A stretch of 52,917 nucleotides of DNA from Vicinamibacteria bacterium (GTDB lineage: Bacteria > Acidobacteriota > Vicinamibacteria > Vicinamibacterales > UBA8438): contig JAJEEA010000551.1 in the NCBI GenBank assembly GCA_022821235.1, positions 1 through 52,917 on the forward strand. The letters run 5' to 3'. The first letter of the stretch is position 1, and every line of letters starts with the position of its first letter. Positions 1-52,917 of this stretch are shown here, one piece after another. The notes beneath the pieces were generated by a model that saw only the letters and a program-made list of their open reading frames with translations, ran no database searches and was not told the origin of the DNA. A program made the position numbers and the translations under genes.

Positions 1-532
1 CCGCCAGCGCCGCGCCGGTCGCCCACCAGCTCTCGGCCGGCCCGAGCCGGAACGCCAGCGCGATCGCCCCGCCGGCGACGACGAGCGCCGCCGACAGCGT
101 GAAGAAGAGGTTCTCGACCGCGAGGGCGGGCAGGGTGCGCGCCGCCGGCTCGCGGTCGCCGGCGAACAGCATCTTCGCGGGCTCGCCGACGAGGGGGCCC
201 AGCGGGGTCAGGTTGCCCAGCGTGTCGCCGGCGACCATGGCCCGGAACGCGTGCCCCCGGGTCAGCCGGTGCGGTCGGTCGAGGCAGCTCCGCCAGGCGA
301 GGGCGCGCGCCGCGAGCCGCAGGCCGCCGAGGGCGGCGACGGCGGCGAACGCCCAGCCGAGGCGCCCGGCCCCCGCCGCGATGTCCGCGACCCCGGTGCG
401 CCGGACGAAGTAGAGGAAGAGGACGACGCCTGCCGCCGCCGCGATCAGGCCGGCCACGGAGGGCCCCCGCCGGCCGTCCGGCATCGACGGCCCGCGCATC
501 GCGTGTTGCGGCGTCTCGACACGCCCCGTCAT
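1..532 (-). CDS. Lysylphosphatidylglycerol synthase TM-region/YbhN-like flippase family protein (partial, runs off left edge)
   Basis: Minus-strand frame from ATG at 532 is open to the window edge; translation MTGRVETPQHAMRG...GVVLFLYFVRRTGVADIAAGAGRLGW...AMVAGDTLGNLTPLGPLVGEPAKMLFA is typical of this membrane family. Confidence 0.7.
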   Translation of the reverse strand, partial: MTGRVETPQHAMRGPSMPDGRRGPSVAGLIAAAAGVVLFLYFVRRTGVADIAAGAGRLGWAFAAVAALGGLRLAARALAWRSCLDRPHRLTRGHAFRAMVAGDTLGNLTPLGPLVGEPAKMLFAGDREPAARTLPALAVENLFFTLSAALVVAGGAIALAFRLGPAESWWATGAALA

Positions 533-541
533 AATGCGTCA

Positions 542-1168
542 ATGGCCTTCCTGTCGCCGCAGGTCGTGGCGGCGGTCATTCTACTCGCTGGCGGACTGGC
601 GGCTTGCTTCCTCGGCTACCGGCTGTTTCGTTGGCTGCTCGTGCTGTACGGGTTCGCGGGCGGCGCCTACGTCACGTCGCTGTTCGTCGGCACGCTGTCG
701 CCGTGGGTCGCGGCCGGGGTGGTCGTCCTGGGGGGGCTGGCCGGCGCCGCGGTGTCGCTGGTGCTCTATCTCGCGGCGGTGGCGGTGGCGGGCGCCGCGG
801 TCGGGGTGCTCGTCCTCAACCTCTCGTGGTCCCCGGCCTCCGGCGATCCGCAGGCCTGGATGGTGATTCTCGCGTGCCTGGTCGGCGCGAGCATCGCCGT
901 CGCGCTGCAACGCTACGTCATCATCGTCGGGACCGCCTTCGGGGGCGCGTGGACCGCCCTCGTCGGCGCCCTCGCTCTCGTGGGGCACCCCGGCGCGCGG
1001 GCGGTGACCGACGGCGACCTCTGGCAGATGTACCCCCTCGCCCCGGCCCGCGGCCAGGTGCCGTTCGCCATCGGGTGGCTCGGCCTGGGGCTCCTCGCGG
1101 CGCTGTGGCAACTGGTGGGGGCGCGTTCGGCGAAGCCGCCGCCGTCGCCGCCGGAGGCCGACATTTGA
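542..1168 (+). CDS. Multi-pass membrane protein, DUF4203/TMEM198-like
   Basis: MAFLSPQVVAAVILLAGGLAACFLGYRLFRWLLVLYGFAGGAYVTS..., repeated hydrophobic segments with Gly-rich motifs. Confidence 0.7.
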   Translation: MAFLSPQVVAAVILLAGGLAACFLGYRLFRWLLVLYGFAGGAYVTSLFVGTLSPWVAAGVVVLGGLAGAAVSLVLYLAAVAVAGAAVGVLVLNLSWSPASGDPQAWMVILACLVGASIAVALQRYVIIVGTAFGGAWTALVGALALVGHPGARAVTDGDLWQMYPLAPARGQVPFAIGWLGLGLLAALWQLVGARSAKPPPSPPEADI

Positions 1169-1257
1169 CGCTGCCCGCAGCGATGGTCTATAATCACGGT
1201 TTCGTCCGGCGCCTGATTCCGCACCACGGCCGCCGGGTCGCACGCGCTGCCACGTGT

Positions 1258-1333
1258 TCCTCAGTAGCTCAATTGGCAGAGCATCCGGCTGTTAACCGGA
1301 GGGTTGTTGGTTCGAGTCCAACCTGAGGAGCCA
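1258..1333 (+). tRNA. tRNA-Asn (anticodon GTT), CCA encoded
   Basis: Cloverleaf: acceptor TCCTCAG/CTGAGGA, D-loop TAGCTCAATTGGCAGAGCA, anticodon loop CTGTTAA, T-arm GGTTCGAGTCC, 3' GCCA; TATAAT-like box upstream. Confidence 0.95.
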
Positions 1334-1585
1334 TCCCCGCCTTCGCGCGATTTCAGAACATCCCGACTCAGCCCGGAATCACAGGGCGTCTTGCAGATCC
1401 TGGCCGATCCGGGCGGCTGTTTCCGTCGCCGTCTTGGTCCATGAGCAGCGGCCGTTGCGGCGGCGGGTAGCGGGCGTCGCGTCGGCGGCCGAGCCCGTCG
1501 AAGGTCTCGGGACGAAGGCCTCCAGGCAGTCCGGAACCGGCGAGGCCGTCGGCGGACCCGACGTCGAGCCGGTCGTCCTCGTCCC

Positions 1586-3568
1586 TCAGCCCCGCCGGCC
1601 TCTCACTCTGAACCTGAACCGCTTGTCCGGAACGAAGGAAGGAAAGAGAACCCAACGGTCCGTCTTCAGCTCATAGGTCGGCGGAACCAGCTCCATGTCG
1701 ACCTCGTGCAGCAAGGTCGCGACAATCAACGGCAGTTGCGCTTCGGCGAACCCGCGGCCGGCGCAGTGGTGCACGCCCACGCCGAAAGGCACGAACACGC
1801 CCGGCTTCCTGTGTTCGTCACGCCCCGGAAGGTACCGGTCCACGTCGAACCGCTGCGGATCGGGAAAGTGCTCGGGCAGGTCATGCGTGACGAAGAAGGC
1901 GAGGAACAGGTCCTCGCCGGCGGGAATCCGGTGTCCGGCGAAGTCGAACGACGTGGTCACCTTGCGTTGAATCCCCGGGACCGGGGTGTACATGCGCAGC
2001 GCTTCCAGCATGATCCGGTACAGGACGTCCAGCTCGCGCACCTGCGCCGCGTCCGGCGTGCCGCCGGCGAACAGGGCATCGGCCTCGGCCTGCGCCCGTT
2101 CCCGCAACGCGGGGTCCTTCAGCACGACGTAGAGCATGCAGGCGCCGATGCTCCCCACCGTCTCGACGCCGGCGAACAGCGGCAGGAGCGCCGTGAGCGG
2201 CAGGTCGCACTCGGGGAGGAACGTCGGATCGGCGCGGTGCAGGGCGAGCATGTGGTCAATCGCGTTGGGCTTGCGGGCGTGCTGCTTCAACTGTTGTCTC
2301 GTCAACCACCTGTCCGACAGCTCCGCGGCCCGGCGAAGCGCGCGTCGCAGCCGGGGCGTTCTCGGCAACCGGGGCGTGTGCAGGAAGCCGCGGGTCACGG
2401 CCTCCCTCAGGACCAGGCGCACGTCGTCGATGTACTCGCCGGTCGACGACCGGGCGACGATGGCGCTCGTCGTCTCGCCGACCAGACGGAGCATGGCCGG
2501 CAGACCGGGCAACGGCGCGTCGAGCGGCATCTCGGCCAGGGACCGCCGGATGACCCGCACCGCTTCGGGGATCTCCGATTCGATGAGCTGGCGGGAGAAC
2601 CCGCCGCCGGTCTCGCGCCGCATCCGCACGTGGTCCTTGCCGTCCATGTTCAGCACGAAGCGCGAGGCGCCGAGCTCGGCACAGAGCGGGTCCCACATGT
2701 CGGACGTATGCAGATGCATGCGCTCCGAGCGAGACACGAACAGGTTGGCCTCCTGTCCGGCCATGGCGACGAAGTTGCGCGTCAACGTCCTGACCCTGAA
2801 GACGGGTCCCACGCGCAGGTGCTCCTGAACGAAGAAGGTCCTCGGGTCCCGGGCCACGGAGAGAGTGCTGCCCACCAGCGGCAGGCCGCGGGCCAGCGGC
2901 AGACCGGCGACGCGGTCGCGCGCGGTGCGCGCCGTCGGTCGCACGATTCTCACGAGCGTCGCGACGGCCCGGCCGATCAAGTCCAGGCGGCTGACGATCT
3001 CGATGCGCTTTCGCGCCCTGGCGAGCTCCTCTGCCGTGAGGAGCTTTCGCCAGACGTCGCAGGCGTCCACCAGGCTGATGATCACGATGTCCGCCGGATC
3101 CGGGATGTCGTCGCCGAACAGGACCCGCATGATGCGAAGCCTGACGTGCTCCGGCGCCGTTCCGTGCGTCGACGGATAGCGCCGCGCGTGCGCCACCTCC
3201 GGCGTCAGCGACAGGAACGCGTCGTCGCCGGGCTCGCGGAGAATGCCCCGCGAGACCAGCCGGGCAATCGCCCGCTCGCGGATCTCGTGCCCCCGCCGGG
3301 CCGTGCGTTCCACCCAGTACAGCGCATCGTGCGTGTCTTCCGCGCCGACGATGTCGGCCAGCGTGGGGTCGAGCACGTCGTCGCCGAGCGGCGTTGGATT
3401 GCTGGGCGTGAGGTGGTCCAGGTCGGTGTCGATGCGATTCGCCAACTGCAGGTCCATCAACACCGCACCCGCGAGAACCAGATGCTCCGTACGTTCGGTC
3501 ATCGGGAGGAGCGTGCCGTGTTGCTCGTCCAGGAGAAACAGCAGGAGCTCTTCGGCGGCAAGCAGCAT
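1586..3568 (-). CDS. GPP34 (GOLPH3/Vps74-like) domain - cytochrome P450 fusion protein
   Basis: N-term LLAAEELLLFLLDEQHGTLLP...YHLAGAVLMDLQLANRID-type pattern with PLGDDVLDPTLADI matches the GPP34 family; C-term P450 with I-helix FAGVET, EALR (ExxR) and FVPFGVGVHHCAG heme-Cys motif; start ATG overlaps upstream stop (TGATG). Confidence 0.85.
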   Translation of the reverse strand: MLLAAEELLLFLLDEQHGTLLPMTERTEHLVLAGAVLMDLQLANRIDTDLDHLTPSNPTPLGDDVLDPTLADIVGAEDTHDALYWVERTARRGHEIRERAIARLVSRGILREPGDDAFLSLTPEVAHARRYPSTHGTAPEHVRLRIMRVLFGDDIPDPADIVIISLVDACDVWRKLLTAEELARARKRIEIVSRLDLIGRAVATLVRIVRPTARTARDRVAGLPLARGLPLVGSTLSVARDPRTFFVQEHLRVGPVFRVRTLTRNFVAMAGQEANLFVSRSERMHLHTSDMWDPLCAELGASRFVLNMDGKDHVRMRRETGGGFSRQLIESEIPEAVRVIRRSLAEMPLDAPLPGLPAMLRLVGETTSAIVARSSTGEYIDDVRLVLREAVTRGFLHTPRLPRTPRLRRALRRAAELSDRWLTRQQLKQHARKPNAIDHMLALHRADPTFLPECDLPLTALLPLFAGVETVGSIGACMLYVVLKDPALRERAQAEADALFAGGTPDAAQVRELDVLYRIMLEALRMYTPVPGIQRKVTTSFDFAGHRIPAGEDLFLAFFVTHDLPEHFPDPQRFDVDRYLPGRDEHRKPGVFVPFGVGVHHCAGRGFAEAQLPLIVATLLHEVDMELVPPTYELKTDRWVLFPSFVPDKRFRFRVRGRRG

Positions 3569-4125
3569 CACCCACGCTCCCGGTCGGTCACTCGATGCGC
3601 CGCGGCATTCGGGCGTGTGCGGTCCTGGCCGCCACCGAGCCTCTCGAGCGCCCTGTTCTCGACCTGCAGGCGCGCGCGGAGCACCACCAGGTTCAATACC
3701 GAAGCTGCCACGGCCAGGACCCAGGCGCCGAACATCAGCGGCACCACCGCCATCTCGCCGCACACGATGACGTAGTTGGGATGCCTGAGGTAGCGGTACG
3801 GGCCGCTGCGGACGGGCGCGGCGCCCGGCAGCACCACGATACGCGTCGTCCAGCGCGAGCCCAACGTGGCGAGCACCCATGCGCGTCCGTACTGCAGCAG
3901 CACGAAGACCGCGAGCAACGGCAACGACGGCGCCGTCCGCGGATCGATCGTCGCCGCCAGGGCCAGCAACCAGCCGGCGTGCAGGGCGACCATCGCCGGG
4001 TAGTGCGCCTGGCCGACCTCCACGCCGCCGCGAGCCAGGAGCGCCCGGTGGTTGCGGCGGGCGAAGCCCAGCTCGGCCAGCCGCTGAACCACGAGGAAGC
4101 CGACGATGAGGTACACGGCGGGCAT
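3568..4125 (-). CDS. Isoprenylcysteine carboxyl methyltransferase (ICMT)-like membrane methyltransferase (BpsB/YpbQ type)
   Basis: MPAVYLIVGFLVVQRLAELGFARRNHRALLARGGVEVG...GPYRYLRHPNYVIVCGEM...; directly downstream of a type III PKS. Confidence 0.85.
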   Translation of the reverse strand: MPAVYLIVGFLVVQRLAELGFARRNHRALLARGGVEVGQAHYPAMVALHAGWLLALAATIDPRTAPSLPLLAVFVLLQYGRAWVLATLGSRWTTRIVVLPGAAPVRSGPYRYLRHPNYVIVCGEMAVVPLMFGAWVLAVAASVLNLVVLRARLQVENRALERLGGGQDRTRPNAAAHRVTDRERG

Positions 4126-5210
4126 CAGGCCGACTCCAGCACCAGGTACCCGATGGAGAAGCCGGGCCCCAGCCCCGTCATCAGATAGCGCCGTGCCCTT
4201 TCGTGCCGCCCGTTGTCGGCGGTCCCGGTCATGAGGGCGCGCTTCAGGATGAAGAGCACCGTGGCCGCCGACATGTTGCCGTAGTCGCGCAGAATCTCGC
4301 GCGACGCCGCGAGGCCGCCGGACGGGAGACCGAAGGCGTCTTCCAGGGCCTTCAGCACCCTGGTCCCGCCGGGGTGGCAGATGAAGTCGTCGACGTCCGC
4401 GAGCTCGAGCCCGACGGAAGCGAGAAACTCGTCGGTGACGCGCCGCACCCGGTGCCGGGCGACGTCGGGAACGCCGCGCGACAGCCGCACCTCCAGCCCG
4501 TTCTGCGTGACGTGCCAGCCCATGACGTCGAGGCTGCGGGGCCAGGTGTGCTCGCCCCAGGCCCTGATCGCGGGCCCCGGCCCGTCCGTGGTCAGCACCG
4601 CGCCCGCCGCGCCGTCGCCGAAGAGAGCGGTGGCGACGACGTTCGCGGTCATCTGGTCGCCGCGGCAGAACGTGAGCGTGCAGAGCTCGACGACCAGAAG
4701 CAGGATGCAACTGCCGGGCTGGGCGCGCGCCCAGGCGGCGGCGCGCGCCAGCCCCAGGGCCCCGCCCGCGCATCCGAGGCCGAACAGCGGCAGGCGCTGC
4801 ACGTTGCGCCGAAAGGGCAGCTCCTCCATCAGCCGGACATCCAGCGTGGGTACGGCGACGCCGGTCGACGAGACGGTGACGAGCGTGTCGACGTCGCGGC
4901 ACGTCCGGCCGGCGACGGCCAGGCTGTCGAGGGTCACCTGCTTGAGCAGGTCGATGGCCCTGTCGATGTACAGATTGTTCTTCACCTCGAAGCTGTGGTC
5001 CCGCTCGTACCAATGGACGGGAGCAGCGGCGTACCGCGTCTCGATGTCGGCGTTCAGGAAGACCTGCTTCAGACGGCCCCGCTTGGCCGGCGGAATGTCG
5101 AACGACCGCTGGAAGAACGCCATCGCCTCGTCCTGAGGGACCCGGTGGGGCGGCACCGCGGTAGCGAGCGACGCGATTCGCGGCCAGGGTTGGTTGGACC
5201 CTGCCGTCAT
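4125..5210 (-). CDS. Type III polyketide synthase (chalcone/stilbene synthase superfamily)
   Basis: Catalytic triad visible: GLGCAGGALGL (Cys), FICHPGG (His), YGNMSAAT (Asn); C-term TGLGPGFSIGYLVLE. Confidence 0.93.
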   Translation of the reverse strand: MTAGSNQPWPRIASLATAVPPHRVPQDEAMAFFQRSFDIPPAKRGRLKQVFLNADIETRYAAAPVHWYERDHSFEVKNNLYIDRAIDLLKQVTLDSLAVAGRTCRDVDTLVTVSSTGVAVPTLDVRLMEELPFRRNVQRLPLFGLGCAGGALGLARAAAWARAQPGSCILLLVVELCTLTFCRGDQMTANVVATALFGDGAAGAVLTTDGPGPAIRAWGEHTWPRSLDVMGWHVTQNGLEVRLSRGVPDVARHRVRRVTDEFLASVGLELADVDDFICHPGGTRVLKALEDAFGLPSGGLAASREILRDYGNMSAATVLFILKRALMTGTADNGRHERARRYLMTGLGPGFSIGYLVLESA

Positions 5211-6943
5211 CGGGTGAGCTCCGCGCGCATCGGGTCGGAGGAAGCGGGCCCCGGGTGGGCGTCGCCGCGGCCGGACGCGAACAGCCACCGGGTCAGCCTG
5301 CTCCGCTTGAGGCTGCGTCTTCCGAGCGCCCCGATCGCCACGCCCCAGATGGCGGACCGCAGCAGCCCGCCCAACTGGACCGGGTCGAGCCACGACCGCA
5401 CGCCCGCCGTCCACAGGAGCCGCAGGCGCAGGGCGACCATGTGTCGGAACATCCGAGACAACGAGCGCGGGATCTCGTCGTCGCGGCAGTGCTCGAACCA
5501 GGAGTGGTTCATCGCGAAGGCCGAATGCACCCTGACGCCGGCGCCGACCGGTGGCGAGGGCCGTCGCGCGGCCGCCCGGGCAATGAGCGGCTCGAAGTCG
5601 GTCAACTGCCGGCCCAGCCCGTGCGCGGGCCCTCCCAGACGGGCCATCATCGCCGCGCCGACGGCATCGGCGTGATAGCCGTTGAGCAGCAGCGGCAGCG
5701 CCATGTGAAAGAAGCCGATCACGTGGAGGTGCATGCGCAGGCGGCACTGATAGCCGGCCCGCATGACGTCGTACAGCCTCGCGACCTGTCCCTCCCCCAG
5801 TTCCTGAAAACCGGCGTAGGCCCGGTCGAGCCTGCCGACGAATCCCTCGGTCAAGCTGCCGGCCTGGTCGCGACGGACGATGGCCCCCACCTGCTGAATC
5901 GCCATGGTCGCGAGTGCAAGACCGGTGCTGTACAGCGGATCCACGGTATCCGCGGCGTCCCCGACAATGAACCACCCCTGGGAGGAGTATCTCCGCCGGG
6001 TGCGGTACATGTAGTTCCGGTACAGGTTGGTGTCGACGACCCACCCGCTCCGGACCAGGTCTCCCAGGATCGGGTGCTCGCCCGCCACCCGGTCGAGGAA
6101 CTCCGGTATGGTCGTCACGGGCTCGGGAAACAGGTCCGGCCGGCAGGTCAGCCCGACGCTCATCATCTGCCTGCCCGTTTCCGCCCGCACCGGAATCAAC
6201 CAGATCCAGTTGCCGCGTCCGAAGAAGTGGTGCGTGGCATAGTACGCGTCAGGGCGGCGGGCATCGCTCGTGACGGGGTCGATGCGGTCGAGAATGGACG
6301 GGTCGAAGTCGGCCAGGCGGAACCAGAACGAGCTGCGCTGGTGCGGGACGCGGTCGCCGAGGTGCAGTTGGCGGGCCAGCAGTCGGCGCCGTCCGGTGGC
6401 GTCTATCGCCCAGCGGGCCGTGTGCGTTCGTTCCCTCCCGTCGGCGTCCCGCACCGTGACCCTGTGCCGCGCGCCCGAGCCCAGCTTGACCCGCACCACC
6501 TTGCCGTCGACGTGCTCGACGCCGTTGTCCCGATTGAGTTGCCGCAACGCTTCGTCCAGAGTGAACCGGTTGACGAGAAACGCCGGCAGCGGCGGATTGG
6601 TGGGGACGGCGTCGACGACATAGCGCGGGTCCGCGGGAGCCGTGGGATCCACCTTGTAGTAGAACGTGAGGCCGTACTTGGGAAGCTGCTCCTCGACGAG
6701 ATGCCGCCCAAGACCGATCTCCTGGAGAAGTTGCGTACTGAACTCGACCAGCGACTCGCCCACGATGGGCAGGGTCCGGGCCGCCGGTCCCACGACGTTG
6801 ACGTGCAGAGCGGGCATGTGTCGGGCGAACCAGGCAGCCGCGAGGTTCCCCACGATGCCGTTTCCCATGATCAGCACGTCACAATCCACTCTGGCCACGC
6901 GGTGCTCCTCGAACAGGTGCGTCTGCCTCGGCGGCGTCCGCAT
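5207..6943 (-). CDS. Flavin-dependent halogenase-like FAD monooxygenase
   Basis: GNGIVGN dinucleotide-binding motif, VGESLVEF, GNWIWLIP (WxWxIP halogenase signature), GDAADTVDPLYSTG; ATGA overlap with PKS. Confidence 0.75.
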   Translation of the reverse strand: MRTPPRQTHLFEEHRVARVDCDVLIMGNGIVGNLAAAWFARHMPALHVNVVGPAARTLPIVGESLVEFSTQLLQEIGLGRHLVEEQLPKYGLTFYYKVDPTAPADPRYVVDAVPTNPPLPAFLVNRFTLDEALRQLNRDNGVEHVDGKVVRVKLGSGARHRVTVRDADGRERTHTARWAIDATGRRRLLARQLHLGDRVPHQRSSFWFRLADFDPSILDRIDPVTSDARRPDAYYATHHFFGRGNWIWLIPVRAETGRQMMSVGLTCRPDLFPEPVTTIPEFLDRVAGEHPILGDLVRSGWVVDTNLYRNYMYRTRRRYSSQGWFIVGDAADTVDPLYSTGLALATMAIQQVGAIVRRDQAGSLTEGFVGRLDRAYAGFQELGEGQVARLYDVMRAGYQCRLRMHLHVIGFFHMALPLLLNGYHADAVGAAMMARLGGPAHGLGRQLTDFEPLIARAAARRPSPPVGAGVRVHSAFAMNHSWFEHCRDDEIPRSLSRMFRHMVALRLRLLWTAGVRSWLDPVQLGGLLRSAIWGVAIGALGRRSLKRSRLTRWLFASGRGDAHPGPASSDPMRAELTR

Positions 6944-7264
6944 CTCGGGCCGGCCGCGCAAGGCTGGCAGGCGGTTTCCTGTAGGCCGAGCTTGTTGCCC
7001 GTCATCCGCGGCCGCGTAGTGGCGCCGCGCGTGACGAAGCGGCTTCCCACGGGGAGCCCGTGGGCGACCTCGTGTCGCGACGGTTGCCGGGGGCGCCGCC
7101 GCCGTTCGCCGTTCCCGCCGTCGCCTCCCGGCCCCACATGGGCCTGATGCACCGCCAGGGTCCGCACCCGCTGGCCGGGCGCGCACACTCCGGCCCCGTC
7201 GGCGCGCGGGTCGATTTTCGTCGCTTGCAGACGGTTCGGTGACCCGGACGTGATAATACACAAG

Positions 7265-7303
7265 TCTAACGGCACAATAGCGCGATGTAACCTATCCGTT
7301 AGA
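7265..7303. promoter_or_regulatory. Inverted repeat TCTAACGG-N23-CCGTTAGA between the PKS operon and the LuxR-type regulator
   Basis: Perfect 8-bp arms at 7265-7272 and 7296-7303 in a locally AT-richer divergent intergenic region. Confidence 0.6.
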
Positions 7304-7464
7304 TGTGTGGCTGACGATACGAATTCACCCTATTCGAGGTGGTGAGTCAATCGGGAAGGCGAGCGCGCCGGCACTCCCGCCGGTGCATCGGCCCTCCCGG
7401 CCGGGAGCGGTACCCCGTGTGAGAAGGCATGGAAAGCCGACGGAAGGGCAGGGAGAAGACGGGC

Positions 7465-8622
7465 ATGCACCTACAGGACCAGTTCGACCGCATCCTGCGG
7501 TCGTTGCACGGGGCGGCGTTCGACGACGAGATCTGGCCGGCGACCGCCGGCCTCATCGACGACGCCTGCGGCCTGAAGGGCAATCACCTCGTGTTCGGCG
7601 GGGGGAGCGTGCAGTGGGACACCCGGATCTACCTCGCCCGGTTCTGCCTCCGGGGGCAGCGCCGCCGGGACCTGGAGCAGTTGTACTTCAGGGAATACTG
7701 GTTCCGCGACGAACGGGTCCCCCGAGTGAGGGAGCTGGCCGACGGCGTGCTCGTCCCCATCAGGGAGCTCTACACCGAGGCGGAGAGGAAGACGTCGGCG
7801 ACGTACAACGAGGCGCTGCCGGCCGGCTTCAACCAGGACGGGCTGAACGTCCGGCTGGCGGCGCCGGGTGGCACCCGGGTGGCGTGGGCGCTCGGCGATC
7901 CGGTCGAATCGGGGGGTCGGCGGTCGGACCAGATCCGGATGATCGAGCAGCTCCTGCCCCACGTGCGCCACTTCGTGAGCGTCCGGACGGCGCTGGCCGA
8001 TGCCCGGGCGCTGGGGAAGTCGTTCGCGGAGCTGCTCGACGCGACCCAGGTCGGCGTCATCCACCTGGACCCGCGGGGGCGGATCGCGGCGGCGAACGAC
8101 CGTGCGGTCGAAGTCCTGCGGCAGGGCGCGGGGCTGGTCGACGACGACGGGGCCCTGCACGCCGTCGAGCCCGCGGATGACGCGGAGCTGCAACGGCTGT
8201 TGAGGCGCGCCATACCGCTTCTCGTCGAGGAGGGAGCCGGGGGCTCGATGACGGTCGGGAGACGCCCCCCGTCGCCGCGGCTCGTGCTGCACGTCAGCCC
8301 CGTCGAGCTGGAGATGGACGCCCGTCCGCCTCGCGTCGCGGCGCTGGTGCTGGTCGTCGAGCCGGACCGTCGGCCGGTCATCGATGCCGACCTCGTGGCC
8401 TCGGCGCTGGGTCTGACGCCGGCGCAGAGCTCGATGGCGGCGATGCTGGCCAGAGGCTGCAGCCTTCGCTAGATCGCCGAGGCCACCCTTCGAAAGGAGG
8501 TCACGGTGCGCTGGCTCCTGAAGCAGACCTTCAGCCGGCTGCGGATCGCCCGGCAGTCGGACCTGGTGCGGCTGGTGCTGTCGGTGTCGTCGGGCGCGCC
8601 GTCGTCGCGGCGAGGTCGCTGA
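7465..8622 (+). pseudogene. LuxR-family transcriptional regulator interrupted by in-frame TAG (8470-8472) inside the HTH
   Basis: LGLTPAQSSMAAMLARGCSLR*IAEATLRKEVTVRWLLKQTFSRLRIARQSDLVRLVLSV continues in the same frame to TGA at 8622. Confidence 0.8.
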
Positions 8623-8968
8623 CTCGCGCCGCGTCGACGTCGGTCGCGGCGGCGATCAGGGTCGCCGCGACGGTCGTGGCCGCGGCCAGCACCACTACGA
8701 CAACATCGTGCGGGTCGGCGCCGAGCGCAGCTTCGGTGCGCCGGACGAGAGCGTGCCCTACGTGCTCCCGGGGTCGGTCGCCGGCAGCTACCGCATCCTC
8801 CACCGACGCCATCGCTGGGGCTCTTCGCCTTCCCGGGGATGGGTGCCGGCATCCGAGACCCTGTCTGAAGAGCGCTTCATGAAATCTTCAGGAAAACTTC
8901 AGGCTTGTCGCGACGGGCTTCATCGTAATGTCCACTGGGCGCGAGTCGGACACGGGGAGGCAACCCAG

Positions 8969-9208
8969 ATGCGGAGACAGGGGAACGGATCAGGCAGGAC
9001 TCGGCAAGACCACACGACGCTCGCACGCCACTACAGCGCTCACGCCGCCGACCACGAGGCCGACGCGATACTCCACGAGCAGTTGGCCGACGCCGATGCG
9101 GCTTCTCCGTTGGCCGAGGCCTTGCGTCACTACGCCGCGCATTCGAGCGAGGTCGCCGAGGCACTGCGCAACCTGGCGGAGCGGCACGAAGCGATGGCCA
9201 TGGACTGA
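8969..9208 (+). CDS. Small hypothetical protein, helical, His/Ala-rich
   Basis: MRRQGNGSGRTRQDHTTLARHYSAHAADHEADAILHEQLAD...HYAAHSSEVAEALRNLAERHEAMAMD; looks like a conserved small-protein family. Confidence 0.5.
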   Translation: MRRQGNGSGRTRQDHTTLARHYSAHAADHEADAILHEQLADADAASPLAEALRHYAAHSSEVAEALRNLAERHEAMAMD

Positions 9209-9355
9209 GAAGCACCCGCTCTCCGCTCCGGGGCCGGCGAGTGGCCGCGAGCGTTGCCTGGCCGTCCCGCGCGCTCTCCCGCCCCGCAATGAACGCCGCC
9301 GGCCGCCGGGATTCCCCGCGTTCCTATCGGTCCTCTCGACATCCGGAGAAGGGGC

Positions 9356-9469
9356 GAGTCGTTCCTCGGCGTGCCGCTGGTCCTCGGCGCCGCGGCCCTC
9401 CTCGCCGTCTGGCTGCCGGCCCGCCGCGCCATCCGGGTCAGCCCCGTCGTGGCGCTCCGGACCGACTGA
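9356..9469 (+). pseudogene. C-terminal remnant of an ADOP/MacB-FtsX-type ABC permease
   Basis: ESFLGVPLVLGAAALLAVWLPARRAIRVSPVVALRTD* matches the permease C-terminus (compare LLACWLPGRRAARVDPMDALRVE* at 44119). Confidence 0.7.
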
Positions 9470-9625
9470 GGGCCGGCCGGCCGCGCGACGAGTGAACCGG
9501 CGTCGCCTACACGGACGTCCATGCAGCACACGCCAAGCCGTTTTCCTGGTTTCTCGCGATCCTGCTGCTCGCAAGAAAATCGCGGTCCTCGGCGTCCCCG
9601 GCAGCCCGCCCGCCCCGCCGGAGCT

Positions 9626-10171
9626 TCAGTTCCTGGTTTGTTCGGGAGGTTCCGGTTCGCCCGGACTTCCAGGCTTCGTCGGGTTCGTTCCAGCCGTCCG
9701 CCGGGCTCTTTGCTTCGCGATTAGCCGTAGTCGCCTTTCGTCGGCCTTGTCGTCGTCCCGGTCCGTCCTTTTCGATCGGATCAGATCTTCCAGGCCCACG
9801 TAGGTCACAACCACGTCCTCGACCGTTATCGTAACGACCCCGTCTTTCGCGTTCCTGTAGTTGAGAGACCCTGCGCTCTTCAGGATGTCGACTCGCGGAT
9901 CGTCGCCGATTATCGTTATGGGCCGCGCGTCGACAGTTTCGGCGTCGAGCTCTCGGGCCATTCCGTAGGGAAGCTCGGCCAGGGCCTCCAGTATCCGCCT
10001 CGTATTCTCGATGTCCCGAGGCACCAGGATGTCCAGATCCTTGGTCGCTCTCACATGGCCGTGGAGGTTGACGGCGATGCCGCCCACCACGATGTAGGCG
10101 GCGCCTCGGTTGTTGAGCAGCCTGCAAACGTCGATCCACTTGTCACCAATTCCACGGGTTGGTCTGGCCAT
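9626..10171 (-). CDS. Nucleotidyltransferase (MNT/AbiEii-like)
   Basis: YIVVGGIAVNLHGHVRATKDLDILV (GG...DxD) motif. Confidence 0.75.
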   Translation of the reverse strand: MARPTRGIGDKWIDVCRLLNNRGAAYIVVGGIAVNLHGHVRATKDLDILVPRDIENTRRILEALAELPYGMARELDAETVDARPITIIGDDPRVDILKSAGSLNYRNAKDGVVTITVEDVVVTYVGLEDLIRSKRTDRDDDKADERRLRLIAKQRARRTAGTNPTKPGSPGEPEPPEQTRN

Positions 10172-10409
10172 TCTTCCAGGTCTCGTACTCGTCGAAACTC
10201 TCGAAGGACGCGGTGAACCGAGGTCGCTCGTGCGGGTTCAGCCGCTCCAGACTGTCGGTCAGGTCAGCCATCTCCCAGAACCGTCGTACGGCGGCGTCGG
10301 GTCCATCCGGCGTCTTGGCCGTTTGTTCGTCTTCCCACCTCTGGTACGCTGCCCAGCTCTCGAATGAGATCGCGTACCCGGCCTTGCGCTGGGCGTTGCT
10401 CGTGGCCAT
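10143..10409 (-). CDS. Small protein upstream of and overlapping the nucleotidyltransferase (putative TA partner)
   Basis: MATSNAQRKAGYAISFESWAAYQRWEDEQTAK...; 29-nt overlap with 9626-10171. Confidence 0.5.
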   Translation of the reverse strand: MATSNAQRKAGYAISFESWAAYQRWEDEQTAKTPDGPDAAVRRFWEMADLTDSLERLNPHERPRFTASFESFDEYETWKNGQTNPWNW

Positions 10410-10746
10410 GGTCTTCCCGTCTCGTTTTCGCCAGCCGTGCAACCGCTTGCTGTCTGTGCCGTCCTTCCCTCGATGGCATTCTACCCTGCGCGCCTGGCTG
10501 CCGGCCCCCGCCACGCCGTCCGGATCAAGTGTGCGAGCCTGATTGAGCCGCGACCACTGGAGGCCGGCGAGGCGGACCGGAGCTGACCGGAGCTGCGTCC
10601 ACGATTTCGATGATGACGCGGCACTGTCGCCGCAGCGCCTCAATCAACCGGTGTCCAGCACCTGGGCCACCGCGGTCACGATGCGGTCCCATGTCCGCCA
10701 CTGCGCCGCGAGCTGACGGCGGCCGGCGGCGGTGAACGCGTAGGAC

Positions 10747-11134
10747 AGACTGACCGAGACGCTGGTGCTGGGGGCCTGGCCGCCGTCGTCGCCCTCGCCG
10801 CCCTCGGCCTGGGCATGGGCGGCCTGCGCGCGCTGCTCGCCGACACCGCGCTGTTCGCCGACACCATCCGGCTCGACGGGGCGACCCTCGGCTTCGCCGT
10901 CGTCACCGTCGTGCTGATGTGCCTGGTCAGCGTCGGCGCGTCCCTGGCGTGGCTGCCGCGGTTTCTGCACCGCGCGGCGGCCGGCCTGCAGAGCGGGGCC
11001 GCGGTCCCGCGCCGGCGGCTGCAGGGCGTGCTGCTCAGCGGGCAGGTGGCGCTGACCCTGGTCTGCTCGTGAGCGCCGGGCTGCTCCTGACGAGCCTGAC
11101 CCGCCTGACCGCGACCGACACGGGGTCGAGATGA
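10747..11134 (+). pseudogene. Internal remnant of an ADOP/FtsX-type ABC permease with frameshifts
   Basis: RLTETLVLG / GLAAVVALAALGLGMGGLRALLADTALFADTIRLDGATLGFAVVTVVLMCLVSVGASLAWLP...LQGVLLSGQVALTLV / LVSAGLLLTSLTRLTATDTG in three frames. Confidence 0.65.
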
Positions 11135-11621
11135 CCATCTTCATGGACACCGGCGAGCGCTTCGAGGTTCGAGCGACTTCGGCTCGACGCATTCCGGCCG
11201 CGCCGGACCTCCTCGCGGTTCCCGACCCTGTCCCCTGAGCAGCACCCTGTCGCCGAACCTTGAGTCGGGCCCCTGGTGGACAGTCTCGATGTGCTTCACG
11301 CGATCGGCGAAGTCGTCGTCAAGGCGCTCGACCTGAACGCCCAAGACGCCCAAGAGGGGACCACGGGAACGCGCCGACCGCCACCCCTGCACCGTCGCCG
11401 CGGACGCCCCGATCACAGGCGTCGAGCACCGAGGCCGGAGTTGGAGTAGAATCGGCAACCGTGCCTTGGGCCATCTTGACGACGGAATGCCGGATTGGTG
11501 ATCTCCTGACACGCGGCGACGTGTGTCATCTGTCCGCGGATCGTGGTGACGCCGAACGGTGCGGCGTGCTCCTCGGCGGGACGCCCGAGCTGGTCCGGCT
11601 GGACGAAATTCGGCCAGCCGT

Positions 11622-12089
11622 CTACCGCGTCGTCTGGTCGCTGTCGACGGCGGCGAGCGGACGGCTCCGACCGGCAAGACCGCTCTCCTGATCGTCGTCC
11701 CCGGGAAGGCCTGCAGCCCCGCCAGCCGGAGAGGGCGTCTGTCCGCGCCCGCCGTGGTCGACCATGTCGTCGTTGTCGTCGCCGCCATCCACAAACAGGC
11801 GGCCGAGAACCGCGAGCGCGAGGTCAACCGTCGATTCCGGCAGCCCGGACTCCCGCGCCAGCTCCTCGGCCGTCGGGGCGCCACGGCCACCTTCCCAGAC
11901 CGCCGCCTCGAGGGAGACCAACCTCACCGCAGATCGCGGAATCGGCCCCGAGCCGACTTCGACTGGGTCCGGGTCGCCTTCCCGGCCGCGGCCCCCCAGG
12001 CCGCCCACCCGGGCCAGCAAGCACCTGACCTCCCCGGGCGGAATGCCGCCCAGGGACTCGACCACACGCGCCGGCGGCAGCTCAGCCAT
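11622..12089 (-). CDS. Hypothetical protein with HTH-like segment
   Basis: MAELPPARVVESLGGIPPGEVRCLLARVGG...PTAEELARESGLPESTVDLALAVLGRLFVDG. Confidence 0.45.
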   Translation of the reverse strand: MAELPPARVVESLGGIPPGEVRCLLARVGGLGGRGREGDPDPVEVGSGPIPRSAVRLVSLEAAVWEGGRGAPTAEELARESGLPESTVDLALAVLGRLFVDGGDDNDDMVDHGGRGQTPSPAGGAAGLPGDDDQESGLAGRSRPLAAVDSDQTTR

Positions 12090-12115
12090 CACCACCTCCA
12101 CCCCTCGCGTCGAGG

Positions 12116-12367
12116 GATCAACCGGTCTCCAGCACCCACGAGAACGCGCGGGAGGCCGCATTCACCGGCACCCGGTCCGCGGGCGGACGTAGAATCAACG
12201 GAGACACGCGGGAGATACGCGCCCGCCAGCACCGCAGCAACGAGGATGAGCGACGGATTCAGGCTCGAGGAATGGTGCCGTCTGCGAGCTCGCGTGAAAG
12301 CCGAGGACCGCGACGACGAACCCGGGGTCCTCGCTCCCCCGGAAGCCATCACGGAAATGCGCGGCAC
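12116..12367. repeat. ~252-bp direct repeat, copy A (promoter plus first ~42 codons of a gene)
   Basis: GATCAACCGGTCTCCAGCACCCA...ATGCGCGGCAC, highly similar to 19408-19658. Confidence 0.9.
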
Positions 12368-12387
12368 GGCGAGCCGCGAAAACGGCC

Positions 12388-12415
12388 AAAAAAAGAAACG
12401 CCCCTTGCGGGGCGT
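12388..12415 (-). terminator. Rho-independent terminator (minus-strand reading)
   Basis: Minus strand: ACGCCCC-GCAA-GGGGCGT hairpin followed by TTTCTTTTTTT. Confidence 0.65.
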
Positions 12416-12501
12416 CGGGCCAGCGATGCTATCACTGGCCGGGTGTACAAGAGCGTAGCGCTTGACGCGGCGGATGTCAACAGGTGGTGAAGCGGGGCAG
12501 A

Positions 12502-13362
12502 ATGGGACGGATCATCGCGTACGTCGACGGCTTCAACCTCTACTATGGGCTGCGCTCCAAGGGCTGGCGGCGTCTCTACTGGCTCGACGTTCACCGCTTG
12601 GCCGAGAACTTGCTGAAACCGGGCCAGCGGCTGTTGGGGGTGCACTACTTCACCACTCGCATCAGGTCGCGGCCCGGAGACGAGGATACCCGGAGGCGGC
12701 AGGGCACGTATCTGGAAGCTCTGGAGACCCTACCCGGTGTGCGCTTGCACTACGGCCACTACCTCGCGAAGACGCGGCGCTGCCCGCGATGTCAAGCCAC
12801 CTGGGAGGCGTTCGAGGAGAAGATGACCGACGTGAACATCGCGGTCGAGCTGTTGGAGGGTGCCCAAGCGGACGCTTTCGATACGGCCATCCTCGTGTCA
12901 GGAGACAGCGACCTGACGAGACCCGTGCAAGCCGTCCAGGCGGGCTATCCGAGGAAGCGCGTCGTCGTGGCCTTTCCGCCCGATCGGGAGTCTTCGCGGT
13001 TGCGAAAGGCCGCGACCGCGGGATTCGTGATTGGGCGCAAGAAGCTCAAGGACAGCCAGTTGCCAGACCGTGTCAGCAAGCCCGACCGATCCCGGGTCGT
13101 TGGGGCACCGCGACGGTGCTGCTTCCGGCCATCGCCTTCCTCGCCAGCTACGCCCCCCCGGGCGCGCCTCGCGGGCGGACCCGTGCATGACCCTGAAGAG
13201 CGAATGACGCCGCGTCCGTGCCTCACGCGAGAGACAAGAGATGGTGATTCGTGCTTCGATGAGCACAGAATGCCACGGTGGTGCGCGTGGACTACGTTGC
13301 CGCCTTCGTGCAGGCCGACGGTGCCGAATCCCCACACTCGAAGGGGTGCACTAACCACCTAG
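12502..13362 (+). CDS. NYN-domain (LabA/DUF88-like) putative RNase; C-terminal tail possibly frameshifted
   Basis: MGRIIAYVDGFNLYYGLRSKG...MTDVNIAVELLEGAQADAFDTAILVSGDSDLTRPVQAV (conserved Asp motifs). Confidence 0.8.
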   Translation: MGRIIAYVDGFNLYYGLRSKGWRRLYWLDVHRLAENLLKPGQRLLGVHYFTTRIRSRPGDEDTRRRQGTYLEALETLPGVRLHYGHYLAKTRRCPRCQATWEAFEEKMTDVNIAVELLEGAQADAFDTAILVSGDSDLTRPVQAVQAGYPRKRVVVAFPPDRESSRLRKAATAGFVIGRKKLKDSQLPDRVSKPDRSRVVGAPRRCCFRPSPSSPATPPRARLAGGPVHDPEERMTPRPCLTRETRDGDSCFDEHRMPRWCAWTTLPPSCRPTVPNPHTRRGALTT

Positions 13363-13523
13363 ACAATCCGGCTACCCCATCCCCAGGGCCATGATGGCCG
13401 CCTTGGTGGGCGAGTCGAAGAACTGCCACTGCGTGGCGGTCAGAATGGCGTTCGGGACCTCGGCGATGTCGCGCTTGTTCTCGCTCGGAATCAGGATGCG
13501 CCTGGCGCCCGCCTCGACCGCGA
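13354..13523 (-). pseudogene. Duplicated 3' end of brxL (copy 1)
   Basis: 170 bp matching 13547-13716 with 6 mismatches seen; encodes ILIPSENKRDIAEVPNAILTATQWQFFDSPTKAAIMALGMG*. Confidence 0.9.
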
Positions 13524-13564
13524 AGGGAGCCGGAATCCGACGCGGCACCACCTAGACAATCCGG

Positions 13565-15619
13565 CTACCCCATCCCCAGGGCCATGATGGCCGCCTTGGT
13601 GGGCGAGTCGAAGAACTGCCACTGCGTGGCGGTCAGAATGGCGTCGGGGACCTCGGCGACGTCGCGCTTGTTCTCGCTCGGGATCAGGATGCGCTTGGCG
13701 CCCGCCTCGACGGCGAGCTGCATGCGCTCGGGCAGTGCGTTGACCTTCAGCAGCAGGCCCTGGACGCTCATGTCGCCGAGGACTACAGTGCGGTCGAGCA
13801 CCGGCTTGTCCAGGATGGACGACACGAGCGAGAGGAAGAACGCGATCGCGGTCTCGGTGCCCTCCTGAGCCTGGTTGAGATGGATGGCCTGGACGGTGAA
13901 GTCGTACGCCTTCAGGTCGTGATCGATGCCGAGGTCGCGGACGCTCGCCTTCAGGTAGGCGTCGGCGGTCCTGACGGCCTCCTTCATCTTGCTGGAGAGG
14001 CTGCCGAGCGGGATGACCCGTCCCGATCCGCGGTTCCTCTGCGTCTGGAGCAGGAAGAGCGTGAGGCGGTTGTCCGCGGCGTCCGAGCCGATGGTGTAGA
14101 CGCTGCCGGGGGGCAGCCCGCCTTCGGCGATCAACGACCCGCCGCCGCTCTCGGGCACGGGGACGAACGTCTCCCGGCCGCTTTCACGGTCGGTGTAGGA
14201 GAAGCTCGTGTCCCAGTACTCCAGCCCGCCCATCTTCTTGAGCTGCTCCTTGACGCGACGGCGCATCTCCATCGCGTAGGCGAGGTACTCCTCGGCCTCG
14301 TCGCGGCCGACCTCGCCGTGCGGGTGCAGCAGCTTGACGAGCCCGGAGACGATCTTGCGCACCGCCTTCTGGTCGCGTCCGCCGAGATGGCCGCCGAAAC
14401 GGAAGTGGCGCTCGGCGCAGTCGGCGTAGCTCTGCTTGCGCAGCTCGCGGAAGACCTCGGCGAGGTAGTCGGTGACCACGCCGAAGTGGTCGGTGTAGGA
14501 GGCGTCCGACGTCTTCTGGAACTCCCAGCCGGGGATGTAGGCATGGATGCGGTCGTAGAACGCGGTGTCCATCTCCTTCGGCAGCGGATGGAAGAGGTTC
14601 AAGGTGCGCGCGATGGTCTCGATGTCGCCGTCGAGGTTGCCGACGAAGACGACCGATCCCTCGGCCGTGATCACGTCGCGGCCGCGGCTGAAGGCCCCGT
14701 CCTCCATGTAGCCCTTCATGATGTTCAGGCCGCTCCTGTCCGTGAACCGGACCCCGGCCGCCTCGTCGAACGCGACCACGTCCCACAGACAGACGAGCCC
14801 CCGCTGGCCCGACGCGAGATTGACGAACATCTGCGCCGTGGTGGTCTGCCCACCGGACACGAGGTGGCAGTAGGGGCTGAGCTGCTGGTAGACGAAGCTC
14901 TTCCCGGTACCCCGGGGACCCAGCTCCACGGAGTTGAAGTTCTTCTCGATGAACGGGAGGAGGCGCAACATGTAGTGCAGCTTGCGCCGCCTCGTGTAGT
15001 ACGGATGCTGCGGCTCGTAGCCCAGGGACCGCATCAGCAGGTCGAGCCACTGGTCGCGGGTGAAGCGGCGGCGCCCCTCCACGAAGTCGTCGAGCTTCCG
15101 GGAGGAGAGCTGGATGGGGCGGATGCGCTCGACGAAGAACGGCCGGTTCTGGGTCCTGAACACGTACGCGTCGTCGTAGCGCAGCGTGATCTCGGCCCAG
15201 ATTCCGCCCAGCAACAGGCGGTCGTGCTGGCGCACCTCGCTCTCTTCGATGTTGATGTAGTCGAGGTCGAGGTTGGAGAGCCGCGCCCAGTACTTGTCGT
15301 GGGTCTCGATCAGGCGCACGGAGATCTTGTCGATGATCTCGAACGAGGTGTGCTGCTTGATGGCCGACTTGACCGCCTCGCGCTCGTCCGGCTTGACGTA
15401 CTTGCTCGCCAGCGTCTCGCGGACGAATTCGAGACCCTCCAGGATCGTCTCCTCGTCCGTCGAGGCGCAGTACTTGCCCAGCAGGAACTCGATGACGAAC
15501 GCGGGCACGCCGAACGCGCTGCGCATGCGCCGCAGCAGATCCTTGCGCACCACGAGGCCCGGATAGGCCTCGGTCGCCAGGGTGTCGAGCTCGTCGAGCA
15601 CGAAGGGCTGGTCGCTCAT
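13565..15619 (-). CDS. brxL: BREX system Lon-like protein BrxL
   Basis: MSDQPFVLDELDTLATEAYPGLVVRKDLLRRM..., VELGPRGTGKSFVYQQLSPYCHLVSGGQTT, Lon-like C-terminus GDMSVQGLLLKVNALPERMQLAVEAGAKRILIPSENKRD. Confidence 0.92.
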   Translation of the reverse strand: MSDQPFVLDELDTLATEAYPGLVVRKDLLRRMRSAFGVPAFVIEFLLGKYCASTDEETILEGLEFVRETLASKYVKPDEREAVKSAIKQHTSFEIIDKISVRLIETHDKYWARLSNLDLDYINIEESEVRQHDRLLLGGIWAEITLRYDDAYVFRTQNRPFFVERIRPIQLSSRKLDDFVEGRRRFTRDQWLDLLMRSLGYEPQHPYYTRRRKLHYMLRLLPFIEKNFNSVELGPRGTGKSFVYQQLSPYCHLVSGGQTTTAQMFVNLASGQRGLVCLWDVVAFDEAAGVRFTDRSGLNIMKGYMEDGAFSRGRDVITAEGSVVFVGNLDGDIETIARTLNLFHPLPKEMDTAFYDRIHAYIPGWEFQKTSDASYTDHFGVVTDYLAEVFRELRKQSYADCAERHFRFGGHLGGRDQKAVRKIVSGLVKLLHPHGEVGRDEAEEYLAYAMEMRRRVKEQLKKMGGLEYWDTSFSYTDRESGRETFVPVPESGGGSLIAEGGLPPGSVYTIGSDAADNRLTLFLLQTQRNRGSGRVIPLGSLSSKMKEAVRTADAYLKASVRDLGIDHDLKAYDFTVQAIHLNQAQEGTETAIAFFLSLVSSILDKPVLDRTVVLGDMSVQGLLLKVNALPERMQLAVEAGAKRILIPSENKRDVAEVPDAILTATQWQFFDSPTKAAIMALGMG

Positions 15620-15632
15620 GGGCGCCTCGCTG

Positions 15633-17120
15633 CTACAGGTCGCGTCCCACGGTCAGCTTGACGCCGCCGGGTGGGAACTGCTCCGTGGTCTCGACGTCGC
15701 GGATGTCGAGATCGAGCAGCTCTCCGGCGGCGAACGACTGCGCCGAGTCGAAGAAGAGGGTGGCGTTCCGTTCGCCCGCGTCCGCATCGACGCCGACTTC
15801 CTTCTGCCGGCCGGCGGCGAGCACGGAAACGCGGGTTCCCGTCTCGTCGGTCCGCAGCACGTCGAGGCGCAGGGTGCGTCCCGCCGCCGGGAAGAGGGCC
15901 ATCTGCCCGCCGCCACCGGAGCCCGGCGGTGCGGGCTGCAGGGTGACCTTGACCGCCGCGCGCAGCAGCTCGAACGTGGGCAGCACCACCTCGACGCCGA
16001 TCCGTTTCGCGGCCGCGACCTCGCTACGCGAGACGAGATGCGGGATGACCAGCTCCTGGAGCGCGGCGCCGCCGTGCGAGAACGCCTGCTCCGCCTGGAA
16101 GAAGGCGAGCCCCGGCGGCAGCGCCACGCGTAGCGTCGGGTCCCAGTCGAACGGGAGGCTCGCAACCGGCAGGTCTGCCTCCGCGGGGACCAGCGCGAAG
16201 CGCGCCTTTCGCACGCGGCACCAGTCCCTGTCGCACGGGACCTCGTCGGGGAGCCGGTCTTCGTCGAGCAGGATGAATCCGTGATCGGTGACCACGTGCA
16301 CCTCCGGGTACCCCCATCGATGCAACTTGCGGACCAGTCGCGCGATGCGCTCGATCTCCCCGTGGACGTGACGGACCAGGGCGTCGGCGCTGCCGTGCCC
16401 GAGGTGGTCGACCTCCTCGTGTCCGAAGACGACGAGCAGATCGCCAAGTGCATCCGGCGGTTCGGCGTGCGCTTCGATATCGTCGATCCGCCGGCAGTCG
16501 GCGCCGAACGCCCGCAGGAACGCGATGCGGTTGCTGCTGACCGCGGCGTCCTTCCCGTCGAGGCGCGGGTGCAGGCCGTTGCCCTTGACGTCGAAGGAAA
16601 CCTCGGTTGACGACAGCGGCAGCAGCGCCGTCATGCCCACGGGGGTGACCGTCGGCAGGGCGGCCCGCAGCGGATCGAGCCGCACGTCGAGATTCGGCAG
16701 GGCTTGGCGGACGAGGTGGGCGCAGTCGTAGCGCAGGGCGTCGACGACGAGCACCGCGCGCCTGCCCTGTGTCGTCCAGACCCGCGCCTCGAGGCGCTCG
16801 GTGACGAAGGGCAGCCCTGGAATGTCGGCGCTCCCGCCGCCGACGTAACGCTCGAAGAAGCGGCCGTTGAGGGTGTTCGCGTAGGCTGCGTAGGCGCGGT
16901 CGGCCACCGTCGTAACGGCCGGCTGGTTCTGCTGCTCGGCGTGCCGGCGCACCTCGATGTGTGCCGCGTCGACGGCCGCCGCCTCGTCCACGAACACCCC
17001 CGCCAGCGCGTCGACGGCATCCGCCCGCTCGGCCCGCTGCGTGGCGCGTTCGCAGGCGGCCACGAGCTTCTGGAGCTGATGCAGCAGCACCCAGGAGCCC
17101 GAGGGGCTGAGGCTCGCCTT
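15633..17120 (-). pseudogene. pglZ: C-terminal part of BREX alkaline-phosphatase-like PglZ (5' part deleted)
   Basis: RRAVLVVDALRYDCAHLVRQ...VVFGHEEVDHLGHGSADALVRHVHGEIERI...VTDHGFILLDEDRLPDEV; frame ends without a start near 17.12 kb. Confidence 0.85.
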
Positions 17121-17848
17121 GTGTCGTCGAGGGCTTGCTTCGCCGATGGGCGGTCGCCGTGCTCGGCCGGGTCCACCTGCGGGAGGACCGCGGCCAGCCG
17201 CCGCCGCACGGTCAGGAGGTCGTCGCGCCCCTGCGCGCTCCGCCAGGCGACGCCGAACTTGGCCTCGTAGGCGTTCGCCAACGCGTCGAGCAGGCCGCGC
17301 TGCCGCATGCGCTGCTCGATGCGGGCGACGACGAAGTTCTCGGCGAGGCCGGTCTGGCGGTAGAACTCCGAGAGGAGGATCTCGCCCACCGAGTTGGGGT
17401 TGTTCAACGATTGCCGGCTCTTGATCTCGAAGGCGATGGTGCGGACCTGGGTGCGGAGCTTCACTTCCCCCAGCCGCAGCCGCACGTCGGCGCCGCGCGG
17501 GGTGTCGGAGAGGTGTCCGACGAAGGCGTCGTGGCACGAGTCGCCGGAGCTGTCGGCGAGCGGATCGTTCTGCAGGAGGTGGCCGAGCACCTTGGCGAAA
17601 TGGGACTTCCCCGAGCCGAAGAAGCCGGAGATCCACATGCCCACCACGTCGCGAGCGCCGCCGCCGCGCCGCAGCGTCTCGCTGACCTGGGTGAAGGTGT
17701 CGAAGATGCGCTTCAGCTCCTCCTCGATCTTGTCGGTGACGACGTACTCGCGCAGCTCGGCGGCGAGGGCGGCCCGGTCGAAGACCTTTACGACGCCTTC
17801 GACCTGCCGGCCGAGGTCCCGCTGGATGACTTCCCTGACTGTCGCCAT
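17115..17848 (-). pseudogene. brxC: N-terminal ~240 aa of BREX P-loop protein BrxC (3' part deleted)
   Basis: MATVREVIQRDLGRQVEGVVKVFDRAALAAELREYVVTDKIEEELKRIFDTFTQ...GMWISGFFGSGKSHFAKVLGHLLQND; identity lost at ~17.12 kb. Confidence 0.85.
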
Positions 17849-17880
17849 CTACGTCCGCCTCCCGCCGCGCCGCGTCCCGT

Positions 17881-18420
17881 TCAGCGCCAGAACAGCTTGA
17901 CCGCGAGGTAGTTGCCGCCGTCCGGCTGATTCATGAAATGGAGCTTGCCGCCGCGCTCCGCCCCGGGGAAGGCGAGCGCGATGCGGCCCTCGAGGTCGCG
18001 CAGGCCGCGGAGCACCTCGCCGTACCGGACGAGCGGATGCAGCGCGACGGTGGCCGAGACCAGGAGCGTCGCTCCCGGCTTGGCGGACGTCAACGCCTGG
18101 AATCGCCGGACGAGCGCGGCCTCGACGCGCTGGGACAGCCCCTGCCGCATCCAGCGGTAGTCGTCGAACTCGTCCTCCTGAAGCTGCTCGACGTCGTCCG
18201 GGTCGAGATCATGGAACAGGAAGCCGGTCAGGTCCAGATGCGTGAACGGAATCTGCGCGGCCTCGAGACGAGGAAGGAACGCGTCGACGAGCTGCTCCCG
18301 GAAGTCGAGCTCCCTCTCCGGAGGATAGATCAGGAGGATGGCACCATCGGTCCTGACGCCGCGGTCGGGGCGAAGGGGCTTTTCGAGGCGCTCGAGGAGA
18401 TCGGTGAAGAGGCTCTGCAT
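17881..18420 (-). CDS. brxB: BREX protein BrxB (DUF1788)
   Basis: MQSLFTDLLERLEKPLRPDRGVRTDGAILLIYPPERELDFREQL...GKLHFMNQPDGGNYLAVKLFWR*; overlaps brxA stop. Confidence 0.85.
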   Translation of the reverse strand: MQSLFTDLLERLEKPLRPDRGVRTDGAILLIYPPERELDFREQLVDAFLPRLEAAQIPFTHLDLTGFLFHDLDPDDVEQLQEDEFDDYRWMRQGLSQRVEAALVRRFQALTSAKPGATLLVSATVALHPLVRYGEVLRGLRDLEGRIALAFPGAERGGKLHFMNQPDGGNYLAVKLFWR

Positions 18421-19208
18421 CAGGCGGCCTCCTCGACGTCGAGCTCGACCACGTCGCCCTGCATGCGGAAGCGGAGGGCCTCGCGTCCGTTGAGCTCGCC
18501 GAGCGCGTCGACGACCTCGTGCCCCTCCAGCGCGAGCAGCCGGAAGATCGGCGCCCGCACCAGGTCGAGCGGACCGACCCCGCCGAGGCGCAGGGCCCGG
18601 ACGAGCAGGCGCACCGGCGCGCCGTGGAGGGCGGGGCGGACCGTGACCTTCCTGATCGCGCCGCGGGCCAGCCCGAAGTCGCGGACGCTGGCCGCGTACT
18701 TCTGCGCCACGGCGGTGCGCGTGTGGTCGGACCAGGCGGCGACCTCCGGCCGGCTCTCCGCCGCACGCTCGAGGAACCCGAGCACGTCGGCGACGCGCAA
18801 CTCCGCCGGCGCCCGCCGCAGCAGCGGACACAGCCAGCCAACGCCGAGGTCGGCGACCAGGCGATCGTGGAGGGCGAGGAGCATGTAGGCCGTCAGGCCG
18901 CGTTCCGGTTCGGAGCGGCAGCGGCGCCACTCCTGCAGGAACGCGGCGAAGAGCGGGTGCTCGGTGTCGAGGATGTACCGCGCCTTCAGTTCCTTCCAGA
19001 TCTTTCGCCGCGCCGCGGCCGACCTGCGAGCGATGCAGTTGTCGTCGACCACCAGCGATCGATAGCCGGCCGACGACAGGGGTTCACTGGTCGCATCCAG
19101 GAGGACGTGCAGATCGGTGTACAGCGCCGAGCGCGCGGAGAGGCGCGCAGGCCACGGCGCGCCGGGCTCCAGCGCCCGAACCGGCCCGGCCTCTCGTGCC
19201 CTCAGCAT
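18420..19208 (-). CDS. brxA: BREX protein BrxA (DUF1819)
   Basis: Position and content typical: ...LSARSALYTDLHVLLDATSEPLSSAGYRSLVVDDNCIARRSAAARRKIWKELKARYILD... Confidence 0.85.
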   Translation of the reverse strand: MLRAREAGPVRALEPGAPWPARLSARSALYTDLHVLLDATSEPLSSAGYRSLVVDDNCIARRSAAARRKIWKELKARYILDTEHPLFAAFLQEWRRCRSEPERGLTAYMLLALHDRLVADLGVGWLCPLLRRAPAELRVADVLGFLERAAESRPEVAAWSDHTRTAVAQKYAASVRDFGLARGAIRKVTVRPALHGAPVRLLVRALRLGGVGPLDLVRAPIFRLLALEGHEVVDALGELNGREALRFRMQGDVVELDVEEAA

Positions 19209-19407
19209 GTGCGGCGTCCCGGCCGATCCGTCTTCGCGTCGTCGACTGCGACGGTGCAGCGTCCGTCCAGACCGTCCCAAATCATGATCGCGTACCGGCT
19301 CCCGCCGACCTGTCGGCGAGCCCGCGTGGCCGATTGTACCGCTCGCACCCCGACCGTTGGCCCACTCGTCGGACCGGATGCTGACGGCCGTTGTTGTGTG
19401 GTCCTGA

Positions 19408-19658
19408 GATCAACCGGTCTCCAGCACCCATGAGAACCCACGGGAGGCCGCATTCGCCGGCACCCGGTGCGCGGGCGGACGTAGAATCAACCGAGACACG
19501 CGGGAGACACGCGCCGACAGCAGCGCGGCAACGGGGATGAACGACGGATCCAGGCTCGAGGAATGGCGCCGTCTGCGAGCTCGCGTGAAGGCCAAGGACC
19601 GCAACGATGAACCGGGGGTTCTCGCCCCGCCCGAAGCCTTCACGGACATGCGCGGCAC
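19408..19658. repeat. ~251-bp direct repeat, copy B
   Basis: Highly similar to 12116-12367; here continuous with the full downstream gene. Confidence 0.9.
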
Positions 19659-20001
19659 CGCCGATGACCGGGCACGATTCGGAATGCCGACACCGCCGGA
19701 GCAGACGGGACCGGCGAGTGCGGCCGTCGCGCGGCGAATCACGAAGAGCTGCGCCGGCTGGCCGCGGCCGCCGACGACCCGGGAGTTCTTCGAGGCGGTG
19801 CACGCAACGGACCCCACCCACCGCCAAGCCACGATCATCGGCATGTGGCTGCGCGAGGCACCGATCGACGAGATCCTGCTGGCTTGCGCCGAAGAGGCCT
19901 ACACGCTGCGCGAACTGATCGCGGCCATCCACCGGACGGAGAACGCCCACCGACACCCGGCCCGAAACAGGGAGCTGAACCGGCTGGCGCGAGCGCGATG
20001 A
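19537..20001 (+). CDS. Hypothetical protein, first gene of a nucleotidyltransferase operon
   Basis: MNDGSRLEEWRRLRARVKAKDRNDEPGVLAPPEAF...REFFEAVHATDPTHRQATIIGMWLREAPIDEILLACAEEAYTLRELIAAIHRT; ATGA overlap with next gene. Confidence 0.7.
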   Translation: MNDGSRLEEWRRLRARVKAKDRNDEPGVLAPPEAFTDMRGTADDRARFGMPTPPEQTGPASAAVARRITKSCAGWPRPPTTREFFEAVHATDPTHRQATIIGMWLREAPIDEILLACAEEAYTLRELIAAIHRTENAHRHPARNRELNRLARAR

Positions 20002-20498
20002 CACGACCGACCTTCCCGGAACCCGCCGCGGACCTGCTCGCGAGAAGCCGCGAGATGCTCGACCGCCACGTGACATCCCACACCCCCGGCTGGGCGGGCT
20101 GGGCGATTGGGGGCGGCAGCGCCCTCGCGGCACGTTGGCAGCACCGCTGGAGCAAGGACCTCGACATCGTCGTCGGAAGCGAGACGGAGTTCGCCCGGCT
20201 CACCGAAGCCGAGAACCCCAAGCTCTGGCGTGAGATGCGGGCGGCCGGGGCCACGACGATCGAGTCCGAAGGCACCTTGCGGTTCAAGTTCGGCGAGCGC
20301 CAGGTCGAGGTTCTGGGTGAGGAGCTCACGCCGACGACCGGCCAGGAGCTGACGGAGTTCACGTGCGTTCAGCCGTCCAGAAGGCGCAGGATCGCGACGC
20401 CGAGCGCGGACCCGGCTACGATGGCGCCGAGCGTCCAGCGCAGGCGGTGCGTCTCGGTGCGGGCCTGCTGTTCGCCGAGTTTGGCGATGGCGGTGTGA
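19998..20498 (+). pseudogene. Truncated AbiEii-like nucleotidyltransferase
   Basis: GWAGWAIGGGSALAARWQHRWSKDLDIVVG intact motif, but homology appears to stop at ~20365 where a convergent gene ends. Confidence 0.65.
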
Positions 20499-20719
20499 AC
20501 GCCGGCAATCTCGGTGTGAACGCCCGCAATCTCGGCCCGCACGTCGGCGAAACCGGTGCGGAGTTCGGTCCGCAACTCGGCGATCTCGCCGGTCAGGCGC
20601 TTGTCGAGGTTCGCCAGTTCGACCCGCACCGCCGCGATCTCGGTGCGCAATTCACCACGAACGTCGGCCAGACCCGCGTTGAATTGGTCGGTGGTGACGA
20701 GCGAGTCGTGGTCGGCCAT
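20369..20719 (-). CDS. Coiled-coil protein with C-terminal TM helix (DUF1640-like)
   Basis: MADHDSLVTTDQFNAGLADVRGELRTEIAAVRVELANLDKRLTGEIAELRTELRTGF...LRWTLGAIVAGSALGVAILRLL. Confidence 0.65.
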   Translation of the reverse strand: MADHDSLVTTDQFNAGLADVRGELRTEIAAVRVELANLDKRLTGEIAELRTELRTGFADVRAEIAGVHTEIAGVHTAIAKLGEQQARTETHRLRWTLGAIVAGSALGVAILRLLDG

Positions 20720-20949
20720 GTCTCCAGCATACCCGACACCCTCCGCGTTGACCACTTCCGTCACCTGTCGATCGCGCCCCTCACGACGGCCACGTCCGCC
20801 TCGGGCTCCGAGTCATGACCGGTCCGGTCATAATCGCGACTGCTTGAAGGTCACCGACACCGGCCTTGGCGCTGACGGGCACCGCCGCCACCCGCGGGCG
20901 GTCACAGTCACCGCTGCTCGAGGGTCACCGACACGCACACCGAGCGAGC

Positions 20950-22212
<1,263 letters not shown>

Positions 22213-22293
22213 CGACGACCCGGAGGAGTGCTCTTGAGTGGGGAAGTTGGGGTTGGCCGGTCTGTCCGGCGCCGGTGGACCCACCGCGCCGCA

Positions 22294-22593
22294 CTACTTG
22301 GTGGCCTCCCGCTGCACGAACCGTAGCGACACGCCGCACGCCGCCGCGATCTTCGTCACCGTCCCCAATCGGGGGTCACGGTTTCCCGACAGGCCGCGGG
22401 AGAGGGCCACGCGGTCGACATCGGCTTTCCGGGCGATGGCGGAAACGCCCCCCTGGGCCGCCGCGACGTTGCGAAATGCCTTCATCAACAGTCGCGGGTC
22501 GCCGTCGGACTCCTCGATCGCCGCGTTGAGGTACGCCGCGACGTCCTCCGGTGTCTGGAGACACTCGCTGGCCTCATGGGCTCTGACGGGCAT
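22294..22593 (-). CDS. HigA-like addiction-module antidote protein
   Basis: MPVRAHEASECLQTPEDVAAYLNAAIEESDGDPRLLMKAFRNVAAAQGGVSAIARKADVDRVALSRGLSGNRDPRLGTVTKIAAACGVSLRF. Confidence 0.8.
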   Translation of the reverse strand: MPVRAHEASECLQTPEDVAAYLNAAIEESDGDPRLLMKAFRNVAAAQGGVSAIARKADVDRVALSRGLSGNRDPRLGTVTKIAAACGVSLRFVQREATK

Positions 22594-22725
22594 GCCGCTT
22601 CTCCTGTCTGTAGGTCCTTCACAGACACGGGCGCGGTTCTCGGCGCTCTGGAGCCGGAACAACGTATCGAACGCGTCGGTGCCGTCCGCCGTGACGTAGC
22701 GGACAATCCTGATCACCCCATCCAT
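22594..22725 (-). pseudogene. N-terminal stub of RelE/HigB-type toxin
   Basis: MDGVIRIVRYVTADGTDAFDTLFRLQSAENRARV, then reads into the antitoxin in the same ORF; bulk of toxin absent. Confidence 0.6.
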
Positions 22726-22799
22726 TGTGTAGCCGCCTGGCTACACCAAATCAAGCGGCAGAAGGGGTGGTGGGCTCACGGGCTGCCCCCGAGCGATTT

Positions 22800-23520
22800 G
22801 GCGGCCGACTCACTGGCTGGCGGCGGAGCGGTCGCATCGGGCGAACCCCTGCCGCCCGTGTTGCCTGTGGGGCTGTACAACGGCGCCCGCCCATGGCGGG
22901 CGGCCCGGGAGATGGGCGAGTTGATCGCGGCCGTGGGACCGGAGCTGGCGCGATATCAGCCGGCGCAGCGGTACCACGTGGTCGACGAGCGGCACTTGGC
23001 CGAGGACGATCTCCCGAGCGACAATCTGATGACGCCGGTTGTGGCGCTCGAGCAGAGCGGCTCGGCCAAGGACCTGGCCCGTGTCGTGGAGGCGCTGCAG
23101 GCGAAGCTGGGCGGTCTGCACGAGACGGGGCTGCGTCGGGCCTTCGTCGACTGGGTGCGACAGACGGTGGAGCGGGTGGCGCCGCCCGGCGGGTGGGTGC
23201 GGCCGGTGCGGACGCTGGAGGAGCTGAAGATGACGCTGGTCGAACGGGCGGCCGAGTGGCCGAAGCAATGGCTTCAGGAAGGCATCGAGCAGGGGCTTGC
23301 TCAACAACGCGCGCTCCTGTGTCGGCAGGCGGCGTTGCGGTTCGGGGCGGAGACTGCGGCGCGCGTGTCTTCGGCGGTGGACCGGATCGCCGGTCCGGAG
23401 GGTCTCGCCGTCGCGGGCGAGTGGATCGTGCGGGCCGGCGACGGCGACGAGTTGGTCGAGCGGCTGACGCAGATCGCCGAGGGGGACACTGCAGCGAGAT
23501 CACATCTCAAGTCCACTTGA
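22800..23520 (+). pseudogene. Rpn-family (PD-(D/E)XK, Transposase_31-like) protein lacking its N-terminus
   Basis: LPPVLPVGLYNGARPWRAAREMGELIAAVGPELARYQPAQRYHVVDERHLAEDDLPSDNLMTPVVALEQS... Confidence 0.65.
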
Positions 23521-23563
23521 TGCGGCACCGGCTTCCCCGCGACGGCGTCCACGTCTCCGTGAA

Positions 23564-24550
23564 TCACTCACTTCCGACGGCTGCTTGCGCGGGAGCGCCG
23601 TGGCGCTTCATCGATTTGTTCCTGCCCGTGAACCGGTCCGGGGGCGACGGGTCTTCGCTGTCGAATATCACGCCGTTGCGGCCCTGTCCGCGGCACGTCG
23701 CGATCCGCTGCATCACGATCCGGCTCGACAGTCCGCTCGCGTCGAGCGTTTCCTCGATTCCGTTTCGGGCGTGGAGGGCCCTCGTTCTCTCGACGTGGGT
23801 CTCGTCGGTGAAGACCGCGCCGCCTCGACTTCTCCGCTCGGTGAGCACCCTGTCGCCGTGGAGCTCGATGACGACCCGGGCCATCCGGTGCGCCTCGAGG
23901 ACGTCGGCGCCGGTCGAGCCCAGCTTGCCGAGGTCCGTGCACGGCGTCTCGGTCAGCTTCAGGTACTTCTCGGCCTCGTCCCGGTAGTGCTCGTCGCAGC
24001 GGGCCCAGGTCCACTCGACCTCCTGCTTCCGTTCGTTGTCGAGCAGGCCGTAGGCCGAGAGAAGCTCTCCTGCCGTCTCGTGCTCCTGCGACAGTCTGAT
24101 CACGTCGTAGACGTCCCGGACGGGTCCCGGGCGCGCGGCCCGTTCGAGCTTCCCCCGCAGGATCTGCGCGGTCGAGAGCACGTGTTGCGGTCGCCGGGCG
24201 ATGACGACGCGTTCGGCCCCGTTCTTCGGCCTCACCGTCGCCAGGTTCAGGTCGATGATGCCGTTCGGCAGTTGGACCTTGATTTGCGTCGTCGTCTCCT
24301 GGATGGGCGTTCCCTCGAGGCGGGCCGCGAGGTTCATGTCGTCGTCGCGGATCAGGTGCGCGAGCGACGTCGTGTCGCGGATCACGACGTCGATGTCCGT
24401 GGACTCGCGGTGTCCGATTCGGGCCGCGATTATCGTGCCGCCGCTGAGGTACGGCGTCCAGGGCGCCTGGGCGGGTCCGAGCGTGTTGAGGACGTCTCGC
24501 GTCGCGAGCCAGAGTCGGGCCGCCGGTTCGGGCAGGGTGAGCTTCTTCAC
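23564..24550 (-). CDS. Nucleotidyltransferase (AbiEii-like) with long C-terminal region
   Basis: GTG start overlapping upstream stop; PYLSGGTIIAARIGHRESTDIDVVIRDTTSLAHLI. Confidence 0.75.
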   Translation of the reverse strand: MKKLTLPEPAARLWLATRDVLNTLGPAQAPWTPYLSGGTIIAARIGHRESTDIDVVIRDTTSLAHLIRDDDMNLAARLEGTPIQETTTQIKVQLPNGIIDLNLATVRPKNGAERVVIARRPQHVLSTAQILRGKLERAARPGPVRDVYDVIRLSQEHETAGELLSAYGLLDNERKQEVEWTWARCDEHYRDEAEKYLKLTETPCTDLGKLGSTGADVLEAHRMARVVIELHGDRVLTERRSRGGAVFTDETHVERTRALHARNGIEETLDASGLSSRIVMQRIATCRGQGRNGVIFDSEDPSPPDRFTGRNKSMKRHGAPAQAAVGSE

Positions 24551-25068
24551 GGCAGGCCGAGGTCGCGCGTCGTCGATTGCTGCTTCATCCAGCCCGTGCT
24601 CATCGCGTTGAGCCAGCGAATGAGCTCCCACGCCGGGAGCTCGAGCTCGTGGATCCACCAGGCGAGGTCCTGCAGGCTGTAGCCGCCCTCCTGCTCCGCC
24701 TTCATGATCAGCAGCCGGCTCGACTCGGTGGCGACGGTTCGGGCGATTGCATCGGCCCTCGGCCCCCGGGTCCTTGCCTTCATGACCCGTTCCACCTCGA
24801 CCGCCGTGGGCTTCTCCCGCCACCCGTTGCACGATCCGTGCACGAGGGCGTCGAGGGCCGGGCACGGCTCGCCGGCCGCGCGGGTTCGAGCGTTCTGGTC
24901 GCCGTTTCGGAACCATCCCGATCGCGCCGGGAAGTGTTCGGCGGGCGACAGCGTTATCTGTTCGTTCGCGGTCTCCTCGCGAGGCCGCCGTCTCGCCTCT
25001 TGTCGCACCCAGCGCTGCCGCTCGACTCGGTGGTCGTCGGCGGTCGGCGTCCGGTGTTGCTCGGCCAT
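24547..25068 (-). CDS. Hypothetical partner (putative antitoxin) of the nucleotidyltransferase
   Basis: MAEQHRTPTADDHRVERQRWVRQEARRRP...YSLQDLAWWIHELELPAWELIRWLNAMSTGWMKQQSTTRDLGLP*; GTGA overlap. Confidence 0.6.
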   Translation of the reverse strand: MAEQHRTPTADDHRVERQRWVRQEARRRPREETANEQITLSPAEHFPARSGWFRNGDQNARTRAAGEPCPALDALVHGSCNGWREKPTAVEVERVMKARTRGPRADAIARTVATESSRLLIMKAEQEGGYSLQDLAWWIHELELPAWELIRWLNAMSTGWMKQQSTTRDLGLP

Positions 25069-25275
25069 CGTCGATCTTCTTGATTCTTTTGATCTTAGCA
25101 CGTCTCGCGGGGGTCCTGTTCCTGCCCGACGGTGCCCGGCGAGGGTATCATTTCGCTCGATGGGCCACTGTCCGGGGGCCGATGACATACGCCTCCTCCT
25201 CCGGTGGCCGCGGCCTCGGGCTCGACTCTCTGGCCGGCCCGGTCGCCGCCGACGACATCACGGTGATTCCCTGCG

Positions 25276-26444
25276 TCAGCGCGAGCCGGCCGCGAGCGCG
25301 ACCATCGCCGGCAGGCTCATTGCCCGGATGTCCTTCGCGAGCGGGAAGCTCTCGCCGCCGCCGTGCACCACGAACCTGCGCGTGGGCCGGAGGTCCTCGC
25401 ACGCGCTGTGGAATCCGCGGGAGACCTGGGGCGCGGAGCTCCGCTTGATCTCCACCGCCCAGGTCTCGCCCGCGCCCATGGTCGACGACGAGGTCGACCT
25501 CCGCGCCGCCGGCCGTGCGGTAGTAGCCGAACGACGCGCGGGCCGGCAGGACGGCGGCGACGTTCTCGATGACGAAGCCCTCCCAACTGCCGCCGACGAC
25601 GGGGTGGCCGAGCAGGTCGTCGACGGTCTCGATGCCGAGCAGGGCGTGACGGACGCCGCTGTCTCGGATGTAGACCTTCGGCGCCTTGACGAGCCGCCGG
25701 CCCAGGTTGGAGGTCCACGGCTGGAGTCGGCGGACGAGCAGCAGGTCGACCAGCAGGTCCAGGTACCGGGCGATCGTGACGCCGTTGACGTCCAGCCCGC
25801 GCGCGAGGGCCGCCGCGTTGTGCGTCTGCCCCTGGTTGTGGGCGAGCATCGTCCAGAATCGGCGCAGGGTCTCGGCGGGAATGCGCGGACCGAGCTGCGG
25901 AACGTCGCGCTCGAGGTACATGCGGATGAAGGAGATCCGCCAGTCGAGGCTCTCGGCGTCGTCGGGTGCGAGGAAGCTGTCGGGGAGACCGCCGCGGCAC
26001 CAGAGCCGGCGCTGGGTGTCGGCGGCGACCTCGGTCGCGCCGAAGGGATGGAGCTCGCACTGGGCGACGCGGCCCGCGAGCGTCTCGCCCGACTGTCTCA
26101 GCAGCTCGACCGACGCCGATCCGAGCAGCAGGAACATGCCGGCCCGCTTGCCGGCCAGCCGCCGTCGGTCGATGATGCCGCGCAAGGGGGCGAACAACCC
26201 CGGCGCGCGGTGCACCTCGTCGAGAACCACCAGGCGGTCGGCGTTCTCGGCGCAGTACTGCTCGACGTCGCTGAGCTTGGCGAGGTCGCTCGGCCGCTCC
26301 AGGTCCACGTAGACGGCGTCACGCTCGGCGGCGACCTCCTGCGCCAAGGTCGTCTTGCCGACCTGCCGCGGTCCGATCAACACCACCGCGGGGTTTCCTG
26401 TCCAGGAGCCGACGGAGCGTCGGCTTGAGGCGCCTGTCGATCAT
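25276..26444 (-). pseudogene. AAA ATPase with DUF4143-type C-terminus, two apparent frameshifts
   Basis: MIDRRLKPTLRRLLDRKP/AVVLIGPRQVGKTTLAQEV...TAGGAEVDLVVDHG/GAGETWAVEIKRSSAPQVSRGFHSACEDL. Confidence 0.75.
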
Positions 26445-26447
26445 CAT

Positions 26448-26484
26448 CCATGCAAATATAACTCATAAATCAACATTTGCATGG
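26448..26484. promoter_or_regulatory. Perfect inverted repeat CCATGCAAAT-N17-ATTTGCATGG
   Basis: Arms 26448-26457 and 26475-26484, next to the ATPase start codons, AT-rich spacer. Confidence 0.6.
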
Positions 26485-26570
26485 TTCACGTGCGTGGGCG
26501 GACCGCCAGTGCCAGCCGGTCGCCGTAAAACCCTGTCGGAAACGGCATTCCCCTTGCCGACACGTAGCGC

Positions 26571-27374
26571 ATGAGACCAGAATACGCCCGGATGGTTGAG
26601 GAAGAGCTCCGATCCCCGCAGGACGTTCAACCGGACGCCGACATCCATCTCGACGTCGAGGGCCAGGTCACGCTGGCGACCTTGACGCGGCTCGTCGAAT
26701 CGTGGAAGGACTTCCTCGGGGAGATCGGAAGAGGCGTTACCGGAAATCCCGCGAAGGACGCCGTTCGTTACGTGATCACGAAGGCGTCGGGGGGCAGTTT
26801 CGCCCTCCGCGTACGGCCGCAACCGGCGAGAGAGAACGTACCCGCGGCCATGATGCCGCGAATCGCTCGAACCGTGACCTCCGGCATCGAGGAACTGAAC
26901 CAGGCGGCGAAGCGGCCCAGCCACTTCAGCGACGACGCTCTCGCCAAGCTGCGAGACCTCGCGCGTCTCGTCGGCCCCGAGACGCCGACGCTCAGGGTGA
27001 GCAATGGACGGGGGCGTCCGGTCGTGCTGTCGTCCACCATGCTCGCACATGTGGAGTCCGTGTTGTCGCCCGAGGTGCGCACCATCGGCACCATAGAAGG
27101 CGAACTCGAGGGCTTGATCATCCACGGCAGGAAGCGATTCCTTCTGTACGACAGATTGACGGGCCGCCAGGTGATCTGCTATTTCGGCAACGCGGTCTCG
27201 TGGGAAGAGCTCAGAGACGTCTTCGGCAAGCGCATGGCGGTCACCGGCGAAATCCGTTCGCGACGATCGGGCGAGCGGGCGTCCATAGACGTATCGTCGT
27301 ACTACGTCTTCCCGCCCGAACACGAGCTGCCTTCTGCTCAGGACGTGCGCGGGTTGATCAGGAACGCCGAATAG
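26571..27374 (+). CDS. Hypothetical protein, first gene of PIN-domain operon
   Basis: MRPEYARMVEEELRSPQDVQPDADIHLDVEGQVTLATLTRLVESWKDFLG...; stop overlaps PIN GTG (TAGTG). Confidence 0.7.
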   Translation: MRPEYARMVEEELRSPQDVQPDADIHLDVEGQVTLATLTRLVESWKDFLGEIGRGVTGNPAKDAVRYVITKASGGSFALRVRPQPARENVPAAMMPRIARTVTSGIEELNQAAKRPSHFSDDALAKLRDLARLVGPETPTLRVSNGRGRPVVLSSTMLAHVESVLSPEVRTIGTIEGELEGLIIHGRKRFLLYDRLTGRQVICYFGNAVSWEELRDVFGKRMAVTGEIRSRRSGERASIDVSSYYVFPPEHELPSAQDVRGLIRNAE

Positions 27375-27852
27375 TGGATTACCGGTACTGGGACTCGAAC
27401 GCGTTCCTGGGGTGGCTCGCCGAGGAATCAGACAAGGTCGACCATTGTCGCCCCGTCATCGAAGCGGCCGAAGCGGGAAAGTGAGAATTCTGACCTCTGC
27501 CCTGACTATCCCGGAAGTGCTCTGGATAAAGGGGCGAAATCGGGTGCCGGCGGACTCTGCGGCCAAGGCGGAGGCTTTCTTCAAGCACGAGTGGATCGTC
27601 ATCAGAGAGCTGGACAGGTTCATCGCCGAGGATGCCAGAGCCCTGGTGTGGGACCACAACGTCAAACCGAAGGACGCCGTCCACGTTGCGACCGCGCTGA
27701 AGCGCGACCTGCCCATCGAACAGCTCGACACGTTCGACGAACCGCTGATTCGTCTTTCCGGGAAGCTGGGCGAGCCGCCCCTGATCATCGGCAAGCCCAA
27801 CATGGAAGCGGCGCTTCCCCTCTTCGAGCACGACGAAGGCACGGATCCGTGA
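27374..27852 (+). CDS. PIN-domain (VapC-like) protein requiring a -1 shift at 27475-27481
   Basis: VDYRYWDSNAFLGWLAEESDKVDHCRPVIEAAEAGK/VRILTSALTIPEVLWIKG...DAVHVATAL; GCG GGA AAG TGA at the junction. Confidence 0.7.
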
Positions 27853-28183
27853 GCTGAACTCTGGCCGGGGGGGGGGCGCCGCGCGCCGGCTGTCGAGTGC
27901 CTCGCGAGCAGCGGCGGCCGGGAACTTCGACGCGAGCTGCCCGGCCACGATCAACGCCGGATGGCGCAGCATCGCGCGGCGAGCGGGCCTCGGACACGGT
28001 TACACCACGGAGGCCGGCCTCGTCTCACCGACATCTCGCCCCGGCGGACGGTGACCGCCGGAACTTCGACGGTCATCGAATCGTCGTAGGGACTGACGAG
28101 CCGCGTACGGGTCGGCCCCGCACGCGTCGTCGTCGCGCATCGCGTCCATGTCCTGTTCTCATCGTTCCATTCGGAGGAGCCTC

Positions 28184-29515
28184 ATGCGAACCGTTGCCGC
28201 AACCGTTCTGACCGCCCTCGCCCTGCTCGGTTTGCTGTCGCCGGCCGCCGCGCAGCCGGCGGGGGAGACGGTCACGTTCACCGAGCACGTGGCGCCCATC
28301 TTCTACGAGAGCTGCACGACCTGCCATCGGCCCGGTCAGGTGGCCCCGATGTCGCTGCTGACCTACGAGGACGCCCGGCCCTGGGCCCGCGCGATCCGCC
28401 AGAAGGTCGTCGACCGCGAGATGCCGCCGTGGGACGCCGACCCCGCCGTCGGCGTCTGGGCCAACGACCGCAGCCTGAGCGACGAGGCCGTCGCCACCAT
28501 CGCGGCGTGGGCCGACGGCGGGGCGCCGCGCGGCGACCGCGCCCTGCAGCCGCCCCTGCCCGCCTACGCGGACAGCGAGTGGGCCATCGGCGAGCCGGAC
28601 GCGGTCTTCGCCATTCCCCCGTTCGAGGTGCCGCCGGAGGGGACCGTCGACTACACCTACTTCGAGGTGCCCACGAACCTGACCGACGACAAGTGGGTGA
28701 CCGCGGTGCAGGTGCGGCCCGGCGCGCCGGCCGCCGTGCACCACGTCATCGTCACCGCGCGGGCCGAGCGGACCCCCGAGGAGCAGGAGGCCCGGCGCCG
28801 GATCGATCCCGGCTTCCGCCTCGACTACGACATCCTGCCGGGGCGGGAGATCGAGTGGAACCCGGGGGTGGCGCAGTTGGAAGGGCGCGGGAAGGGCGAT
28901 CCCCTCGGCGGCACCACGGTGGGCAACGACGGCGTCTCGCTGTTCCAGCCCGGCACCGCGCGCCTGCTCGAGGCGGGCACGACGCTGGTGTTCGAGATGC
29001 ACTACACGCCGACCGGCGAGCCCCACGTCGACGAGACCCGCATCGGCCTCGTCTTCACCGACACCCCGCCCGAGCGGCAGGTCTGGGACGGGGCCATCAT
29101 GCACGGGCAGTTCGTGATCCCGCCCGGCGCGGCCGACTTCAAGATCGAGACGGACCTGACGTTCACCAAGGACGTGAAGCTGCTGAACCTGCTGCCGCAT
29201 TCGCACCTGCGCGGGGTGCGCTGGGAGTACGAGGCGGAGTACCCGGACGGCCGGCGCGAGACGATTCTCTCGGTGCCGGAGTACGACTTCAACTGGCAGA
29301 TCGACTACATCTTCGACGAGCCGCTGGTCCTGCCCGGCGGTTCGAAGATTCATGCCTCGGCCTGGTACGACAACTCGGCCGCCAACCGGTCCAACCCGGA
29401 CCCGACGGCCGAGGTGCGTTGGGGCGAGCAGACCGACGAGGAGATGATGTTCACCGCGCTCTCGTACCTGATCGACGACGAGGCGGCGGCGGAGGAGACT
29501 ACGCAGCAGCAGTAG
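28184..29515 (+). CDS. Secreted c-type heme + copper type II ascorbate-dependent monooxygenase-like protein
   Basis: Signal peptide, CTTCH heme motif, VHHVIVT and HSHLRG histidine segments; GGAGG ribosome site. Confidence 0.75.
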   Translation: MRTVAATVLTALALLGLLSPAAAQPAGETVTFTEHVAPIFYESCTTCHRPGQVAPMSLLTYEDARPWARAIRQKVVDREMPPWDADPAVGVWANDRSLSDEAVATIAAWADGGAPRGDRALQPPLPAYADSEWAIGEPDAVFAIPPFEVPPEGTVDYTYFEVPTNLTDDKWVTAVQVRPGAPAAVHHVIVTARAERTPEEQEARRRIDPGFRLDYDILPGREIEWNPGVAQLEGRGKGDPLGGTTVGNDGVSLFQPGTARLLEAGTTLVFEMHYTPTGEPHVDETRIGLVFTDTPPERQVWDGAIMHGQFVIPPGAADFKIETDLTFTKDVKLLNLLPHSHLRGVRWEYEAEYPDGRRETILSVPEYDFNWQIDYIFDEPLVLPGGSKIHASAWYDNSAANRSNPDPTAEVRWGEQTDEEMMFTALSYLIDDEAAAEETTQQQ

Positions 29516-29782
29516 GACCGCCCGCAGCATCTCCCGCGTGTGGCCAGGGGGCCGTGCGATCGACCGTTCGCACGGCCCCCGTGCTTTGCCAGCCGTGAGG
29601 GCGCATGGGCTCTACGCCGGCGCTCGCATGCTTGACGGGGGGCGCCAGACGCCATGGGACGAGCCCGGGGGCCGTTCGTTCCCGGCCGGGCTCACGAGGG
29701 GTCGACCGATCTCCAGCCCGTGGATCACCGCCACGATGCGGGCCGCTCGGTGCCGGTTTCGCGCTACGATGGAGGCGCCGTG

Positions 29783-30352
29783 ATGAGAGCCGGAGTGTCC
29801 GACGTCCCCATCCGCCACTACCGCCTGAGTCGGGTCGAGTACGACCGTGCCGTGGAAGCCGGCGCGTTCGAGCCGGACGCCAGGCTGGAGCTCATCGACG
29901 GAGGCCTGAACGCGATGACACCCGAGGGGGTCGGCCACACGATCGGCATCGACCTCGTGGCCGACTGCCTGCGGCGGGTCTTCGGCCTCGGGTTCTACGT
30001 ACGGATACAGCACCCGCTGGCGGCCGACGACTACTCGGAGCCCGAGCCGGACGTGGCCGTCGTGAGGGGCGCGATCCGCGACTACGACAAGGGCCATCCA
30101 ACGTCGGCGGTGCTGGTCGTCGAGGTCTCGAACGAATCACTGCGGTACGACCGGACCGTCAAGCAGCGCCTCTACGCACGGTGCGGGATACCCGAGTACT
30201 GGATCCTCGCCCTCCCCGAGGCCCGTCTCGAGATCTACCGCGACCCGGCTGGAGACGGCTATCGGAGCGTCACCAGCCATGCAGCCGGGGACGAGGTCGC
30301 ACCGCTCGCCCGCCCCGACGCACGGATCGTCGTCGACGATCTGCTTCCCTGA
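29783..30352 (+). CDS. Uma2-family (DUF820) endonuclease-like protein
   Basis: ELIDGGLNAMTPEGVGHTIGID...EPEPDVAVVRG...VLVVEVSNESLRYDRTVKQRLYARCGIPEYWIL. Confidence 0.85.
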   Translation: MRAGVSDVPIRHYRLSRVEYDRAVEAGAFEPDARLELIDGGLNAMTPEGVGHTIGIDLVADCLRRVFGLGFYVRIQHPLAADDYSEPEPDVAVVRGAIRDYDKGHPTSAVLVVEVSNESLRYDRTVKQRLYARCGIPEYWILALPEARLEIYRDPAGDGYRSVTSHAAGDEVAPLARPDARIVVDDLLP

Positions 30353-30455
30353 CTCCGAGAGTCGAGGACCTCGAGAGAGTCCGGGTCTGGACCGGAGGAA
30401 CCACCGCCGCCTTCGATCCGTTCCAGGGATAGCTGGCGCCCGACCGGCCGTGCCG

Positions 30456-30556
30456 AGGGCAGCGCTGTCCGCGGCTGCCGCTCGGTGGAGCGGCCGCCTG
30501 ACGCGTGCAGGGCAGCGCTGTCCGCGGCTGCCGCTCGGTGGAGCGGCCGCCTGACG
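30456..30556. repeat. Two tandem copies of a 53-bp-period repeat
   Basis: AGGGCAGCGCTGTCCGCGGCTGCCGCTCGGTGGAGCGGCCGCCTGACG occurs twice. Confidence 0.85.
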
Positions 30557-30583
30557 GCGCCCGGCGAGGGTATCATTCGCTGA

Positions 30584-31372
30584 ATGGGCCTCGTTCGCAT
30601 CGGTTCGCGCCGCGCGGCGGCCGCGTTCGCGTTCCTGCTCGCCGCGCCGGCCGCGGGCGTGGCCCAGACCGAGCTCCAGTACCAGTACGGCAACTTCGTC
30701 AACCCGTTCACGGGAGAGCGGCGCTACGCGTCGGTCCTCACCTTCCAGAACGCGACGCGCTGGTCGCTCGGCGACAGCTTCATCTTCATCGACTGGACCG
30801 ACGACCACGGCGCCGACGGGTTCAACGAGAAGAGCATGTACGGCGAGTGGTACCCGACGCTGAGCCTGGGCCGGGTGACCGGGCGCACGATCGGGGCCGG
30901 GCCGATCCGGGACGTGGCCCTCATCGGCGGGCTCAACTTCGGCAACGAGGCCGACATCTTCAAGGTCGTGCCCGGGGGGCGGCTCTCGTGGGACGTGCCG
31001 GGCTTCTTCTTCCTCAACACCGACTTCGGCGCCGCCATCGACAAGAGCAGCGGGGTCGCCCGGGGCGGCGCCCCCAGGACCGGCGTCGCCTTCGTCATGG
31101 ACGTCAACTGGGGCGCCGGGTTCGACGTCGGTTCACAGTCGTTCCTGTTCGCCGGGCACACGAAGTACGAGGGCGCCTCGACCAACGAGCTGGGCCACCG
31201 CATCAGGGCCTCCCTCCTTGCGCAGCCCCAGCTCGGCTGGGACGTCGGCAAGGCGATGACCGGCCACGCCGGCGAGCTCTTCCTCGGGGTGGAGTACCAG
31301 TACTGGCGGAACAAGCTCGGGGTGGACGCGGGCGACAACGTCGCGCAGTTGTGGCTGATGTGGCGGCTCTGA
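30584..31372 (+). CDS. Outer-membrane nucleoside-channel (Tsx/OmpK)-like protein
   Basis: Signal peptide then QTELQYQYGNFVNPFTGERRYASVLTFQNATRWSLGDSFIFIDWTDD...VGVEYQYWRNKLG. Confidence 0.7.
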   Translation: MGLVRIGSRRAAAAFAFLLAAPAAGVAQTELQYQYGNFVNPFTGERRYASVLTFQNATRWSLGDSFIFIDWTDDHGADGFNEKSMYGEWYPTLSLGRVTGRTIGAGPIRDVALIGGLNFGNEADIFKVVPGGRLSWDVPGFFFLNTDFGAAIDKSSGVARGGAPRTGVAFVMDVNWGAGFDVGSQSFLFAGHTKYEGASTNELGHRIRASLLAQPQLGWDVGKAMTGHAGELFLGVEYQYWRNKLGVDAGDNVAQLWLMWRL

Positions 31373-31395
31373 CCGATCTCCGTGCACGGCTCGAC

Positions 31396-31440
31396 GGCGA
31401 CAACGTCGCGCAGCTCCGGCTGATGCGGCGGCTGTGACCG
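31396..31440 (+). repeat. 45-bp duplicated 3' end of the Tsx-like gene
   Basis: GGCGACAACGTCGCGCAG..CTGATG.GGCGGCT.TGACCG at 31331-31375 and 31396-31440. Confidence 0.8.
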
Positions 31441-31517
31441 TCGCGGGGACGCCGGCGGGCTCGTTCGCGAGCCGGGGGGGATTCGATTGTCCCGGACAGC
31501 CTCGGCGAGCGGTGCGC

Positions 31518-32186
31518 TCAGGGCGTGGCGCCGGCCTCGCGGCCCGCCTGCCAGAGGGTCCAGTTGGCGTTGACGGTCGACGCGCGGCCGGCGCCGTCGA
31601 ACACCAGGAGCCGCGTGGCCACCTTGTCGATGAAGAACCGGTCGTGGCTGACCACGATGACCGCCCCCGGGAAGTTCACCAGGGCCCGTTCCATCACCTG
31701 CGTGGCGGTGACGTCGAGGTGGTTGGTCGGCTCGTCGAGAATCACCACCGGCGCCCCCGACAGCAGCGACAGGGCCAGGGCGACGCGGGCCCGCTGGCCG
31801 CCCGACAGGGTGCCGATCTCCTGCTGCAGGTCCATCTCGGAGAACTGCAGGAGCTCGAGGAACCGGTGGACCTGCTTGCGCGGGGCCCGGTGCGCGAGCC
31901 CCTCGAAGTTGACCTTCCGGGTCACCGTGGCCTTCGGGTCGAGGCCGTCGAGGACGACGTTGTAGTCGACCCAGGGGTCGCCGAGCTTCCAGTGCACGCG
32001 GCCCGCGTCGGGCGCCACCTCGTTCCGCAGCACGCGCAGCAGCGTCGTCTTGCCGCAGCCGTTGGGGCCGACGACCACCAGCCGGTCTCCCCGGTGCAGC
32101 GTGAAGTCGAGACCATCGAAGAGCGTCTGCCCGCCGTAGCGCTTCGAGAGCCGCGTCACCTCGCAGAGCTCGTCGGCGGTGCGCAT
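31518..32186 (-). CDS. ABC-F ATPase, C-terminal ABC domain
   Basis: VVGPNGCGKTTLLRVLRNEVAPD...LSGGQRARVALALSLLSGAPVVILDEPTNHLDV. Confidence 0.85.
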   Translation of the reverse strand: MRTADELCEVTRLSKRYGGQTLFDGLDFTLHRGDRLVVVGPNGCGKTTLLRVLRNEVAPDAGRVHWKLGDPWVDYNVVLDGLDPKATVTRKVNFEGLAHRAPRKQVHRFLELLQFSEMDLQQEIGTLSGGQRARVALALSLLSGAPVVILDEPTNHLDVTATQVMERALVNFPGAVIVVSHDRFFIDKVATRLLVFDGAGRASTVNANWTLWQAGREAGATP

Positions 32187-32198
32187 GCCCCGGTAGAT

Positions 32199-33196
32199 TC
32201 ACGTCACGATGGTGTCGACCTCGCGCGGCGTCTGCTGCCTGCGGATGTTCGCGAGCCGGCGGGCGAGGGCCCGGCTCCGGTTCCGGGCCGCCTCGCGCCG
32301 GTCCTGAATCGCCTCGGCCTCGAAGGCGAGCAGCTCCTCCTCGTGCCGGAACTCCCGCTCGAGCTGGCGGGTCTTCCCCCGCTTGCGGCGCACGAACTCG
32401 ACGACCCGCAGTCGTACTCGTGGAACCGGTGGTTCTGTATCTCGACGACCCGGTTCACCGCCCGGTCGAGGAAGTGCCGGTCGTGCGAGACGACGAGGGC
32501 GGCGCCCCTGAACTGCCCGAGCCAGCTCTCGAGCCACGCCAGCCCGTCGAAGTCGAGGAAGTTCGTGGGCTCGTCGAGCAGCAGCACGTCCGGCGCCTCG
32601 AGCAGGATTCTCGCCAGCGCCGCCCGGTTGCGCCATCCGCCGGACAGGTGATCGATCGGCATCGTCCGGTGCCGACGGCTGAACCCCAGCCGGCTGAGCG
32701 CGGTGTCGATGCGGTGCTCGTACGTCCACCCGTCGCGGTGCTCCATCTCGGCCGTCAGGGCCTCGTACCGCTTCAAGAGCCGGTCCTGCCGGTCTCCGGA
32801 AGCGTCTTCCCCGAGCGCGCGGGCGGCCCCGGGGCCGGCGTTCCCGCCGGAAGGCCGCGCCGTGCTCTCCGCGAGCGCGCGGGCGACGTCCGCCAGGTCC
32901 GCCTCTATCCGCCGGATGGGCTCGAACACCTCCCGCAGCACCGACTCGACCGACGCCGCGCCGCTCAGCTCCGAGAACTGCGAGAAGTAGCCGATGCGGA
33001 GGTCGGCCGCCACCTCGACCTCGCCCTGCGACGGTTCCTCCCGCCCCAGAATCAGCCTCAGCACCGTCGTCTTGCCGGAGCCGTTGCGTCCGAGCAGCCC
33101 GGTCCGGTCGCCGGGGGCGAGGCGGTAGAAGACATCGCGGAGCACCTGCTTCCGCCCGTACCGTTTGGAGACCTGCCGCAGGCGGATGAGACTCAT
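32199..33196 (-). pseudogene. ABC-F ATPase, N-terminal ABC domain + linker (frameshift ~32.41 kb, in-frame TGA at 32199-32201)
   Basis: MSLIRLRQVSKRYGRKQVLRDVFYRLAPGDRTGLLGRNGSGKTTVLRL...HLSGGWRNRAALARILLEAPDVLLLDEPTNFLDF; linker RRKRGKTRQLEREFRHEEELLAFEAEA in another frame. Confidence 0.75.
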
Positions 33197-33335
33197 GGGC
33201 CGTTCCGGAAGGCGCGTCGTATCGGGAATGCGGGGGGCGGCCGTTCGTCGCTCGGCGTATGCTCGCCATGGCGTCCGCCCGAGCCGTGCGACACCGTGGG
33301 AACAGGGGGGGCGGTTGCAGGCCGCCAGACGACAA

Positions 33336-33884
33336 TCAACGTGGAGATGCGCCAGTCAGAACCTCAATCGAGACCGTCGTGCCGATATAGGTTCGAACTC
33401 TGACATCCCTGTAGTCTTCACTGTCGACCGTCCTGGCCGGCTCGGCCCTCAAGGTCTGTTTGTTCAGCCGGCGATTCTCGCAGATGATCAAATAGCTGGT
33501 CTCCAGCCCGCCATCATCGAACGGAGCCTCCCGCTCGACTTCGCACACGGTGCGGAGGTACGCCAATAGCGGCAGCGAACGGCGCACCTGTTCTCTCGCC
33601 CTCGGGTCCCAGGTGGCCTTGAGCTCTACGAGAATCGCGTGCGTGCGACCGCTCACTTCCGCGACCAGCAGGTAGTCGCAGATCAGGTTCAAGCCGGCGC
33701 GCAGGTTGAGCCGCGGAACGTGACCCACCCCGCCAGCTCCCAAACGTATCGCAGTGATCGGTACTCCGGCCAGGACCTGCACCTGCATCCCGGATTGCTC
33801 GTCCGTCAGGAGTACGCCGTCGGCATTCGAGGGCGCAAGCGCGAGGCCCTCCACGGTTCCCGGCAGTTCGGAGACGAGTGACAT
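33336..33884 (-). CDS. Putative PD-(D/E)XK nuclease-like effector
   Basis: NLICDYLLVAEVSGRTHAILVELKATWDPRAREQVRRSL (D-x-ELK pattern); start 1 nt after the ATPase stop. Confidence 0.55.
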   Translation of the reverse strand: MSLVSELPGTVEGLALAPSNADGVLLTDEQSGMQVQVLAGVPITAIRLGAGGVGHVPRLNLRAGLNLICDYLLVAEVSGRTHAILVELKATWDPRAREQVRRSLPLLAYLRTVCEVEREAPFDDGGLETSYLIICENRRLNKQTLRAEPARTVDSEDYRDVRVRTYIGTTVSIEVLTGASPR

Positions 33885-33885
33885 G

Positions 33886-35316
33886 TCAACCGTGCGATTG
33901 TTGCGTCAAGCGCATGGCCAGCTCGTTGGCCACGTCGTTTATCTTGTTGATGGTCTCATCGAAGTTCGGCATATCGATACCGAGCTCGTCGACCTGGCAG
34001 CGGGTCAAGCCGTTCTCCTGCGCTATGTACGCCCGGATCCGTTCCGGCGCGACGCAGTCGTCCTTGGCATACCCCAGTCTCCTCATCACGCTCGCCCTCT
34101 TGTTGAACTCGGAACTCAACATGATCAGGTTGTTGAGTTCCTTGATGAGATAGTCGCTGTGGGTCGTCAGCAACACCTTCAGTCCAGCGCGAACGAGTCT
34201 CGCCAGCAATCGTGCCAGCAGTATCTGGTTGGCCGTGTCGAGATGGCTCTCGGGCTCGTCGATGATCAGCAGGTGGTTTCTTCGCGCTACGTGACGCAGG
34301 AAGAAATAGAAGTCCGACAGTCCACGGGCGGACGAAGACGCGAGATGCAGCGGAATGGCGAAACGGCGGTCTCCGCGCGCAACGGATCGAAACTCGATTG
34401 CATCACCGGAAACCGAATAGTAGCCGTCCATCAGTTTCCGGATGTCCTTGAAGAAAGCGTCATTGTAGACTTCGCTCCTTTGCTTGCGGAGATCGGGAAT
34501 GCTGCGCGTGTAGTCGATGTTCTCCTTGATGGGAAGTGCGTAACGACTGACCGTCTCATCGAGCAAATCGAACGGGAAATCAGGATCCCTGCTCTGGCGG
34601 TCGCCGTACTTCTGCAGCAGATCGACGAGCTGGCTCTTGCGGAAGTCGAGCTCCCGGTAGAAGAGCGAGATTCCGAAGCGTTCGGCGGAGAGCACGAAAG
34701 GGTCCGACGGAAGTTCAGGGAACATGAAAGGGAGATAACGGCGCCAGAGACGGCGTCGTAGAGCCGCAGGGTGGATTCGCTTGCTCCTGGACTGAGCGTC
34801 GATGGCGAAGAGAGTGGTTCCGTCGTAGCGGATTGATGGCGAATGTTCGGGTTCCGCGACGACCTCGCTTCCGGGGAACTCCGTGGCCAAACGTACATTG
34901 ATGGAAGCGTTGTCGAACTTCTCGGCTGGGGAGCTGAAGACACCGGGTAAGACACCTCCGGAAAATCGCTCGGTCAGCGTAACGATCGCCGTCTTGCGCT
35001 CGCGGTTCAGGGCGTCCGGCGCCACCGAGAATTCAGCCTGGCCGTTCTCGGCGATCTGTGTGCTCAGCTCCTCGAACGCGGGATAGCGGTCGGCCGAACG
35101 GGAGGCTGCGGAGCCCGAAGTCCGGGAGGGTCCAGGCCAGTCTTCCCACGTCTTCAGGAAGCCGTAGAGCGTGTAGACGAGGTAGGTCTTGCCGGTGTTG
35201 TTGCGGCCGGCGATCAACGTGAGGTCACCGAGCTCCAGTTCGGCACTCTCGATGGGACCGATGTTGCGGAACGTGAAGGTGAGCGGCGTTCGGTCCGTGG
35301 AAATGGCACTCGACAT
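33886..35316 (-). CDS. OLD/ABC-like AAA ATPase
   Basis: FTFRNIGPIESAELELGDLTLIAGRNNTGKTYLVYTLYGFLK...LLIIDEPESHLDTANQ...VLLTTHSDYLIKELNNLI. Confidence 0.85.
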   Translation of the reverse strand: MSSAISTDRTPLTFTFRNIGPIESAELELGDLTLIAGRNNTGKTYLVYTLYGFLKTWEDWPGPSRTSGSAASRSADRYPAFEELSTQIAENGQAEFSVAPDALNRERKTAIVTLTERFSGGVLPGVFSSPAEKFDNASINVRLATEFPGSEVVAEPEHSPSIRYDGTTLFAIDAQSRSKRIHPAALRRRLWRRYLPFMFPELPSDPFVLSAERFGISLFYRELDFRKSQLVDLLQKYGDRQSRDPDFPFDLLDETVSRYALPIKENIDYTRSIPDLRKQRSEVYNDAFFKDIRKLMDGYYSVSGDAIEFRSVARGDRRFAIPLHLASSSARGLSDFYFFLRHVARRNHLLIIDEPESHLDTANQILLARLLARLVRAGLKVLLTTHSDYLIKELNNLIMLSSEFNKRASVMRRLGYAKDDCVAPERIRAYIAQENGLTRCQVDELGIDMPNFDETINKINDVANELAMRLTQQSHG

Positions 35317-35478
35317 GACGCGGTTCTCGGAGTCGTCGGTGACCGGCCGTCGCGCGTCCCGGGTGTTCGTGGGAGCCGTCGGTGCCCGAGGTCGGCAAGG
35401 CGGCTGCATCGAGCACAGGCTCCACGGAGGATGCGACGCGGATGCGGCTGCCGCCACGACAAGGCTGCGGACTGGCGC

Positions 35479-35904
35479 CTACAGCGGCCAGTCGCGGAGG
35501 ATGCGCTCGGTCTCCTCCAGGTGGGTGCTCTCGTCGCGGATGAAGTCTTCGAGCTGCACCGCGAGGCCCTTGTCGCCGTAGGCCTCGGCCTCCTGCGCCC
35601 GCGCGGTGTAGCCGCGCATGGCGTGGGCCTCGGCCTCGACGACGGCCTCGAGCATGGCGCGGTTGCCGTCGGGCAGCGCGACCTCGCGCGGCACGGTCGT
35701 CGGCTTGCCGCCCAGCGAGACGATCTTGTTGGCGAGGAACTGGGCGTGCAGTTGCTCGTCGGCGACCTCGGCCAGGAAGAACTGCGAGAGCTGGGGCCGG
35801 TAGGGGCCGGTGGCGCGGGCGGCGTAGAGGATGTACTGGATCATCGCGCCGAGCTCGTCGGCGAGGTCCTGGTTGAGCTTGGCGATCAGTTCTTCCCTGG
35901 TCAA
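35479..35904 (-). CDS. Ferritin-like / bacterioferritin-family protein
   Basis: MTREELIAKLNQDLADELGAMIQYILYA...FFLAEVADEQLHAQFLANKIVSLGG...EDFIRDESTHLEETERIL. Confidence 0.8.
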   Translation of the reverse strand: MTREELIAKLNQDLADELGAMIQYILYAARATGPYRPQLSQFFLAEVADEQLHAQFLANKIVSLGGKPTTVPREVALPDGNRAMLEAVVEAEAHAMRGYTARAQEAEAYGDKGLAVQLEDFIRDESTHLEETERILRDWPL

Positions 35905-36226
35905 CGGTCTTCTCCTCGGCGGGCGGCGCCTCGTCAGGCGCCGGTCGAGCGGTCTCTCCTCGCGGGCGGTCCGTCCTCAGCCGTCGCTGGCCATCGATCT
36001 CTCCTTGGCGGGCGGCGTCGTCAGCCGTCGCGGGCCCACGGTCACTCTGGGACAGTGATCGACATGAGGTTGCCGGTTGCGCTCAGCGATGCTCCGCATC
36101 TTGCGGCCTTGCGCGCCGGACACATGGCAAAGCGATTCTCGTCACCGTCCCTGGCGGACGGCGCCCCGGGTGCGGCTCCGGGGCGCCGGTGCTTCTTCAC
36201 GGGCGCCGCGGGGGCGCCCGGTGTCG

Positions 36227-37525
36227 TCAGTCGACGATCGCCTGGTAGACCAGCGACCGCACCTTCTGCTGATCGTCGAGGCCGATGGCCGGGATGATCT
36301 GGGTCAGGTAGACCACCACCATCTCCTCCTTCGGGTCGGCCCAGTAGGTGGAGTGGTAGGCGCCGCCCCAGCCGAACTCGCCCGCCGAGCCGGGCAGGCC
36401 GGCGGCGGCGGGGTCGTGGGTAATCGAGAAGCCGAGGCCGAAGCCCTGGCCGGGGCGGAACGGGATGCCGCCGAGGTGGTCGCTCAGCATCGACTCGACG
36501 GTCTTGCGCGACAGGATGCGCGTGCCGTCGAGCTCGCCGCCGTTCAGCATCATCTGCAGGAACGTGGCGTAGTCGGTGGCCGTCGACAGCAGGCCGGCGC
36601 CGGCTGAGAACGCCTTGCGGGGGCCCTCGACGTAGTGTCCCTGGCCCACCATGTGGCCGGGGTCGGGGGCCCGCTCGAAGCTGCCGCCGTCGCCCACCGA
36701 CGAGTAGACGGTGGCGAGCCGGCCCAGCTTGCCGTCGGGCAGGAAGAAGTGGGTGTCGTTCATCCCGAGGGGCTCGAACAGGCGCTCGGTGAGGAACTCG
36801 CCGAGGGTCTGGCCGCTGATCTTCTCGATCATGGCGCCGAGGATGTCGGTGTTGTAGCCGTAGATCCACTGCTCGCCGGGGTGCGCGTCCATCGGCAGCT
36901 CGGCGAGGCGGCTCATCGTGTCGCCCACCGGCTCGTCGCGGTCGGCGAAGTACCAGCCGGTGATGCCGGCCTCCTCCCACGCGTCGGCGACCGGCCCGCG
37001 AGCGCCCAGCAGGCCCATGCCGTAGCTGATGCCGGCGGTGTGGGTCAGCAGGTCGCGGATGGTGACGGGCCGGCGGGCCGGCACCACGTCGTAGCCGCCG
37101 TCGTCGTTCGGCTCGGCGACGGTCGTCTCCGCGAACGCCGGCAGGTACTTGCCGACGGGGTCGGTGATGAGCAGCCTGCCCTCCTCCTGCAGCAGCATGA
37201 CCCCGACGCTGGCCAGCGCCTTGGTCTGCGACGCGATGCGGAAGATGCCGTCGGACGGCATCGGCGCCTCGGCCTCGACGTCGCGCCAGCCGATGCCCTC
37301 GCGGTACGCGATCTTGCCGCGGCGGACGACGATGGTGACGGCGCCGGCGAGCCGGCCCTCGTCGACCATGGTCTCGAGGGCGAGGCTCAGGCGGTCGAGC
37401 CGCTCCGACGACATGCCCACCTCTTCCGGCTCGACCCGGACCAGCCCCTGGGCGGCTCCGGTCTGGGGAACGAGCAGCAGCGCGAACACGACGGCGAGCG
37501 CCGTCAGGCGAATGCGTGATCTCAT
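36227..37525 (-). CDS. Serine beta-lactamase-like hydrolase (class C/PBP4*-like), exported
   Basis: Signal peptide; FRIASQTKALASVGVMLLQEEG (SxxK), YGYNTDILG (YxN). Confidence 0.9.
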   Translation of the reverse strand: MRSRIRLTALAVVFALLLVPQTGAAQGLVRVEPEEVGMSSERLDRLSLALETMVDEGRLAGAVTIVVRRGKIAYREGIGWRDVEAEAPMPSDGIFRIASQTKALASVGVMLLQEEGRLLITDPVGKYLPAFAETTVAEPNDDGGYDVVPARRPVTIRDLLTHTAGISYGMGLLGARGPVADAWEEAGITGWYFADRDEPVGDTMSRLAELPMDAHPGEQWIYGYNTDILGAMIEKISGQTLGEFLTERLFEPLGMNDTHFFLPDGKLGRLATVYSSVGDGGSFERAPDPGHMVGQGHYVEGPRKAFSAGAGLLSTATDYATFLQMMLNGGELDGTRILSRKTVESMLSDHLGGIPFRPGQGFGLGFSITHDPAAAGLPGSAGEFGWGGAYHSTYWADPKEEMVVVYLTQIIPAIGLDDQQKVRSLVYQAIVD

Positions 37526-37698
37526 GGCGTTACCTCGGTCTTTCGTCGATCTCGACGGGTAGAGTTCCGGAACGCGGATTCCTGCCTTCAATGATAGCCG
37601 TGACGGCGGTCGCGCAGGTAGAGCGGCCTGCGGCGACCGCGGCGTGCTGGCGGCCGGGGCAAGCCGAGGCGCGCCGACGTCGGTCGTCCGCGACGCGG

Positions 37699-37896
37699 TC
37701 ACCGGGCCCGGATCTGCTCGCACCAGTCGCGCAGCGCCCGCCGGTCCTGGGCGAAGCCCTCGGTGTAGTGGTAGCGGTCGAAGGGCGCCGGCATCCGCAG
37801 GTCGATCAGCGGTATCCAGTGCGGGAGGTGCTCTCGCTGGAGGGCGCGCTTGTCCTCCAGCGTCGGCGGACCGAGTGCACCGCTATCGACCTTCAC
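37699..37896 (-). CDS. Short hypothetical protein
   Basis: MKVDSGALGPPTLEDKRALQREHLPHWIPLIDLRMPAPFDRYHYTEGFAQDRRALRDWCEQIRAR. Confidence 0.35.
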   Translation of the reverse strand: MKVDSGALGPPTLEDKRALQREHLPHWIPLIDLRMPAPFDRYHYTEGFAQDRRALRDWCEQIRAR

Positions 37897-37924
37897 GCTG
37901 CCGTGAGGTCATCGCCCGCCGGTG

Positions 37925-40243
37925 TCAGTAGCGGAACAGTATCCGCAGCTTGGTGAAGAGCGCCCGGTTCGTGCGCCGGAAGGCCGTCGGCTCGAAGTAC
38001 CGCGGGTCGTGCACGTCGAGCGCGTCCTCCTGCCGGAAGTGGTCGTCGTAGCCGAAGTAGAACACGGTCAGGGCGTTGATGCGGTAGGTGAGGAGGAGGT
38101 TCGTGCCCCGGGTGCCGCGGAACGAGTCGAACTCGGTGATGTTCCGCAGCAGCAGGCGGTCGGTGAACGTGAACGTCGAGAGCGCCCGCAGCACGCGCAC
38201 GTTGAACACCTGCCGGTCGCGGCCGGCGCGGACGTCGAAGAACCGGCTGGTGACGAGGTTGAGCTGCGTGGTGAACCGGGGGGCGGGGCGGATGGTCGCG
38301 GACAGCGTGGCGCTGTTGCCGCGCCCGAGGTACGGGTTCTCGCGGTCGACGTAGTAGATCTCGTCGCCCCACCGCAGGCTGCCGCCCAGGGAGAACAGGC
38401 GGCTCGTGCTGACGAACGTGGACAGGCTGTAGTTGCGGCGGTCGAAGTCGACGCCCCCGAACCGCTCGTGGGCCTGGACGGCGTTCGCGGTGACGTTGAC
38501 GTTCCGGCTGAAGTTCATGTTCAGCCCGAGGTCGACGTTCTCGTCCTCGAGGATGCCGGCGTGGGTGTGGCTGACCTGGTAGCGGAGGCTCGGTCCCCAG
38601 TCGATGATCCAGCTCTCCGGCCACCAGCGGTAGCCGACGTTGGCGGCCCCGAGCTGCTGGTCCACGCGCTGGAGGAACCCCACGTCCGTGCGGAAGTCGG
38701 GATCGATGCGCGCCGCGTACAGGGAACCCACCAGGTGGCGCCCCTCGTGCTGGAGGAAGGCGCCCATCATGGGCCCCTCCCGCTCGACCCCCTGCTCGTC
38801 GCGGTGCTGCGACCGGAACGCGACCAGGTTCAGCCGGCTGGCCCGGCCGAGGCGGAACTGCGCGTCGGCGCCGGCCACGCGGCTGTGCACGTCGAGGAAC
38901 TCGCGGTCGGTGACGAGCGTCCCGACGTGCGACTCCGAGTAGAGGTCGTAGCGCGCCCGGCCTATCAGCACCCGGGCGTTCTCGCCGTATCCGCGCTCGT
39001 CGGGGTCGCCCCGTCTTCCCGGCGCCTCGTCGTCGGTCGCCATCACCCCGAGGGTCGTGTTCCCGACCTTGCCGGTCAGCTTCGCCCCCAGGTTCGGGTC
39101 GACGAGGGTGCGCGTGTGCACCAGGTCCACGGGTGAGGGGAACTCGAAGATCTCGGCCCCCTCCAGGAAGAACGGCCGCAGCTCGGGGAAGAAGAGGGGG
39201 AACCGCTGGTTGACCTCGATCTGCGGCAGGTCCGACTCGATCTGCGAGAAGTCGGGGTTGCCGGTGAAGTCGGCCGTAAGGTTCGACGTGATGCCGTACT
39301 TGACGTTCAGGCCCATCTCGGGGTCCGTGCTCCGGTCGACGAGCGCGCCCGTGCTCCGGTCGAACAGCTCGTAGCCGATGGCGGTGAACGACGGCAGGAT
39401 CTCGAGGTTGCGGCTGGTGGAGAGGTCGGTCATGCCCTCGAGCACGCCCATCTGCCCCATGAAGCTCTGCACGTCGCGCGACATCGGGGCCCAGACCACG
39501 TTCTCCTGGTCCTTCCCCTTGATCTCCCGCACGATCTGGAACCCCCAGCGGTGCTCGACGCCGGGCGGCTGCTCGGGGTAGCGGAAGCTCTTGAACGGGA
39601 TGGCCATCTCCGCCGTGTACCCGTCGTCGACGATCTGCGCGCCGCTGTAGAACAGGGCGTCCCACGACCGGTCGGCGACGGGAATGGGGCCGCCGCGGGT
39701 CTGGCCCGCGTTGATCACGCCGTCGCCCTGCACGTTGTAGCCGTTCAGGTCGAAGTCGTAGCAGCGCTGCTGGTCGAGGAACGGGTCGAGGTAGACGGTG
39801 ATCAGGTCGTCCTGCCACGTCGTGTCGCGGTCGGCGCGGCTGGCCCGCATGATGCCCGGGTCGGCGTAGTGCAGGTAGAACGCGAAGTAGACGTGGTCGC
39901 GGTCGTAGGCGATGTAGACCTCGGTCTCCTCGGTCGCGGGCGCGCCGTCGAGGGGCGACTGCTGCACGAACTCGGAGAGCATGGCGGCGGTGCGCCACAC
40001 CTCGTCGTCGAGGCGGCCGTCGATGGTCGGCGGCGCGTCGGTGCGGGTGGCCCGGACCCGGGGCCGGCCGACGAGCGCCCCGTAGCCGGCGCCGGACGCC
40101 GCGACCGAGGAGTCGTCCACGCGCGGCCGGTCCGGCCCGTGGGGGCCCATCGGGAAGCCGGCGCCGGACTGGGCTTGGAGGTCGGCGCCGGCGCCGGCCG
40201 CGAGGCACAGCGCGAGCGCGGGAATCGTGGGCGGTCTCGGCAT
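37925..40243 (-). CDS. CBM9-like + DUF5916 outer-membrane protein
   Basis: APPTIDGRLDDEVWRTAAMLSEFVQQSPLDGAPATEETEVYIAYDRDHVYFAFYLHYADP...; beta-barrel-like C-terminus ending RILFRY. Confidence 0.85.
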   Translation of the reverse strand: MPRPPTIPALALCLAAGAGADLQAQSGAGFPMGPHGPDRPRVDDSSVAASGAGYGALVGRPRVRATRTDAPPTIDGRLDDEVWRTAAMLSEFVQQSPLDGAPATEETEVYIAYDRDHVYFAFYLHYADPGIMRASRADRDTTWQDDLITVYLDPFLDQQRCYDFDLNGYNVQGDGVINAGQTRGGPIPVADRSWDALFYSGAQIVDDGYTAEMAIPFKSFRYPEQPPGVEHRWGFQIVREIKGKDQENVVWAPMSRDVQSFMGQMGVLEGMTDLSTSRNLEILPSFTAIGYELFDRSTGALVDRSTDPEMGLNVKYGITSNLTADFTGNPDFSQIESDLPQIEVNQRFPLFFPELRPFFLEGAEIFEFPSPVDLVHTRTLVDPNLGAKLTGKVGNTTLGVMATDDEAPGRRGDPDERGYGENARVLIGRARYDLYSESHVGTLVTDREFLDVHSRVAGADAQFRLGRASRLNLVAFRSQHRDEQGVEREGPMMGAFLQHEGRHLVGSLYAARIDPDFRTDVGFLQRVDQQLGAANVGYRWWPESWIIDWGPSLRYQVSHTHAGILEDENVDLGLNMNFSRNVNVTANAVQAHERFGGVDFDRRNYSLSTFVSTSRLFSLGGSLRWGDEIYYVDRENPYLGRGNSATLSATIRPAPRFTTQLNLVTSRFFDVRAGRDRQVFNVRVLRALSTFTFTDRLLLRNITEFDSFRGTRGTNLLLTYRINALTVFYFGYDDHFRQEDALDVHDPRYFEPTAFRRTNRALFTKLRILFRY

Positions 40244-40378
40244 GGTCGCCGTGGATCGTTCGGAGCGGGTCTCGCGCGGGGCGCCGTGGGCTTCGCCAGT
40301 CGCCCCGGGGGGCTTCGGGGTCGTTGGGGACCGGCCTCGATGCCCTCCCTTGATCCTACTCGACGCTACGGCCCGCGG

Positions 40379-40665
40379 GAGAGGCGATTGAGGTGCCGCC
40401 CCCGGCCGCGCCGCACGGCCACGAGAGCCGATTGGGGTGCCGCCCCCGGCCGCGAGACGCGTCGCACGGCCGCGAGAGCCGATTGGGTGCCGCCCTCGGC
40501 CGCCGGGGCGCGGCGCCCGGCCGCGAGTGGGGTGCCGGCCTCGGGCTGCCGGGGGCGCGGCGCCCGGCCGGGAAGAGCCGATTGGGATGCCGCCGTCGGC
40601 CGCCCGAGCGTGGCGTCCGGCCGTCGCGAGAGCCGATTGGGTCCGCCCTCGGCCGCGGTCACGTC
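40379..40665. repeat. About six degenerate tandem copies of a ~50-bp unit with core GAGAGCCGATTGGG(G)TGCCGCCC(C/T)CGGCCG
   Basis: Core GAGCCGATTGGG visible at ~40426, ~40476, ~40575 and ~40630, weaker copies at ~40381 and ~40527. Confidence 0.8.
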
Positions 40666-40704
40666 CAGGGCCCCCGTGCACCGAACCGCTATCATTCTCG
40701 CGCC

Positions 40705-41745
40705 ATGCCCGATCCGTGTGACGTCTGCGGCGCGGCCGGCGACATGCGTCCGCTCCTCGAGGCGGCGCTGCACGGGTTCGGGGCGGTGTGGATCCGGCAA
40801 TGCGCCGGCTGCGGCTTCCGGCAGGTCCGCCCGCGGCTCCGGCCCGCCGCCCTCGACGCGCTCTACGGCGCCGACTACTTCGACTCGGCTTCCGCGCACG
40901 GCTTCGCGGGGTACGCCCGCCAGCGCCAGCGCTACGAGCGCGACGCGTACTTCCTCGCCCGCGAGCTCCGGCGAATCGCGCCCGCGGGGCGGTTTCTCGA
41001 GGTCGGCAGCGCCCTCGGGTTCCTGCTCGCGGCCCTGGAGCCGATCACCGGTTGGGACGTGGAGGGCGTCGAGGTGTCGCCGTTCGGCGCCTGGTACGCC
41101 CGCGACCGGTTCGGGGTCGCGGTGCGCCGGGGAACCCTGGAGGAGGCCGGCCTGCCGGCGGACGCCTTCGACTACGTGCTGCAGAAGGACCTGCTGGAGC
41201 ACGTCACCCACCCGCGGCGGCACCTGGAGGAGACGTGGCGCATCATGCGGCGGGGCGGGCGGCTCCGGGTCGTCACGCCCAACGGCGAGGCCGACCTGCG
41301 GCCTCTCCATCGCGCGTCGGCGGCGGGCGAGAACGACGATCTGCCGCGGCTGGGCCAGGCGCACCTGTCGTTCTTCTCCCGGGCGCAGTTGCTCCGCCTG
41401 TTCGAAGACGTCGGGTTCCGGGTGCTGCGACTGCGGTCCATCGGGATACGCCGGGGCCTGCGGGCCCTCGGGGTGGTGCCCGGCTGGCGCAGCCGAGCCC
41501 CCGTGGCGAAACGCGAGGCGCCGGCTCCGCGTGACCGGCCCGCCGCGGCCGAGGGAGGAGGGCCGACTCCGGCGACGTGGGCGCAGCAGGCCGCCCGCAT
41601 CGACGCGGAGGTCGCCGCGCGACACCGGGCCGTTCGGTCCTGGCCGCCGTACTTCCACTACCGCCGCCTCGTGAAGCGCCTCGACGCCCTGCCTGGCCGG
41701 CTGGCGATAGGCCAGGACTTCGATCTCCTCGTCGAGAAGCGCTGA
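40705..41745 (+). CDS. Class I SAM-dependent methyltransferase with N-terminal zinc-ribbon-like Cys motif
   Basis: CDVCGAAG...CAGCGFRQV; FLEVGSALGFLLAAL; DYVLQKDLLEHVTHPRRHLEETWRIMRRGG. Confidence 0.85.
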   Translation: MPDPCDVCGAAGDMRPLLEAALHGFGAVWIRQCAGCGFRQVRPRLRPAALDALYGADYFDSASAHGFAGYARQRQRYERDAYFLARELRRIAPAGRFLEVGSALGFLLAALEPITGWDVEGVEVSPFGAWYARDRFGVAVRRGTLEEAGLPADAFDYVLQKDLLEHVTHPRRHLEETWRIMRRGGRLRVVTPNGEADLRPLHRASAAGENDDLPRLGQAHLSFFSRAQLLRLFEDVGFRVLRLRSIGIRRGLRALGVVPGWRSRAPVAKREAPAPRDRPAAAEGGGPTPATWAQQAARIDAEVAARHRAVRSWPPYFHYRRLVKRLDALPGRLAIGQDFDLLVEKR

Positions 41746-41811
41746 CTGCACGGGACTCCCGCGCCGGCAAAGCAGGACTGAAGGCGCGCGGAAGCGTCGC
41801 GCGCCGCCACG

Positions 41812-42156
41812 CTACAGGGCCAGGACTCGCCTCAGCCCGTCGTCGACCCGCCGCATCAGTCTGGACGAGATGTGCCCGACCCGTCGGGAGAGATAGTCCT
41901 CGTCGAGCGTGACGATCTGTGTGACGTTCGCGACGGAGTCCCTCGGAAGCCCAGTGCTCTTCGCGGGAAGCAGGACGTTGCCGGGCATGTCGACGAGGCG
42001 CGCGTTCGACGTCAAGACCACCCCGAGGACGGTGCGGAGCCTGCTTCGGTTGAAGGCATCGGCTTGGATGATGAGGAGGGGATGAGGAAACCCGGGCTCG
42101 GACCCGCGAGGTTCGTCCAGGTCGGCCCACCACACGTCGCGCCGCGTGACTACCAT
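41812..42156 (-). CDS. MazF/PemK-family toxin
   Basis: RRDVWWADLDEPRGSEPGFPHPLLIIQADAFNRSRLRTVLGVVLTSN...LLPAKSTGLPRDSVANVTQIVTLDEDYL. Confidence 0.9.
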   Translation of the reverse strand: MVVTRRDVWWADLDEPRGSEPGFPHPLLIIQADAFNRSRLRTVLGVVLTSNARLVDMPGNVLLPAKSTGLPRDSVANVTQIVTLDEDYLSRRVGHISSRLMRRVDDGLRRVLAL

Positions 42157-42389
42157 TTCGTCCCGGACCCGACGCTTCGCGCCTGAGCCGCTCGCAACGC
42201 CGGGTCGACGCCGCTCGACTCGTCGGCGAGCACCTCGTTCAGCCTCGACGTGACGTCCGCGTCGCGGTGCTTGGCCAGATACTCGGCGAGAGCGACGGCG
42301 TACAGCTCGCTTCTCGACATGCCCTGACGTTTTGCGAGGTCGTTGGCCGACACGAAGAGATCGTCCGGAAGTGAAACGGCGGTCTTCAT
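42150..42389 (-). CDS. MazE-type ribbon-helix-helix antitoxin
   Basis: MKTAVSLPDDLFVSANDLAKRQGMSRSELYAVALAEYLAKH; overlaps toxin start. Confidence 0.85.
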   Translation of the reverse strand: MKTAVSLPDDLFVSANDLAKRQGMSRSELYAVALAEYLAKHRDADVTSRLNEVLADESSGVDPALRAAQARSVGSGTKW

Positions 42390-42452
42390 ACCGGCATTAT
42401 ACCCCGGTTGTACCAGTCGGTGCTCCACCCCGCCAAAGTCATGGCCCCGGCG

Positions 42453-42506
42453 GTTGACGTGGTGTAGATATATTTATATAGTAGCTATATATTTATTTCT
42501 ATAGAT
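42453..42506 (+). promoter_or_regulatory. AT-rich promoter/operator upstream of padR
   Basis: TTGACG -35-like then GATATATTTATATAGTAGCTATATATTTATTTCTATAGATATG, strongly AT-rich and palindromic in a GC-rich region. Confidence 0.6.
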
Positions 42507-43124
42507 ATGAGCCTCGACCACATCCTCCTCGGACTGCTGCGCGAGCCGGCCACCGGGTACGACCTCGGGAACGCGTTCAGCGAGAACGTCCGGCACTTCT
42601 GGTCGGCCGAGCTGAGCCAGATCTACCCGACCCTCAAGCGCCTGGAACAGCGCGGGATGCTAAGCAGCCGGGTCGAGCCGTCGCCCAAGGGGCCGAACCG
42701 CCGCGTCTACACGCTGACGGACGAGGGCCGGGCCGAGCTGCTGGGCTGGCTGCGCGGCGATCCCGCGGTGGGGACGGAACGGTTCGCCTATCTGGCCCAG
42801 CTCTACTTCATGGACGCGCTGGGCGACATCCACGAGACCCGCGCGTTCATGACCGCCCTCCGGAGCCACCTGACCGGCTGGCTGGCGCAGCTCCGGGCGG
42901 TTGAGCACGACGTCGTCGCCACGCACGGCGGCGACCCGGCCCGGTACAGCGACGCGGGATTCCACCACTTCGCGGCGCTCCGGATGGGCATTCACTCCAT
43001 CGGGTCGAAGGTGGCCTGGTGCGACGAGACGCTGGCCGCGATCGACCGGCGGCTTGCGCCCGCGCACGACGCGGGGACCGCGGCCCGCGACGAAACGTGG
43101 AAGGAAATGGAGCATCTGCTGTGA
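42507..43124 (+). CDS. PadR-family transcriptional regulator
   Basis: MSLDHILLGLLREPATGYDLGNAFSENVRHFWSAELSQIYPTLKRLEQRGMLSSRVEPSPKGPNRRVYTLTDEGR. Confidence 0.9.
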   Translation: MSLDHILLGLLREPATGYDLGNAFSENVRHFWSAELSQIYPTLKRLEQRGMLSSRVEPSPKGPNRRVYTLTDEGRAELLGWLRGDPAVGTERFAYLAQLYFMDALGDIHETRAFMTALRSHLTGWLAQLRAVEHDVVATHGGDPARYSDAGFHHFAALRMGIHSIGSKVAWCDETLAAIDRRLAPAHDAGTAARDETWKEMEHLL

Positions 43125-43870
43125 CCACCATCCTCAGCCTGGCAATGAGCGCCCTGGTCCTGGCCCACGTCGCGACCGGGTTCGTCGGCCTCGCAGCATT
43201 CTGGATCCCGCTGTTCGCGAGGAAGGGCGGCCGGGTGCACGTGCAGGCGGGCCGCGTCTTCACGTACTGTGCCTACGTCGTGACGCTGTCGGCGGTCACC
43301 GCGTCGGCGGGACGCATCGCCGCCCTCCAGGCGCAGGGCCTCGGCCCCGCGGACCGGCCCGAGACCTACGGCTTCGCGCTCTTCCTCGGCTATCTCGGGT
43401 TGGCGACGTTCGCCACGGTACGGCACGCGATACGCGTGGTCGAGACGAGAAAGTCGCCGGAGACGCTGCGGACGCCGTTCCACGAGGCCCTCGCCTGGGC
43501 TTCGATCGCCGGCAGCGTCACCGTCGTCGCGTTCGCTCTGGGGGTGTGGACCGACATCTCGCCGATCCTGCTGGGGCTGAGCCCCGTCGGCCTCGTCACC
43601 GGGTCGGGCATGCTGCGGCTGATGCGGCGCCCCGGCGCGCGGCGCATGGGCTGGTTCTACAGCCACCTGGGGTCGATGCTGGGGGGCGGCATCGCCTTCC
43701 ACACCGCGTTCGCGGTCTTCGGGTCGCAGCGCCTCTGGGCCTACGACCTCGCGGGGCCCCTCGCCGTCGTGCCGTGGCTCCTGCCGACGGCCGTCGGCAT
43801 TCCCGCCATCGTCGTCTGGACCCGCTACTACCGGCGGAAGTTCGAACGGCCGGCGCCGGCCGTGGCCTGA
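43121..43870 (+). CDS. DUF2306-like membrane protein
   Basis: GTG start overlapping padR stop; LVLAHVATGFVGLAAFWIPLFARKGGRVHVQAGRVFTYCAYVVTL. Confidence 0.7.
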   Translation: MTTILSLAMSALVLAHVATGFVGLAAFWIPLFARKGGRVHVQAGRVFTYCAYVVTLSAVTASAGRIAALQAQGLGPADRPETYGFALFLGYLGLATFATVRHAIRVVETRKSPETLRTPFHEALAWASIAGSVTVVAFALGVWTDISPILLGLSPVGLVTGSGMLRLMRRPGARRMGWFYSHLGSMLGGGIAFHTAFAVFGSQRLWAYDLAGPLAVVPWLLPTAVGIPAIVVWTRYYRRKFERPAPAVA

Positions 43871-44118
43871 CGGCGCCGATGACTGATAGCCGGGGGAAAC
43901 CCGGCTCGGCGCCGCTGCAGGTTCGACCCCGGCGCCCGGCCGGGCCTTGACGGACTCGAGGCCGTGCGGGTCGCGTTCAGGGAATCGTCGAGTCTGTCGG
44001 AGAGACAACGTAGCCGAGCACTTTCGCAAGGGGCTCTGCAGGTGGTAGCGGCAGTGCGGGCGACAAATGCCCTCGGGCTTCAGGGTTTGGTCTGTCGGGC
44101 CGCTCGCAACCGCACAAC

Positions 44119-46649
44119 CTACTCCACCCGGAGGGCGTCCATCGGGTCGACGCGGGCGGCCCGGCGGCCCGGCAGCCAGCAGGCGAGCAGCGCGACGACG
44201 GTCAGCACGAGGGGAGCCGCGACGAGGGTCAGCGGGTCGTCGGTTTCGACGCCGAACACGAAGGCGTCGAGGAGGCGGACCGATGCGGCGGACGCGAGCA
44301 GGCCGAGGAGCGCCCCGGCCGCGACGAGCCCGGCTCCCTGGCGGACGACGAGGGCCACGACGGCGCCGCGCTGCGCGCCGAGGGCCATGCGGAGCCCGAT
44401 TTCACGGCGGCGTTGCGACACGGTGTAGCTGAGCAGGGCGTAGATGCCGAAGGCGGCGAGGAACAGCGCGAGGGCGGCGAAGAACCCGACACAGACCGCA
44501 TAGAAGCGGGGTTGCGCGACGGCCGCCGACAGTCTCGCGTCCATCGTCATGACGTCTTCGATGCTCGCGGCCGGATTCACCGCGGCCACCGCCTCGCGAA
44601 GAAACGGAACGACCGCCGCCGGGTCGCCGGCTGTCCGCACGGCGACCACCGAGGTGAAGGACGACATGCCGACCAGCAGCCCCGCGTGTTCGAGCTGGTG
44701 CAGGGGCACGTATGCCTCGGCCTGCGACTCGTCGATGGTGAGCCCGGTGTAGCGGACGTCGGCCACGACGCCGATCACCTCCCATGGTTCGGGGCCGGCG
44801 CCGACCGGCAGCAGACGCCGTCCGACGGCCGGCTCGCCGCCGAAGAGCTCGCGAGCGAGCGCCTCGTTCACCACCAGCACCAGCGGGCTCTCGGCCCCGT
44901 CCAGCCGGGTGAACGCGCGCCCGCTCCGGAGACGCAATCGCATCACGTCGAAGTAGCCCGGGCTGACCACGTTGACCCGAGCCTGTTGGAGGTCCCGCGG
45001 GTCGGTCGGAGCCGCGGTGCCCGCCACCCGGAAAACGGCTGCGTTCCCGCCGCCGGGTGCGAGAGGCAGGCGTGACGAAACCCCCACCGCTTCGACGTCG
45101 GGGAGCACGGCCACCCGGTCCATCCCTTCAGCCAGCGATGCCTGGAAGCGCCGGCCGGTCGCCAGCATCGACTCCGGGGTCACGTCCGGTCGGAACGTGA
45201 TGTCGGGGTTCCGGATGCCGGCGGCGATCACGTTGGCCGGGTCGTAGCCGCGGTCGACGCTGACGAGCCGCACGAAGCTGCGCAAGACCAGCCCCGCCCC
45301 CGTCAGCAGCACGAGGGCCAGGGCTACCTGGGCCACGGCGAGCGTGGCGCGGGCCCGGTTCGAACGGAGCAGCCGGAAGCCGCCCGTCGACTGCTCGTTC
45401 CCTTCGTTGAGGGTACGCGCCAAGTCGAGCCGCGACCACTGGAGGGCCGGCGCGGCGCCGAACAGCAGTCCGGCCGCGATCGACAGTCCGAAGGTGAACG
45501 CGAGCGTCGCGGGGTCGATGCCCGCCTCGTCGAGCCGCGCGATGTCGCCGGGAACGAGCGCCGGCACCGCGCGCAGCACCATCGACGCCGCTGCGAGCCC
45601 GAGCACGCCGCCGCCCACGCCCAGCATCACGCTCTCGGTCAGGAGCTGCCGGACGAGACGCCAGCGGCTCGCGCCGAGCGCGGCGCACACCGCCAGCGCC
45701 CGCTGGCGCGCAACCCCCCGCGCGAGCAGCAGCCCCGCCACGTTGATACAGGCGATCAGCAGCACGAGGGCGGTCGCCAGGGTCAGGGCCAGGAGCGCCG
45801 GCCGATACGCGCCGACCATCTCTTCCAGCAACGGCGCGACCCCCACGGCGTTCTCGGACGACCGTTCCCCCTCCCGTCCGCCGCCGATGTCCACTACGGG
45901 AAACTCGCTGGCGCTCTGCAGGCGAGTGCTGGCCTCGACCGCCGCCTGTTCGGGCGACACCCCCGGCGCGAGGCGCCCCAGGGCGTCGAAGGCCATCATG
46001 ACCGTCATGCGCGGTTGCCCCGCGTCCGCGGCCGCCGGCGGCGTGAACGGCGGAACGACGAAGGGTGTCCAGAGCTCGCTGTCGGGGTGCGGGAAATAGA
46101 AACCCTCGGGCAGCACGCCGACCACGGTGTGAGGATCGCCGTCGAGAGCCACGACGGCCCCACGATGCCCGGGTCCGATGCGAAGTGGTTGGTCCAGGCG
46201 CGGTGACTCAGCAGCACGACCCCGTCCGCGCCTTCTCGCGCCTCGCCCTCCGTGAAGAGCCGCCCGAGGTGGGGTGTCGCCCGCAGCAGCGGGAACAGCG
46301 CCGGCGAGACGGCGGCGCCGCGCAGGGTGACCGGGCCGTCCGGTCCCGCCCACTGCTGCGAGACCTCGCGGTAGGCCGCGAGGTGCTCGAACGCCTCGGC
46401 GTCCTGGAGGAGGGGCATCGACCGATTCGTGAGCATTCCCCGGCGGGCGCTCGACGACTCTCCCACCCGCACGATCCGCTCGGGGTCCGGATAGGGCAGG
46501 GGCCGCAGGAGCAGAGCGTGGACGACGCTGAACATCGCGGTGTTGGCGCCGATGCCGAGGGCGAGGGCGAGGAGCACGGCGAGGGTGAGTCCGCGCTGGG
46601 CGGCGAGCCGCCGCGCCGTGGAGACGACATCCCGAAGCAGTGTATCCAT
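44119..46649 (-). CDS. ADOP/MacB-FtsX-type ABC transporter permease, apparent frameshift near 46.17 kb
   Basis: MDTLLRDVVSTARRLAAQRGLTLAVLLALALGIGANTAMFSVVHALLLRPLPYPDPERIV...; C-term LACWLPGRRAARVDPMDALRVE. Confidence 0.85.
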
Positions 46650-46808
46650 ATGGATCCAAGCCCGCGTCCGGCGCGAGCCGGTCGGCGGGCGACGGGCGGC
46701 CAACGTCGAGAGGATGGGCACGACCATGGTCGGCGTCCTCCTACCGAAGGAGTCGGCCGACGCTGGTCACTGTGGGGACAGCCGAAGGATACGACCCCCG
46801 CTGCCGCA

Positions 46809-47707
46809 TCACTCCGGCGGTTCGCTGCCGCTCGAATCGCTGCCCGACGCGGGCCGAAGCTCGTCTGCCGAGATGCGCCCGTCGCCGTCGGTGTCGAGCA
46901 TGCGCAACGACTGAGCCGCCGATTCCATCTCCGTCTCCGAGACCGTGCCGTCCTGATCCGCGTCGAGCGTGTCCATGAAGGGCATCGGTACCAGCGGGCT
47001 CTCGCCGCCGCCTCCGGTTCTCCGCTCCGGTGCTGCCGGCCCTTCTGCGCTTCCGGGCTCCCCGTCTCCCGGCTCCCCGTCTCCCGGTTCCCCGCCCTGC
47101 GCGGCCATCATCGCGGCGAGGATCTCCATCCCTGAAGCGGTGCCGTCCCCGTCGCCGTCGGCGGGAGCCAGGAGGCTCCGGAGCTGCGGCGGCAGGTCCG
47201 CGATATCGAGCTCTTCGTCGGCGCCCAGCGTCATCATCCGACTCCCTTCGGGGAGGTTCGCCGGGCTGCCGAAGAAGACGCGCGGGCCGCCGCGTCCGGG
47301 CCGCAGCTCGTCTCCCGAGAGCCGTCCGTCGCCGTCGTCGTCGAGCGAGGCGAGCGATGCCGGAGCCGCGTCGATCTCGTCGGCCGAGATGTCGTCGTCG
47401 TCGTCGGTGTCGAGGGCGCCGAAAGCCGGCAGCCTGCGCAGCTCGCGGTGGTCGTCCTCGCGTTCCTCGGGCCGGACGCCTTCCGGTGGCTGGCCCGCCG
47501 CCCCTTCCGGAGACTGGCCCGTCGCCTCTTCCGGAGGCTGGCCCGTTGCCTCGCAACCGGTCAGCCCCAGCGTCAGCGCCAACGCCGCCGCCGTCGTGAA
47601 CACGAATGCTCGTGATCCGATGGCCGAGTCCTGGGGGAGGACACGTTGCGTCAGTCGGCGCGCGAGCCGCGAGTCACGTCGCGGGGTTGGACCAATGGCC
47701 GGTGTCA
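46809..47707 (-). CDS. EF-hand-containing putative lipoprotein
   Basis: LTLGLTGCEATG lipobox; LDTDDDDDISADEID, LDDDGDGRLSGDEL, LDADQDGTVSETEM, LDTDGDGRISADEL. Confidence 0.85.
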
Positions 47708-47746
47708 TGGTTGCTCCTTCACGCGATTCCCGATACCTCGGGGTCG

Positions 47747-49285
47747 TCATGGCTCTGCGCGTGGCATCTTCCGCGTCGGATCCGACAGCGTCGCCTTCCG
47801 TACGCCCTCGAGGCTCTCGCCGTCGCCCCCCTCGCTCGTCGCGGTGCCGGAGGGGAACACGCCGACCGCGAGCCACCGGCCTGTCAGCCGCTCGTTCAGC
47901 TCGGCGAGTCGTTCCCGCATCTCGGTGATTCGTTGCACCGGTTCGCCCGCCGTTTCGTCGTTCCGCAACCGGTCCGACATGGCGCCAACCGCATGTTGCA
48001 GCTCCTGCGCGACCGCCGTCGTCCGTTGTCTCGCATGGCCCGTGCCGGTCGAGCGAGGCTGGCGCCGACCGGTGGCGGAGGTCGCCGGCCGACCGGCGCC
48101 CGGCGTCTGCGGCGCCGGCCCCCGCGCGCCGGCAATCAGCGCAATCGTCACCCCGGCAGGCGGCTGACCGGCGCCCGGTTCCTGCGCCGGCGGGCGCCAC
48201 GCGCTGGCAATCAGCGCAATCGTCACCCCGGTAGACGGCTGATAGGCGTCCGGTGCGTGCGGCGCGGGCCCCCGCGGGGCCGCGTCCAGCGGAACCCCCG
48301 TCGCGGCGGCGCACAGCGGAACCGTCGCCGCGGCCGTCCAGACCGCTGCACCCAGCGCCGCGCCCAGCCCAATCACGAGCGCGGCCGACGCTCGTTTGGA
48401 CATCGCGCCGTCCTTCTCGAACAGGGCATCGGCCCTGGCGCGCAGCTCCGTCGGCCGCAGCATCGGCGCCGCGAGCGGCAACGCACGCGGGTGCCCCGCC
48501 AGCGCGATCAGACACCGTACGTATGCGCGCCTATCGCCGGTGCGGCGCACGACCGCGGTATCGACGACCTGCTCGCGGTGCAGGCGGATGCGCCCGCGGA
48601 TCAGCCACGCCCAGGGGTGGAACCACAGAAGCGCCGCCGCCACCTCCTCGGCCAACGCCGCGGCGAAGTCGCGCCGCTCGAGGTGGAGCAGCTCGTGGCA
48701 GACGATGCCGCGCTGGAACGCCGGCTCGAGCCGGTCGAAGGCGGCCGGCAGCACCACCGTCGGCCGGAACAGCCCGAAGCTGCAGGGCATCCTGACATCT
48801 GGCGGCTGAATGAAGGCGGCCGACGTCCGGAACCGCGCCAGGAGCTCCCGCGCCGGCGCTGGCGGCGCGACCCGGTCGGCCGAGTGGGCGAGGCGGCCGA
48901 GCCGCACGAGGCCCAGTCCGAGCCGGGCCAGCCGGAAGACGGCGACCGCGGCCAAGAGCCCGAGAACCCACGTCCACGGGTCGACGCTCCACCATTGGGC
49001 GGGCAGGGCGACGACGCTCTCGGCAACCGAGACACCGGCGACGCCCGCTGACTCCCGCTCGGGTCCGACCGGGGGCGGTCCAAGGGCGGCCATCGCCGCG
49101 GCCGGCTGCCAGGGCTGAATCCACGGGGCCAGCAGCAGCACCAGGAGCACCGCCTGCCAGTACTTCAGCAGGAAGCCGGGCTCGCGAAGGCGCAGGAGGG
49201 AAACCCCGAGCTAGGCGGCCCCGGCCACGCCGGCGGCCTGCAGCCAGTGCGCGACGACGTTCTGCGCGAGCAACTCGGCCGTCAT
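47747..49285 (-). pseudogene. BlaR1-type M56 metallopeptidase, in-frame TAG at codon 25 (49211-49213)
   Basis: MTAELLAQNVVAHWLQAAGVAGAA*LGVSLLRLREPGFLLKYWQ...VCHELLHLERRDF (HExxH)... Confidence 0.8.
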
Positions 49286-49665
49286 CGTCCCTCGTCCGGC
49301 CCGTTCAGCCGGCTCGCGATGTCTCGGAGGTCGTCGGCGGTGAGCCGCTTGTCGCGGACGAGGTGCTGCACGAGCGGCTCGGCCGCGCCGCCGAAGACGC
49401 GGTCGACGAAGTGGCGCACCATCGCCCGGAGCACGCCCTCGCGGGTCGACCGCGCCCGATAGACGTGCGCCCGCGCCGCGCGGCTGACGTCCAGGTGCCC
49501 CTTCTGCTCGAGAATCCGCATTGTCGTCAGCACCGTGGTGTAGGCGACGGGTCGTCGCTCGCGGAACGCCTCGTAGACCTCGCGCACGGTGACCTCGCCG
49601 CGGTCCCAGACGACCTGCATGATCTCGAGCTCCTGGTCGGCGAGGGGAGGACGTTGGCGCGGCAT
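49282..49665 (-). CDS. BlaI/MecI-family transcriptional repressor
   Basis: MPRQRPPLADQELEIMQVVWDRGEVTVREVYEAFRERRPVAYTTVLTTMRILEQKGHL. Confidence 0.92.
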   Translation of the reverse strand: MPRQRPPLADQELEIMQVVWDRGEVTVREVYEAFRERRPVAYTTVLTTMRILEQKGHLDVSRAARAHVYRARSTREGVLRAMVRHFVDRVFGGAAEPLVQHLVRDKRLTADDLRDIASRLNGPDEGR

Positions 49666-49681
49666 GACTACTATCAAATTA

Positions 49682-49697
49682 GTACGTTGGGACGTAC
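49682..49697. promoter_or_regulatory. Candidate BlaI operator GTACGT-TGGG-ACGTAC
   Basis: Perfect palindromic arms 17 bp upstream of the blaI-like start. Confidence 0.6.
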
Positions 49698-49808
49698 AGT
49701 TTGTCAAGCTGGCCGACGCGCTTGACCGACGGACTTGTTTGCAGATTCTGGATGAGCGGCGGGACCCGCTCGGGCCCCGAGGCATCACGCCGCCGCGGGT
49801 GCGCGGCG

Positions 49809-50849
49809 TCAACGTCCCCGGCCCCGGCGCGTGGTCGAGTCGCGCCGGTAACGGCTCGCCAGGTACTCGTCGACCCAGCGTCGGGAGCTTCGCCACTGGC
49901 CGTCAGGCCCTCTGGTGGCCCGGAGTCGGCCCCGTTCCGCCGCCGCGCGCAGGGCCGCCGCCTTGACGTCGGGGGTCTCCAGCGCGGCCAGGGGCACGAG
50001 CCTCGCCGGCCCGGCCACGGCCGGGATGACGAACCGGTGGAGGCTGTTGAGGATGGCGCGGGCGAGCATCTCGCCCAGGGGGCTCGACTCACCTGCGTCG
50101 GCGCGGCGCAGCGCCTGCAGGTACCTGGCGCGGTCGCGCTTGTAGATGATCACCGGCGGGTAGCCGAGCCGGATGAGAACGAGGTTGAGAATCAGCCGTC
50201 CGGCCCGGCCGTTGCCGTCGAGAAAGGGATGGATCTGCTCGAATCGGCAGTGAACCGCCGCGAGCGCCTCGGGGAACATCGCGTCCGTCGCGTCGAGGGC
50301 GTTCACCTGGTCGACCCAGGTCGTCATTTCCGCGGGGACGAGCGGCCATGAGATCGGCGTCATGCCGCCGGGAAAGGGGTGGATCTCGTGTTCGCGGAAG
50401 CGGCCGGGGGCTTCGCGCGGCGTCGCGCTCGGATGCGGCGCCACCTGCCAGACGGGAGTCAGCGCGACGTGGTGGACGTGGCGCACTTCCTCCAGACTCA
50501 GGATCCGTTCGGGATGTGCGAGTCCGTTCGGGCTGGTTGCCTGACGGTAGACCCAATCCGCGGCATCGGCGTAGCCGCGCACCTCCATGTACTCGCGGAG
50601 CTCCTTGTTGCCGACGGCCCTGCCTTCGGCGAGCAGCCGCTCCACCTGCTTCAGGACCAGGGTGTTGCCCTCGATGGCGGTGGAGTGATGGGCCTCCTCG
50701 TACCAGATGCCGCGCCAACTGTCGGCGGCCTCGACCGGCGTCGGGAGGCCGCCCATGCGCTCCCTGAGCTCCTCGATCTGAACGTCGAGGCGACGGTAGA
50801 CGTCGGCGCGCCGGGGCCGGCCGCGACCCGGCGCAAAGTGTTCGTTCAT
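49809..50849 (-). CDS. Fic-family protein
   Basis: HPFLDGNGRAGR catalytic motif; STAIEGN inhibitory-helix-like motif; C-terminal wHTH-like region. Confidence 0.93.
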   Translation of the reverse strand: MNEHFAPGRGRPRRADVYRRLDVQIEELRERMGGLPTPVEAADSWRGIWYEEAHHSTAIEGNTLVLKQVERLLAEGRAVGNKELREYMEVRGYADAADWVYRQATSPNGLAHPERILSLEEVRHVHHVALTPVWQVAPHPSATPREAPGRFREHEIHPFPGGMTPISWPLVPAEMTTWVDQVNALDATDAMFPEALAAVHCRFEQIHPFLDGNGRAGRLILNLVLIRLGYPPVIIYKRDRARYLQALRRADAGESSPLGEMLARAILNSLHRFVIPAVAGPARLVPLAALETPDVKAAALRAAAERGRLRATRGPDGQWRSSRRWVDEYLASRYRRDSTTRRGRGR

Positions 50850-50857
50850 GACGAACC

Positions 50858-50916
50858 AAAAGTTACCGAACACATTTGGATTTGTCGAGTCGAGCCGGAA
50901 CTAAAGTTACCGAACA
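50858..50916. repeat. 14-bp direct repeat AAAGTTACCGAACA, two copies 45 bp apart
   Basis: 50858-50871 and 50903-50916, immediately upstream of the fic start. Confidence 0.75.
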
Positions 50917-51230
50917 TTCGGGACCTGCGGAGCTTCAGTTGGCAGGGCCTCAGTTGGCGGGGCTTCAGCCGAATCGGTCATGCCCCGGCCGGGCTGGCCG
51001 CGGCCTGTCGGTTGCCTTGAACCACGGCGTGCGGCGGCCGCGCGCCCGCTGCCCGGCGTCGTGCGTCCCCGAACGCGAGGTCCCGACCGCGGGCGGTCGT
51101 TGAGCTTCTCGTGCAGCTCGCTCGCCTTGATTGGCGCGGCCGTGATGGTCGCCGTCGAGTACGCCCCGCTGCCGACCTGCCGGGCCGTCCATCACGCGGA
51201 CGCGGACCCTGCCGGCCGCGGTCGCGCCGT

Positions 51231-52262
51231 TCAGATGAGGTGGCCGGTCCAGCGGCCGGCGAGCACGATGCCGGTCCAGATCAGCAGCGACGCGGCCCCG
51301 GCGAAGCGTGCGGCCGGGGGCAGCTCGTCGGCCGTGTCCCACGCGCCGACGCCGCGGAACGTCCGGAAATGGAAGACGGCCATGTTGACGAACGCGAGCG
51401 GCAGCAGCAGGAGCTTGATCTGAAAGGCGGTGTTGTCCAGGTACCCGGGGGCGCGGGTCATGAACATACCGAAGCCGGTGACGGCGGCCACGACGAAGGC
51501 GGCCCAGGTCCAGGGGAGCAGCTTGCCGGTGATCTGGCTGACCGGGTACCGCGTCGCCGCGAGGCCGAGCAGCCGCAGGTCGACGGTCACGATGGTGCCG
51601 AGCACCAGGGCCAGCCCGATCACGTGGATCGACTCCAGCATCGGGAACCACCAGGTGAAGCCGATGTGCTGCGAGAGGGGGTGGTCCTGCAGCCACTGCC
51701 AGATGGACGGGTAGGCCTCGAGGCTCTCCCAGGGGAACGGGACCGGGAAGGGATCGGTGATGTACTCGGAGTACGCGATCCAGCGCCCCGCCATCATGAT
51801 GCCGATCCAGAGCAGGAGGGACACGCCGGCGATGAGACGGGCCACGAGCAGTCGGTCCTCGGACTCCTCCCAATAGCCGTGCTCCTTGCGGTTCTTCCAG
51901 TAGACGAGGAACGCCAGCCCCACGGCCAGCACCAGCAGCGAGAACTTGAACGTGGCGACGGGGTTGTAGAGGTACCGCACCGGCCGCGCGAGGACGAAGA
52001 GCATGCCGGTGACGAAGTTGACGCCGAGGGCGCACCAGGTCCACGGCAGCAGCCGCCGGATCATCTCGCTGACGCTGTGGCCCCGCATCGCGAGGCCCAG
52101 GAACCGCAAGTCGACCATGACGATCGAGCCGACCACCGTGGCGATGCCCATGATGTGGAACGACTGGGCGATCGGGGGCAGGCCCGGGACGTTGCCGAGC
52201 AGGTACACCATCAGCTCGCGGGTCGGGCTCTCCTGGAGCGTCTGGGCCAGGAAGTCGCGCAT
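51231..52262 (-). CDS. Internally duplicated membrane protein (DUF6644-like halves)
   Basis: SFHIMGIATVVGSIVMVDLRFLGLA...LLPWTW vs SIHVIGLALVLGTIVTVDLRLLGLA...LLPWTW. Confidence 0.75.
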   Translation of the reverse strand: MRDFLAQTLQESPTRELMVYLLGNVPGLPPIAQSFHIMGIATVVGSIVMVDLRFLGLAMRGHSVSEMIRRLLPWTWCALGVNFVTGMLFVLARPVRYLYNPVATFKFSLLVLAVGLAFLVYWKNRKEHGYWEESEDRLLVARLIAGVSLLLWIGIMMAGRWIAYSEYITDPFPVPFPWESLEAYPSIWQWLQDHPLSQHIGFTWWFPMLESIHVIGLALVLGTIVTVDLRLLGLAATRYPVSQITGKLLPWTWAAFVVAAVTGFGMFMTRAPGYLDNTAFQIKLLLLPLAFVNMAVFHFRTFRGVGAWDTADELPPAARFAGAASLLIWTGIVLAGRWTGHLI

Positions 52263-52773
52263 GGGTCGGTCTCTCGCTTGGCGTCGGGGAATGGGGCGGC
52301 CGTGGAACGCCGGCTTTCGCGCCGCCATTCTAGCAGCCCGGTTGGGCCCGCGCGCCGAGGGCCGCGACGCACGGCGCCGCGAGCCGCAACACACGGCGCC
52401 GCGAGCCCGCAACGCAACGCGGGAGCGGGCGACCGGGCCCGAACGTCACGCGGGCGCGGCCCGTCAGCTCGGATGCGTCGCGGCTCCCGAGTCGGTGGGA
52501 GGTGTCACCGGAGAAGGCCCCGGACGCCGGATGGCCGGGGGGATGCCTTCCGCCTCGTAGGCCGGTCACGAGGGCCGATCTCGGTGAACCGGCCGCGCGG
52601 TAACGGCGTATCCTATTCGACGGGGTTGGACGCGGAGCTCCGGTGTCGATGTCCGCGTCGACACCGCACGACGACTGCTCGGCGCCTCCACGTCCTGGCG
52701 GACGCGGAGGCTGCCGCCGGGCTCCAGCCCTGCTGCCCCTGATTCGCCTTCCCGACAGCATCCAGGAGTCCCG

Positions 52774-52917
52774 ATGAGCAAGCCTCTCGTGGCCGTTACG
52801 TCGTTCGCAGTGGCATGGACCCTCGTGGCCGCGCCTGGGCCGGCCGCCGGCCAGCCGGCCGACGCGACGCCGGCCGGCGCCTGCGCCGCCTCGTCGCCGG
52901 CGGAGTGGCCGGGGCTC
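52774..52917 (+). CDS. Exported protein, partial (runs off right edge)
   Basis: MSKPLVAVTSFAVAWTLVAAPGPAAGQPADATPAG signal peptide. Confidence 0.5.
   Translation, partial: MSKPLVAVTSFAVAWTLVAAPGPAAGQPADATPAGACAASSPAEWPGL

Follow-up and report, generated by a model that had tools for sequence, protein, structure and literature searches.

Many eukaryotic cytochromes P450 are seated in the membrane by an N-terminal helix that is followed by a proline-rich hinge. Known P450 fusions join the enzyme to redox partners or to other enzymes, and we know of none with a Golgi-type adaptor domain. The GPP34 domain (PF05719) is such an adaptor in GOLPH3, which binds PI4P through residues W81, R90, R171, N172 and R174 (PMC12494035, PMC13408441) and whose electronegative face, held above the membrane, binds the basic tails of Golgi enzymes (PMC12494035). 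GOLPH3-like proteins were stated to be undescribed in prokaryotes in a 2025 paper on SCO4440 of Streptomyces, for which the reported phenotype concerns peptidoglycan and wall-deficient cells (PMC12402492). Our literature search found no lipid-binding biochemistry for bacterial GPP34 proteins, and this cell-wall paper was the sole bacterial study recovered (PMC12402492). Among lipid operons, a planctomycete cluster of polyketide synthase (PKS), methyltransferase and oxidoreductase genes makes alkylresorcinols (PMC10896814).

Here we describe a GPP34-P450 fusion from a Vicinamibacteria genome, encoded within a contig of 52,917 nucleotides (JAJEEA010000551.1; hereafter the window). The fusion gene occupies positions 1586–3568 of the minus strand, with its ATG at 3568 and its stop codon ending at 1586, and is one open reading frame that places both domains in a single 660-aa product, just as the initial annotation, which named no strand, had read it. 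The protein comprises a GPP34 domain (residues 5–207; 2948–3556), a linker (residues 208–221; 2906–2947) and a complete-looking P450 domain (residues 222–660, approximately; 1589–2905), all on the minus strand. In the HMM searches proposed by that annotation, which had made its reading depend on a GPP34 match within residues 1–200, both domains scored far above the gathering (curated) cut-offs of Pfam (29.1 bits for GPP34 and 22.8 bits for p450). The hmmscan match to PF05719, at residues 5–207, has an E-value of 4.7e-31 and 108.9 bits and covers profile positions 2–199 of 201, while that to PF00067 has an E-value of 7.6e-43 and 147.4 bits, with its best stretch at residues 424–639.

The GPP34 part alone was modelled by AF2 with a pLDDT of 90 and a pTM of 0.87, and a PDB fold search with this model returned only GOLPH3/Vps74 at E < 0.001 (E 2.1e-7, probability 1.00). 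Human GOLPH3 was also found by a profile search, at 1.5e-10. A chance match to GPP34 is thus ruled out by Pfam, profile search and fold. For the full fusion protein, the model has a pLDDT of 79.8 and a pTM of 0.69, with a linker pLDDT below 50, and the predicted placement of GPP34 relative to the P450 is uncertain. The flexible linker is followed by an LPLARGLPLVG segment. By hydropathy, no N-terminal transmembrane segment was found in the fusion protein; a hidden anchor there was rejected, and the most hydrophobic stretch falls in the I-helix region.

The P450 half carries the haem-ligand Cys (FGVGVHHCAG), the ExxR motif (EALR) and, in the I-helix, the acid-Thr pair that serves oxygen activation (AGVET), each as first annotated (FAGVET, EALR, FGVGVHHCAG). 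PDB fold matches of the full model are P450s at E-values of about 1e-16; among the best are the oleic acid complex of CYP184A1 and the lanosterol complex of CYP51. Under CYP nomenclature, members of a family share about 40% identity. The best structural match to a CYP51 is only 24% identical to the window protein, and membership of CYP51 was therefore rejected.

We examined whether the PI4P-binding residues of GOLPH3 are kept in the GPP34 half. In the alignment, the window equivalents of W81, R90, R171, N172 and R174 are M23, A33, H94, E95 and R97. Across 28 fusion sequences, the R90 position is Ala in every case, the W81 position is never Trp, the R171 position is mostly acidic and R174 is the only residue kept, in 14. 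A conserved PI4P pocket was looked for and not found, as three of four PI4P residues (W81, R90 and R171) are absent or variable. The domain is also strongly acidic in nearly all 33 sequences examined. Its net charge is −11 in the window protein, and the other fusions range from −7 to −25 apart from two with values near zero. Together, the unconserved pocket and the acidity make electrostatic binding to anionic lipid unlikely. At the residue level, a phosphoinositide tether, and with it the phospholipid binding that the initial annotation had carried over from known GPP34 proteins, is not supported by the alignment. The hairpin tip of GOLPH3 (F194–F197) has largely hydrophobic equivalents, and most fusions have an insertion of four to five residues in the hairpin region relative to stand-alone bacterial GPP34. 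In the window protein, the hydrophobic tip is kept (FLSL for FLLF), with the insertion and a short helix after it.

The fusion is the last of four minus-strand genes in the window, following those for a FAD enzyme of the halogenase/monooxygenase superfamily (5207–6943), a type III PKS (4125–5210) and a membrane methyltransferase of the ICMT (isoprenylcysteine-type) family (185 aa; 3568–4125). The stop codon of one gene overlaps the start codon of the next in ATGA at the flavoenzyme–PKS junction and in TGATG at the PKS–ICMT junction, and the start codon of the fusion shares a base with the ICMT stop (TGATG). With overlapping starts and stops at all three junctions, the four genes look like one translationally coupled operon, which bears out the type III PKS operon that had initially been proposed. 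The PKS has Cys, His and Asn motifs (GCAGG, CHPGG and GNMS), and the solved structures nearest to it are Pks11 and CylI. On the strength of these relatives and of the comparable planctomycete operon (PMC10896814), the expected substrate in the window operon would be an alkylresorcinol- or alkylpyrone-type lipid.

The flavoenzyme matches Trp_halogenase (E 3.3e-14) and has GxGxxG and WIWLIP motifs. The WxWxIP motif, which is typical of flavin halogenases, was found in three of five homologues checked; from its motifs, the enzyme may act either as a halogenase or as a halogenase-like hydroxylase. A tRNA-Asn gene (1258–1333, plus strand) can be found directly downstream of the operon, and a gene for a TM198-like membrane protein lies at 542–1165 (plus strand).

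GPP34-P450 fusions are present in at least 28 genomes from three Acidobacteriota families and from gammaproteobacteria of the order Pseudomonadales; these comprise 21 genomes, in which 30 fusion genes were analysed, and seven more that carry fusions by BLAST. A search of 60 related genomes recovered full-length fusions at 94, 89, 88, 81, 80 and 74% identity in independent assemblies, together with more distant ones at 33–47% identity, including a second copy in the window's own genome (contig C329). The named relatives with the fusion are Vicinamibacteria and Acidobacteria MAGs. In a survey of the phylum with the GPP34 part (396 genomes), many further frames of 670–812 aa were found in two other families, and a P450 was present in all 14 long-frame loci checked (L052–L065). 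The fusion also occurs on contigs of 4.3 Mb and 3.9 Mb; the former is the chromosome-scale Pseudomonadales record OY282455.1 (43% identity), and an order survey around this genome gave four more with confirmed fusions (G509, G538, G590 and G693). Both domains were above the Pfam cut-offs in all six distant members scanned. Across 399 Pseudomonadota genomes, GPP34 was found in seven and a fusion-length frame in the starting genome only, so this is a rare architecture in that group. When plasmids were searched for the fusion in other phyla, no record spanned both GPP34 and P450.

These surveys also brought up several related genes. The closest GPP34-less P450 in the plasmid collection is on plasmid p2 of Planktothrix agardhii (L115; NZ_LR882940.1), where it clusters with terpene-cyclase and squalene-synthase-family genes and several P450s in a candidate plasmid-borne triterpenoid pathway. 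One GPP34-P450 copy (L034, 8072–9870; G018:C28) is broken over several frames and lies among short fragments. GPP34 proteins of 400 aa in Pseudomonadales were considered as other fusions and discarded, as no second Pfam domain was found in them. At L106 (6368–10384) and L099 (5014–7674), both in Pseudomonadales, the GPP34 protein is longer by about 190 residues that belong to no Pfam family, and it adjoins a multihaem cytochrome c; at L106 it also adjoins a separate P450.

From 47 rows of the P450 part, maximum likelihood gave a tree in which all fusions form one clade with eight GPP34-less P450s (support 99/98), and the GPP34-less group is nested within it as sister to the second-copy type of G000 and G001 (98/95). 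The simplest reading of this tree is one fusion event followed by one later loss of GPP34; resolution is weak at several of the deep forks, and the tree contains some long branches. Distances in the GPP34 and P450 parts are correlated (Mantel r 0.85, 0 of 2000 permutations; rank correlation 0.49), which is what two parts inherited together should show. Between the window gene and that of G001, dN/dS is 0.177 for GPP34, 0.184 for the P450 and 0.42 for the linker. Values near 0.18 were obtained for both domains in four of five close pairs (0.30 for GPP34 and 0.16 for the P450 in the fifth), and those of the linker range from 0.4 to 1.1. Judged by these ratios, both domains are under similar purifying selection and the linker is not, which indicates that the GPP34 half is kept by selection and is not decaying baggage. 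The eight GPP34-less relatives retain intact P450 motifs, so that GPP34 is probably dispensable for P450 catalysis in general.

The window assembly is fragmented (6.6 Mb in 552 contigs, of which the window is contig C390), and the initial annotation had named an assembly artefact as one finding that would undo its reading. The same full-length architecture in independent assemblies, including chromosome-scale contigs, excludes both chance and mis-assembly, and the fusion is under purifying selection. Given the 30 analysed genes from 21 genomes and the seven genomes added by BLAST, we attach practically no credence to an assembly or frameshift artefact.

Gene neighbourhoods were called with a simple codon-usage script, so that gene ends are approximate. 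Class I comprises seven genes of the window type, which have the flavoenzyme, PKS and ICMT genes alongside the fusion, except that the C168 copy of G023 is without the flavoenzyme and one contig ends inside the ICMT gene. ICMT adjoins the fusion in all seven of these loci. Within the family, all six PKS genes at 73% identity or above are in a GPP34-P450 operon. More distant PKS genes (n = 10, 38–43% identity) are of a different kind, and ICMT, flavoenzyme and GPP34-P450 genes were absent from the flanks (about 1.5 kb) of all eight that were checked. The co-occurrence with type III PKS that the initial annotation had suggested surveying thus holds for the branch of the window and fails for the architecture as a whole.

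Class II loci (L029, L046, L071, L074 and L079) carry a Sulfotransfer_3 gene, to which L071 adds a squalene-hopene cyclase, L079 a fragment of a cyclase and L046 genes for sulfate activation. Class III loci (L035, L070 with two fusions, L072, L076, L078, L097, L100, L101 and L114) have varying combinations of a sterol-type methyltransferase, a KshA-type Rieske oxygenase, an amine-oxidase-type flavoenzyme and an RND pump. RND pumps also adjoin the fusions at L030, L033, L077 and L102, and acyl-CoA-ligase-like genes adjoin those at L031 and L032. As a raw count, RND adjacency recurs in about a dozen loci. No lipid-type or RND neighbour was seen at L075 and L103, and none of the lipid-type or RND neighbours of the fusion family was detected beside the GPP34-less relatives. 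Most fusion copies adjoin lipid-pathway or efflux genes. The earlier idea of a lipophilic substrate gains support from the PKS operon of the window and from the squalene-hopene cyclase, sterol-type methyltransferase, sulfotransferase and RND genes beside other branches.

At L070 (7643–13086; G206), two different, convergent GPP34-P450s are clustered with Rieske, amine oxidase and RND genes. Thirteen GPP34-P450s, mostly of class III (those at the class III loci listed above and at L033, L077 and L102), have a one-residue deletion in the I-helix and are without the acid-Thr pair (AGH-YTG, ASI-YLG). As the haem Cys is kept in these proteins, the deletion and loss of the pair suggest an unusual P450 reaction.

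We propose, at roughly even chances, that GPP34 docks the P450 at the membrane as a peripheral protein, near the lipid products of the neighbouring enzymes. GPP34 would take the place of the N-terminal anchor of a membrane-bound P450, and could dock with its flat face and the hydrophobic region of its hairpin, by gripping a basic segment of a membrane protein, or in both ways; such docking would hold the access channel of the P450 at the lipid surface. In the window operon, the PKS would make a long-chain phenolic or pyrone lipid that the flavoenzyme, the membrane methyltransferase and the GPP34-P450 may then tailor within the membrane. Such tethering by GPP34 is plausible. The missing PI4P residues and the acidity of the domain make a serious rival of a reading in which GPP34 is mainly a protein adaptor that binds a partner (ICMT here, RND pumps elsewhere) at a basic cytosolic segment and brings the P450 into a biosynthesis or export complex. 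GOLPH3 uses its acidic face in a comparable manner, to bind Golgi enzymes by their short basic tails (PMC12494035, PMC13408441), the gene next to the fusion often encodes a membrane protein, and the client-binding D247 position of GOLPH3 is Asp in 15 of 28 fusions. The client-contact position D273 is, however, mostly Lys or Arg, bulk negative charge is common in bacterial proteins and no single partner family is common to all loci; we consider a role mainly as adaptor possible but rather unlikely.

The opposite net charges within the window protein (GPP34 −11, P450 +11) and the similar constraint on both domains could instead reflect an intramolecular structural or redox-docking module, which would pack on the basic P450 and control electron delivery or stability without any membrane role. 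We find this improbable, as charge pairing fails in some members (the P450 of L046 is at +1 and that of L032 at −2), the linker varies and is modelled with low confidence, and GPP34 is without a known redox role. It is more doubtful still that the lipid product or substrate is bound by GPP34 itself and passed on to the P450, close to the presentation of lipid substrates that the initial annotation had imagined. The lipophilic pathways around the fusions would suit such a hand-over, but the alignment gives no sign of a conserved cavity, we found no evidence for presentation and we know of no carrier function for the GPP34 fold.

Membrane docking of the P450 by GPP34 could have wider relevance. 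Bacterial GPP34/GOLPH3 domains might serve generally to place biosynthetic enzymes at membranes, with GPP34-P450 as the covalent version of the non-covalent role of GOLPH3 and possibly as a trace of an ancestral, pre-eukaryote role; we consider this possible but rather unlikely. Literature on GPP34 and P450 together yielded insect and Bt papers only, none of which joined the two for bacteria. Each domain is known. New to us are the pairing of the two, how old it is and the lipid settings in which it occurs, although architecture databases may already contain it. With an enzyme that can be assayed and with relatives that have lost GPP34, this natural fusion makes the function of bacterial GPP34 directly testable. 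The fusion also points to a set of lipid, terpenoid and possibly sulfated-lipid gene clusters that are still unexplored, in Acidobacteriota and gammaproteobacteria that have not been cultured.

Among known systems, GOLPH3/Vps74 resembles the GPP34 half in Pfam family, fold, acidity and position of the hydrophobic hairpin tip, whereas the bacterial domain has no COPI or Golgi context, is without equivalents of W81, R90 and R171, and is fused to an enzyme. Stand-alone bacterial GPP34 proteins have the same domain without a P450; five such rows from the surveyed genomes are 36–47% identical to the GPP34 of the window, and Streptomyces SCO4440 (PMC12402492) is a published example. The nearest solved relatives of the P450 half by sequence and fold are the lipid P450s Methylococcus CYP51, CYP184A1 and CYP120A1, which at about 23–24% identity are too distant for a shared CYP family; none has GPP34, and Methylococcus CYP51 is fused to ferredoxin instead. 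The operon is closest to the hid (hierridin) and planctomycete alkylresorcinol operons (PMC10896814). Although gene order differs, no P450 is mentioned for those operons (PMC10896814) and the likeness of methyltransferase and flavoenzyme is one of enzyme type, the window operon has the srs/hid-type composition, in which a type III PKS with Cys-His-Asn, a methyltransferase and a FAD oxidoreductase are encoded together.
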